From: Amphirosellinia nigrospora
Taxonomy: Eukaryota; Ascomycota; Sordariomycetes; Xylariales; Xylariaceae
Reading direction: 5' to 3'
DNA: 64,000 nt
NCBI GenBank assembly: GCA_004123355.1
Contig: SCHM01000001.1
Location: forward strand, 11,170,193-11,234,192
Position 1 is the first letter of the stretch, and each line of letters begins with the position of its first letter. This document shows positions 1 through 64,000 of this stretch, one piece after another. The position numbers and the translations under genes were made by a program. Under the pieces are notes generated by a model. It did no database searches and was not told the origin of the DNA. It saw only the letters and a program-made list of their open reading frames with translations.

Positions 1-928
1 GTGCATCACGAAGTCTTGCCAGAAATCCGATGCTGAAAACTTGGGCGGTACTACCATAGAGCCACCGCAGTAGAGAGGTGCTAGAAGGGCACAGAGAAGA
101 CCGTGGACGTGGAATAGTGGCATAACGAGCATTGTCCGATCCTTGGCAGTAAGTTGATATGTATTTTGGATGTTTTCTATGCACAAGTTAGACACTGTTC
201 ATGTCTACGCTGGGCCATACCATGGGTAGGGATCGAGCTCACTCATTGTCCGGTCAGGTTACGGTGTGTCAAGGGAACCTGGTAGACTCGGTCAGTTGCT
301 TTCCTTTGATATCGCCAAGTGCCAAGTCGGAACTTACAACTTTGGGCCTCGACGTCGTGCCACTGTACAGAGTCAGCTCCTGGTCTCACTTTAGCCAAAC
401 AATTGAGTTCTCACCTCGTATGTAAGACGAGAGCAACATCGTCAGGCTGAGGTTCTAGCACAGCTGACTTCTTTGCTCCCTTGAGCTGCCCGAAGTCTTT
501 CACGTCCAGCGCGACCTCCCTCTTGGCGGCGTCCCAGTAGCACTCAGCGATGGTAGCATTGAATCTCTTGGCTGCCTTGACTGAGGGTGCATTGGCCGCA
601 TAGGCGCCCCTTGGCACCAGGACCAACGCCGATTTGATATCATCGATGTAAAATTCAAACTCGTCTTGCTTATATGCGGGATTCAAGGGCGCCGCGATCG
701 CTCGCTGCCACGAAGTAGCGAGAAAGGAGACGATGAATTCGAACGAGTTGACGACGGCAATCGAGACGGGCGATTCGTGTGTTATGCCAATGGCGGCGAG
801 CTTGCGTTGGAACGAGGAACACTCGGCAACGAGGTCTTGGTAGGTGACGGTCAAGGGCGCGGGCTTCGATGGGATGATGACGGCGACGGACGCGCTTGCG
901 CCGTTTACTGAACTTTGAGAGTGGCCAT
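1..928 (-). CDS. PCS60: Pcs60-type peroxisomal acyl-CoA / oxalyl-CoA synthetase, 3' end cut by window edge
   Basis: This is an AMP-forming ligase of the ANL superfamily. The closest family I recognise is Pcs60/FAT2, which activates oxalate or other acids to CoA esters at the peroxisome. Seen: N-terminal blocks VIIPSKPAPLTVTY and FEFIVSFLATSWQRAIAAPLN, then the phosphate-binding loop TSGTTSRPK, VPLTHRNLT and MPLFHVHGLL. Four exons are needed: 415-928, 338-362 (only 25 bases, carrying the loop), 243-278 and 1-176; the introns are 52, 59 and 66 bases with good GT/AG and branch signals. The start is the ATG at 928 (MATLK...), one frame away from the long reading frame. One base is missing near 913-915 and another near 244-248. 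The AMP-binding C-terminal half and any PTS1 signal lie outside the window. The family is secure; the exact substrate is inferred. Confidence 0.85.
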
Positions 929-1581
929 CACAGAAGCACAAGAGGACCGGGTATGGGAAGAGAGTTGATATAATGGAATCTAGACTATCTATGTGACAAA
1001 TGAAGGCTTGATTATTATAGAAGAAGAGAGGTGGAAATAGAAATGTTCTACGACGATGGAGATGACACGAGCTTTAAGGGTCTTCTTACATGAATCCTTA
1101 AAAGCCTAATTAACATCATGCGACTCGGAGAGTCTCACCAGCTAGTCCGCGATCCGGAGTCTGAGCTCTACGCCCTACCTAACACTTATATGGCGCCATA
1201 CACCAGGATCCCGTAGGTACCCGGAAGCTGGTCTAGAATTCTAGAATCCGCTGAAACGGAAGACCAATAGGGGCCAGGTCTAGTGGATATAGCGTGCATG
1301 TAGTGCATTAGAGAGCAGTAGAGCCCCCTGTAGCCCATGCCACTGCGACGTGAAAAGACATGCAGAACACACGTGCAAAGGAAGTATCGTACTTAGCGTC
1401 TCCACATCGCAGCGTAACCGCCAATTCGTCGCGATACCTAGAAAGCCAACAAAAGCACCCAACATATCTTAAAGCTGAACGATTTACACCCACCACCTTG
1501 TCCTACCTCATGCCACGAAATAAACCACCAAAATCAAACTTCTCGGGTACCTTACCAAGATAATCCCCGTGCGAACCCCCA
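929..1581. promoter_or_regulatory. Divergent promoter region between PCS60 and spf45
   Basis: These 653 bases separate two genes transcribed away from each other, so both promoters must lie here. I see no further gene. Small open frames on both strands show no recognisable protein. Confidence 0.6.
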
Positions 1582-3214
1582 ATGGCAGCCGATCCGCCTC
1601 CACCTCGTGGAGGAGGTGGTGGCCTCTCTCTGTATGCGAACTTGCTAGAGGCCGAAACGAATGCCCCAGGCTCCATATCACGAGCGCCCGTAGTGTCGCA
1701 AGAAGCCATCGATGCCGTGAAAGAGCAAGAAGCTTCGAAGAAACCGGCCGCCTCGGCCCTGCGCTTCCAGCCACTCCAGCAAATCCGACGTCCGCAACAA
1801 AAGACCCAGAAGCCGAAGGCAGCTTTTCCCAAGGTCCTGCCTGCAGGCAACAATGCTACGACTACTGAGCCAGCCAAGGCGCCGAATGCTTCGAGCGCGG
1901 CCCCTGCTAAGGGCTCGCTAGCCGACTGGGCTGGGAACGAAGAGGACGAATACATGTACGGCACGGCGAGAAGCGACAGCGAGGTGGCCGCCGGAAAAAG
2001 AAAAGAAGTTCGAGTCTATGCCTATGGAGACGGATTGGGACGAGATCTACGACCCTTCTCGCCCTACCAATGTCGACGAGTACTTGCGGAGTGATGAGAA
2101 GATACGCGAGGTACAGGAATGGAAAGCATTGCTGTACAAGCACCGGCGCAGCAATAACAACCGAGACAGCTGGGACAGCGAGGAAGAGGAGGATCGCCGC
2201 CCTGTTAATAGTATTTTATATCTAGACCAACAGCACTGATAGTCAAGATTGCTAACGTAGCTATTCACAGACCAATTTGCACCCCCACCCCATCCGCGTT
2301 CGCGCCGCCGCCGCCCTCCCTCCACGCGCTCTCTTGCCCGACGACAAGAGTGGCGACGATGCATACGCACGTCGTCTAGCCCTGTCTCAAGGCCAGGCGC
2401 CTCCGCCGCCTCCACCCTTAGAGTCTGACTCGACAATATCTCGTGCGCCCGTCCGCTACGCCCCGCCACAACAAACGCAGGAGCAGAGGGATCCAGATTC
2501 CATGGATGTGGATGGGGAAGATGGTGGCGCCGACTACGTGCCTCCGGAGCCGTCTCTACAACTGAAGACGACGAAGCGACACCCGCGTCAACCGGCCGGG
2601 CCAGAAAGGATTCGCGGCCCGTCTGATGTCCAAGTACGGGTGGTCCAAGGGGCAAGGTCTCGGTGCCGAGGGCGGTGGCATTCTCCAGCCCATCCGCGTG
2701 CAAGTTGAGAAGCGAAAGAAGAAGTCCGACGCCGAGGGCGGCGGATGGGCCGAGCCGGGCAATCGAGGCAAGGTCATAGGGTCCAAGACGGGGGCAGGCA
2801 CATCCTCATCGACGTCCGAAAGCGCGGGCAAGTTCGGCGCCATGAGCAATGTCATCGTGCTGCGCAATATGCTAGATGGCATGGAGGATTTGCAATCTGA
2901 GATGGAGAACGGCCTCGGGCAGGAGATTGGCGAGGAGTGCGGCGACAAGTATGGCCGTGTCGAGAGGTTATATATCGACATCGAGGGTCGGAGGGTGTTC
3001 ATCAAGTTCACAGATCAAGTCTCGGCATTAAGGGTACGTCCGTTTCCCTTCCATCTACCTAGATATCTTACTTCGGAGAACGTTCGCAAGCATAGAACTA
3101 ACATATGACGATAAATAGGCAGTCAACGCCCTCGACGGCCGCATCTTTGCGGGTAACGCCATCATGCCTCAGTACTACGACCCTGATAAATTTGACAAGC
3201 GTATCTACGAATAA
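1582..3214 (+). CDS. spf45: Spf45/RBM17-type splicing factor with G-patch and RRM (UHM)
   Basis: This is a nuclear pre-mRNA splicing factor of the SPF45/DRT111 family. Seen in order: N-terminal LSLYANLLEAE; a basic patch EKRQRGGRRKKK; the signature DWDEIYDPSRPTNVDEYL and DEKIREVQEWKALLY; NQFAPP; GDDAYARRLALSQ and STISRAPVRY; a G-patch at about residues 323-365 (KGFAARLMSKYGW, GQGLG); and a C-terminal RRM from about 404 with an RxF motif (GRIF) typical of U2AF-homology motifs, ending KRIYE. Introns are 2211-2270 (donor GTATTT, branch GCTAAC) and 3034-3118. The three exons read as one protein of about 497 residues only if about six single bases are restored between 1960 and 2600. No missense damage accompanies these shifts, so I take them as sequence errors. 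Confidence 0.88.
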
Positions 3215-4143
3215 TCAAGAGAATAAGTAGTAATAATAATGATTTAGTTCACGTTTATCAAGTCCACGGTTTGGATTGTATGTCGTATCATAGAAGGAGC
3301 CAGACTCGTGTGTCTTGAAATGGTTGCACGCTTCTCAACAGTACCCGTATTTTATGCTACGTATGCTCAATATGCCCGTTGCAGAGTAGAGGCGAGTTTT
3401 GCGCTCATCGATATCCGGATAAAAATGAAGGGAGCTGAGTGGATGGTGTTGAAGAAGCTCGCCTATCTTGGAATTATTGTCAACATTTAAGAGTCACGAT
3501 ACAAGGGTATATGCAACTTGATGCTGGCAAGAAAAAAACACATCACCTCACCTTCACCCCATTTAACAAGAAAAAGGCGAACTACTATGCCACAATTACC
3601 GTTCCAGAACACATGCTAGGAGTTTTAAGGAAAAGTAGTCATGTATTAATTAAGGCGCAAACCCAGAGACTATGTGCCTCGGCTTCGACTATTGATTGTT
3701 CCTCTACCATCACACTTCGCGTTATCTTCTTGCAACTTCTCCCATTCACGAAGGAATGACTTCAACACATACTAATAAACACACCATTTCAATTTTTTCC
3801 CAACAAGTCATCAGAGTCCAAGCGTGTCTTGTAATATGCGAACAGAGCGAAACCCTCAACTCCCCGACTCCACCACTTCCTGGGAATTGTCGCGTCTCGA
3901 GTGCAAATGAGAGCATGCAAAATCCTAGCCTGAGGCTGGGTTGCAGAAATCCGACCGATCTAGGCAAAATAGGAGCATGAATTTCTAGACAAGAGACAAG
4001 TCGGTATTAAGTCTAACGGATTCTTGTACGTAGCTTAACGCCAACAGCGAGAAGTGGCTTATTAAACAACAGTTGACAGATGTGAGAAAGCGAGTGAGGA
4101 CTTGAGAACATTCCCCATACATTGTGAAACTCAATCTCCCAAA
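3215..4143. other. Convergent intergenic region
   Basis: This contains the 3' ends of spf45 and ECM33, which converge here. The small open frames have no recognisable content. I see no RNA gene or repeat. Confidence 0.5.
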
Positions 4144-5409
4144 TTACAAGAAAGCGGCAACAAGACCACCGAGAGCGGCGAGTGTGACAACGGTGGACAT
4201 GCTAGCACCTGCTAGAGAAGCCGCGCTATCGCCGGTGCTGTTGCTACTGCCGCTACCACCCTTGGTGTTGCCGGCATCAGACGTGTCATTGTTAGCCGTC
4301 GCATCCTTGCCGCGGCAGTCGGTTACTTTGCCCTGAATGACGTTGCCACTTAGCTTGTTCAACGTGTCGCAAGATTGCGTGATGTCTTCCGTGCTGACGA
4401 ACTCGGCTGTTCCGACAACGTTGTTCAATTTGGGCAGGTCAATCTCGTCAAAAGAACCACGCATCTTAATAGCGCCACCAACGTCGGCAAGAGAATCCAG
4501 GCCATCAACCTTCATAAGGTCGGTGTTGTTGGCAATGGTCAATCCACCACCAACCTTCTTCAGAAGAGGAATAGAAATGTTAGTGAGTTGAGGGTTGCTG
4601 ACAAACGACAAATCTCCGTCGTGAGTCTCCGTTAGGTTAGGGGCATTGAATTCGGTGAAATAGTTGGAGTCAAAGCGCATAGAGCCATTAACAGTCTTCA
4701 GCGACGGAACGGAAAATGTGCTGACATTGGCGATAGTCATGTTGGCAATCCACTCCAGGTTAGGCATCTCCATGGTCATGTTTAGAGCGTTTGAGTTGAC
4801 GTAGAGAGCGTTGCTCAAAGTCTTAATGCTAGTAGAGAACTTTGACAAACGGTGGTTGTTGTTGATGTTCATGTCAGTCAACTCTTGAACGTTGATGCCG
4901 TCTAGGTTAGCAACGAAAGTATCCTGAACAACAACGCTCTTGGCCTTGGTAATACCGGGGTGCCGAATGTCGGCTCGTCAAGCGCGTTCAAGGTGGTCCA
5001 CTCGATAGAGCCAACTTCGGACAGCGCCGGGAGAACCAACGAAACAAGAGCGGTGACATTTTGCATCTGGAACATGCCACCGATAGTTTTTAGCGAGCTG
5101 CTCGACAGACTTTGAATGTTCCCATTGTTCTTGATGACGAGGCTGCCCTTAATCTCGGTCAAGCTGCCACCGAGGTTGATGTCGGTGCCTGCAGTAACAC
5201 CAAAAACGACATCGTTCGCAATGCTCTGACAATTGGAAGCTTGGGTAGCATCGGCTTGGTTGTTGATCGTGACAGGATCATCCTTGCAGCCTAAGGCGGC
5301 GGCACCTAAGATCATGTTAACATCGGGTTTCCACCCTAATACAGACACGCAACCTACCGGATACCAGGCCGAGAGCCGCAACGGCTGAGACTAGCTCTTT
5401 GCTGTACAT
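4144..5409 (-). CDS. ECM33: Ecm33-family GPI-anchored cell-wall protein
   Basis: This is a cell-surface glycoprotein of the Ecm33/Sps2 family (receptor L-domain-like leucine-rich repeats) needed for wall integrity. Seen: a signal peptide starting MYSKELVSAVAALGLVSG; CKDDPVTINNQADAT; repeated LRR-like strands such as SLKTIGG and VPSLKTVNGSMRF; many N-glycosylation sites (NMT, NVS, NLT, NIS, NNT); a late CDTLNKLSG segment; then a Gly/Ser/Thr-rich stalk and a hydrophobic tail STVVTLAALGGLVAAFL, fitting a GPI-anchor signal. A 52-base intron (5306-5357) splits the signal-peptide region. Exons 5358-5409 and 4144-5305 give about 404 residues once one base is restored in the CCCC run at 4957-4960 (plus strand GGGG), where TFGTP must continue into TKAKSVVV. 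Confidence 0.9.
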
Positions 5410-8400
5410 TTCGACTATAGGTGAGACAATCGTTAGTGTTGGGTTGAACGCGAAGCCGACTTTCAAGCAGTAGGTAGAGAAGACAATTTATCCGTTGTCT
5501 CCAGCTAGAACACCAAACACGGCAGGCTGGGAGTAAATAGAATGTGCCACTTGGTTGATTGGGCCCAAAAACCAATGATGATGGAGCTAGAGAGATGATC
5601 CGTGCAGTTGCGGAAGCTTGGGCTGTCGCCAGTACAGGTGTCGTGGAGAGATAGTGTAGTGTAGAAGCTGTGTGCAGTGGCAAGTCCAATGGGACACAGC
5701 TAAGCTTCCCGAGGCGAACCAGGCGGCCAGCAACAACCAAATAGTACAGTGATGACGATTGGAAACCGTAGATTAGGTTGGATCAAGCAGAGGCGGTATT
5801 GCAACGCGTGTTGAAGGCAATTGCAAGATTTAGTAGGCAATCGCTACTCCTCTTCGAAAGCTTAGGTTGTACTTTTCCATAGCCACTGTTCGCCACAAAC
5901 TTTGCGATAGGATCCGAATCTTAGTCTGAAGAGGGTAATGGCCACCGGAGAGCTAGGGCGAGCCGTGATTCCCTTCTTAGTGTACCCAATCTTCAAGCAT
6001 TCAACACCTAAAGCCGAATCACTGTGATGCCGACGGCACCAAGCAGAATGGCTATGTTGTATATATACCATCAACCAGGTGCCAGGCACAGTCGCCAGCG
6101 TCGCGCTCAGTCATCTACAAACCCTAATCTCAACCATTTCCCTTTCGTGTTGTTTCATTCGCCTGAGGTCGTCCTTGTGTGGCCAGAGGTAATGAAACGC
6201 GAAGGATGCCTTGTTTCGTCGCGAACGCGAGGTCGCAGAAGTACAACAATAAAACAAAACTGGCTCACCTTATTTAATGAATCTTTGGTTGTTTTCCAGA
6301 CAAACTTGTTGCAGTACTTGCTTCTGTACTCGACAGCCGATAAATTGTACTACTTGTTCAAAAGCCGAATCGGTCAACTCGGAAATGGCGTTGTGGCTTT
6401 GCGGGATCGAACAAAGTCGAGGTTATGGTGTCTGTGAGGTACTTGGGATGACTGCGGTCGGTCGTGGTGGGTGAATGTGTGTTGTGTATATTAAAGGGGA
6501 GGAAGTAATGGAGCGAGTGCTCTTCCTCTATTGTGAAGGTATATGGACAAACGAATGAATCCGAAATGGAAGACGCAGGAGGATCGCCGGGTGTAAGTAA
6601 GAGAGGGATGAGAGGGAAAGGACATGGACAAGAAAAGCCGAAACGTTTTGGAATCCGACTTATGGGTTTTCGGGGGAAGTCAAATCGACAGGGGGGTGAG
6701 AATAAAGGCTGCAGAGCCTGCAAAAGGGGATTGAGGGAGACGGTTACTGGAACAAGCTCCACCCGTACTGTGCTGTAGTGGATTCCCTGCTACAAGCCGG
6801 TTGGGCAAGGGGCTGTTAGGATCTCCTTTAGGGGCTGCTAAAACGGGCAGTCTGCTGTCAACTGCCTAGGTAGGCACGAATCTGATTCGCTGGTGGGGCA
6901 ATTATGCGGCAATCACGGCGCACTGTAAACTACTTAAGTACACACAGTAGAAGCAAATGAGCAAAGTGTTTTCCGCACGGCATCTTCGCGGCCAGATCAA
7001 CACAACCAGGAGCAACCAGGAGCAGACGCGCCGGTATCTACAGTGCTAAAGTGCTTCCTCGGTACACACCCCGCGGTATCAAACATGAAGTGAGTTGCTT
7101 GGAATGGTTCTTATTCTGGCATGGATCGATGGCTACACAACACACACTATCTGCCTTCATTAATATAGTACACCGAGGAAATGACGACTCGATATGTTTT
7201 CCCCTGCCCAGACTTTAAGTACCTGTTCTTACACTGGTTCTCACATACATAGTATACAATTCGTATCGTAAGCAGTGCTGGACAGATTACCGACTCCATC
7301 ACACGCGATCCCCCGACGACATCGAGGTCCACCGAGCCCGTATCGAGATCACAAGCCCGGATTCTAGAACGATCAGTTTTCTTGGATCAGACGCAAATAA
7401 GTATGTGATAATGTCTTCGCCGATTCCTAGCTCCTCTGCTCATGAACATATTGAATTAGTACTGGAATTAGTACTGCAATGGACGACGATGACTACGAAT
7501 CCCCAAGACGCCAGTATCTCATCTCCACGGCACTGTCTGGCTAGGTATGACCTCTAGGATCATCTCGTGTTATCTTTCTTCACTACAACCTAATCCTTGT
7601 CTGTTTCCTTTCGGGCATACCTTGATAAAGTGCCCAATGTGAACAGCGCCGTAATCCGAAAAGGCCCAATAGCATTTATAGTCCATGGTCGAGCTTCGTA
7701 ACCCATCGCTACCTCTGCTATCACGATCATGCCTATCGTATACTCGCTGTTCCAATTATATCACCACCTTGCTCGGTTTTGGTCGTCAGCAAAGACATGA
7801 GATTATCTAGTCGTTCTCTAGCCTATGGACAGGGATCCCCTGTAGAGCAAGTTCTTGGCCGGGGCTTGGCCGCGTCTGCATCCGCTTGCGTGCGTGTACC
7901 GCATACCACAGCAGTTGTAGCGGTGCTGGGCTTTCCCGAATGGCTTGACTATGCTTGCATGAAAGCTGTTAATCATGTTTCCACAATGCAGCCCCAGGTT
8001 AGTGTGGAATATGCTCATAAAAGTTCCGAATCAGGTTTCTATCGCCTTGTTCCATACGCGCTAAGTCAACCGATCCCGAGCTATCTGAGAATTCCTCTCT
8101 CCTTGCCACCATCTTCCAAGATCGACAATATATCTCGTCCAGGTAATTTAGTCTTGGGCATTTTTTCCCTGTGCTGTTGCAACCAATGATTACTTAAAAT
8201 GTCGAACTCCTCAAAGCCGGGCAACGCATCAAAGATATCTTCTGGCCAATAGTAGCTGCTGACCAGGGTAGCAGTCAAAACACATTAGCGTCGTGGCCGC
8301 CGATCATTGAAGTCCATGACGACAGCGTAGCGTAAGACTTTGCTTCTACTTCATAATTGCTGTCGAACACCAGAACATTTTTCCAAACTGCCCATTGGTG

Positions 8401-9905
8401 TCTTAGCTACACCCTTTTTAACTCGCTATATTTTGACCATTGAATATATATATTCTCAAAGGGTTCTCGGTCATGCCAGCCATCAAATAATCTGAGTATT
8501 TTCGTATCTTTACAGCCAATTATAATGCAATACTACCATACAAAATTACGTGGCAGTGCTAGTAGTGATCCATACGAGTTGCCCACGAATCATAGCTCTG
8601 TTCTTAGAAACGGTATCGAGCAACTTATTTACAGTAATTTGGGATGTTTTACTTTCAGTTCTATCCGAATATATGTTTGCTAGGGCACCGACGCCGTCAT
8701 CTCACGGCTCTATCAATGATAGTTAGCTTCACTCAGAGGCAGGATCGCTCTTATGGGACGACTGTTTACGCATCTTTCTCAATTTAGAAACAATACAGTA
8801 CAGACAGATACTGCATACAAGTATGCGTAGGCTGATATCTTATTATTTTTTACCTTTTCCATTTAATGTATGCCATACGCATGCACCCCATGTATTACTA
8901 CTGGTAACATGCAATAGTTTCGGTACGTGTACACCCCCAAACGCTTATCAGTGGCTATGTTGGCGCCATGGACACGAGAATTGGCCACTCGCTCGTATTT
9001 ACATAGGTAGGTGTACAGCATGGTAATCTATCAATGCATCTATCTGGTGAATTTTTTTACATCGAATACTAGATACCTATTCTACCAGAGAGTACATATA
9101 TCTACACAATACCCTACTACTTCATGATCTTTTATACACTAGCAATTCGGCATTCTGCACAATCTTACCAGCCGAGATCTGCGACAAAACACTCAAACAA
9201 CGCGCTGGCTCGGATCAACACCGATGAGCCTCTCATTCGCCAGGGCGGCTCCTTGTTGACGAGAAATCCCAGCTTTTAACACGTCATTCGATCAGCGTCT
9301 GGAACCCGAACTATTGGTATAAACATGACACCTTCTACTTGTCAAACCCCCTTGCTTAAATTCGGTCATCGCTCGGTCAACGATGAACCACCTCTATCTA
9401 TTTAAGACATATAGATTTGCGATTTCATTCACGTGACGCAGTCTTGGGCTTTTTCGCATGGTTTCTTCAAAATAGCCGTCAAGCAGCGAGATAGCGAATT
9501 CATCAGTATATATACAACTTGAGTGACATTACGATTATATGTAGAACCAGGTCGGTAGCCATGCATCAATTAGACATGTGAGTGATTATTCCCGGTTGGG
9601 AAGATTACGTACGTCAGTCTAGACATGGCCTGTTTTATATGTCGGTGTCGTAATGCTCACCCAATGTTTCAAACACAAGATCTACAGATGAAAAGAAGCC
9701 ACCTACCCGTGTGACAAGGGGATGGATATCACCACGCCTAACTTAGAGACGATAGGTACTGCAGCCATGGCAGGCCGCATATATCTATGCATGCCGGCTT
9801 GGGGTCAAAAGGACATAATAAGATCAGCAACACATTTATCCATAAATCAACGTACGTATCCGTCATTTAGACCTCTAGACTCAGTAGACTGGGAACCTAA
9901 ACGCA
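5410..9905. other. 4.5 kb gene-poor stretch
   Basis: This includes the ECM33 promoter and the region downstream of the tannase gene. I recognise no protein-coding gene. The longest open frames (about 130 codons near 6358-6762 on the minus strand and 7779-8189 on the plus strand) are compositionally ordinary and match nothing I know. From about 8.2 to 9.7 kb the DNA looks AT-rich. Confidence 0.4.
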
Positions 9906-11612
9906 TCAAATATGTACAATCCATGAATCAATAGATTCCTGATCAAACACGCACTCAGAGCTAGTGCCATTCTCCGACCATAACGGCCGTAACGGCCAAC
10001 GGCAGATGTTGCTAATACTTTGGCCCGTGGTATTCAAAGTCACAGGCGCGACACCCTCCTCTACCCAGTCGATAACGGTCTGTAAAGTCGTCATGGGCCA
10101 TCCGGCGCCGGGTTGGGCCGCATTACTGCCGCAGTGCTCGGCACCCGGCACGATATACAGACGGTAGAAGTCATCGAGGGCCTTGGTTCCTTCTTCGTAG
10201 CTCAGGTCTCCGAACATGGCCTGCCGTACCGACTCGTAGTAATGCACAGACGACCCGCGGGGATGGAACTGTCCGCCTCGCCGTGCAATACAAGGACCTT
10301 GCTGCCAGCGGCCTGGAACTTTTCCAGATCCGTCCAGGTCGTCTGCAACGAATCGTAGTATTTCATCATCCCGAGCGCCATCCAGTCGCGCAGCTGATCT
10401 ACCGTCACCCCCGACAAGGTATCGAGGTTGTCCTTATTCTCTAGCTGGAGGAACCGCGTGATCCATCCGCCACCGAGGGATATGGGCGCCGGTTCCCACG
10501 AGCTTGTATCCGCGTTATACTTCGTCTTGGCGTCGGCGAAGCTCGAGCCCGGCTGTGGGTTCAGATACACGCGCCCCTTGGAGTCGACCAAGCCCTCCGA
10601 GAAGGCTTTGGCTATCGCCGCGCCCTCGGCCGTCACCGTGCCGTTTTGCTCGGGCGTTGAACCGCCACCGGGAGGAAAGCCGCCCCCTGCAGAAGCAGGG
10701 CAGTAGTACGACTCGCCGACCGTCTTCTCGTAGTCGAATTCCAACTTGCAGAGATCCGATCTCGCCACGACGCCGTCGACTTTCCCGTCCAATCCATCGC
10801 AGGCGACGATGGTCAGGTTTCGGATCTTCTCGAGTTCGCATGGCGGAGGGTAATACCCGCCGCCTCCTCCAACACACCGCCAGATAGATGATTCGTCTGC
10901 AGCTGGCTAAATCGGATAGCCGGGGCACCGGTAACGAGACCGTCGAACTGGTCCGCGAAACGCTGCGCCTGGCTCCAGCCCTCGCGGCCGCCCTCGGAGC
11001 ATCCCTGATAGTACGAGTACAGCCTGTCGTCGGCCGAGACGTTGAACAAGTTGCGCGTGAATTGCTTGCCGAGCGTGGCGAGCTCGTGGTGCGCTTGATA
11101 CCCGAACATGTACGTCGCTTGCCAGTTCACGGTGCCTTCGGCCAGCAGGAACGCCGCGTCGAACTGCGTGTTGAAGGACCCGAAGCCGCCGTCCGTTATC
11201 CCAGCTACCGCACCCGCGACTATACCGCCTTGGGTGTACTGCGTGCCGGAATTGATAGCCAGGCCACCCCGCCGGTGGATAGGTATCGCTTTGAGAACTT
11301 GTCTGGCGAGGGAACGAGATATGATACGTGAACAGTGTCGTTGTTGAGGCCATTGTGTGAGTACGCAAAGGTCACGGTACAGTAGTCGACAACGGCTGAC
11401 GGGTACCAGCTTGAACCGACGGTCTTGTTGGTCGTCAGTGCTACCGAGACTGAGGACGTGTCGATGGCTATAGCCAGCCCGAGATCCTCTACCGGGAGCG
11501 CGGTTGTGATATAATCGACAGTGCAAATCTCCACTAATGAGGCCGCTTGGACAGCTGCGAGGATGCTGCTCAGGCCCAAGGCCAGTCCACCAGAGTTAAG
11601 ACGCATGTTCAA
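9906..11612 (-). CDS. Secreted tannase / feruloyl esterase family hydrolase
   Basis: This is an alpha/beta-hydrolase of the fungal tannase family, which cleaves ester bonds of gallate or plant phenolic esters outside the cell. Seen: a signal peptide MNMRLNSGGLALGLSSILAA with a second possible start (MRLNSGG) two codons in; YLSTGGGG; the nucleophile elbow QGCSEGGREG (Ser near residue 206); HGEAD with the acid residue near 446; and VPGAEHC with the His near 493. Cys beside the Ser and Cys after the His form the CS-D-HC arrangement of this family. No intron is needed. Three one-base losses interrupt the frame, at 11267-11270, 10856-10858 and 10254-10256, each in a C run on the plus strand. With these restored the protein is about 569 residues, a normal family length. 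Substrate (tannin or feruloyl ester) cannot be decided from sequence. Confidence 0.88.
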
Positions 11613-13236
11613 CTGATTTGGCTGTCTCGTAGTAGGTAGAGACTTTGCAGCTTGATGCTATATCCTGAGTAGACCTCTGGGTCTGGCCAAGGCGTATAGC
11701 CAGGCTATATATTGAACCGATAGGTTCCATTGCATCAATTTACTCCATGTGGGTTATGCCTCTTTAATCGGACGTGAGTCGTGGAGTTGTGGCCGGTTGT
11801 ATGTAACCCTGCCCCTGGCACGATGCGCATTTGGAGATAGATTAAAGACGATCCCTATAGATCGGGATGAGATGACACCTTCCTATCCTCTGCACCCTCG
11901 AATGGTACGCGATTGGATATCTATTGTATTATGACTCGACTTGTGATTCTACGCCGATTGGGCATATTCCAGAAAATTGCTCGTGCTCTAGCTTTGCTTG
12001 GGACATCCATCTTGGCTCCTAGCACCGGGTATACGTTTACCCTATGACAGCAGGAACCACGGTCTTGAATCCTAGAATGGAATACCCGTAACGCATCCCG
12101 AGATTGTGGAATTAAAAGTCCGCGCGTCCATTTCTTTTGAAGTTAATCGCGCCGGCGCAAGTTACGTGGAGGCCCGCATTTCACACCGGTCTCTGCACTC
12201 ATAAGTTCCGGGATTCTGAAGAACCAGCACGAAGATAGAGTCGGGATGTGGGGATCCAGCGGCCAGCCCTGCAGGCGCCGTCGAAGATCCAGCCTTAGGT
12301 ATAGAGAGATATAGACTTCGTCCTAAACTACGGTCTCATTTCTATGTCCGCGCGACGTATGTACAGTTTGGTCTTATTTCGCGTTCGTAGCCGGAATCGT
12401 TCTCTGTCCATTGAGAACGGGACGTTTATACCGGATTAGGGGTAACCCGACGTAGAGCCGTTCACTCGCCTGCCTATATCTATGCTCAGTCTTGACCGTC
12501 TCTCTGCGATGCTCATGACTTCGTATAGTAAAAGAACGAGTTGACATATTTATTTAGCAAGGCTGAAGTGCTGTTGACCGTTCTTGAGTAGAATAACATA
12601 TTGGGATTTATCACAATTTGGAAAGCTTCCTCTTGATCTCAACTTCGGACATTGAGAAACAGGTGTCAAGTGACGATGAAACTACGCACAGGATCTTAAT
12701 TCATCACGACCAGCATCACTTCACCTAAATAGAATCTGAAAACTGAGGAGTGAAGGAAGGAAGAGGCGTTGTTCTCTGCGTTTGGTAGGGGGGTGTGAAG
12801 TGTCCTATCCTCACACGATTTCTCAACCACCCTCATCCTTCCCGCCGCATGAGTCGAAAGGTTTACTTACATACCTAGGTATGTTAGGTCTGAGTATTTC
12901 TGACACACTGCGTACCTAAGTAGGTAATCCTATTCATTACGCATCCTGGGGTGAAAGCTTGTCACCCATCGTCTATGGTTGATCTAGCCAAACTTATATT
13001 TCAGTGGTTTGAATTATTGCATGGATTTATCTTTCTACTGACTTTACTGGCTGCAGGAGGACAAAATCCACGTAAAATAATACGTCATTCGCTATTATCT
13101 ATTAGGCATAAGCATTTACCCAAAGGTCTTGCAAGTTGTGAGAACTGAGCTCTCACATAATTATACAGATGACATAATGATCACATATAGAATACTAGTA
13201 TTACACAGGCTACTCGAGCTTTATTCTCGTCTGACT
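11613..13236. other. Intergenic region upstream of the tannase gene
   Basis: I see no gene here. It holds the tannase promoter and the downstream flank of the DNA glycosylase gene. Two clusters of palindromic TACCTAGGTA-like words lie at about 12869-12930. Confidence 0.45.
11706..11712 (-). promoter_or_regulatory. Candidate TATA box of the tannase gene
   Basis: A TATATA stretch lies about 95 bases upstream of the tannase start codon, a usual distance for a fungal core promoter. The assignment rests on position and sequence only. Confidence 0.35.
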
Positions 13237-14422
13237 TCATTCCATCGTCGATATATCTGTTTCCTCAACACGCCACATATACCACATGAATAAGGTCCTG
13301 TACGGCTTAAACTTGTCAGAAAGGGCCGTCATATCAGCTTCACTCATGTACTTGAACTTTCCGCCCTTGCTTTTCAGCTTCGCGACATCTCGACCCACAA
13401 ATGCGGCCATCCCACGCTGAACGCCCAAATCGCCGAGTGAGAAGACATCTGTTCGCTTGAGCCCAAAGCACGCGAACATCTCGGCGGACCAGAGCCCGAG
13501 CCCGCGGACTGCCGTCAGTCGCGAGATGACCTCTTCGTACGGGGCATTGGCGAGCACTTGCGCCGAGAGCTCTCCGCTGACGAACTTCTCGGCCAGGCCG
13601 GACACGTACTCGGCCTTGCGCTGCGAGAGGCCCGCCGTGCGCAGCTTCTCGAGGGGCACGCCGACGACCTCGGACGGATGTGGGAACCGGCGCTCGGTTT
13701 CGGCTCCGTCTTCCCCGGCCGGTTCTTCCTCGCCGTCGTGAAACAAGTTGACGAATTTCTTCTTAATCGACTTGGCCGCGGCTCCCGAAACTTGCTGCGA
13801 GATAATGCCACTGCACAGTGATTCGAACGGGTCGATTTTCTCAGCGAGGCCCTCGGGCGAGAAGATGCGGCAATGATGATTCTCGACAAGAGGCCGCATC
13901 CGCGGATCCACGGAGATGAGAAAGCGGTTTGCCTCCTCGAGGATATTGGCTGTCGCCGGTGCCTTTTGCGTCGGTTGCTTGGTGGGCGACTCTTCCGACG
14001 GGGTACGTGCCCTGGCTCTCGTGCTGGTCACGACCCGCGACGTCTCAGGCGAGAGGAGCGTGCCAAGCGTCGTGTTCAAATCTGCGAGCCGGTTCACGGC
14101 TGCTGCCCGCGGTTTCTTGCTTGGCGGGGTCGCAAAGACGGGGTCGCCGGGAGCGGCAGGTTCCGCCATCAGCTTCACATTGCTCGGTGTTGGCGTCGGC
14201 GGTGGCGGCGGCGTGCTGGTCCTCTGCGTACGTTGCTTTTTGGATGCCTTTGGCGCTTTTTCGGGGTTTCCTTAGTTACCCATTTGGCGCCGTGGCTGTC
14301 TCTGCTTTTCTTTTCCGTCCCTTTTGCGCCGGAGCAGGCGGCGGTGCCACTGTTGACGAAGGGGATGATGAGACCTTGGGCTCTGAGGCGGCGATTAACC
14401 GCGCTGATCTACGCGTTGACAT
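13237..14422 (-). CDS. MAG1: Mag1/AlkA-type DNA-3-methyladenine glycosylase (HhH-GPD)
   Basis: This is a base-excision repair enzyme that removes alkylated purines from DNA in the nucleus. Seen: a basic, Ser/Pro-rich N-terminal third beginning MSTRRSARLIAA (likely nuclear targeting); a core with RIFSPEGLAEKIDPFESLCSGIISQQVS; the helix-hairpin-helix LTAVRGLGLWSAEMF at about 295-310; and the GPD-loop equivalent FSLGDLGVQRG, whose Asp (about residue 330) is the catalytic residue in this family. It ends FKPYRTLFMWYMWRVEE. No intron is seen. The N-terminal part and core lie in different frames; one missing base at 14279-14281 (after APNG) and one at 14247-14248 (after KKRQ) join them to about 395 residues. 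Confidence 0.88.
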
Positions 14423-17400
14423 GTTTGCTACTAGCTGAAGACTTAAACTCTTGCTGGTCTTAGGGTGAGGTACAGATCCTCGGATATGTCTGTCGAGAGA
14501 GATGACAGTTATGCGCCTAGGTGGAAATGATACACTACGTAGTTGTTGAGGCGCGCGTCGGTATTGTTGACTGCTTTTCGTCAATTTTCTCTCAAAACAC
14601 GAGCCTCGGGTTTGAATTATACGAATTGCGGGGACTCCGAGGTGGGAATGGCTTGATTTCGTTGTTGTTGTGATGAACGAACGTGGTGATCTAAGGAACA
14701 ATGGAGGCTGATGACATGAGGTGGCAAATATGGCGGACATCCAGCAAGCTTCTGTGATGATATATGTCTAGGACTTCTTTAATTGGAAATGGGTCACTCC
14801 TTCCTTTAGCAAATACGGCTGAGGCTGAGAGTAAATAAAACTGTATTCTAGATATTCTAGGAATCGGAAGCTAAAAAGAATGAACACCAAGTGGCGTTGC
14901 GATATCTACCCGTCTTACTTATTTATTTATGCGCAGTGTACCCCGTACTCCGTGTTGATGACGCCGGACTCTGGTCTAGGGTAGGTAGCGTTGCGCCCTT
15001 GTCTTGTCACTTTGGTGACCTGGTGATCTGCTTCTAACCTACCCAGGTAATTCAGGTGTGCATCTGCTATCAAAAAAAAAACATAACAAACTACCCAGGT
15101 CTGCCCAGGTATGGACATTGCTTGTAGGAAATTGACACAATCTTTGCGAGCCTTAGGAATCTAGTGGGGTTCGAGTTGTCTGATTGGTTCAAAGCTACCC
15201 AAGTAGGCTGGCAATGACAATAGTAGATCTACTTACATTGCAGGCAGGTATGTACAACTCATATACTTACTTATATGGACTTTATCAACTACGAGATTAC
15301 CACACGGGACATGACGATATCTCCAATGGAAGCTCCATGGCTTGTCAGACCTCGCCAATCTCTAGCACCTAGGGATCAAGTTGGTGTTGCGAGAAGGACT
15401 GGGATGAAGGGCAGTAGACCTGTTAGATGAAGGCCCCGAGGCTATCCATTGGTCCTGTGCTGGGCGAGGTCGCTGTAGAAGCCTGCTTTCGTGAGAGATA
15501 CAGGAGTGGTACAAGATGCGGCAAGCTGTGTTAGCGAAGGAAGACAAGATCTTGAAGTGGGGATGACTGCCGCAGATGCTTTCGCACAACAAGAGCAGCG
15601 CTCTGCATTTCGATTCGATGCATCTTGGGTCACAGGCACTTTTCGACGGTGAAATCATGGTATCGTTGAATATAAATCAACATCCTCGACAGCCTTCCTT
15701 CATTTAAGTGTAACAAGGGAGCTAGTCTAAGGAAAGAAAGAACGAGAGGTGGCTTGGATACGATCACATTATCTCTCAGATATATTTGACAACCTGCTTC
15801 TTACCTAGCAACCATGGGCTCGGACTTGGTTGCCAAGGCGGGGGAGCTCTGGGCGGCACTGCGAGATATGCAGCAGCACAAGTCTGTTACGCATTTGGAT
15901 GAGCTCTCAATAGATACATTTGTTAGAGTGGGTAGCAAAGCTTGCTATTCTCTATTTGAGAAATTTCAGCTAGTTTGAGGCGATGGTTTATTACGTTTCC
16001 GCATAGTATAGAAGAATAGATAAGCTATGTGGACAGTTAAGCTACACATGATTTCCTAACTAGAAACAAGCTGCAGCAAGGTAATCTAACACGAGATTTT
16101 AGACGCGGTTGTGTTCCCGGCACATGCGATGCTACTGCACCTTACTGGGTACCTACGTATTTAGTACGTCCTTAGCTTTCCCACCCCAATTACGGTTTCG
16201 ATATAAGTCCAGGTACATACATTATTATCCTTGGAAGACCGTATCCAACTGAGAAACCCTACAGCTATATCACATGCAGTAGAGCCTATGGTGTATTTCT
16301 ATTTCTATTGTGAATGCTGAATGAGGTGTTTGAACAGGACACTAAGGTTTTTGTCTACCGAACTGCCTCGTGATATTAATAGACCTAAGTACCCACCTAG
16401 AGGTGCTGTAAGGTAGGGTGGCACAGTCTACTTTCACTACCTACCTTAGGTACCTAATCTACATTATAGGTGGATTAGAGGGTGTGATACAAGCGTGAAG
16501 TTGAAGTTTAAGATTGTGTTGGAGAAGGTACATTTACTTTACGCCTATCTCCCCAAGCGAAATCCTACACCCTTCCAATCAGAAGTTAAATGCAAGCAAG
16601 GTGAATGCAGGTGCGGTGATAACCTAAAGTGCCTATGTCGTCGTGTGCTGTGTTCTATAGGTACTATACGCTAGGTGCCTATAGGCAGGCACAGCTTCAT
16701 CTTTCCCCTGATTTTTTTTAAGTGATCTTAGGCCGCACCCACCTGCTTCATGACCACCTGTACACTTCGCGCGGCACATACCTCAGGTACCCAGTAATCC
16801 ACAGCACAGGACAGTTGGACCCGACAGGTGCTGAAACGCCTGCTGATTGCCTCCGTTCCGTCTTCAACGGCCACTAATCTCGTCTTGGCTCTTCCGTCTG
16901 ATGTGACGGACCTCTCATCTAAGCCTCTTCTTGCTCCAGTTAATTACATCCCTACCATCTACACGACCTACCCATCACCGTTGACGGGCTAGGCTGTCAG
17001 ATAAGATTTTCCCAATCCTCCCACGAACCGGCGCATTACTCTGTACTGAGCTCATTAGACTCGACGACCGAGCATACCGCACTCCTAGACCAACAGTTCC
17101 TCGGCTTCCACAATTATCCAACTACACAACTCCAACATTGCGCCCCCGACCCAGGACAAGAGATCGCTGGATCGCGAATCGTGAATTGCAGATCGCCGTT
17201 CTGCTCCGAGCCTCGACCGGAATTGGCTCCCGCTGACAACACACCCGCCAACCGACCCTCGCTGCCCGTTGAACCTAAACTCTCGCCCTTGCGTGTCCTC
17301 CACCTACTCTTTCCACCATTCGCACTACATTACAACGAGCCAGTGCTCTCGCAACCTCGGGCCCTCCCCGATAACCGACATCGTAGCTTCGTCTCATATA

Positions 17401-17446
17401 GATATAGAATCAGTGCGGTGCTTAAGGACTACCCGAGGCGCCCACT
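14423..17446. other. 3 kb intergenic region with TACCTA/AGGTAC words
   Basis: I find no recognisable gene in this stretch. It holds several clusters of short palindromic AGGTAC/TACCTA words (about 14990-15120, 16140-16160 and 16370-16460) and a 54-codon open frame listed separately. The last 400 bases before the mannosyltransferase start are CT-rich. Confidence 0.45.
15814..15978 (+). CDS. Small open reading frame of unknown function (54 codons)
   Basis: The frame starts at an ATG in a good fungal context (AGCAACCATGGG) and reads GSDLVAKAGELWAALRDMQQ, then a leucine-containing stretch to LFEKFQLV and a TGA. I do not recognise the protein. It is largely helical and charged in character. It stands alone in a 3 kb gene-free region. 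A GTGGGT near the end could be an intron donor, so it may be the first exon of something larger. The evidence is weak: context and composition only. Confidence 0.2.
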   Translation: MGSDLVAKAGELWAALRDMQQHKSVTHLDELSIDTFVRVGSKACYSLFEKFQLV

Positions 17447-18939
<1,493 letters not shown>

Positions 18940-20520
18940 TTGACTGAAATAAGTCTATTTTGACAATGGCTTTTCGCATGAAACTTCGCACCTTTTTTGC
19001 CCACCTATATCATTCACTAAAATAATTAGGTCGAATAGGCGTGGCCCATTCATCTTTGCAAGATTTTTACGGCATGCCTATTACTGTAACGGAGGCTACG
19101 ACGACGCCTCCACAGCATAGGCCACTAGAATTTTCGACTTTGTGTCCGGCTAAGAGGAGTTGGGGAAACGGTTGGGGTTCATGGTTTCTTAGTTTTGTTT
19201 TGCTACAACCAGTACCGAGGGAAGGCTTCGGCTTAGTCTTGCGAGCAAGCAACTGGATACAATTACGGCACTCAACTTAAAATTCACAGTCAAGCCGATC
19301 TGGCCCCATAGCCGAGTGCTTGAATAGGGGTTTCGGTCATTTCAATCTGCCTGGCTATGTATTGTATTGCTGATGAGTTTTGGGCGAGATCGGTTGGCCC
19401 TTTCACAGATGAAACTCGGGATGAGCGTGCCATTATTGGCCTCGCATTGATGAGACTTTGGTAGTATCACGGTGGCAATGACTGGCTATATGGATGGGCA
19501 ATCGACAGAGGGATGTAATGAAGAGGCATGGAAGCCAGCCCCCTCCCAGCTTGAAAGATAGCTGCACCGATGATGACACCACAGTAGGTTAGTTGTCTGT
19601 GATGTGTATAAAGTGTAGAAGAAAATGCCTAATATGTATCATCCTGTTCCATCTGTGGCTGTATTTTGTGGCTGATGAAGAGTTCGTGGTGATGACGCTT
19701 CTCTATTCACCTTGACGGATTCTAGATTTTAAATGATAGAAGTTGAGCGAGTTGAGCTAATGTCTCGATGAATTTTGTGTGTTTTTCATATAAGGATAAT
19801 GCGAGATTGTAGGCTAGGGCTGGAGAAGCAGGTAGATTCATGTTGGTTCATGTTGGATACATGTGAAGAGGAGGATGCCTGGCCTTTTCAAGTCAGCATC
19901 TCCTTCTCATTCTCATCCGTATAAAGTGATTGCAAGTAATAGTGCGTGAATTACCAAAACTTCCTTTTCCTTCTTTTACCAGGTGTGAAAAAAGGGGGCT
20001 GAACATGACTTGCTTGCAAGCGTCATGCCCCTGTTATGTCACTCACTCATTTTTTGCTCGGGGTTATTTTATGGTGCTGAGAATGAATGTGATATGAAGA
20101 GTAGGATGTTAAAGCGAGCCGAGTTAAGCTCATGATGCCTATCTTCTTGCTGTGCCTAGGTACATATATAGTGCTTACTTATATGTATTACATCCAATAG
20201 ATCGAGAGTGAACCATATCAGGACGTAGGGCTGGCAAGATCCAAACGTTGAAGTCATAATCATTATCACAGCTTGCACCTTGTGTACGATATCTGGCCTG
20301 GTCCTTGATGCGGCGGGGTCTGGAGAGGATACGTAGGGATCTCGTTCTATTTGCCTTTTTTCTAATGCAGGATGGTGATTGTTTGTACAAGTTCGGCCAA
20401 AGCCATATATCCTCACTTCCTCCACCACCTACTGAGGGGGTCGCAGTTCTCTTTGCGGAGACGTGAAATCGGGTTTTTCTTGGTACCCACGGAATCTATC
20501 TGGCCTGGTGTTGACTTGGT
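18940..20520. other. Convergent intergenic region
   Basis: This lies between the 3' ends of the mannosyltransferase and QCR7. The small open frames are not recognisable as protein. I see no RNA gene. Confidence 0.45.
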
Positions 20521-21221
20521 TTAGTGGCCCTTGACGATGGTCAACGAGTCCAGGGACTCCTTCTCCTTCTCGGCTGCGCGGATCTGTTCGAGGATGGGGT
20601 CAGGTAAGGGACGTCCTGCATTGCGCAATTCAATGGTCAGCAAGCTAATTGTGGTCTCGAATTTCCCCTTCGTCATGCCTGGGCAATATCCAATTCGCCT
20701 CGTGATTCTTATCACCCTGGCCAGGCTTCGAATGGGTGATCGGGGTGGGGTATGCGTACCTCCTCAGGCTTGGTCCACTGGTTCTTGGGCAGGAGCTTGT
20801 GGGTGACGCTGCACTGGATGGCGCGGCGCAGTCTGTAGACGCGGTCGTAGGCATCTTGGGGAGGCAGGCGCTTGAGGGCCTTCAGGACATCCTCGTTCTC
20901 CTCGACGATCAAGTCATCGGCACTATTACGATGAAAAAACACGGCTCATTAGCACTTCCTCTAGTTCTCTTCCATAGAAACACCCCCGTAGCCAATTGGA
21001 ACCCCTGCAACGGAGACGTATTCTTAAAAACCCCAACGTTTGGATTGATAGACACGCGGAATCGGTGTTGGCTTGTAGAGGTAGGGAAATATCGGGTGAA
21101 CGAACAGAAGACCGAGCTGACGATAACCGGCAGCGTTGCTGTACCAGCCGGCGAGAGGCGTGAGGAGGTTGCGCAGCCAAGGGCGCTTCAAGACAAAGGG
21201 GGCGAGAGTTGGGTATGTCAT
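20521..21221 (-). CDS. QCR7: Cytochrome b-c1 complex subunit 7 (14 kDa, Qcr7)
   Basis: This is a matrix-side subunit of mitochondrial complex III. Seen: [81 protein letters not shown] and the C-terminal [18 protein letters not shown]. Three exons: 21106-21221, 20760-20922 and 20521-20615, separated by introns of 183 and 144 bases. The first intron uses a weak GTTCGT donor; the second has a clear CTGAC branch point. In the last exon one base is missing from a C run (plus strand GGGG at 20595-20598). With it restored the protein has 124 residues, the usual size. A long open frame on the opposite strand is a shadow. Confidence 0.9.
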
Positions 21222-23098
21222 GGTGGGCGGATTGGTGGTATCGAGCGTGGTGGTGCGTGGGAAGGTCGACGGAGCGGAGCTTGGCTGTCTGGCAGAGGCG
21301 TTGCCGGTTAGCAGTGAGTGAGGCGGTTTACAGGACAAAATCGCTCCCTTCTCGCAGCAGTTGTCATGTGACCCAGCGTTAGCCCACCGCAAGAGAGCTC
21401 TAAGATGTGTCTTAAGTAATCATCAATTTTGATTGGTCGATTCAATGCCCGTTCACAGGCTCCCCTCCCCACCTTATGCACGTCCATTATCTCAATCCCC
21501 ACTATGGGCGATAAGCTTTTGTACATAGCACCTAAGTTGTTAAAGATGCTCACTGCTTTTGTCGCATCGAGAGCCTCACCTGGAGGTAGGTAACCTCGGG
21601 AGCGCTATCTAATAGTTTAAGTTCCAATTGGACACAAAGCGCAATGCAATAATAGAGTTTCTTTATCGGCCCCTCCCGCAATTCCATTGATCGTTGGTAC
21701 AATTGTAAGTTGTGCTGATGTGCGTTCCTCGGCCCAGCGTGGTACTGGAGCCAGCCAGGTCCCGCGTCGCTCAGAGCTGTCGGATCACCCCTCGTCATGC
21801 CATTTTGTGTCATTTTTATCTACGTCAGACGTTACATAGTAGCAGATATGAGATCTGGATGCTTACTCACCCACTTCTGCTTTCCGCTTTCCGCTTGCAC
21901 TTGCACTTGCTCATCAGATTACCTACTCCCTTCTGCTGCTGATCTGACTTTCTTTGTTCCGAGATTAACGGGAAGCTTCTAAGTTACATTACCTATCAGT
22001 ATTTATGTACCCTGCCTAAATGAACAAAGCAGCCTGACCCGACATTGACTTCATCCCACATCCATTGCTACATACATACCTAAAATGGCACCATAAATGA
22101 TTGAATATCTGTACTGCCCGTCTACAACCTAAAAGACCTAAAAGGCGCTTGTTTTGTAAGGATCCCTTTACACACTGTAGCCACAGCACCCCACGTCATA
22201 CCCACCAATTCTCACGCTGCACCGTCCAAAAAACCGTCCACGATATCATCGTTCATTTGTAGCGTCGTGTGTTCTGATCTGGAGGGGGGCACATAGAAGG
22301 CAGATCCATGCCGCGCAGACCCGCTAGGAGGAAGAACCCAAGCCAGTCCCAGCGCCAGTCAGTACCAACGCCAGCACCAGCACCAGCACCAGCAAAGATC
22401 CAGAGTCCGGCTCCGATATTATTTCTCACTACGACTGCTTCATTTCTCATTATCGACTGTACTGTACTAACCTAGTAAAATACCTATTTAGACTACTTGG
22501 ATCTTATCCACTCCTCTCCCTCACCTCTGCCTCTTGCCTCTCACCTTTCACCTTTTACCGTTCGTTCCCCACTCTCCTCTTTCTTCGTCTTTCCCTTACC
22601 TAATAATTCGCTTCTCTTTCATTGTTTCCTCCTGCCTCCATTCTCCGGCGCATATCGCGTGCCCCCTCCCCCCGAGCCGCCGACTGAGCAGATATCTTAT
22701 CTCACCGCCCGGGGCCCGAACCCCCGATTCAGTCAGCCGCCTTTGCGAATGTCGATGGAATGCGATAGACGGTAGTTATCGTGTCGACGGTGCACTTGCG
22801 AGGGTGATTCCCCGCACACCGCACGAGCACATCCATATCTCTCACCTCACAACCTCAGGCAGCATAACTCTACAGCGAGCCCAGCGTCTTGTTAAGTTGG
22901 TTTGCTGGACATACGGCCACCGAGTGTGCTCCCCTTACTCCGCACATCCGTTCCCGTTCCCCGACCAACGCCGACCCACGCCGATCTCTCACAATTGCTT
23001 GAAGAGGGCCCTGACCTGCAAATTCCAGAGGCCCCAAACACGCCATTTCGCCGACGGTCCTGTCTACACTGGACCTCCACCCGTCAGTCAACGAGGGA
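21222..23098. promoter_or_regulatory. Divergent promoter region between QCR7 and the mitochondrial carrier, with CT-rich leader
   Basis: Both flanking genes start outward from this 1.9 kb. About 22495-22680 is strongly pyrimidine-rich (repeated CTCC/TTTC words) just upstream of the carrier, as is common in promoters and leaders of well-expressed fungal genes. A 190-codon frame through this leader has no recognisable content. Confidence 0.45.
22371..22394. repeat. (CAGCAC)n hexanucleotide microsatellite
   Basis: About four units of CAGCAC occur in tandem in the promoter region between QCR7 and the carrier gene. Confidence 0.7.
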
Positions 23099-24519
23099 AT
23101 GTCTGAAGGCGAAGCAGCCGAGAGACTTCCCCAAGGGCCTTCGTCTTCCAATACCACGGAATATGAGCGCTTTACCCATCGCGCTCCCTCGACAACCGCG
23201 TATACCGGTTCGTCGGAAACCCCTCACACAAACGGGAGCCCGCGCTCGCCTGCCCCTTCTGCGGTAGCCACAATGGAGTTCCATGATACGCAAGGTTTGA
23301 CGCCGGTGCAGAGATGGGCCGCCAATGCTTCGGACACGCAATTCAATGCTCTCTCCGGTGCTATCGGTGGCTTCACCTCGGGTGTTGTCACATGTCCTCT
23401 TGACGTCATTAAGACCAAGCTACAAGCTCAAGGCGGCTTCTTGCCTGTGTCAAAGGGGCGACATGTCGGCCACCACAAGGTGTATTCTGGTCTGATCGGC
23501 ACAGGAGGCGCCATATGGAGAGATGAAGGCATCCGCGGCTTGTACCGTGGTCTGGGACCCATTGTCTTGGGGTACCTACCGACTTGGGCTGTTTGGTTTA
23601 CTGTTTATAACAAGAGCAAAACGTATATGGCAGATCACCATGGTAAGTCGGACGTCTACCAAATTTGTAATGAGAGCTTAGTTGCTAATCGCCCTCCGTC
23701 GGACAGTGCGCAACCAGTTTGCCATCAACTTCTGGTCATCAATCATCGCCGGGGCCAGCAGTACAATAGTAACAAACCCAATCTGGGTGATCAAGACTCG
23801 GTTGATGTCGCAGTCTTCAAGTGGTTATAACAGACAGATGTCGGTCTTTCCAAGATCAGGTAACACCCCGACTTCAAGACCGACAATCAACTCCCCTTGG
23901 CATTATCACTCGACGATCGATGCGGCACGCAAAATGTATTCTTCCGAAGGCATCTTATCCTTCTACTCCGGCCTTACACCTGCACTACTAGGTCTTACGC
24001 ACGTTGCAGTGCAATTCCCCGCCTACGAATTTCTGAGAAAGAAATTCACAGGTCAAGGTATGGGGAGATGACGGACTCAACCGAGCAAAGTCACTGGTTT
24101 GGTGTACTATCAGCTTCGATAATGTCGAAGATAATGGCGAGCTCAGCCACATATCCCCACGAGGTAATCAGGACAAGGTTGCAAACACAGCGACGTCCAA
24201 CGCCCGGGGTGGAATACCTACAAGGGCTAGGGATCTCGGAACCAACGGGAAGCCAGTCTCAGCCGACAAAAAAGGCCCAAAATAACGGCCCCCAACCCAA
24301 GTACAAAGGTGTGGTTATGACCTTCCGCACGATATTAAGGGAAGAGGGCTGGAGAGCCTTCTACGCTGGTATGGGGTGAACATGATGAGAGCAGTTCCCG
24401 CAGCGACAGTCACCATGATGACATACGAATATGTCATGAAGTCACTCCACCACGCGCAATCCGAGGGTAGGCGCAAGAAAGCCGAAGGAGCTGACGCGCA
24501 CACTATGATCGAACCCTGA
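23099..24519 (+). CDS. Mitochondrial carrier family protein, NAD+-carrier (Yia6/Yea6) type
   Basis: This is an inner mitochondrial membrane transporter with the three-fold solute-carrier repeat. Seen: a long polar N-terminus, then the three signature motifs CPLDVIKTKLQAQG (about residue 99), NPIWVIKTRLM (about 204) and YPHEVIRTRLQTQ (about 330). The Trp in the second motif (NPIW) and LGYLPTWAVWFTVY point to the nucleotide-transporting subgroup that includes yeast NAD+ carriers Yia6/Yea6. One intron, 23643-23706. The frame breaks at 24062-24065 and at 24373-24376, each a GGGG run lacking one G. With both restored the protein is about 452 residues and ends after HTMIEP. A shorter start at MEFHDTQ (about 23272) is possible. 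Family is certain, substrate inferred. Confidence 0.87.
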
Positions 24520-25883
24520 GCGAAATAAAGAAAAAGGCACCGAACCCAACTGTATAAGGAACACATACATGTTGTATCCAGAGTCACTTGTTGTAAATAA
24601 CCGCCCCTATTCTGGGGGTGACAAGTTCACATGTTATTAAGTAAGAGTAAACATGGGATTTTTTTAAAAAAGTTTTTGGCCCGGGGTAAACGGCCAACAT
24701 ACGGAAACCTTTTGGAAGGGCGTGCGACGGTTCAGGTTCGTCGGGGGTCCCAACACGATACCCAAAAATTCCTTGGCGGTTATAGACAGACAGACGCATG
24801 TGTAGGAGCGAACTGCGAGGGATCGATCAATGAAATTAAAAATTACTTCTTGAGAAAGTGTTTTATTGTGTACCGATATTAGAAATTTTGTGGCATTGTG
24901 GGGGTTTTTGATGAGAGACTTGACGGGGTAGAGTAGTTGATATCATGGTGCTCGAGTTTGACTTTCTGGAATCCTGCAATACTACCTACCTACTTACCTA
25001 CCTTGTCATAACCTCACTATCAGGGTATGGGGTGTATATTGATGTCTGCTATTGCGCAGAGAGCCTAGGAGTCCCTGGGGCTAGCCCCTGGCTATATACA
25101 TCTAGGTCCTTTGTTCATAGGGCCGTAAGTCCCACGGAGTCTATATGAGGCTTGGGAAGGTGAGTGTGTTGGTGTGCTAGACAAGGTATCGTGAGATCAG
25201 GAGATGCCTTGTGACATACCCAGGTATGTAGCATACATAATATACAGTTGGAAGGGTTTGCGCCCTGGAACTGGCTGTTGCTTTCTTGCTCCTTGTGTAG
25301 GCGGGTATAGTACGAGCGTTCCATTTCCCTCAGACGTATAAGATATACTAGTTGTGAAGGAGGCCTTTTTTTAAAATAAAAAAAAACTACGACAGTTCTA
25401 TGGTGTGATGTTTATTATGGTGGGTTGGGCGTGAGATGTGTGTTTGATTGAGTTAGTCTGTGTATTTTGCATTTTGCATTTCTTCTGGGGTTTGAGATTG
25501 AGATTGAGATTGAGATTGAGAGCGATAGTAGGGTGTGAGTGACGTCCTGGTTTGAATGTGTGTGAGAGACTAAGGGTGCGGTTTACGCATGTGGTTGGTT
25601 GGTTGGTGGGTGGCTGTAGGATGGTTGAGACTTGGTCAACATTTACTTGGAAGATAGATGAAAACAGTGTAGTTATATTTTACACACGAAGCGAGAGGCG
25701 GCTGAGGCGATGATATGAGGCAAACTACCTTCAAGACCTCTAAGTCTATCTGCATTGTAAAACCGCTCATCTACTCCTTATTCAGCGCACTTACCCTAGA
25801 GACTTATCTACCATAAGCTGGTCTTAGCGTGGATTGCGACCTCGCTGTAATCTTATGAGAGAGTTTTGAAGAGATATTTAGAA
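24520..25883. other. Convergent intergenic region
   Basis: This lies between the 3' ends of the carrier and the ankyrin protein gene. It contains a hexanucleotide microsatellite (listed) and TACCTACC words near 24975-25003. I see no gene. Confidence 0.45.
25492..25520. repeat. (TTGAGA)n microsatellite
   Basis: Nearly five tandem copies of TTGAGA lie downstream of the ankyrin-type gene. Confidence 0.75.
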
Positions 25884-28800
25884 CTAACGGGCTTTCTCTT
25901 CTTTCGACCGACCCCCATTTACAATAATCTCGAATTGCCGATTCCAGTATTCCGGCTGTAGCCGCATGTCCTCTTCATCATCCTCATCCACAAGCTCAAC
26001 TATCGAATCGTTTGTTTCGGTCTCCTCATCTTCAGGAAATACACCAATAGACAGGAGCACGTCTTTCTCTTGCGCTGTCCATGTTCTTTTCCTTTCCTCT
26101 GCTTCGATGCGGTCCATTTGTTCCGCCCATGGCCCATCGATGAAGTCTTTGAGGGATAGGACGCTATTGCTATATTGATTCATGAAGTCCACAACAAGCT
26201 CGTTAAGTTGGTGAACACGACGCTCGTCTTCTTCCCTCAACTCATCGAAATCACTTCCATAGTTATCCGATAAGTAAGGGATACGGTTGATCCTAATCGA
26301 GGCGCAGCACGTGTGCCGGATGTCCAAACGCTTGAAGGTGAGATAACGGATTAAGGAGTCTGCGAGGGTCGAGTATTGCTCGATAGGTGCCGCAAAAACA
26401 TGGATAGCGTCTATAACTTCGGGAAGAAAACCCCTTTCGTATGAGTCCCATGTGTTATTGGCGTATAGTGCAAATGGTGAACATCCTTCATGACTCGACA
26501 AACATGCACACTGTAATGTTTTAGGTTAAAGGTTATTTCATTGAGAAGTAAATGTTTAGTGACTAGGGGAAAACGAGACTCGAAAGACACTTTTAGTCTA
26601 AAAATTTACCTCTGTTTTCTTGAAACAACTGGAGCAAGAACAAATAAAGCCGCGAATTACTTACCGAACATCCATCATAATAGCTTGACCTCGAAAAATG
26701 CGGAAAGCAGGGGTTTCCAACCAGGCTTAGTATCCACGATTTGACGACATGTATAGCAGAGGATGATAACAACCGAAAGATTTTATGTACAATAGAATGA
26801 TTGGGAGCGTCGACAGTTTTCAGTGGTTGGCTTGGTCTTCTAGTATGCGACCTGAGTTCCCGTGTATAATCCGCGCCGTGATCAACAAGCCATTTGGCGT
26901 AGTCCAATGGACAAAGCCCCTCGACTGCTTTGCATAGCGGTGTAAATCCCTCACATGAAACGTCAACGTCTCGGAAACCCAGGTCAAAGGCCAACTGAGC
27001 ATCTTCAGGTACCGTGATTAAACAATAGATTGAGCAATCCTCATGAAGTGAACAACCTAGTCGGTAATCGCCTGGCTGTAGACCGAACTTCTTAAAGAGG
27101 TCGATGCCGGATGATCGAAGGGCATTTACCGCGGATCGGGCCTTGTGGTCGAGGAGGGTTGACTCATTCATAGCAAACTGGTCTTCCGGGACGACCGATT
27201 CGCATAACCACAAAGAATCTCGCAGTTTCTGACGCCATAATCCCAAATGTCTCAATACAGCATGACGAGTCTTCGTAGACACGGCTGACCCATATTTGAA
27301 GATATCCCTAATTTCCTTGCAAGTAAGAGTGCAGCCATGCTCTAACAAGATTTCTGCAGACTCCGAGCAGCTGCAGCCATCACACAAAAGCGATAATCCC
27401 TCTTTACACGTGTAGGAAGTTCCCGTAGTCACCCGGTAGAAAAGGCGTTTGATCTTATTCAACTTGAGGAAACACGGTTCCATTTCCAGCATGTGGATTA
27501 AACCCACCGGCCACCGAGCGGCAAGCTCGGCCAGAGACTTGATCAGTTTGTATTGACCCAATTTGAAGCACTGCTTCGACCCAGTGGCCAGGACCTTAGA
27601 CAAAGCGTTTATGTCTCGGCGCAAAAATGCAGTGCATATCGAGTCAAGTTCAAGCTCAATTGCTGCTGATAATTCACTGGACTGTTGTATAAGATCTCCA
27701 TATAGTTGCAAATTAATACTGGTAGCACGCCATTGGTCCTCGCACTCGGGAGCTTTTCGTATAACTAGAGAGAGCGAAGGGCCCAAGTTCTTTATATAGG
27801 GCAATGAATTTCCGTATCGGAGTATTCTAGCAATGCTGGTTTGTTGCGTTGATGCCACACCAAAGTTGAACAACATATACAGTGTGTAGTACACATGATC
27901 GAAGCCGTGGTCAGTCGAACCCGTCGTTACCCATGCCTGCAATACCCTCGGAAGTTAGCTTTCTAAACTCATACTTATTAGCATCTAGAAGGGAATTACC
28001 TTGCTAAGAAAAAAGTCTACTAAGGTAAGACCATCGATAGAAACGTCCCGCGGTGACCCAACATTTTTATCATACGCCACTCTAACCCATGAAATGCAAT
28101 CCGTGGTAACCTTTCGAACGTTATCCGGCGAGTAAGGATAAGACCCTTGTACATGTTCTACAGCTTTCAGTAAAATTGATATCATTCGGAATGGCGGCGA
28201 TTGAGATGCGTCCACCATAGAAGAATAGCGAAAGATCGGGCCAATGCTAATCCCACCTGCGCCGGAGTCGAGAGATAGGCTTATGGAACAAGCAACAGAC
28301 AAGAGTCGCTGTAGCCCAAGATAGGTAATGCCAAATGTTCGCAGACGCTGGGAACTATGACCCGTAAAGTGCGGACAGGTTGGGCGGTGAGTTAATACGG
28401 CCACCTCCTTAGAAAAGAAGTGGAAGGGGTGCCAGCGCGAATCGCGCTGTTTTACTCTGCGCCACGACCTGCAGTCACAAAACTCTGGGGTTTCTGATGC
28501 TATACATGGTGAGGCAGCCATGTGAGGATTCAAAGGTGCCTTTATAACCTCTTTTTGAGTGTCATATGATTTGTGCGCGTCTCTGAGGAGACTTGGCTTC
28601 GAAACAAGAGCGCCAACGAGACGCTTCCCAATGGCCTCCTGACCCATGAATCGTGACGAATCGCCGAGATGTTGTAAAAGATTGAGCATCTCTGTCATTG
28701 ATTGTGTATTGGCTTCGGTACGAGATTCAAGTACGTCCAAACGAGCGTTAGTAATAGTGTGATTAGTCTGTACTTGGCTCTCAAAGCTGTCAAAGCGAGT

Positions 28801-29550
28801 CTTAGTCACCGAATCTAATGCATGTAGCATAGACTCTAGGGGTTGTACGCTGGAGTTGATGGCAGTCAATTGAATGGCATTGGAGGCGTTGGTTCTTTGG
28901 ATGGCGTCGGAGCTTGTGCTGACCCTCGCAAGAACATTTGCTTGAGAGTTTATGACAGCGCCAAGCGCATTGACATTGGTACTAATGGTTAGGTGCGAGT
29001 GCCTGTGAAGATGCCGGTGGTTAGAACTCCAATTTAAGGGCGAACGTTTTCGTCTCTTCCTGCAAGGTGTAATAATTGCGAATGTTGGGGTCGGAATTCA
29101 GAAAGCGACTTACAGCCCGAGACCTTGTGTAGCTAATGAGAGCAAGTCTACGATGCGCTTGAGACCCTTCTCTATTTCGTCTATGCCTGATATTTCAAAG
29201 GGGTATTCGAGCTTTTTCTTGATTTCTTTTATTTTCCCTTTGACGCCGGTCTGATGCGATGTCATAAACTCTTTTAGTCTTCCCTGAAAAGACTGCATCT
29301 CTACCATGCAGGAGCGTAGACAAGACAGGACTCTATCAGCGGGAGCTTGGTGCTGGGCCTGAAGCGACTGAGTGGCAGCATCTATTACATCGACAGTTGC
29401 CTTTAACTGCTCAAGGTAAGCCAAGGCACTTGTGACTCGTCCATCGCGTGAGTTGAAGTCTTCGAGGTATTGCTTCAAGCTACTATACACCTGAAGGCCG
29501 AGCGACACGATCCCAACGGCGGTCCCAGCAGCACCGATAGGGTCGGGCAT
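25884..29550 (-). CDS. Large fungal PigL_N-like / ankyrin-repeat protein of unknown function
   Basis: This is a single four-exon gene: 29114-29550, 28000-29059, 26610-27936 and 25884-26510, with introns of 54, 63 and 99 bases. The N-terminal ~145 residues (MPDPIGAAGTAVGIVSLGLQ, then a helical YLEQLKATVDVIDAAT region) resemble the fungal PigL_N-type N-terminal domain often found ahead of NACHT or ankyrin modules. A Ser/Thr/Gln-rich coiled region follows (about 160-240). No P-loop or NACHT is visible. Near residue 830 there is an ankyrin-like pair (GFTPLCKAVEGLCPLDYAKW, LVDHGADYTR). The last exon begins with a Cys motif CACLSSHEGCSPF and ends with an acidic and then a basic tail. Exon sizes sum to two bases short of a whole frame, at the exon 3/4 junction, so that junction is uncertain. 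About 1150 residues if corrected. The role is unknown; such proteins are linked to self/non-self or stress sensing only by analogy. Confidence 0.7.
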
Positions 29551-30179
29551 CGTTCAGATGGACGGTACACCAGACAATGGTGCAGTTTGGATCTTCGGGG
29601 GGTTTAGTTGCCGCCTTCGACACGATTAAATATAGGGGCTAACGAATCTGGATCACCGATAATGACAACGACTCTATTCATCATATTGTCGAAGCAGGGG
29701 AATATAAATGAATCAAGAAGAACAATCAGCGCGCCATACCCCGCAGAGGCTGCGCCCCCCAGCTACCATTTTGCGCCGGTTCCCGACATTCCTAACTACC
29801 AATCATACAGACTTCAGGAAGTTGTGGCTTTCAAAAACTTGAAGTAGAATATCGGGATTTGATTGGGTTGGCCCTCCCCCTCCCCCCAAAGAAAGCCTCG
29901 ATGGCGGGTTACTAAGTACCTAGTTAGGAGGCCATAGCCCCCAACAACCAGGAGCAGAGCCGTAAACGTGCATCATAGGCTCATCAAAGTAAGCCCTTTG
30001 GCCAATCTCATATACCCCCGTCAAGATGATGTGTCTAATAGGATGCTATAGTGCTATAGGTAACACTGAAGACAGCAAAGCAACCTGCCAACCTTCGGAG
30101 AGTCTACCCTAGCTTTTACGACTTCAGGAGAGCTTGATAAGCCTACCCAAGAGGCTTATAAGCGGCTCTATAAGCGTGT
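29551..30179. other. Intergenic region upstream of the ankyrin-type gene
   Basis: This holds the promoter of the ankyrin-type gene and the 3' flank of the 7TM gene. No gene is seen. Confidence 0.45.
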
Positions 30180-32249
30180 CTAAGCCACCGCCACATGCCC
30201 GCTTTCAAGATGAATTTGACTACGATTATAAACCCTAGCCTGCATCTCATCAAGTGGAAATATGCAAGTTTTGCGGCGACCATGGAATGAAATAGTTTCA
30301 GAGAAGCTCATGCCGAATTGGGTAGAAATGCCAAGTATAATTTCGCAGATGGTGCGATACATTCGGTGGACGTAGGAATCGTGTTCGTTTGGCAAATGCA
30401 TGAATCGGCAGCGTCCTCCTAGATTCGCCTTATTATTCACAACGGGCCCTGATAGTCTTTCTCTGTACAGTGTATATTCCGTATTTGGACAGTAATATGG
30501 TTTTGGTTCATAAATTAGAACTTTTTTGCACGCTGCGGGCTGTGACAGGTTATGAATTACCCTTTGCACCTGCTCACCATTCCGTGTTCCATTAGGCATT
30601 TTGTCAACCTCTTGAAGTGCCCTGGTAGCAGACCCTCCTAACTGGATACCTTCTGACCCATTCTGATAGGCTTTATCGCTTGTAACTACATCATATATGC
30701 CACGATCGTGGCTGTGATTCTTCTTTCGTCGTAAAAGCCTAACTAGTGGCCATAAAGTGGGTATTGTTCCAACGATGATAATAACGTCCATCTACGAAGG
30801 AGTTAGTTAATTAGCCCTGGCATACAGCCGTGTCGCCTGGAAGTCGGCAAGATTATGGATGCTCACTTCGGCCCTATTTGATAAGCGTATTAGTGATCAA
30901 AGGTTTCAACATTGAGGTGTAGAGTTTCAATCGCTTACGTATACTGCGTGTAGAGGAACACATTAGTCGAGGACTCCAAGTCTCACATCATTAAAGTTAC
31001 TGATCATACGATATGAAGAGAATATGGGATTAGACACGAGAGTTTCCATACGTACCCATAATGTAATGGGTGACCAATACCATGTGATGTCCGCACTGTA
31101 AAAAGTATGTGTCAGGACTCGCCGCCTATAGCAAAGATGTGACTCTTTTTTCGGGAATTCGGAAGCATTCAAGGGCAAATGGGGGCGCGCAGTCGCAGTA
31201 TCTCTGCTAAAAGGAGGAATGAAGAAAATCGGAGTACGTACTGTTTGTCTAAATCCTTGAGTAAGTATATCTTCACAATCGTAGCACCGGCTGCACTATT
31301 TGAGACGTTAGATAGTTTCCGGTGTGCGATTGAACCGTGACGGACAAGATACTCCCTCCCATCAAGACCGATAAGCCGATCTTCATTCTGCTAGTAATCC
31401 TGAGCTGTGTAATGAATAAAGCCGGAAAGACGGCTACAACAATATCCACAAGGGCGTTATATGCTGACTGAATAAAGCCTACGTATCGTCTATTTCTCTT
31501 TCATTAGTTTTGAGCAATAACACTCACCATGGGGTGCGGAAGTTAACGGAACATACTGAAGCTCTGGGTCGAGACAGCTTCCCGGGAGCCAGGGCTCCCA
31601 TTGTTTCTGAGGCGGGTCACAGAAGCGAATTATAAACACTATCGCAATGACGTTAAAGGCGACCAGTAAGGCGCACAGTCCCCAGAGGAAGTAGAGATGC
31701 CATTTCTTCGCTGACATTCCCACCAACCGAATGAGGAATATCAGAATCGATATCTTACTACTGGTGGAAGATATGATAGAGAAAGCCGGGGCGAGAATGG
31801 TATACTTAATCGCTTCTGTGAGGTCATGTGGGTTTCTTATTTCTGCTTGGTGCTTCCCCAGGCCGTAGGAAGCACCAATAGTCACGAGGGACGAGCATAC
31901 GAGAGCAGACAACTAGGGAAATTTCCGTCAGCGCCTCTAGATCATTATTATAGAGCGTGATAGTCTCACAGATCCAAATACCATGAAGAAATCATCCCAA
32001 CCTGTTTGCTTCATGAACACTATATAATACACCAACTGAATTAGTATTCTTAGTAAGAAAGCCGGAGAGAGTGGAGCAGATCTCGACCCCTTGAAGCTAA
32101 AGCTTCTAAATAGGTTCCGATTATCAATATTAGGAAAATCGGCACATACATGTCCTTCCAAGAATTCTAGCGATGGTAATAACGAGGACTAGGCCAGTGA
32201 GAACCCATGACACGACGTTCAGAGTTGCTACATAGTCAGTCTCCGCCAT
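30180..32249 (-). CDS. Seven-transmembrane fungal rhodopsin-like integral membrane protein with micro-exons
   Basis: This belongs to the large fungal rhodopsin-domain membrane family (PF20684-like). Seen: helix 1 (VVSWVLTGLVLVITIARIL), the family signature QTGWDDFFMVFG (near residue 40), further helices (LSALVCSSLVTIGASYG, LYFLWGLCALLVAFNVIAIV), a Cys pair around QWEPWLPGSCLDPEL, ATIVKIYLLKDL, and the last helix LWYTAEMDVIIIVGTIPTLW followed by basic RLLRRKK and a long polar tail. Nine exons are needed: 32150-32249, 31970-32019, 31528-31912, 31353-31478, 31242-31290, 31056-31095, 30939-30943, 30867-30873 and 30180-30791. They sum to 457 residues with no frame error. Exons 7 and 8 are 5 and 7 bases. 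Ligand unknown. The gene starts opposite the methyltransferase gene. Confidence 0.82.
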
Positions 32250-32951
32250 GATGCGGGTAGAGAAAAGCGCAAGGCGAGAGTTTCCGACTCATTGGGTTCA
32301 CTGAGTGAATCAATTATTGATGAAGAAGTAAACAGTGAAACCTTAAGCGAAGGTGGTAGGGTATGTATAGGTGGTTTCGTGAGAGGATCCCACTGACATG
32401 GGCGAGACATCCCTGGCTGCCATTACCGAGACTTTTAGGTTATTGATAAAAGCATATATGTAGGGATGCTCAGCCTCCCCGGGTTTTCGAAAGCCACTAT
32501 TTAGTTGTCGAAGACAGAAAAGGTTAAATTCTGTGATGGGTTAGGATACCTAGATCCATAATAGGTTAGAGATCAACGGAATCGTAATGCGGTGCTCTTC
32601 TAAATTGGGACTTACCATAAATGTTACGACTATGGACCCAATAAGGACAGAGTCTGATGCTACGACTAACGCGAGATGCAGCACAATTACTAGGCATAGA
32701 TGCACTCTGCTTGCTACTTGTGGTCAATATAGCAAGAGGTTATAACCAGAGTGCCGGGTCGCTGCGCGCAATACATATAACAATGAGGAGAGATTACTCT
32801 TGATGCCACATAAGGCGAACGGGTTACCCGACTTACCGTCGAATGGCAATCTTTCTTAACTAAACCGTTCTCTGAAACATACCATCAGCTCTTGGCCCTC
32901 AGACTCCGGCGTCGTCATCGTGGCCATTTTATGTGAATTATTCTGACTAAA
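32250..32951. promoter_or_regulatory. Shared divergent promoter of the 7TM protein and O-methyltransferase genes
   Basis: Start codons of the two genes face away from each other across about 700 bases with no gene between, so both promoters lie here. I do not recognise a specific regulator site. Confidence 0.55.
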
Positions 32952-34430
32952 ATGATGTCAAACATTCCAAAAGATGAGGCGCTAGAAAACGCTTCGAACA
33001 TTGTGGCTTTACTCTCCCAGGGGTCGGGTCCATCCATCTCCGAGGAGGTTCGAGTCAAAGCTTTACAAGCAGCGAACAAGATCATCTCGGTTCTGGAAAA
33101 ACCCGAGGATGGGTTGATTAAATTCGCGTATAGTGTGAGTATAAACTACGATTAATAGCGTAACGAACAGTGCAGTGCGAAAAATCTGACATTACTGCCA
33201 GTCAACTACTTGGATGGCTGTTCGTGTGTGCGCACAATTGAATGTTTTCGAAATGATCACGAAAAAAGGAACAGTCTCAGCCGCAGAGATCGCAAATGAG
33301 GGGAACGCCGACGAGGTTCTCATCAGTATGTCGTAATAACTAACAGACTGCAGTATTCTAACAAGAGAAAGGACGATTACTTCGAGTGCTTACTGCCGCA
33401 GGCTATGTTGCTGAAAAAGGCGATGGCTTATACGGACCAACACGTTGGACAGTACACATTGACAACCGTCTCGCCCAGGGCATGATTAAGTTCATGTATG
33501 GTTTTAGTCTTACATCTTTCTCCTTGGCGCGCCTCAGCTGAGATTCTTCAAGATATGATGCATCAATGCTTCCTATTGCCCAAGGTCCCGATTGGCTCAG
33601 AGAGACCGGTTACCAGAATCCTGCCGATGGATGTCATGGAATGCTCCAAGCCGCATTTCACACGGACCTGCCAACCTTCAAATGGCTAACCGTACCGGAA
33701 AATAAAGAGCTCTGGGACAATGCAAACACTTTTTTTGAAGGGGATAGAGGTAGCCGTCCCTCTTGGTTGTCGTGGTTCCCCGTCAAGGATAAGTTATTCC
33801 CAGAACATCAACAGAAGAGCCCGCTCCTGGTCGATATCGCCGGCGGCCGCGGGCACGATCTGATGGAGTTTCTAGCCAAGTATCCAGACGAGCCGGGTCC
33901 TTTCGTGCTTCAGGACCAACAGCCCGTCTTAGACAGCGCTATGTCGCTCTCACCGAAGATAACTAAACAATCATTCGATTTATTCAGAGACTCTCCTGTG
34001 CAGGGTAAGCATTCATGGTTGGTTGATCCCTCCAACCACCGACCGTAGCTAATCGCGATTCCCAGGCGCACGTATCTATTTCATGAAGTTCATCTTACAC
34101 GATTATGTCGACGAGGAATGCTTGCAGATTCTGAAGAATGTAAAGGCGTCGATGATCAAGGGATACTCTTACCTCGTTATCAATGACTTCATTCTCCCGG
34201 ACACTGGCTGCGGGCTACTGCAATCCCAGTGGGATCTTATGATGATGGTGCTCATTTCTTCTATGGAAAGGACAGAAAGCCAATGGAGGACTTTATTAGA
34301 AGCTGCCGGGTTGTCCATCGAGGGGATGTACCCACCCCGGGAGATGGACAGGGGATTATTGTTGCTACACTGTAGAGGTCAATGGACTTTTTCCTATTGT
34401 CACCAGACTCGAATGCTGTACATACTGTAG
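32952..34430 (+). CDS. SAM-dependent O-methyltransferase, secondary-metabolism type
   Basis: This is a class I O-methyltransferase of the fungal type acting on phenolic or polyketide hydroxyls. Seen: an N-terminal helical dimerisation part (STTWMAVRVCAQLNVFEMI), the winged-helix RRLLRVLTAAGYV, YDASMLPIAQGPDW, TGYQNPADG, the SAM glycine loop LLVDIAGGRGHDL (about residue 235), FVLQDQQPVL, the HD motif FILHDYVDEECLQIL (about residue 305; His is the general base in relatives), and LINDF-like VINDFILPDTG with SSMERTESQWRTLLEAAGL. Five exons: 32952-33134, 33202-33325, 33372-33495, 33553-34004 and 34066-34430, giving 415 residues in frame. The 33326-33371 and 33496-33552 introns end at AAAG and CAAG acceptors chosen because they restore the family sequence. 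A second ATG follows directly. Substrate unknown; no polyketide synthase or NRPS is in the window. Confidence 0.85.
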
Positions 34431-35836
34431 TAATTTTGCGTTTCTACAGTATACCCCTTATTCTCGTGTCTCCTGGAAATATTTTCATTTTCGGAAATGA
34501 CAAGGCCCATAATTCATGAACGCTGTCGACGGCTGTTCCCCGAGCCCTGTTAGTGTAGAAGCTCGGACAGGAAGAGCCCTGACCAGCGCTAGTCCACATC
34601 TCAGTTAGACCTTCTTCCATCCCAACAACCACCTGGCGTGGCACAGTTTAAAGATTCTTGCTTGGTCAATTTTGGGCATTGAAAATTATCACTACCCTCA
34701 AAAGTCCCAATTCATTATTGTGTATTGTATGAAGACGCAAAGCTTTACTAAGCTAGGTAGACTAAACGAACACTCAAGGGTGCGACCTCACTGCTATCTC
34801 GCTTTGTATTAGTTCCACCTATAGGATTCATTAAGGTTTCATGTTCTCAGCGCCATAATCTCGAACCCCCGTATTCGCAGAATTCAATGATGTTGTCCAT
34901 TATTCCAAAAATCTTGTTACTACCCGGCATTCCATTCTGTCGGTTTCAATTATATAACAGCGGCCTGGGATGCGGACCGGGATGTTTTCACTGTAATTAC
35001 CCCTTGTAGAAGACAATATTTCGGATACTATAACACTCGCTATAAATATCATTCCTAGAGTTGCTCTCTGCTAAAACATACCTACGCACCTAGGACTCGT
35101 GATTGAGAATTAACTAAGACCGGGCGTCGTAGGTGTAGCTGAGAAATGAGCTAGGCCAGACCTACAACGATGGGCGGTGGTGTAAAAGTGCCTTCGAGAA
35201 CCAAGGCGTGGTTCTACCCCATCACGAAAACTTCGCGAGTCCAGCAGCAATATCACAGGTTTCTAAATGACAAACTAGCGCACGCTTCCAATTTACAAGC
35301 ATCTTATAGTACATACACTAGTCTGAGTCCTGCAGGGTCTGTTCACATATCACACATGTCTCGCAGACACCTGTCTATCCAAATTAATAACAAAGAATTA
35401 TCGACCTAGAGACTTAGTCATTGGCAAAATTCTAATTGTTAGTGTTTCATAGCTTTCATTCTTGTGCTACCAGTCTATATACCGAGACTAGATGCATATG
35501 CCTATGCCTAACCGCCGAGACGACTTTCTGTGGCGTTTAGTGTAACAGAACCTTCTATGAAGGGCCTGGAGAATGTTCGAATCATAACAACTCTCTCATA
35601 GAGTTAAGGCAGCCATAGAGATCTTCCACCGCTCCTTCAAAAAAGAAATTTACAGTCTATATACCCATAAGCTTCAGCTCTTGTTTCCTATTCGTGAGGG
35701 AGTGAAAAACGACACCGTTAATACTCCGTGAGTATTAACAGTATACATGGCTCACCATAGCATTTCTCTGCCGTCTCGGAGCATGGAGGTCGGGAGTTAC
35801 ACTTGGTACTCCATAGAGCCCGGGACCTCGAGTCAT

Positions 35837-35897
35837 ACAGATATGTGTGATTACAGATATGTGTGATTACAGATATGTGTGATTACAGATATGTGTG
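35837..35897. repeat. 16-base minisatellite, 3.8 copies
   Basis: The unit ACAGATATGTGTGATT is repeated three times without change and then a fourth time in part (ACAGATATGTGTG). It lies in gene-free DNA. Confidence 0.9.
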
Positions 35898-36941
35898 GCA
35901 TTCGGTGACACTAGGCTACCACCTTTCATAGGGAATTGAGGGTTCCTAAATAGTGTTAGCGACACGGCTGTTGTAAAATTGGCGTATTTCAAGTTGATAA
36001 ATTGCGTAAAGCCAGCTATCAACTTTACTTATCAGTATCTAGGTCGGAGGATAACTTCTAGTCGTGATGTTATAAATGAGTGCCTGTGACGGAATACGTG
36101 TAAGATGGCTCTTGACTTGGCAACAAGAGGTCCCCACAACCTACGACTAGCTGAAGGTCTATGCAAAAGAGATTGTCAGCTATTAGTGACTTGAGAAATG
36201 CTTTATTAGCGCAAATCTAGACATTTAGATAGTTGTCCGTCTCATGACCAACCAATATCTCTCCCCATGCCTGAGTTGTAGAAGTTTTCTCGACACGTAT
36301 TGCGTGAATGATAAGACTGTATAGTAAATAAACCAGGATGGCGCCCAATCTTGAGATAATAACCGCAAAATAGCCTAGCAAAGCAGTACTACTCTGCTCA
36401 GAGTTCGGTGCCTTTGGATTAACACCAGTTAGGATTATCGAACCACGCCTCAAATGATTTAAGGAACGAATAAAAGACGGAGACATGGACTGACAATTGT
36501 AATTGGATACATGTACCTAATAGGTACCTAGGGTAGTCCCCATTCGGACCGAGAGCAGAGCGGATATATAGCATGCTTGTGGGCGGGAGGGTAGCTCCAA
36601 ATTCATAATCCAGACTACACTTGCTGCTTACCTAGTTAGTCTTGTGTGATATACGGCTACATCATGCATAAGCATCTAACGGTTTTAGAGGAACGGGGGC
36701 GGTGGATAGTCGTGTAAAAATTCAAGATATCAAAGAATCATTGGCGAGTGGATTATCCTTCTTCTAGCTAGAAGTACCCTTTATTTTTCTTTTGGTACAA
36801 AAAAACCGGGAAAGCAGATTCATAGGTGAAATAAGGATAAAAGTAGCACATGAGGTAGCTATGAAAAGTCTCGAAGTCCATATGAAAAGGTTTTTTTAGC
36901 TAGAGACATAGTTAAAAGGATAGGTTTGTAACGAGCGTATA

Positions 36942-37145
36942 TTAAATAAATGCGCCTAAGTTCTTGGTGATGGATGATATGCCATTGCAGATAGCAAGAT
37001 GTAACAATAGATGGCCTTTCCCCGAATCGCTAAGGCTACGAATTTGTAACTCGTAGAAATAGACGAACCATAGTAGCGAATGAAATCCTATGCTAACTAC
37101 TTTGATGAATGAACAGAATTGATGTAGGCGCTTTTGGGAATTCAT
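36942..37145 (-). pseudogene. Possible ankyrin-repeat gene remnant
   Basis: An isolated frame ends in GKGHLLLHLAICNGISSITK, which matches the ankyrin consensus (G..LLHLAI.NG...I.K.L). It is preceded by a hydrophobic stretch and stops shortly after. No neighbouring exon continues the repeat. It could be a decayed piece of an ankyrin gene or a chance match. Confidence 0.28.
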
Positions 37146-37702
37146 TCAAAAGAGCCGATTAAGTAGGTATCCAAATCTAGTACCTAACCCTGTTATGAAT
37201 AACTAAGGAACCGTTATACAAGTACTTATCTGTGTTATAAACAGCTAAAGAGCTACCTATTATACAGATACCTATCTTGGTTGTAGACAGCTAGAAGCGA
37301 CCTATTTTGTGGGTACCTGCCCAATTCACTAAGCCAGGTGCAGTTCCTCGGTACCTTTTCCCTCTCCTTCCCTTGGGTTCTTGTCAAGCGTTTACCTACA
37401 AAGCACTAGAGAGCCGAACCATCCTGCAACTTACTTCTCTACCTATCCTGGCAGAGCTCTGAATCAACTTGCTGGAAGCTTGGTTAGATTTGTGGAAGGT
37501 AAATGATACTTGTTGTTGCATGAAGGTCTCTAAATCTGACTGTTCATAGGCTAGAATCTTCTTACCTTCTACGACGCGCCTTGTGTCTTGCCTTGTGTCT
37601 TGCCTTGAACACAGCTATATCAACCTGCTACTGTTGCGGCGCTTGCAGCACACCTTACGAAATTCCAAAGCCGCCACGTCAAATCATCCAGAATAGGCGA
37701 CA

Positions 37703-38670
37703 ATGGCGAACTTCCTAGCGGACTTGCTGAGTTCTGGTGACTACAGCGACCTCACACTCGTTTGCGAAGACCGAGAGTTTCGAGTCCACCAAACCATTGT
37801 ATGCGCCCAGTCACCCGTTCTGGCTGCTGCCATGAAGGGTGGTTTCAAGGTATCTGCCACTCCTCAATCGCGCACGCAGAAATGATGGAGGAAGACCGTT
37901 AATGAGATCGCAGGAGGCTAATACCAATACATTCCATGTTGTCGATTTTGACCCCATAACCGTGAAGTGCATGCTCGACTATTTGTACACCGGAAAATAC
38001 GAGCTGGTGCTCTCTAGCTCCTGTGATGTTAAGAAGGACCAAGGTACTGTATAATATGAACCATATTACCACTGCTTTTTCCCTATTGCAGCACGATTTT
38101 ATATACTAATGGTTGACATCATTACTATTCCACTGCGTTTCTACTCAAACACTTCCATTCCCATCTATTTTAGTATAGCTTGTTGACTTCGTATTTTAAT
38201 CAGGGCAAACGACAGAAAATGACACAAATGACTCTGTTAATACCAAGACTAGAACTTGGATCTACCACGGATCTGTGAACTGCATCGCGGATTATTTTTG
38301 CCTATCTGGGCTGGCCAAGATGGCCACTGCCAAGCTTGACAAACTTATTCAAGCAGAATGGTTGGGGGATGCCTTCTGCGACTTGCTCTATGGGACCCAT
38401 GGCAGAACAGGAGATAAAGATTTCCGCGACATGCTGGCGACACGAGCCGTAGATCATATAAACGAACTCATGGCAAGGGGACTCTTCAACGGGATGGATC
38501 CTCCGAGTGACGACATGACTCCAGCTGTCTTGCGACTTTGTGTCCAAAAGCTTGACTCGGAGACCGCAAGGGCCAACACAGAGACCGCAAGGGCCAACAA
38601 GGAGACTGCAAGAGCTGATGAAGAGGCCGCAAGAGCTGCAGAGGCCGCAAGAGATAGGTATGGATATTAA
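37703..38670 (+). CDS. BTB/POZ-domain protein with C-terminal heptad repeats
   Basis: This is a small fungal BTB protein, a likely protein-protein adaptor. Seen: BTB start LLSSGDYSDLTLVCEDREFR, VHQTIVCAQSPVLAAAMKGG, then FHVVDFDPITVKCMLDYLYTG, followed by a helical C-terminal half (NCIADYFCLSGLAKMATAKL, WLGDAFCDLLYG). The protein ends in an Ala/Glu/Arg-rich coiled coil of imperfect seven-residue repeats (ETARANT, ETARANK, ETARADE). Three exons: 37703-37849, 37914-38043 and 38204-38670, giving 247 residues in frame; the second intron is 160 bases. The gene resembles the BTB gene at 44978-46004, which has the same domain order. Function unknown. Confidence 0.82.
38560..38656 (+). repeat. In-frame 21-base tandem repeat coding for heptads
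   Basis: About four imperfect 21-base units (GAGACCGCAAGGGCCAAC and variants) lie in frame at the 3' end of the BTB gene and encode a coiled coil. Confidence 0.8.
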
Positions 38671-41600
38671 GCCTCGAGTCCTGAAACCAGTCCATATTTA
38701 CTCGGCCGCCAAAGCCCTAGGTCTAATCCATTTTGGATCATCCATCAAAATCGCAGAACCTACAAACCATTCAGAGCCCGGCGTTAGGTATTATATTAGG
38801 CAATCCACACAATCTTATAAGATCGCCTATACTTTGTTGTAGTCACTGCAACCGGGTCCTGCTTTATTAGTCAAATAATCGTGATTGCTACTAAGTGTCA
38901 GTATAGGCCTTTAGCTGGTGTTGCGATATCCGTCTCGATCCCTCTTCTGGGATAAAGGCTATGTATGCCCCTACCCTTGGAATGGTATGGGGAAGACGGC
39001 GGTGTTTCTAAGACGAGGTCGGTATAAATGGGTACTTAGATATACGCAGTGTAGATACTACATATGACAAGGACTATTGCTCAAGTGCTTGAAACTTGGT
39101 GTTCTATTCAGCTAGAAATCTCTTTGGGGTCTGTAGGGTCTCTCATTTCTTTCTTAATTCTCCTACAATACAACATCGACCTCGCCCCTTATTCATAGAC
39201 AGGTTCAAGGGCCTCGTAAAACCTCCCGCTCTGGGCTCCTCGAGACGGGTTATAAACACCCTCCCTGTTTACCTCTGTGTGTCCTAGAGGGGCCGGAGCC
39301 TATCGGCCTCATCCATGTGACGCGCGTAATCAAGGCACTTATGCGACAGAGCATCTTTAGGTCTAAGAGTCTCTGTTTCTCTGTATAAAACACCTTGGCC
39401 TGTAATCCTCAAGTCGTATAGAAAGACTTTTACTTATGTAGACTGCATGATGACATAGCTCAACCTCTATGACTACCCTTGAAGAGTCTCAGTTGTTTAG
39501 AGCTTTACTACACGCTTTACCCACCTACTCACATGTAGGCAGATGTATCTAAAAGGGACACTGCATCTCAATTAACACCAACCGTGTCACCACAGTATGT
39601 TCTCGTGTTCCCTGGGGCTACATATTGTTGCTGATAAGGCTGTAGGCCTTTGGAACATGCAAACCAATCACTATTTTGAAACTACCCGAAACTTGAGTTC
39701 GTTGTTTGGCCCTAAATGGCGAACATCTTGCTTTGAGCTGTAGTTTGCTGTACCTGTTCCTCGCATACGGCTATTGCTGGCCATACATTACGATCCCCAT
39801 TCCGTATGAAGCAAATATCGGTTCTGGTTAGCTTGACAGAGATTCTGCAGTAGTACCGTGCGAGCGATGAAATCTACCTCTACTGTGTACTGTATGAAAG
39901 CGAATACGTTGCCCCGCCGTGGACACCTTCCTACAGTACCTTCATACCCTTCATAATATAATATCCCTCAAAGGCAAGACTTGGAATGGGTTCCTGCGTA
40001 GGTCTCTGCTTGGGAAACTGCTGACATATGGGCCCATCCAATTGGTTTGATAGATAAACTTTTCTTACTTCTAGTGATTTGCTGGATTAACATAGAGCTA
40101 TGCTTTGTGGATAGTAATCATAGTGAGAGACCCAGCTCCTTTGTCACGCGACGGCGAACTCCGCTATCCTATATCAAATTAGAGCGGGACGTTTCGAAGC
40201 TTTCTAGACGCTTTCTTGACAGGCGCACGTGGAAAGAGTTAATTCAGGATCCGTTAGGCCAATTCTATGATGTATGATTTGAATACGGTCTGTGGGTATA
40301 TGAGTTAATAATAGTAAGGAGCTAACGGTAGAGGTATATTCTAAGAGCCTCTTCATCATGTCAAATAGGAATTTGGAGTGATAAGAACGGATTGGAAAAA
40401 GACACCTTAGACCTCCGGCGTGCAAAACATGTTGCTTGCGACCTCTATCGGGAATAATGCTCGTAAGTGATAAGATTGGCATTGAACTCAAGTTGAGAGA
40501 CAGGTACACTGCCTCCCAATAGCCACGTAGAGCTTATTGCTTGAGTCGTAGGCTGTGTTGCTGATCTAGATGATGGGAAGAGAACATGGAAGAAAAAGTC
40601 TCCGATATCGGTTTCTGTTGAGGCTTATTCCGACAGAAAAGCATGAATTTGAGATTGATTGATAGCAAAAAAAGGGAAAAAAACATGGGAGAGTCAAGCT
40701 AACTAATCCCGGATCTGTTCTGTAAGATTCCGTGCATGGGTGTTACGCATACGTCGGCTGTCGCATTGCGATTCAGGAACGCGATTCTTTTCCACCACAA
40801 CAGCTTCTGGGAAACATAACCTTTCTTTCTTTTCCCCTTCTTTCCCGTGTATTCATCTCTCCAAGTTGAATCATTTCCCGGGGAATGCGCCAGAAGATTG
40901 GACTGTTGTTTCTTACCAAAGAATCAGGAACAAGAATATGAACACCAGTTCAAATAGGGCCCGCTCTTAGTCTCTGTTGAGCATCCCGCTAAGACACAAA
41001 ACAGCTAGAGACGTTCCAGGCGAACCCGATTGCGGGTCGCGTGCTGGGTACGTGGCCCTATGGTGGTCCGAGCTCACATCTCAACAGATGAGAAAAGTGG
41101 GCAGAAGTGGGCGGAAGTGGGCTAGAGGGAAAGTGCCGTGGTAGCGGTGACAGCTCTCTGCCGGCAGCTTTCCTATTCGACAACTCCGAGATCTTCGACC
41201 ACCTGGGCCGGGTTTCGGGGCTTGTTTTGATTGTACCACTAATCTATGTTGTGGGACATGCCGCTTGCCTATGCGTGAGTAGGCAGCGCTCGTGTGCGTT
41301 AGCATCGAATACCTTACTAAGGCTACCATACCAACTCGTACTGGCATGAGCAACGCCTCTGGCCACAATGGTAAGGTATATTGCAGTGGAAGCCTAACAA
41401 CAGCTCTCCAGAGCACAACTCTGTTAAAACCGTCGAGTCTTTCGGTTTGTGGCAGCTTACTGTGGCTACATGCAAGGTTATGCTATGTCCGTTGGAGAGA
41501 GGTGCTATGCAGTAATACACCGCCTTGCTGATCCGTTAGAAGCTATACCTATCTTATTACTACAATGTGAGGAAGCTCTAGGATTTACAATCACGACCCA

Positions 41601-42176
41601 TACCCCCTAGTACGTATAGTCTTTAGACTATGTAGGTACCTATTTATTAGTAAGGACACTAGACGATACACGTGTCTACCTTACTATCCTCATACAATTA
41701 GCAGGTAGCGCACATGTACATGGGTGTGGGTGTGTACTACCTACTATGAGTAAGTGCCAGGCAGGGTGCTCGCCCACCACCGACTTTGAAGCCATGGAAC
41801 AACTGCATACCAGACCGGTATATTAAGATAGACTGAGCTTCCCGTCTGCTGTATCATCGCCTTTGTTACCCCAAGCCTAGGACCTCTGCCCAGGAATCCG
41901 AGATCCAACCACCATCAGGTGAGTGTCTTCCCACTCCCCTCCACCCTGCACCTGCATATGCGCCTGCATTTGTTTCGCCCTCCAACGTTGCCCTTTCAGC
42001 TTCCGGACCTCCGTTCTCTTATTATCCCATTACCCACCATCACCACCACGGCCATCGTAGCTAATTGACTTTACTGTTTAGCCATATCCATCTTTGCTCT
42101 TTTCATCTCTTGCCATCGAGATCGTCATCTTGTTCAATCCTACTCATCCTAATAATCATCAAACAACAATTTCACA
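38671..42176. other. 3.5 kb gene-poor stretch
   Basis: I recognise no gene. Several short open frames on both strands (longest about 110 codons near 41081-41416) have no known content. AGGTACC/TACCTA words occur at 41630-41690. The last ~250 bases are CT-rich and serve as leader for the next gene. Confidence 0.45.
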
Positions 42177-42878
42177 ATGGCTGGTCCCCGTGTTACTGGT
42201 CCTGTCGCCAAGCTTGTCGCTCGCTCCATCACCAAACCACTCAGTCCTCGACCCTCTCACAAGCTCCAAGGCTGGCGCATCTCTGTCGAGGAAATATGCG
42301 GATCTACTGAAGGAACGGAATACAGACCCTGATGTAAGACTTCCTATCTACGTGCCAGTTAGACTATTGGCCATATGTATATACCGGCACTGACAAGACT
42401 CGTCTGAGTAGCATCCTCGTCATCTCTATACGCGCTCCTCAAATCTGCCTCATCCTCAGCCTCAGAGAATGCGTCTGATGCAAACCTTCTCGAGTGCTGC
42501 CACCACCAACGCACCCGCTAAAAGCATCGACACCATCGTCTTCCCTGGCTCAGCTGTGTTCGACGGCGCCAGCCAAGATCCGTTCAGCACCCTTCGCGTT
42601 CCTTTACTCCCCGACAATGTCATGTTCCAACATACCCCAGAGTCTGTTGATACCCCGTCACACTTCCTGAGATCAGCATCGTCGCCGCAAACCCAGACCT
42701 CGTCTCGCCTTCTGCTTTAACAGAAATCGAAGGCATGGGCATGGATGGTGTCGAATTGAAGTTCATCCACGAGGCCGAACCTACCGAACAACAACCGGGA
42801 GTACTGACAGATCTCTGGAGGGGGCTTGTCGACGACGTGTTAGGTCAACAGGGCAATAAGGGAAAACTTGCCCTCTAA
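42177..42878 (+). CDS. Unrecognised protein, possibly mitochondrial, with interrupted frame
   Basis: I do not recognise this gene with certainty. An ATG in good context begins AGPRVTGPVAKLVARSIT, a basic amphipathic start compatible with mitochondrial import. Coding-like text continues in another frame as SVLDPLTSSKAGASLSRKYA and DLLKERNTDPD, then a GTAAGA..TAG intron (42334-42411). Afterwards come SIDTIVFPGSAVFDGASQD and TLRVPLLPDN. After one base is restored in the CCCC run at 42653-42656 it continues as LPEISIVAANPDLVSPSALT, EGMGMDGVELKFIHEAE and LTDLWRGLVDDVLG to the stop. The join between the first two frames and the exact exon 2 start are unresolved. Confidence 0.5.
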
Positions 42879-44977
42879 CACAGTATCACCATTACTATCG
42901 TAACGACTACCATGAACGATTTTTTACATTGGTTTAGGCGAGCGAGTCTGATTCTCTAACGGAGTTACCAACCTCTACTGAGATTCACTACGCAGGTGGT
43001 TCGGACATTTTGTGAACCAAATTTACATCATTTTAATGCTGGCGTTGGTTTTTGGAGGGTTAACAGCCATTCGCGTAACCCACCCTCTGTGGATAGAAGC
43101 TGCAGTAGATCTGCTTGGATACTGAAAAGCTCCTTAACGAGCACTCTGACTATCGTTTGATTCAATTGAATCCTAGTCACGCGTGGGCAATGCCCAAACC
43201 ATTCTGTTACCGATGATTATGCACCTCCTGTGAGAACTACAGTAAATGGGCGATTTTTTGATACCATGAATGCAGTAGCAATTTATTCGCCTCTGTAACA
43301 GTCACGCACTTATACACCAAGAATATCGTTTCGTCATACTGAACCAAGTAGTCGAGACATGAAAAGATAATGTGCTAAAGATTTGTTTTTTCTCTTTTTT
43401 CTTTTTTAAGAACTAGAGTGTATCTGGTCTTGATAGGATAGGGCTGAGTGAGTTATCTCAGTCGAGCCTGTTGATCTCCCAAGTCGAAGCGCAAGGGGCC
43501 GCAACAGTATCTGCAGCCTGGAGCGGGCTAGGGGGATGGGCATCTACACAATTAGGTAGTCGGAGAGCGCCTAATCATGCGAGTTTCAGAACTGGATGCT
43601 ACTCTCCCCGCACTTTTTTTGGACACATCTACCCCACGATCGTCTGATCGCTGCTATTGAGTTTGTCGGCCCACCTTGGTAAGGTATCGTTAGTAAGAAC
43701 GCCTGTCTGTCCACGTGGCGGAAGAACCGTATTTCAGTCTCTAGTGTAAGTCCTGGAAGTTGAAATTCGATTAGCTTCTGTTAAACTTTAAAACCCTGAA
43801 GAGAGGTCCTTTTGTTCGTCTGGGTACCTAGATAACCTGGTTGCTGGGATTACAGCCCTAATTGTTTGGTGCATGGCGCTACTGTCATCTATAACTGTGC
43901 AGATACCTAAGAAGTATAGACACCCGGATAACTTGTTTAGGTAACTAAATTACCTAGCGTTGATGGGCCGTGTCGCACACCGCTATAGGGCGGAGTACTT
44001 CCTTATACCTGCCTACCGCATCGTGCAGTGAGCTAGATCGCGGAGGAGGGGTTTTAATTCGCTTGCGAAGGACGACGATTGTTCGCTAGTACCTACCGTG
44101 TGTTCACCGGTGTCGATGTCGGATTTGAGATAACGCAAGAGATTGGCGGAAATTGTTTCTCTGGCCCGGGGTTAGGACGTCGTGTGCGTGTTATTAGGTC
44201 TCATCCAGCCCTCCCTGAGACCGAGACGCGAGATGAATTGGGCTGAGTTTGTGCGATGGTAAGCTGTATGTATGTCGACAAAGCCCCGACGGCTGCAGCA
44301 CTACATTACATCATTGTGTGTGGGAGGGAGTGATGCCTGGCGCTGACCGAGTGCCTCTCTCATGTAGTCATGTAGTAGTGTCCCTCGGATGTCTTATTGC
44401 GAGGATATGAATGCACCGTGCGGCAGCGACGGAGCTTAGACTCTGCGCGGAGCTGGATGTTCGGTTGCCATGCCCCGTTCGCCCGCACATGGAGATCGGG
44501 TGCTAGGCGCGGCGGACCTCGGTGCAGACGGAGCGATATTCTTACATGCCAATAGGCAGTACGGCGTACCTACTATGATATAATGATTGTTCCCATCCCA
44601 GGTGCTAAATTGCTGGCGTTTAAAACGCATAATGTGATGACGGGCCTCAGCGTCTGTTTTATGCCGTACGATAGATAGCAACAACCCACATCTTCGCAAG
44701 GTCAACATACGATATGTGATGCTTCATTTTACACTATGGGTATGTGCTCGTCGACCTGTCACAGTTTTCTCAGGCGGTTATAGGGAAAGTGGGAAGTTTC
44801 AATTGTATGTAGACTATTCATTAAAAGGTTCGAGATCTAAAAACAGTTCATGTGTATTCGTTCCAGTGTGCCCCTCATCTTAGGCATCGGACGCCTTTTA
44901 CTTCTGAGATATACTCGGCTTCAACTATACATGAGGAGGGAGGTGAGCAACGACACACTCTTCCTCTACGTCAAACT
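42879..44977. other. 2.1 kb intergenic region
   Basis: I see no recognisable gene. AGGTACC/TACCTA-type words lie at about 43824-43960 and some short frames occur near 44436-45109, overlapping the BTB gene in antisense. Confidence 0.45.
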
Positions 44978-46004
44978 TCATCTGACCATGACAACGCGAG
45001 CAAAAAACATCCAATGCTCCTGATTACCTTCCCAAAATTTGTTAATCCGCCATCGGGATCCATCGTCGCATCCCCAGTGACGACACTCGTCTATCGCCGC
45101 AACCTTTGAAAGCTCTATGAGGTTCATCTCGAGATAGTCGATCTTCTCAACGCAACTTTGAATCTCGTCCTCCGCCGCCTTCTTATCTCCGAAATTCTCG
45201 ACCGAAGCCGCGAGGACCTCAGCAGCTAGGTGGTTTGCGACCTTCCCTTCGGAGAATACGTCTACGTCTTCCCTCGTGAGCTCGCGAACGTTGGACGCGG
45301 CCGCTTGCACGATGACTTGGCGGAGATTCTCATCTCTCATCGTGCCTGTGCATGCCGCGACGAGATCGCAGAAGGCGTCTGCTGACCAGCGTAGGTATAA
45401 CAATTTCTTGATTCTTTCAGCCGAGAACTTGGATAGATCGAACACGCCATAGTAATCCGCAATGCTATTCACCCGTGCGTGGTGGATCACAATTTCAGAA
45501 AGGCTTTTGGCAGCGGGGTTCTCTTCGCCTTCGGTATCCGGTTCGACTTGTGCTATTCAAAATCAGCTAGGCCTAGACGTCAACTGGCGAAACGAGAGAG
45601 ACTCATCCGTTTCCTCGTCGGATTCTTCATCTGATTCTTTATAGGCATCTTTATATGGATTCTCATCCAGTTTCGCATCGTAGTTCCCCGTGTACATATA
45701 GCGAAGCATACAGTCCAGGATTTTGAGATCGAAATTGACTTCAATGATATTTGTCTCCGCTTCCTATAGAGTAATCAGTATAGACGAATATCCCAACTAC
45801 GTACACATAGTTGAAAAAGGAGGTCTTGGTAAGTACCTTGAACTTGCTCTTCAGAGCGGCAGTGATAATTCGTGACTGTGGGCATACGATCGCCTTGTGC
45901 ACACGGCGCTCTTGGCCTTCGCATACAAGCGTCAAGTCGCTGTATTCCCCAGAGCGCAGGAGCATCGCGGTAGTCGTTGAGACATTCTTGTCGGGCGCCG
46001 TCAT
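44978..46004 (-). CDS. Second BTB/POZ-domain protein, reading frame interrupted
   Basis: The domain order matches the BTB gene at 37703-38670. Seen: MTAPDKNVSTTTAMLLRSGE, YSDLTLVCEGQERRVHKAIV, CPQSRIITAALKSKFK, an intron at 45764-45836, then NIIEVNFDLKILDCMLRYMY, an acidic KESDEESDEETDE linker, and a C-terminal half beginning HHARVNSIADYYGVFDLSKF with SADAFCDLV. Between linker and C-terminal half two TGA codons (45563-45565 and 45557-45559) lie in the same frame. Only unusually small introns (32 or 41 bases, ending at 45553) would remove them, and both leave the frame two bases short. Either two bases were lost in assembly or the gene is broken. An upstream in-frame ATG at 46091 is less likely. 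Function unknown. Confidence 0.68.
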
Positions 46005-49000
46005 GGTGTTGCTCTTGATACACGGTGGGGTAAGGGATTCGCCTAGAGAATTCAAGTGAAGATGGATGTTGGGAATCCTAGTAATGGACAAAATATGGCA
46101 GTATATATATATATATTTGTTTGCTACGTGAGTACAAGGTCAGGCGCTTAGCTGTGGTCAATGAATTCAGGTTGCTGAGGAGCCAGTTACACCATTCACT
46201 CGGTAAGCCAACCAGATATTGAGGTATGCACGTACAAAAGGAAATAAGAGGGCTTACCCAGTAGGTACAAAGCTAATAACTACTGCAAAAACCCTAGAGG
46301 CATGATTCTCGGGTGAATTGGGGCACATACACGAGTAATCGTAGGTAGGCAGGCAGAAGAAAGTACTGTTAACTACCTGGTTAGATGTTTGACTACGTTC
46401 GTTTCTGCTTGGTATCCGATTTGGTATCTTGCTAGGCGAGTAGCCAAACTGTTGAGTATTAAAATGTTTTGCTGCTGGATCCTCGAGATGTTATGAAATT
46501 CATTCTTAGGATGGTGTCCATAGCGGCGAAAACGCCGACAACAGTTGAATACACGCTCTGTCACGATGCCGTCCCGCCCCTAGAACAGATAGCTAGGGAT
46601 AGGAGATTCGCCTATAGTACAAGGGATTCTAGGTCTTTGGCGCGACAACAAACATCAAACTGTGCAACCGCACTCAATTGATTGACTGGCTTTCGGTACT
46701 TTTTCTCAGTTTTGTCCTCTCGACGCACGGATTTGATGCGAGTTCCTGCTTCCAAGCCTCGGTCATTTTCGAGCTTATCATGAGAATGGGTAGCACATGG
46801 GAGCGAGTCGATCTGCAGCCTCCTGCTTTCTCGAATATTTGCCGCTGTGTATGGGTATCGGCAACAGCACTTGCTGTCAGTATTTGACAGATTTTCTAAT
46901 CTCTCTTTGAAAATAGCAAGTCGTAAGATGCGTTACTAGATCATGTATCGATCCAAATATTGTTAGTTTTGTATGGAATCTGGATCGGCATGACACTTCA
47001 AGCATATTTCGAAATCAAATTTATATATACGAACATGTCTTGAGCCTAGCTAAGCCGTGCTGGTTGATTGATGAGTTGATTTGATTTGAGACTTAATCAT
47101 CTTCGACCGACTTCAAGATACCCGCTGCTTCATCTAGGTCACCCTACTCATCTGATAAGATGGTATATAGAACAGCAGTCTATTACGGTGGCCAGGGGCA
47201 GATGATGTGTTCGGATGTGTAAGTGGCCAAGTTTATTGACCATGGCGTGGTATTGCCTAGTCATGTTTTCATAATTAACTCAACCTTGGCGACATGAGCT
47301 CAGCTTCACATAATAGTATCCAAGCCAGTTTATGATAGTATAATCTCTATTGTTTACATAGCCACTTCAACAAGTTCCAATTAGTGATATTGGAGTGGTT
47401 AACGTGATTGCACACTGAGACGAAAAACGGATTCCCATAATTATTCATCCATTCTAGCAGGTTAATGATCAAATTGACTGATCTTTGGCCCATCAGGCTC
47501 AACGTGGACATTCGTTATCTTCAATACTGCCAAGATTATGGGTATTAACGAGTGTATCGTATATTGGTTAAGGCACGGAACAAGTCGAAGCACAGCAGCA
47601 TAAGGTGGCATCTCTGTTATATAGAAATGTACACTCACCGACTTTGATAACCCTCATGATTCTAACAGTCATCAGAATTGAACAAATGCAAACATTTAGA
47701 TTCAAAGAAATAGCAAACTGCCTTACCTAACTCTGAAACTATCCAAACATATGAGGCAAGTCAATAGAAATTCAGCATCATCTCTGATTTTAACAACGTC
47801 AACACCAGGTCTGTATATGTTTATTGAAATGTTGAAACAAAGTCGGAGCTCAATGACCGTAGCGAGCGCTCATGGGGATTCTTAAATAGGTTGCTGTCAT
47901 AATGCTAGCGAAGAGGTTAACAAAATGGTGACTGAAGTAACAATCCTCTACAATTAGCAGCTTAGCGTGCCAGTTGCTTCCTCCAAGATGAACTTTGTAG
48001 ACCTCTCTTAAGGTTTAAACTTTGCGCACTCTCCCTCTAGGTTTATTTTACACTACGCTCGTAGTCATAAAAACATTATATAAGAAGAAACTAGCAGCTG
48101 ATTTAAAGTCAATAGCGAAGTGTATAAGAATAAACTTAGAATACACGTTATATTTCACGTGACATTTAACGGCGGGTTACGCATGTGAATTTAATTTGCT
48201 ATTGTAAACCCGTGTTCTCAGGTCTCGAATCTCTATCCAATTCTACAATTAAAGAGAAAACCAGTTACGAGACGCCGTAGTTTCAGTCTTCTTACTCAAT
48301 GCTGCTTTTCCTTTTAAATTTCGTTTGTATCAAGCCTCGTATTAGTCATTAGTCTTTAACATCCGTCACTCTTGTGCGTTTTGGGGTTGTCTGACTGGAC
48401 GGAAGAAAACGTAAAGTCGGACCGCGCGGGATCTCATCATATTTTCTTCTACCCCATTAAGTTAGAAACACGAAAGGCGGTAGGAGGGAAAAGAGAAATC
48501 AATCAGTGGTTAGCACAAGGTAGGCTGAAGTGGCGAGAAAGGGCGGGGAACTACAATATACATCATACATTCTACTCCCGGGCTCGTATCTACCAAGTGT
48601 CGGTGAATGGAAGTCGATAGGGGGAAACGAGAACAACCTCTCTAAATAATGTTCATATTATTCATGATAAATTGTTTTTCGACACAGGATCTCATACTGT
48701 TTCTCAATCCCCTCACCCCCTCCTAAGGCTACACCCGTTCTTAAGCGCCCTTCAACCCGCTCGGTCCCGTCCCAGCTTAAGACCGTGTATCCGTGCTCTA
48801 TCAATCTCCTAGTTATACGGTAGCCACCTACTCCCTGAACCTCAGCCCACTCTGAGAGACGCCAATAACAAGCCTCTCACACCTGTGGCACCGAGGACGT
48901 GAGACGACAGAGGCTGGGCGTGCGGGGCATTGCCATAGGCGTTCGACACGGGGGTGATTGTGCTGATGTGGTGTGTTGTATCAAGGCCTTGGGCTCGTGC

Positions 49001-51785
49001 AAGTAATTCATCCACCTGCCCTCACATCTCTGATCTGTGGATCTGTGGTAGTGCCGTGCGTGGGTGTGCTGGCGTGACGTGTAGCCTGGATGACATATGT
49101 GACCCGGACGACATTCTCCTCCTCCTCACTCGCTCTACCCCTCTAATTACCACCGTATATACCCAGCTGGGCTGTCCGTCCTGCGGCTTCACGTCGCACG
49201 TGAATGCAGCGGCCCGAATTTTCGTGCCACTCTCACCGCTTTTGAGCCACACGATTTCTCGGCTGAGCCCTCTCTGCTTGCCCACCCTTTGGCTGGGAAG
49301 CCCCCGTCTGGCTAACTCTGGGATTGGGATCGGATTACCGCTAAAAGTTAGGTTTTCGGGTTACTAGTCTAGGTGCCACTGGGATATTGAGAGTGTCAGA
49401 TGTAAGTTGCGGAGATGTAGATTTGGAATGGATGGTGGCGATCTTGGGAGATCGAAGAACCCCTGAAGCACCAGTCACTTTGTTAATTGGATCGGGCTGA
49501 TTACATCAAGAAGACCGAGACAGCAGATAAGTTTGCCTGGCATGTTGGGAATAATGGTGATATTTTTGTTACGAGCAAGATGAGGAAACGCTTGGATGGA
49601 GGCTGAGGTTCGCTCACCCCAGGCACGTTTCACATATAGTGCGGCATAAGCGAGTTGTACGTTGTTCGCTTACCTGCACGTCACAGTCTTGGACACATCA
49701 CGGTTGAGATTAGGATGAAAAGGCGATCCAATGATGTATCGAGCTTGAGACTGGTGCCATAAACCGAACCCAACTAGTCACACAATAAGCCACGAGATCT
49801 CGCATGTGAGGTAGTCTCGGATGTAGTATGCAATATGTCAGGTCCGAATCAGGATCAATTCGAGAAATTCTACTAATTATAGTGAACACGTTCGTTAATG
49901 GCTCCTGTTGAGCCTGGATGATTTTATGCATTGATCCAAGAGCTTTGCTGAGTAACCAGCTATTGTGCAATCGTGTGTGAGATATCCGTGCGAAGGGGAG
50001 AAAAATGTCAAGAACGAGGTGGACAAATGAAATACGATTGTCTATACGGGTTTACTGTATCACCCCGATTTCTTCGACGTTGATACGGTGAACGGATGAT
50101 TCACCTTGGAGCTGTACTAGGTTTGGGCGCCTAATGATATTCTGTCAAGTCCGATCTCAATTTTCTACCAATCGATGCCTTACCGACAATTCAAAAATCC
50201 AACAATCAAAAGCAATATGTTTGACGAGAGTACAAAACTCTATCACTTTGCGTTTTTAGCTTTATTGTGCGCTGTTATGTGGCGTGCCACACCGACACAC
50301 CGGGTACTCCATACTTCCGATCCGGATATTGTCGTGGCCATTGTTTATTACGCCAGTATCACCTGTAGATCTTATCATTGCAACTAGTTCTGGTCATACA
50401 GGACAAGAAGCGGTGTGTTTTTCTTATTCACCATTCTTGCCGGTCTAGGCCAACTTTCGAATTCGAGGATAGCAAATCTTTGCACCTGCACCATTCCTAT
50501 TGTCTAGCACTGTTCTCCTTTTACCGGGATTCGTTCGCTGAGATACTGAGACTTGATACATTTGGGTAACGTTGGTGAGAGAGGGTCGGACCTGGAATGA
50601 GCTGACACTCTGACTGGATCAAGTCGTGGCCTACTGTTTGTTATTGTATAAGGGTACCGGCAGACTGTCTTGCACTATATACCTCGGTACATCATCTACA
50701 ACTCGCGACACTTGAAAAATTTTCTATCATAATATGTATGTATAATGGGGTCAACTCTATCCGTTCTAGACAAACATTTCTTCCTATATTCCTCCTAATT
50801 TCAGATTCTGTTGCCCTACTCTAGGTGTGACGTGAGAAAACGAAAAATTGATTTCTGGTCGCACAACTTGTTTGTCTCGTGTATAGTAATGTAGAGTGGG
50901 TATACAATGGCCCCTGGTGGCGGTCGTGATCATTAACAGAAGTTATTCCTGGAGCCCAAGATACCCCTTGTCACATGGGCGCTGGTTCTAGACGAAACAA
51001 TACAGCTTAGAGGATACTAATGTAGGTTTCCGGGAACTACACATTCCAGTGTTCATTCAAATTTGAGAGGCAGATTTGTGAAATGATTTGGAAGCTTTAG
51101 ATAGTCATTGGTGGTGAGGCAACTGTATGTAGCTCAGTATCTAATTCATTGTGTATTAAAGCAAGCTAAGCTTTTAGACCATCAGGTTCATCACATGATA
51201 CTGTAATCAGACATTTCCAACAACACACGCCACTGACACCGACCCCTTTTTGATAGAGAAGACAGAGAGAAATAAGGGAGGCATTTCATCAATCGTAAAC
51301 AAGGGAATAAGGCGTCCAATTCGTCAGCTTTACGAGACGGTGGATGTGATGAACAAAGTAAAACAAAGCTGCCTCGATCATGAACGTTTCCGCCTAATTT
51401 CATAATAGGGGGGATTTTTTCCCGTAAGTCGGGTCTCATTCATCTCGGCATGAACATGGCGTAGAATATTATTTCATCGCGAAGAATTAATGTTCACCAT
51501 GCGATGCGTTGATTCGTGAAGCATGTACACGGCCATGAGCGGCAGTTTTAATAACAATAATCAAGTCGTAATTTTCGTCATCGTATCTTCTGAAGAAGGA
51601 CGTAAACATGGCGGGTCTTAGCCGTTCGCAGCGAATACAAAGAATTTATGCAAAGGAGTCGTTGGAATGAACGTGGAGTGGTAAAACTGATATTTGTACT
51701 CAGTGAGACCTTAATGGCCTACAACCACCGGAAAAGTTACCGGAGCAATGTGGGCATCTAGAGTCGGGTGACTAGTAATAAACTG
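46005..51785. other. 5.8 kb gene-free stretch, AT-rich in part
   Basis: I recognise no gene between the second BTB gene and stuA. About 46.9-48.3 kb looks strongly AT-rich by eye. Short open frames on both strands have no known content. No terminal repeats or transposase-like frame is visible. Confidence 0.4.
46102..46116. repeat. (TA)n dinucleotide run
   Basis: About seven to eight TA units lie upstream of the second BTB gene. Confidence 0.7.
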
Positions 51786-53824
51786 TCATCGCCGTCGGGC
51801 GCCTCCCACAGCGGAAGCTGGCCGATTCATTGTGTCGTAGACGGGAGAGGGAATTGCTGCATCAACCAGCGTTTTCCGGCGCTTCAGATCTAAACCACCG
51901 CTTGGAGGCCGCTGGAGCTCATCCTCATCATCTCGGCCTCGTTTCAAAGGTGCTGGAACACCATTCAAGACAGGTGGAGGAGCGTACCCATTTTGCAGCG
52001 AAGGATTCAAATCCGTTTGGGAGCCATATACATCTGAGGCCGAACCCCCATTTGCCGTTCCTCGATCGTTACTCATCACATTGTAAAGACTGCTAGATTG
52101 AGGTGGTACTCGTGGTGGTGTGTTGTATCCGGTCTGTTGCCCATAATATGGCTGTGGTTGTGCGGCGGTCCGCGGAGTGGCACGGCCAGAGTGAGCTTGG
52201 TGACCTGGAGAACCGGTTATCTCTGAAGATAAGTGCGAATGATCACTAGACATAGGAGCAACAGCAGGCGCGTTATAGTTGTAGGCAGTTCGGTTCGCAT
52301 CATAGGCTCCGCTGTCGTGCGTATATTCTGCCTCATGTTCTGCTTCGTCTTCACCATTTGGATGCGTAATAGCATCACCGTGTTGTGTCATACCGTTCGG
52401 CGGTTTGACATCTGAGCCTTCCGATATGCCGCTGCCAATAGGTCGCCCTGAAGGCGGGCCATTTCACTTTTCATGTAGTTATTTGGTTGCCCGTAGACGT
52501 TCCTATCTGGTGGGCTGTTGTGTGATGGGTAAGATGCTTGGGGAGCTGTGTGGTTGTAAACACCTCGGCCATTGTCATATGGCTGAGTGGCCTGAGGATA
52601 TGGCTGCATACTATGCAGTGTGGTACCCGGAGGAGTTGTAGCTGGAGTAGCCGGCATCGATCGCGCAGCATTGCTGAGATTTGTGTCGATAGACATGGGA
52701 TTAGTACCTTGAGCACCATTCATGCCTTGCTGACCCCAGTAATTATCCGCAGCACCCATGTTTCCCATCACACTGGAAGCACTAGTGGGTGGGGTAGGGA
52801 AAGTATGGGCACGGTCAAGGGATGGTCGTCCAGAACTGCCATGGGACGGTAAAGGCTGTGGACCAGGTAACCCCATGTGATGATGATGCTGGTGTTGGTG
52901 CTGCTGTAAAGATGGCAATACGCCGCCTGGAGGCGACGGCCCAGAAGATGGGCCAGGACCGGGAGCTGGGCCATTACGCATCTGGCTAACTTCCTGTTTT
53001 CGACGTTCAGCTGCAGCCATGACTTGGTTAGTCCGATTCTGATTAGTTGGATGGTACAACAATGCTCCTATGTTGTGTACAAAAAGCGGATACAACAACT
53101 CCGTGATCTTCTCCTTATTGGCGAAATCCAGAGCTCGCTCAAATGGTATCCTAAAATAGGGCTATTAGCGACTTGTCTGTGAATTTTCACCAACCCCAAA
53201 CTTACCAGACACCCTTTAGATGCATTGGTCCGATCTTTACAACATGTCGAATTTTCTCGCTTTTTAAGATGCCGTCTCGTCTCCCTCTTGTCATCCCAGC
53301 CACGTTTAGTAATTTGGTGCCATTTATCATGTGATTATCTGCGGGCAAAAATTAGTTCGTCGAGTCTCAAGATTTGTTGGCATGATTAGTGTACCTTCTC
53401 GGCGGGCAACACATATTCCCCTAGCTTCGACTTGAAAGCACAAACTTCCTTCATCTTCCCACAGAGTAGCTGTTACACGGGGTTTCATTCCTGGTGGAGC
53501 TATCTGCCCACTTGTGTCGAAACCTGAGTACTGATTCGGCATCGCCGGTTGATTGGGCACACCTGGTAGTGGCAGCACGTTCGCGGGGCCCATCGGAGCC
53601 GAAACAGCAGGCGGCGCTGTTTGTGGTGAAGTGAGCCCATTTGGATAACTGCTGTAATGGTAAGCCGGGGCGGAATACTGCGGTCCTGGTTGTAAAGGGC
53701 CCGGTTGTAAAAGAGTTGGCTGTCCATATTGAGGCATTGCGCTTGAAGTCACAGTTTGCGGCGCTGGTGCGGGACCAGCAGACATGTGCTGAGCTTGGTA
53801 ATACATGTCTGGTTGTTGATTCAT
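51786..53824 (-). CDS. stuA: APSES-domain transcription factor StuA (developmental regulator)
   Basis: This is a nuclear regulator of conidiation and development, the StuA/Asm-1/Mstu1 type. Seen: [19 protein letters not shown], a Pro/Gln-rich N-terminus, then the APSES DNA-binding domain from about residue 120 ([98 protein letters not shown]). MSIDTNLS, a Pro/Ser-rich region and the C-terminal [18 protein letters not shown] nuclear signal follow. Introns at 53339-53394 and 53151-53205 split the APSES domain at ARRE/DNHM and KGV/W. One base is missing at 52456-52458 (plus strand GGG), joining NNYMKSEMA to [10 protein letters not shown]. The corrected length is about 642 residues. The chosen ATG is the first in its frame, but the frame is open further upstream (see 53825-54310). 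Confidence 0.93.
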
Positions 53825-54310
53825 TGCTGGGTATTGGTCGTACGCGCTAATGCCTTGTGATGCGGCTATGGCTGCTGATGTTGGGAGGTTCGGCGATGGT
53901 GTCTTAGGGCCGTTTGATGAGGGAGCCGTCGACGAAACGGTGTATGATGATTGCGAGTCGCCGTTTGAGCTCGCCGATGAAGCGATGGAGCTGACCCGGG
54001 GAGATAATGTATTGGGAGAATATGCCACTGGTTGCTGTCGCAAAGGAAGTGAAGGCAGCTTCTCACTCACATACGGAGGCCGCTGGGTAGCGAGAACACC
54101 GTAATACGGAATGTCAGACGTTCCCCGGGTCGGCGGATACGATATCGGTGGTAAATCCAGCTTTGCGGCTTCAGGGAGGCGATGGGTGAGCTGTGGAGGG
54201 CTCGCGCCAAGTTTGAGAGTAGATCGAGGATAGGGGCACCACCAAGGGCCGAAATATGCCCAAAGTCTAATGAATGGACCTGGAGCTTGTTCAGATTCGG
54301 CGCGGCTGAT
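53825..54310 (-). other. ATG-less open frame continuous with stuA (5' leader or N-terminal extension)
   Basis: The stuA frame stays open for 162 codons upstream of its first ATG, up to a TGA at 54311-54313, without any ATG. The inferred text is Pro/Ser-rich (KLDLPPISYPPTRGTSDIPY, SSYTVSSTAPSSNGPKTPSP) and similar in style to transcription-factor termini. It may be part of an exon of a longer isoform whose start lies upstream across an intron, or a translated leader with a non-ATG start. A chance-open leader is also possible. Confidence 0.4.
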
Positions 54311-55276
54311 TCACTGATCTGGCCCGGAGATCGATAGTAAGGCAGTTTCGACAGTATCTTGAGATTGCGTGGTCGGAGGCTTAGCTAGATAGCTACTCGG
54401 CGAGGCAAGAGCGGGGGGTTGCCAAAACGTTCACAAACGAGAAACTCGATAAGCAAAACAAACAAGAAAGCTCTTTTCAATAAATTCGTAGACGGGTCGT
54501 GATCGGTCGTAAAGACTGCACCAAAATTCCTCCAATTGAGCTCAGAAACGTGAAAATCCGGTAGTATTCCACGATTCGTCTCCTGTCATCGGTATGGCGT
54601 TGGACGGATTTGAATCAGGCGACAACACTATTCCCCACTCGCACCAGGAACAAGAATCCTCCAGATGCTCGTTCGCACTCAATGCCAAGAGACAGACAGA
54701 CAGAAGAAAATCCGTAGACGCCGGGAAAATCGATCGTTTATCGTCAACTGGCCCGAAATGCTAGGTAAGAGCCGAAACACTAGCACACACAACACGCCAC
54801 TAATACTATGTTCTAGTACTTCTGAACCTTGGCCAATAACTTGTTAGCCCATATTGGGGGAAGCGGGCAAGTTCGAGTGGTGAACAGGGCGGCAAACCTA
54901 TGAACCAGACAAACCTCACAGTCTAAGCCTCGGCAACCTTCGCTCGCAGAATAATTGGGGAGGTCGGGTCGAAGAAAAGAGAGGCGGGGGGACAAGGGAG
55001 CGGAGGGAGGAGAGAGAAAGAGAGGAAGTCTGAGGAGACGAAGAAAGTCTCTCCGAGGCAATGATGAGGAGGCAGGAAGGTTGAAGAAGAGGAGAACAAG
55101 AAGGAGGAGTTGAGGTGGATAAGAGTTGTGAGGACGAACAGATCGGCTCGCTAACGCTAAAGGTGATAGGAGAGGAACCGTGTAGGTACCTCGGGGTACA
55201 GCTGTAGGTAGGTACTGTACCTGGGCTAGCTGTCGGTACAGCGGTAGAGGTAAGCAGGGGATTTGCTGGGATGCGG

Positions 55277-55300
55277 GTGTTGGTGTTGGTGTTGGCGTTG
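55277..55300. repeat. (GTGTTG)n imperfect hexanucleotide repeat
   Basis: Three GTGTTG units and one GCGTTG unit occur in tandem upstream of stuA. Confidence 0.7.
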
Positions 55301-56166
55301 GCGGGGTCGCTGGGTGCTGGGGTGCTGTAACTTACAGTGCACGGGAAAGGTACAGCGAGCCGCCAGGTACCTACACAGCCCGGTATAGGAGGAAGGAACT
55401 TTTGCTTGGGGAAAGATAAGTAGCGTGCCTCACGTAGGCAGTGGACAATTCGTGGAGCAGGAGTGGCCAGAGTACCTACACTACACCACCACCTCGATCA
55501 CCACCGTCCCCTGCCACTCACGCAGTCGATGCCTCGCAAAGTACGCTACGGGACAAACCAGGCTCTAGCTGGCCACCTTATTATCATGTACAGCATACCT
55601 ACTTACCTAAGGTACCTGCTTACAGCCAACACCAGGGCAGCGCCCCTCCTCCACAACCACTCCACTTGTGCTGTGCAGTAGGCATCTAGAACAGGTGTAG
55701 CTGTAGCCGGACGTAGTGGTATCGGCTGCCAGCGAGGACAAGAGGCCCGCAAGCTCGCCCAACCCAAGCGGCATCGTTCCTCGCTGCTGTTGCTGGTTCT
55801 GCTGGGGTCTTGTTATTATCGAGCCAGGGCAGGATGGAAGTGGAGGAGAAGAATACATGGATGGTGGGAGTCAGGATCCCCCTTTCCACAGGTACAATAG
55901 TGAACAATGCCTGGCGGGACCGCTGTGCGCACAGTACATACAAGTACCTAACTTAGGTACCTAAGCCGGTGGAAGTAGGTGGAGCGTGGTGAGATAGATT
56001 AGGCTAGGTAGTTAGCGACTATGGGGGTTGGCAACCTAGCGGCAGTAGTGTACATACCCTGTCTTTGTAAGTACCTGCTGAGGTAGTGTACATGAGGTCC
56101 CCAAGGTCCCCACCTCTTCTTCCAATACCGCTTAGCGTCATTGTTTAGGAGCTCTTCGAATTGGCG

Positions 56167-56186
56167 CTCTCTCTCTCTCTCTCTCT
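56167..56186. repeat. (CT)10 microsatellite
   Basis: Ten CT units occur in tandem in the gene-free region upstream of stuA. Confidence 0.85.
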
Positions 56187-59100
56187 ATATCTCTGTGCGT
56201 CTGCTTAATCTGACCTGGTAGGCCTAGCGTACCTAGGTTAGGTGGCAGGGTTTTTTTCTTGGTCATCGTTTCTCAGCGGACTCAGCGTTGTACTCAGTAC
56301 TGTAGGACAATCAACAAGGCTCCTTAGCGGCAGCGTGTAATTCAGGGGTGTCTGACAGGGCCGTCAGGGGCGTCTCTCTATACAGATATCGTATACAGGA
56401 CACAATCCCTGGCCATTCGATGACGGATCGACATCTCTGTTTTTTTTTCCTTAAAAGCGTATCCGTATCCTGATATCGATTGCGTACTGTGTGTAACCAA
56501 TTTGCTGGAGGGCATTGTAGTAGCCGACAGAATGTAATTAAGTTGCTGAGCACAGGCGTCGCTATTTGGCCTAGAGCGTTGCAAGACAATCGCAAGATCT
56601 GTCCATCTAAGGCATCACTGAGCTGGCCAGACCTCACCACACGAAACCGGGCCAGGAGAGTTCGTCGCTGAACCTTGTATAGTCCAAAGTGTCCAAGCTT
56701 CCTCCGTGTATCGGTGGTAGAAGTAGATGACCAATGGCCGATATAATGGTAACACTAGTAGGTAGAACATATAATTTGATACTTACCTGGCTGGCCATAC
56801 TCCGACATCTACATAGCGATGAATCGCTTCTCATGATAAATACAGCCATAGATATAGATAATGGGTGAATAATGAGTTGACAGGCTAGAACAATAGTTAA
56901 GAGCAGGGCCAATTGACCCTTGGCCTGTTCTGCCCTCTCTACTTGGTACAGTAGGCATATTATTGCTGGCCATCTCTGGGACTGTCCGTATGAGACCAAG
57001 CAGCTCGTGACTCGACTACAGGTATCCTAGCATTTGGAGGCACGCATATCTGGCCAGTGGGAATTCTCTATAATCGAGATATTCATCATGAGTATGATTA
57101 CTGTAATGGTAGCAGGGGGGTGGAGTCCGGGAAGGAAGATGGCCGCAGCCCGTGTGGCCTGGTGGATTCGTGTACGCATAGTAGTTTTTGCTGGGCACAT
57201 ACCATAGCATCTACCTCGTCGGTCGGCGGGATACGTGTGTAGTCGGTCTCGGTCGGTCGGTTCGGTCAGTCAGTTCTTGTTGACAATGGGCAGCACACAG
57301 TGTGAATAAAGTTACGGCATATCTTCCCCCGGCCTCGGCTTCTTGGGCGTGTGCCTGTGAGTTTATCGGTATCACGAGATAGAGGAGATGAGAATTTCAA
57401 TGAGCTTTCAATGATGAACGAGTAGAATTTGCACCTTGTCAAGGTGAGAAGAATAAGGAATAGAACATCGAACGCGGAAGAGAAGAGAGAGAGAGAGTTA
57501 AAACAAGAGGAAAGAGGACTCTGGCGTCAAGACAAATACGATAAAACCAGCACCAGAGGGTTACTTTAATTTGAGTCTTTCCCTCTATCAAAAATGGCCA
57601 TTACATGTTGCAAATGCCATTAGTGCTTCTCAGGCATGCTGGGGAATTTAGACGCATGCCTGCTACCTGCTACCAACCTCATTTTTAGGCTGATCTCATG
57701 TCCACTGCATAGCTTAACTGAACCTCTTGGGATATCATTATTCAAAGAATCAGCCTAAGGCCTTACTGATTATCAAGTCTTCCGTTGCCTACCATATCAG
57801 TATTGCGATATAATCGCACACCGCGTAGGCCTTTGTAAATACTCATTTGACAGGAACATATATAAATAACGACTCAAGTAACCAGAAAAAATTAGATGCC
57901 GCCGGAAGCATATTCACCATGATTACGAGCGTCGCTTCATGAGAAAGCTAGGAAGCAATGGGCAAAGATCGTTGGGGTTTAGCGCCCTCAGGCGCTGGTC
58001 CAGCGAATCAAAATTCGACGCTGGAAAGGTGTGGCCCCTCACGCCGTAGCGAAAGTGGTATGCTGTTCTGGCGTGGCATCGTGGCACAAGAGCAACATAT
58101 TAATATATCGGCGCTGGCCTCTGATACACTGGTGGCTTAAGTGGCTTTCCCATCTCCCGCAAATACTATAATCGGCACCTCAAGAAACATGTATCAGTAC
58201 AAGAGACCCGAGAAAGATGCTTGTATGCTTTCTCTCCTTGGTGTTAAGCACGAGCCAAGTGGTCTTGGGACGATAAGCTTGAAATCTCGTCTCTCTAGGT
58301 TATAAGCCCCCAAGGTTGTGAGTTGGGAAGCGTTAGAGTTTCGGGCGTGTCAATATACTCCATATACTCCTCATGAACACGCTAAATGCCTGACCCGGGC
58401 CGCAACCCTCACCAGGCTAGACAAGACTTGATTATCTTGTTTATGGTAAGTGGTTGGGGTTCTCTCATGATCATTAACCACGCCGATGTTCGCTCACGTC
58501 GTAACATCCGACGGAGCACGGGAATCAGCGAGCCAACTCGCTCGTCCAGTACTAAGCTGCCAAACAATTATCCGCAATATGTCTGTGATCTCATCTCTCG
58601 TAAGCGGTGCTCGTAGCGAGGCGATAGGCAAAAAACCGCCAGTGAGTGATACATGGGACCATGAGTTATAGCACGCTGGAAATAATTTCTAGAAAGATAT
58701 TTTACTTGCGTTGTTTCTCGACCAGGGTATACTGTATACACTACTCCACCGGGCTGGCGTTGGGGTTCTTGGCTCTCATCTTCCCCTCTTCTCGACGGCT
58801 CTGACCTACTAGTCGAGCAAGCCAAGAGTTGTTTGTTGGTCCAGTCCCCACAACCCTGGTCGTGGATGGCATCCAGTCAGGCGATTCAGCGTCGCGGCCA
58901 TCCGAGATCCACTTGGACCCCAGCTCAGTAGCCCAGCCCAACAACCATGCCAAATTCACCTCATACTGTAACTAACTGCCTCTCAAAGCTTGCCGGAGCT
59001 GACTGTACACAAGCAAGTGCTCTGACTTGTGAGCGGTTGTCTCGCTCATTGCCTTAACGCTCGATTAGCTACTTATCGATTGAGTGCATCGCGTATCTCA

Positions 59101-62100
59101 ATCCTCTGCTCTGTGGGTGATGGTTCATGGGAAATCGTCTTCACGAGAGCTGCAACTAGCAGACGGCAGGCGTTATAAAAGACGGCAGCCAATGCATGCG
59201 ATAAGTCAGGGCCCAGGCTGATGCGCGCATGTACTTATGCACATTGGTGCTGGTAGACAGATGCACAGTAGTTTAGGTCCCGAAGTACTTGCAGCAAGCG
59301 TGTAACTTAGTGCATTCGGAAGTACCACCTAAACGATATGCTTGTCCAACCGTCTACATACACTGCCGTAGTATGCCTATGAACTTGCAGCGGACTGCAC
59401 AGCGATCGATCCTGTCCATCTTCCAGAGAGTGAATGGAAACCCCTTGCTGATCCGATGCGAATGAACGAACGTCGTAAGCCTGCTGTACCATGGACGAAG
59501 AAACTCGCCTCATACGATTGCAATTGGTCCAAGCGTAGGAAGCTCTCGAACCTATATTCAGGTTTATGGACAACGCATCTACCAAGGTTCTTCAACCGCC
59601 GCCTAGCGCTTACTGAATTGCCAGATAAGGGTGGCCGGGACCGGGTGTTGTGGGCAGGCATTGCCCTACACAACTATGGGTTGAACGCACGCAAGTTCCG
59701 CAGTACACGTACATCATGTCGTGACATGTAATGTGACTTATAAGTTGGGGGCCAAGTTTTCCAGGAACCAGACCTCATAAGCAGTTTCAAATGTAGCCTG
59801 CCTGGACAATCCCGAATAATGATATCACCGTACTTCGAGAAATAGGCTCGAAACGAAACCTAATGGTATTTTACCTTTCCCCTGAGGCGGGGCGCAGAAT
59901 GCTCGGCCATATGACATTTAACGTTCTGGTATGGAAGGGAACAACTATGTGCGGTATATTCCCTCGGCCGGCAAGGTTTCCGAACAACAACACGATGGCA
60001 AAGTATATAGGCATCTTCCTTGTTTAACTACGAAAAGCTAGCGAAACCTGGACAGATCGCTGGGTCAGTGTACTCGACGGCAATAAAACACATCTATAGG
60101 CGGGTGCTGCCTTTGCATCTACTGTACGTAGTCCCTCTTTCGGCTACCTAGATCAAAGATGGCATGCAGGAAACGGGCTTGGCGATCATTGGGCCGAATA
60201 CACCGCGTCTACTTGCAGGCAAGATGCGTGGCGAGGGCTGGCGGAATCTTACATGCGGGGATGTAAGTCCTGCGGAGCCAGACAACGCCGCGCTTCCCAA
60301 GTACATAATTAAATGCTGTGTGCTAAGCTCTACTAAGCGTATAGCGAGGTAAAGAGGATTGTTTTATATTCTGAAGTGAGCCCGGTTAATTCATGAGAGA
60401 TATCTATTTCGCGTTCGACTACGTATGAGCGCATCATATCAATAGCTTGTTCGGAACGGTTGTTGATGACTGAGCGAGATCACATGTTTGGATAATTTGA
60501 ATACGCTCCCTAGCAGGCCGAGGCTTGTTGCCAAGCTGTATCCAATGTTCTTTTAATTGGATATATCTTTTTCGTTCAGAATTGCTACATATATTTGTGC
60601 TCTTGAACTCTTTTGAATGAATCGAAGTAAAATATGTACTTGAACCAAGGCGATCCGTCTTCCCCACCTATCTATAGGATGCAGGGTCCTGTCTCAACTG
60701 GTCGATCAAGGGTGAAGCTCCGACATAACTGTCTACCCACTACTGGTATAGTCGAATATCCCCCGATGCAGCCGAGCCAGCGTCGGGTCTTTTTTTTTTT
60801 AAGCTTGATCAGACGCATCTCAACCTTGGGCGAGATAATCAGTAAGGTAGTAAGATGCGAACGTTGAGATCCGCGCTGCTGGAAACGAACGGGTTCTCGA
60901 ATACCACCGGGCAGACGCAGGCCTCCATGCAGTGAACAGTCTCCTTGCTGTGCAGATTCGAAGGTGCGTGGATCTCGTGCCATCGTTACTATGTGCTTAA
61001 ACGTAGCTACTCAATGGATCTCTGGGGCCGGGTACATGGTTGGCAACGATGTGGGTACGAGGCAAGGTGACCAGCGCATCCGTGAAAGAGAGCCTCAGAC
61101 GTCCACCGCATGTGATGCCATGCTCATGCTATGCCATGCACGACATCTGTTCATCCGCTGGCGCGCGTGCCAACACATGAGCCTCATCGTAGACTGAACT
61201 GATCGTCCTAATCCGTCCTAATCAACATATTCCCAATATCTCCGCAGTGTGATTTTGCGTGTAGCTTACCCGGTTCGCAAACACTCAGAAATAAAAAACC
61301 ATGCCTGTTCAATTGACTGGCTTGACATCCCGGGGGTTGCACTCAGGAAGAGTTGTGTCAGGACAGTCATATTGGGGGCTCCCGCATTTCGCTCCGCGTG
61401 GAAACCTGCCAACCCAAATCCTACGCCTGTCGTCCCATCTGTTTCTGCGTAGTAGTCAGAGAGACTGCGGTGATGGCGCAAGGAGGCATGTATGACAAGC
61501 TGCATCACATGCGGATTGGATTTCTCAAGGTTGTATATGCCATGCAGCGCGGCATTGGCCCAGACATGACATTACAGGGCGCTGTACCGGTTCGCTGGGT
61601 TCGCTGAGCATAAGCCTATTCATCAGATTCTCTTTTGATTTCTCTACCTCCCTCGGAATGGGCGATACAACGAGCTCAGTCACCCTGCTCAAGTGTGCCA
61701 CCGGACAACTCCAACGGGCCCGCTGCTCAACCAGGTTTTAGTTACGAATTCGCCTGCAGCCAATCTACATGGTACGTCAATCTTCCTCCGCCAACCATAA
61801 ATGCCGGCGGGTGCATTCTACGTAGTACCTTGTGCTGGTGGTGAATCAATGATGTCTAACACAGCAGGCTCGCGCCCACGTTTCATTGCTTATATCAAGA
61901 ATTCGCCTGTCGGCCACCCATGAAAGCCGTTTCAACGGCTGACGAAATAAGCTTCTCCCGTCAGCGGCGTAATATGGTGTACACTGCTGTATGCCGTACG
62001 ATTCGGTACATGCAAGAACAAAGCGTCGTCGAGGAATGACAGGGGCATCCGTGATTATGGGCTTGAGCACTTGCATGACCGAGCAGGGACACTAACGCAC

Positions 62101-63484
62101 GGCGGGCGCGGCTATGCATATCTCACACCTAGCCAATCATGCGTTTTACCCCATGGTCCAAGGTGCCACGGCCTGCAGGATCGAAGGGATTATTCCAGAG
62201 TGGCCAGCCTTGCTGTGCTTGTATTGTCTTAAGATGAATGATACACTAGGTCCTATGTACATCTCAGGCTGCTCTCCCACTCACCGGACGAGGACGACAG
62301 CCGGGGGTCGCAGCCGTCAAGTCAGATCTAAGGAGTCACTGTAATCGTTACCAGAGGGAAAGGTATAACCGGCCTTTTGTGGCCTCAGAGAGCTGCTGTT
62401 TCGTAGGATCTTTTAGCTCCCCCAACCCCGTTACGAGGCGCTACGCGACAACCCGGTATCGAACGGGACAATCATCATAGCTTGCGCCAACCCCTGCCTA
62501 GCAGCAGTATACGCCCAGATATTTGCCAAGAAGCGATCTGGTTGCTCTGGTCTCCGGTCTGTCTCCGACCTAAGCAAAGTACTGTACAGTAGTGTGCGCT
62601 CGCCTTCACAATGAATAGCTGTGGAATATGGGTTAGACAGTGTGAGGAGTTTTCAGTTGCCGTAAATATCTGCTATCCTTCTCGATTTTCATTTTGTGTG
62701 CCAACCTCTCTGTCACCCTCCATTGCTGGTCCGGCCATCGCGTAGACCAATCAGCAGCGCCCACGTCGACGAGCACACCCAACCAGCTGATGTGGACACT
62801 AGCACTAGTTTGGAACTAGGGAAATGTCTCCAACGACGAGCCACTCGATTAGACCAACTCATTGATCACTGGTTGTGGACTAGGTATCTAATCATAATAG
62901 TGTGCCATTGCAAAGGCTGAAAAGGCCTGCCAAACGCTGTACTGCTGGCTTCAGCATTACAAATAGCCGGAAAGCTGAGCGGCCGCTTGGAGAGAGTATA
63001 GATATACCTTTGTTTACAGGCGCTCGATTGATGATGTACAGTACAATGATGGCCGGCTAGCCCCGAATCCTTCGAGCGGGTGGACCATGGAGTACCTACC
63101 GTAGTGTACTTGTAACATAGAGCAGTCTATAGAGAGCCTGCACATCATCATGGCTCCGTACTATGTCATTCCCCTGGCAGCCTGCAAGAGCGGACCGTTA
63201 TCCGTGCTAAAAGACTTACATAGATGCTTAGATGGCATGGCTAACAATAAGCAAGTATTCGGGCCAAGGCGGAAGGGGGAAAGACGTAGTGGTGTGAAGA
63301 GGAGAATCGAAATTTTGTGGCGCCATGAGACGAGCAAGCAAGTGCCTGCTTAGCAACTCACAAACGTGTACCACGATATGCTTTCTTAGGATGGTATTAT
63401 AGGGATTTGCTGGTCCAATTGGAGCGAACAACGTGGGAAAGGGTGTCCAGCGTGTTCGTTTCTCCACCAACATCGGATTCAACC

Positions 63485-63516
63485 GACTGACTGACTGACT
63501 GACTGACTGACTGACT
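63485..63516. repeat. (GACT)8 tetranucleotide microsatellite
   Basis: Eight perfect tandem GACT units lie in the gene-free region near the window end. Confidence 0.9.
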
Positions 63517-64000
63517 TGATTCTGGATTCTAGATTCTGGATTTCAGATTTCAAGTGAAGAACAGAGGCTGGCAGGCCTACCATTGGCCACGGACGGACAA
63601 TGGCTTTGATATGATCTTCTAGACGTACATAGGTTATAGTCGTAGTACTCAAGAAAATCGGATAAGACAATTGGCGGTCAAAAAAAGTTGCCATCACTCT
63701 TTGCATCTTTGCAGGATATAATTATAGAAAGACAATAATCCAACCCGTTCCCATTGTACCTACACATAGTGTGATGTTCAGTTACCATTACTCCAAAAAG
63801 GTCGAAATCGTGGTCCGAAGACAGTAAGGTTGGCCTGTATATACTGTACACGATACCAAAGCACCCCGCGTAACGAACGGGTCCAAGCTTCCCTTCACCG
63901 CCACTTCATACCAGCCAACCCTCCATACATACATGTACCGTAGCCTGCTTGCTATACTTAGTGCCACGTACCTAGATCTCACACTAAAACTAAACCACAC

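Follow-up and report, generated by a model that had tools for sequence, protein, structure and literature searches.

Two predicted micro-exons in a fungal rhodopsin-like gene, the smaller most likely left by insertion of an introner-like element beside an older intron

Introner-like elements of Dothideomycetes are homologous introns found in different genes, and three of them are placed 1, 8 and 3 nt from sites at which other species have regular introns (PMC4457414). Sister stwintrons and cropped sister introns of the Hypoxylaceae, one of the cropped introns being 93 nt long, are described as repeated and seamless at new positions (PMC8469720). The microexon of Xlr2 in Trichoderma virens is functional, its inclusion or skipping acting as a switch (PMC11121469), and the constitutive single-nucleotide exon of Arabidopsis APC11 demonstrates that such exons can be spliced (PMC4674806). 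A micro-exon made by an introner was not reported in the part of the open-access literature that was covered.

Here we describe a gene of Amphirosellinia nigrospora, contained in a stretch of 64,000 nucleotides that was analysed as a whole (the window), for which we consider it very likely that two consecutive micro-exons of 5 and 7 nt are real constitutive exons of an intact seven-helix PF20684 gene, and that the 5-nt exon came from insertion of an element. Like the Dothideomycete elements, the element in the window has homologous introns in different genes, a likeness of behaviour; unlike the cases described there, the old intron and the element share one gene and lie only 5 nt apart, which leaves a micro-exon (PMC4457414). 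As in the Hypoxylaceae, the element is repeated and seamlessly inserted, but of 16 copies of its family 15 show no significant symmetry of their ends; a nested-donor reading of the stwintron kind is possible for the window gene, although it scores lower (PMC8469720). Xlr2 is comparable as a functional micro-exon of a filamentous fungus, but unlike that switch the window exons are predicted to be used constitutively, and either one by itself breaks the frame (PMC11121469). APC11 shares with the window gene an exon of very few nucleotides, here predicted to be constitutive as it is there; unlike the window gene it belongs to a plant, and the sections of its description that were consulted make no mention of introners (PMC4674806).

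The window gene was assigned to PF20684 (Fung_rhodopsin) at 121.5 bits against a curated cut-off of 27 (Pfam, gene model with the residues YTAE), which bears out the fungal rhodopsin-like identity put forward in the first-pass annotation. Its family within the genome is large and diverged, a same-genome search with PF20684 returning 158 matches, counted exon by exon. The exon–intron model (Table 1) was produced with a self-written spliced protein-profile aligner, whose splice-site weights were set by hand and not trained; the profile was built from 30 paralogues with the window gene left out, and the aligner was given no information on the proposed micro-exons. At costs of 6, 8, 10, 12 and 14 per intron it selected introns 31055-30944, 30938-30874 and 30866-30792, that is, exactly the 5-nt exon TATAC and the 7-nt exon GGCCGAA; at a cost of 16 the whole C-terminal part of the domain was dropped. 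The upstream intron at profile column 120 has a weak donor (GTCCGT, -1.8 bits), and a phase-2 intron occurs at this column in 22 of the 30 profile paralogues. A candidate further short exon of 32 nt lies in the same gene (32001-31970, minus strand), bounded by introns 32149-32002 and 31969-31913 that were read by eye.

Table 1. Features of the PF20684 gene, in positions of the window
Feature	Position	Strand	Basis
Intron, phase 1, 64 nt	31464..31527	-	Spliced-profile alignment; position common to L094, L095
Intron, phase 2, 50 nt	31296..31345	-	Spliced-profile alignment; profile column 120
Intron, phase 2, 146 nt	31096..31241	-	Spliced-profile alignment
Coding exon, end ...ADITWYWSPITLW	31056..31095	-	Spliced-profile alignment
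Intron 1, 112 nt, introner-like element copy; GTACGT...CTAAT...ACGCAG	30944..31055	-	15-copy model match
Micro-exon TATAC, 5 nt (predicted)	30939..30943	-	Letters, aligner, plan ranking; upstream edge: element; downstream edge: paralogue intron
Intron 2, 65 nt, phase 2	30874..30938	-	Aligner; codon and phase as in L094, L095
Micro-exon GGCCGAA, 7 nt (predicted)	30867..30873	-	Aligner, splice-plan ranking
Intron 3, 75 nt, phase 0, directly after conserved Glu codon	30792..30866	-	Aligner; 0/38 resolved paralogues
Last exon, MDVIIIVGTIPTLWPLVR... and C-terminal tail	30180..30791	-	203-aa open frame from acceptor

On the minus strand the stretch reads ...TTATGG/GTACGT...ACACGCAG/TATAC/GTAAGC...AAATAG/GGCCGAA/GTGAGC...TCGTAG/ATGGACG, slashes marking the exon edges. 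The placing of TATAC at 30943-30939 and of GGCCGAA at 30873-30867, as first proposed, proved exact to the base, and the letters agree with what had been said of the pair: together they add 12 nt coding YTAE, and the frame is kept when both are skipped and lost with either alone, 5 and 7 not being multiples of three. The branch-like sites also stand, with CTAAT, CTAAT and CTAAC in introns 1–3 at 19, 16 and 11 nt respectively from the A to the AG end. As had been suggested, YTAE restores the W-x-x-x-E pattern, which lies in the last helix.

The intron of 112 nt that precedes TATAC is, by its behaviour, a dispersed introner-like element, which the first-pass annotation had not recognised. A DNA search showed its bases 23–112, up to the intron end, to be 76% identical to a place about 238 kb away that is an intron of an OPT-transporter gene; aligned end to end, the window intron (112 nt) and the OPT intron (113 nt) were identical in 81 of 114 columns, with a score of 42, whereas none of 1000 shuffles scored above 0. 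Its core pattern was found at 24 genome places with up to 3 mismatches and the reversed control pattern at none, and the union of the pattern and further searches gave at least 33 distinct places that match the element, the window's included. A sequence model built from 15 aligned copies, excluding the window copy, had a single match in the 64-kb window at E≤1, at 31054-30944 (E=3.2e-18), ending at the acceptor. A GT donor and an AG acceptor were present at the repeat ends in 17 of 20 loci that were cut out, the window copy among them, as scored by a script that chooses the best-matching GT and AG; these copies measure 110–118 nt, and the other three (L044, L046 and L047) look degenerate. When the flanks of 10 copies were joined, 7 gave a Pfam match at E≤0.01 that extends over the junction, to the unrelated families OPT, P450 (three copies), DUF1996, Sugar_tr and SNF2, two of the seven being below the curated cut-off and two crossing the junction by only 3–4 residues; the joined flanks of the remaining three, L040 among them, had no Pfam match.

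Stable secondary structure is a feature of introner-like elements, and the consensus fold of this one over 15 copies is weak (-1.35 kcal/mol, 5 pairs). Terminal inverted repeats are present in some introner-like families only; here the terminal symmetry of 16 copies stayed within 200 shuffles per copy, save in L052, which exceeded its shuffles. Ascomycetes have been called an outlier for DNA-transposition signatures (PMC9860276). In 17 of 19 loci (the 20 less L044, the window copy included) the last exon base ahead of the element is G, suggesting a proto-splice-site preference. Two element copies lie 241 nt apart in the genome (L047 and L048, at G000:C1:3580423 and 3580664), the first being without the usual 3' end. 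Another copy (L050:1433-1546, plus strand) stands upstream of another PF20684 match, and a possible acceptor some 32 nt before this copy perhaps marks off another short exon.

Of 49 paralogues examined, 11 defied resolution across the micro-exon stretch. Among the 38 that were resolved, a phase-0 intron following the Trp column, where the element sits in the window gene, is present in none, and so is an intron at the site of intron 3. By comparison, L094 and L095 carry a phase-2 intron at the same codon and phase as intron 2 and are without the element: aligned to the window stretch, L094 reads TTGTGGTGGAC/GTAAGT...ATAG/TACTGAGGTG, its window counterpart being TTATGG(element)TATAC/GTAAGC...ATAG/GGCCGAA(intron 3)ATGGAC. 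A phase-1 intron at profile column 81 is also common to the window gene, L094 and L095. In two other paralogues, L010 and L078, a phase-2 intron interrupts the codon preceding that of intron 2, and a call of a 1006-nt intron in L025 was judged not credible. In a tree of 33 sequences, the columns of which were taken from the same spliced-profile aligner, the window gene, L094, L095 and L029 formed a clade (ultrafast bootstrap 99) in which the window gene grouped with L095 and L029 with support of 74; L029 is intronless over the region that was modelled. A joint search of the genome with introns 2 and 3 yielded no further match, a result that does not in itself establish their rarity. Given that intron 3 is without a counterpart in the resolved paralogues, the downstream edge of the 7-nt exon rests on frame and splice signals.

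Splice plans for the stretch were listed under the following limits: in frame and stop-free, the exon up to and including LW kept fixed along with the acceptor at 30792, introns of at least 40 nt, and no more than two internal exons of no more than 100 nt each. Thirty-four plans qualified; that with TATAC and GGCCGAA ranked first (-10.4) and is the only one to excise the element precisely from end to end, so that if the element leaves in this way both micro-exons are forced. The third plan (-18.7) uses TATAC with a donor at 31051, leaves the 7-nt exon unused and gives VLY; the fourth (-19.4) gains W-x-x-x-E by reading past the donor as VRMETL; both were rejected. When plans after element removal were allowed donors just upstream of or across the junction, with at most one internal exon, two weaker ones were added, and all three in-frame plans so listed use the 7-nt exon. 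The observed gain over a single 264-nt intron (6.35 bits) was reached in none of 400 dinucleotide shuffles, each of which permuted 232 nt inside the 264-nt stretch (best 3.2); one extra exon was found in 6 of the 400 and two in none. Pfam scores by variant were 121.5 bits for YTAE, 120.1 for SSTN, 111.6 for VRMETL and 108.0 with both exons skipped; SSTN being nearly equal to YTAE, Pfam backs the presence of four residues more than these particular residues. The aligner, the ranking of the 34 plans, the ends of the element and the paralogue intron position thus all support the originally proposed reading with two micro-exons, from which we infer the splicing.

That the window gene is a decaying copy in which this stretch is without productive splicing, a view compatible with the other readings, would fit a large and diverged family and the absence of intron 3 from the other resolved paralogues, but we regard it as improbable: the gene retains two open frames, one of 140 aa (31912-31490) and one of 203 aa (30791-30180), the aligned model is stop-free, and donors, branch-like sites and acceptors are recognisable in all three introns. 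Removal of the whole stretch as a single 264-nt intron (31055-30792) is in frame and has the second-best score (-16.8); it would leave the last helix four residues short at a loss of 13.5 Pfam bits, pass over the acceptor of an element that is complete at both of its own ends and disregard the intron position common to L094 and L095, and we give it little credence. Less credible again is a stwintron-like order, in which removal of the element creates a donor (G/GTATAC) and the product is LW-A-E-MDV with the 7-nt exon only. The junction does form GTATAC and the plan is in frame, yet this donor scores -0.57 bits against 4.03 for GTAAGC, the summed splice-site score is 10.8 against 15.4 and the product is two residues short. 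One other 12-nt exon in place of the two (30973-30962, SSTN) is most improbable despite its Pfam score, since the plan is fifth (-22.0), the exon lies inside the element and introns of 82 and 170 nt are needed.

For the two-micro-exon reading, L094 and L095, with an intron at the position of intron 2 and no element, point to an old intron, 5 nt ahead of which the element inserted, as the most likely origin of the 5-nt exon, and the simplest history would have the old intron first and the element second. The ancestral gene would have read LW-Y-T(AC/G)-A-E with one phase-2 intron, retained in the two paralogues; the 112-nt element would then have made a clean insertion at the border of the Trp and Tyr codons, 5 nt ahead of the donor of the old intron, leaving the 5-nt exon. 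A third intron after the Glu codon, seen so far only in the window gene, would leave the 7-nt exon. Every intron carries a donor, a branch-like site and an acceptor of its own. The introns are probably taken out stepwise, by intron definition, since two splice sites 5–7 nt apart are unlikely to be bound together, and the predicted product regains W-x-x-x-E in the last helix. In this account the letters, repeat identity, frame and paralogue intron position are direct observations; the splicing with its order, the constitutive use of both exons and the direction in which the gene changed are predicted from them.

A parallel case is found in L040, a beta-xylosidase-like gene whose product we take to belong to family GH3. 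Here (L040:1480-1734, minus strand) a copy of the element follows immediately, at 0 nt, on the acceptor of an intron of 145 nt that looks canonical and older, and the coding join over both introns matches the solved beta-xylosidase 7vc7 (3.4e-20). Two readings fit: a single long intron, or a recursive splice point, in effect a zero-length exon. L040 and the window gene make two cases among the copies looked at, too few to speak of a preference.

Micro-exons are hard to date and their births are seldom caught. At this locus the edges of the 5-nt exon are a repeat with sister copies on one side and a paralogue-shared intron on the other, from which the succession of events can be worked out. Insertion of an introner beside an old intron would offer a concrete route from an ordinary exon to a micro-exon. 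We tentatively suggest, while holding it somewhat less probable than its opposite, that in this genome insertions of the element family into or next to the sites of existing introns are frequent enough to generate micro-exons, and even zero-length exons (recursive splice points), repeatedly, and hence that the spread of introners is a source of fungal micro-exons. Micro-exons made in this way may escape standard annotation.
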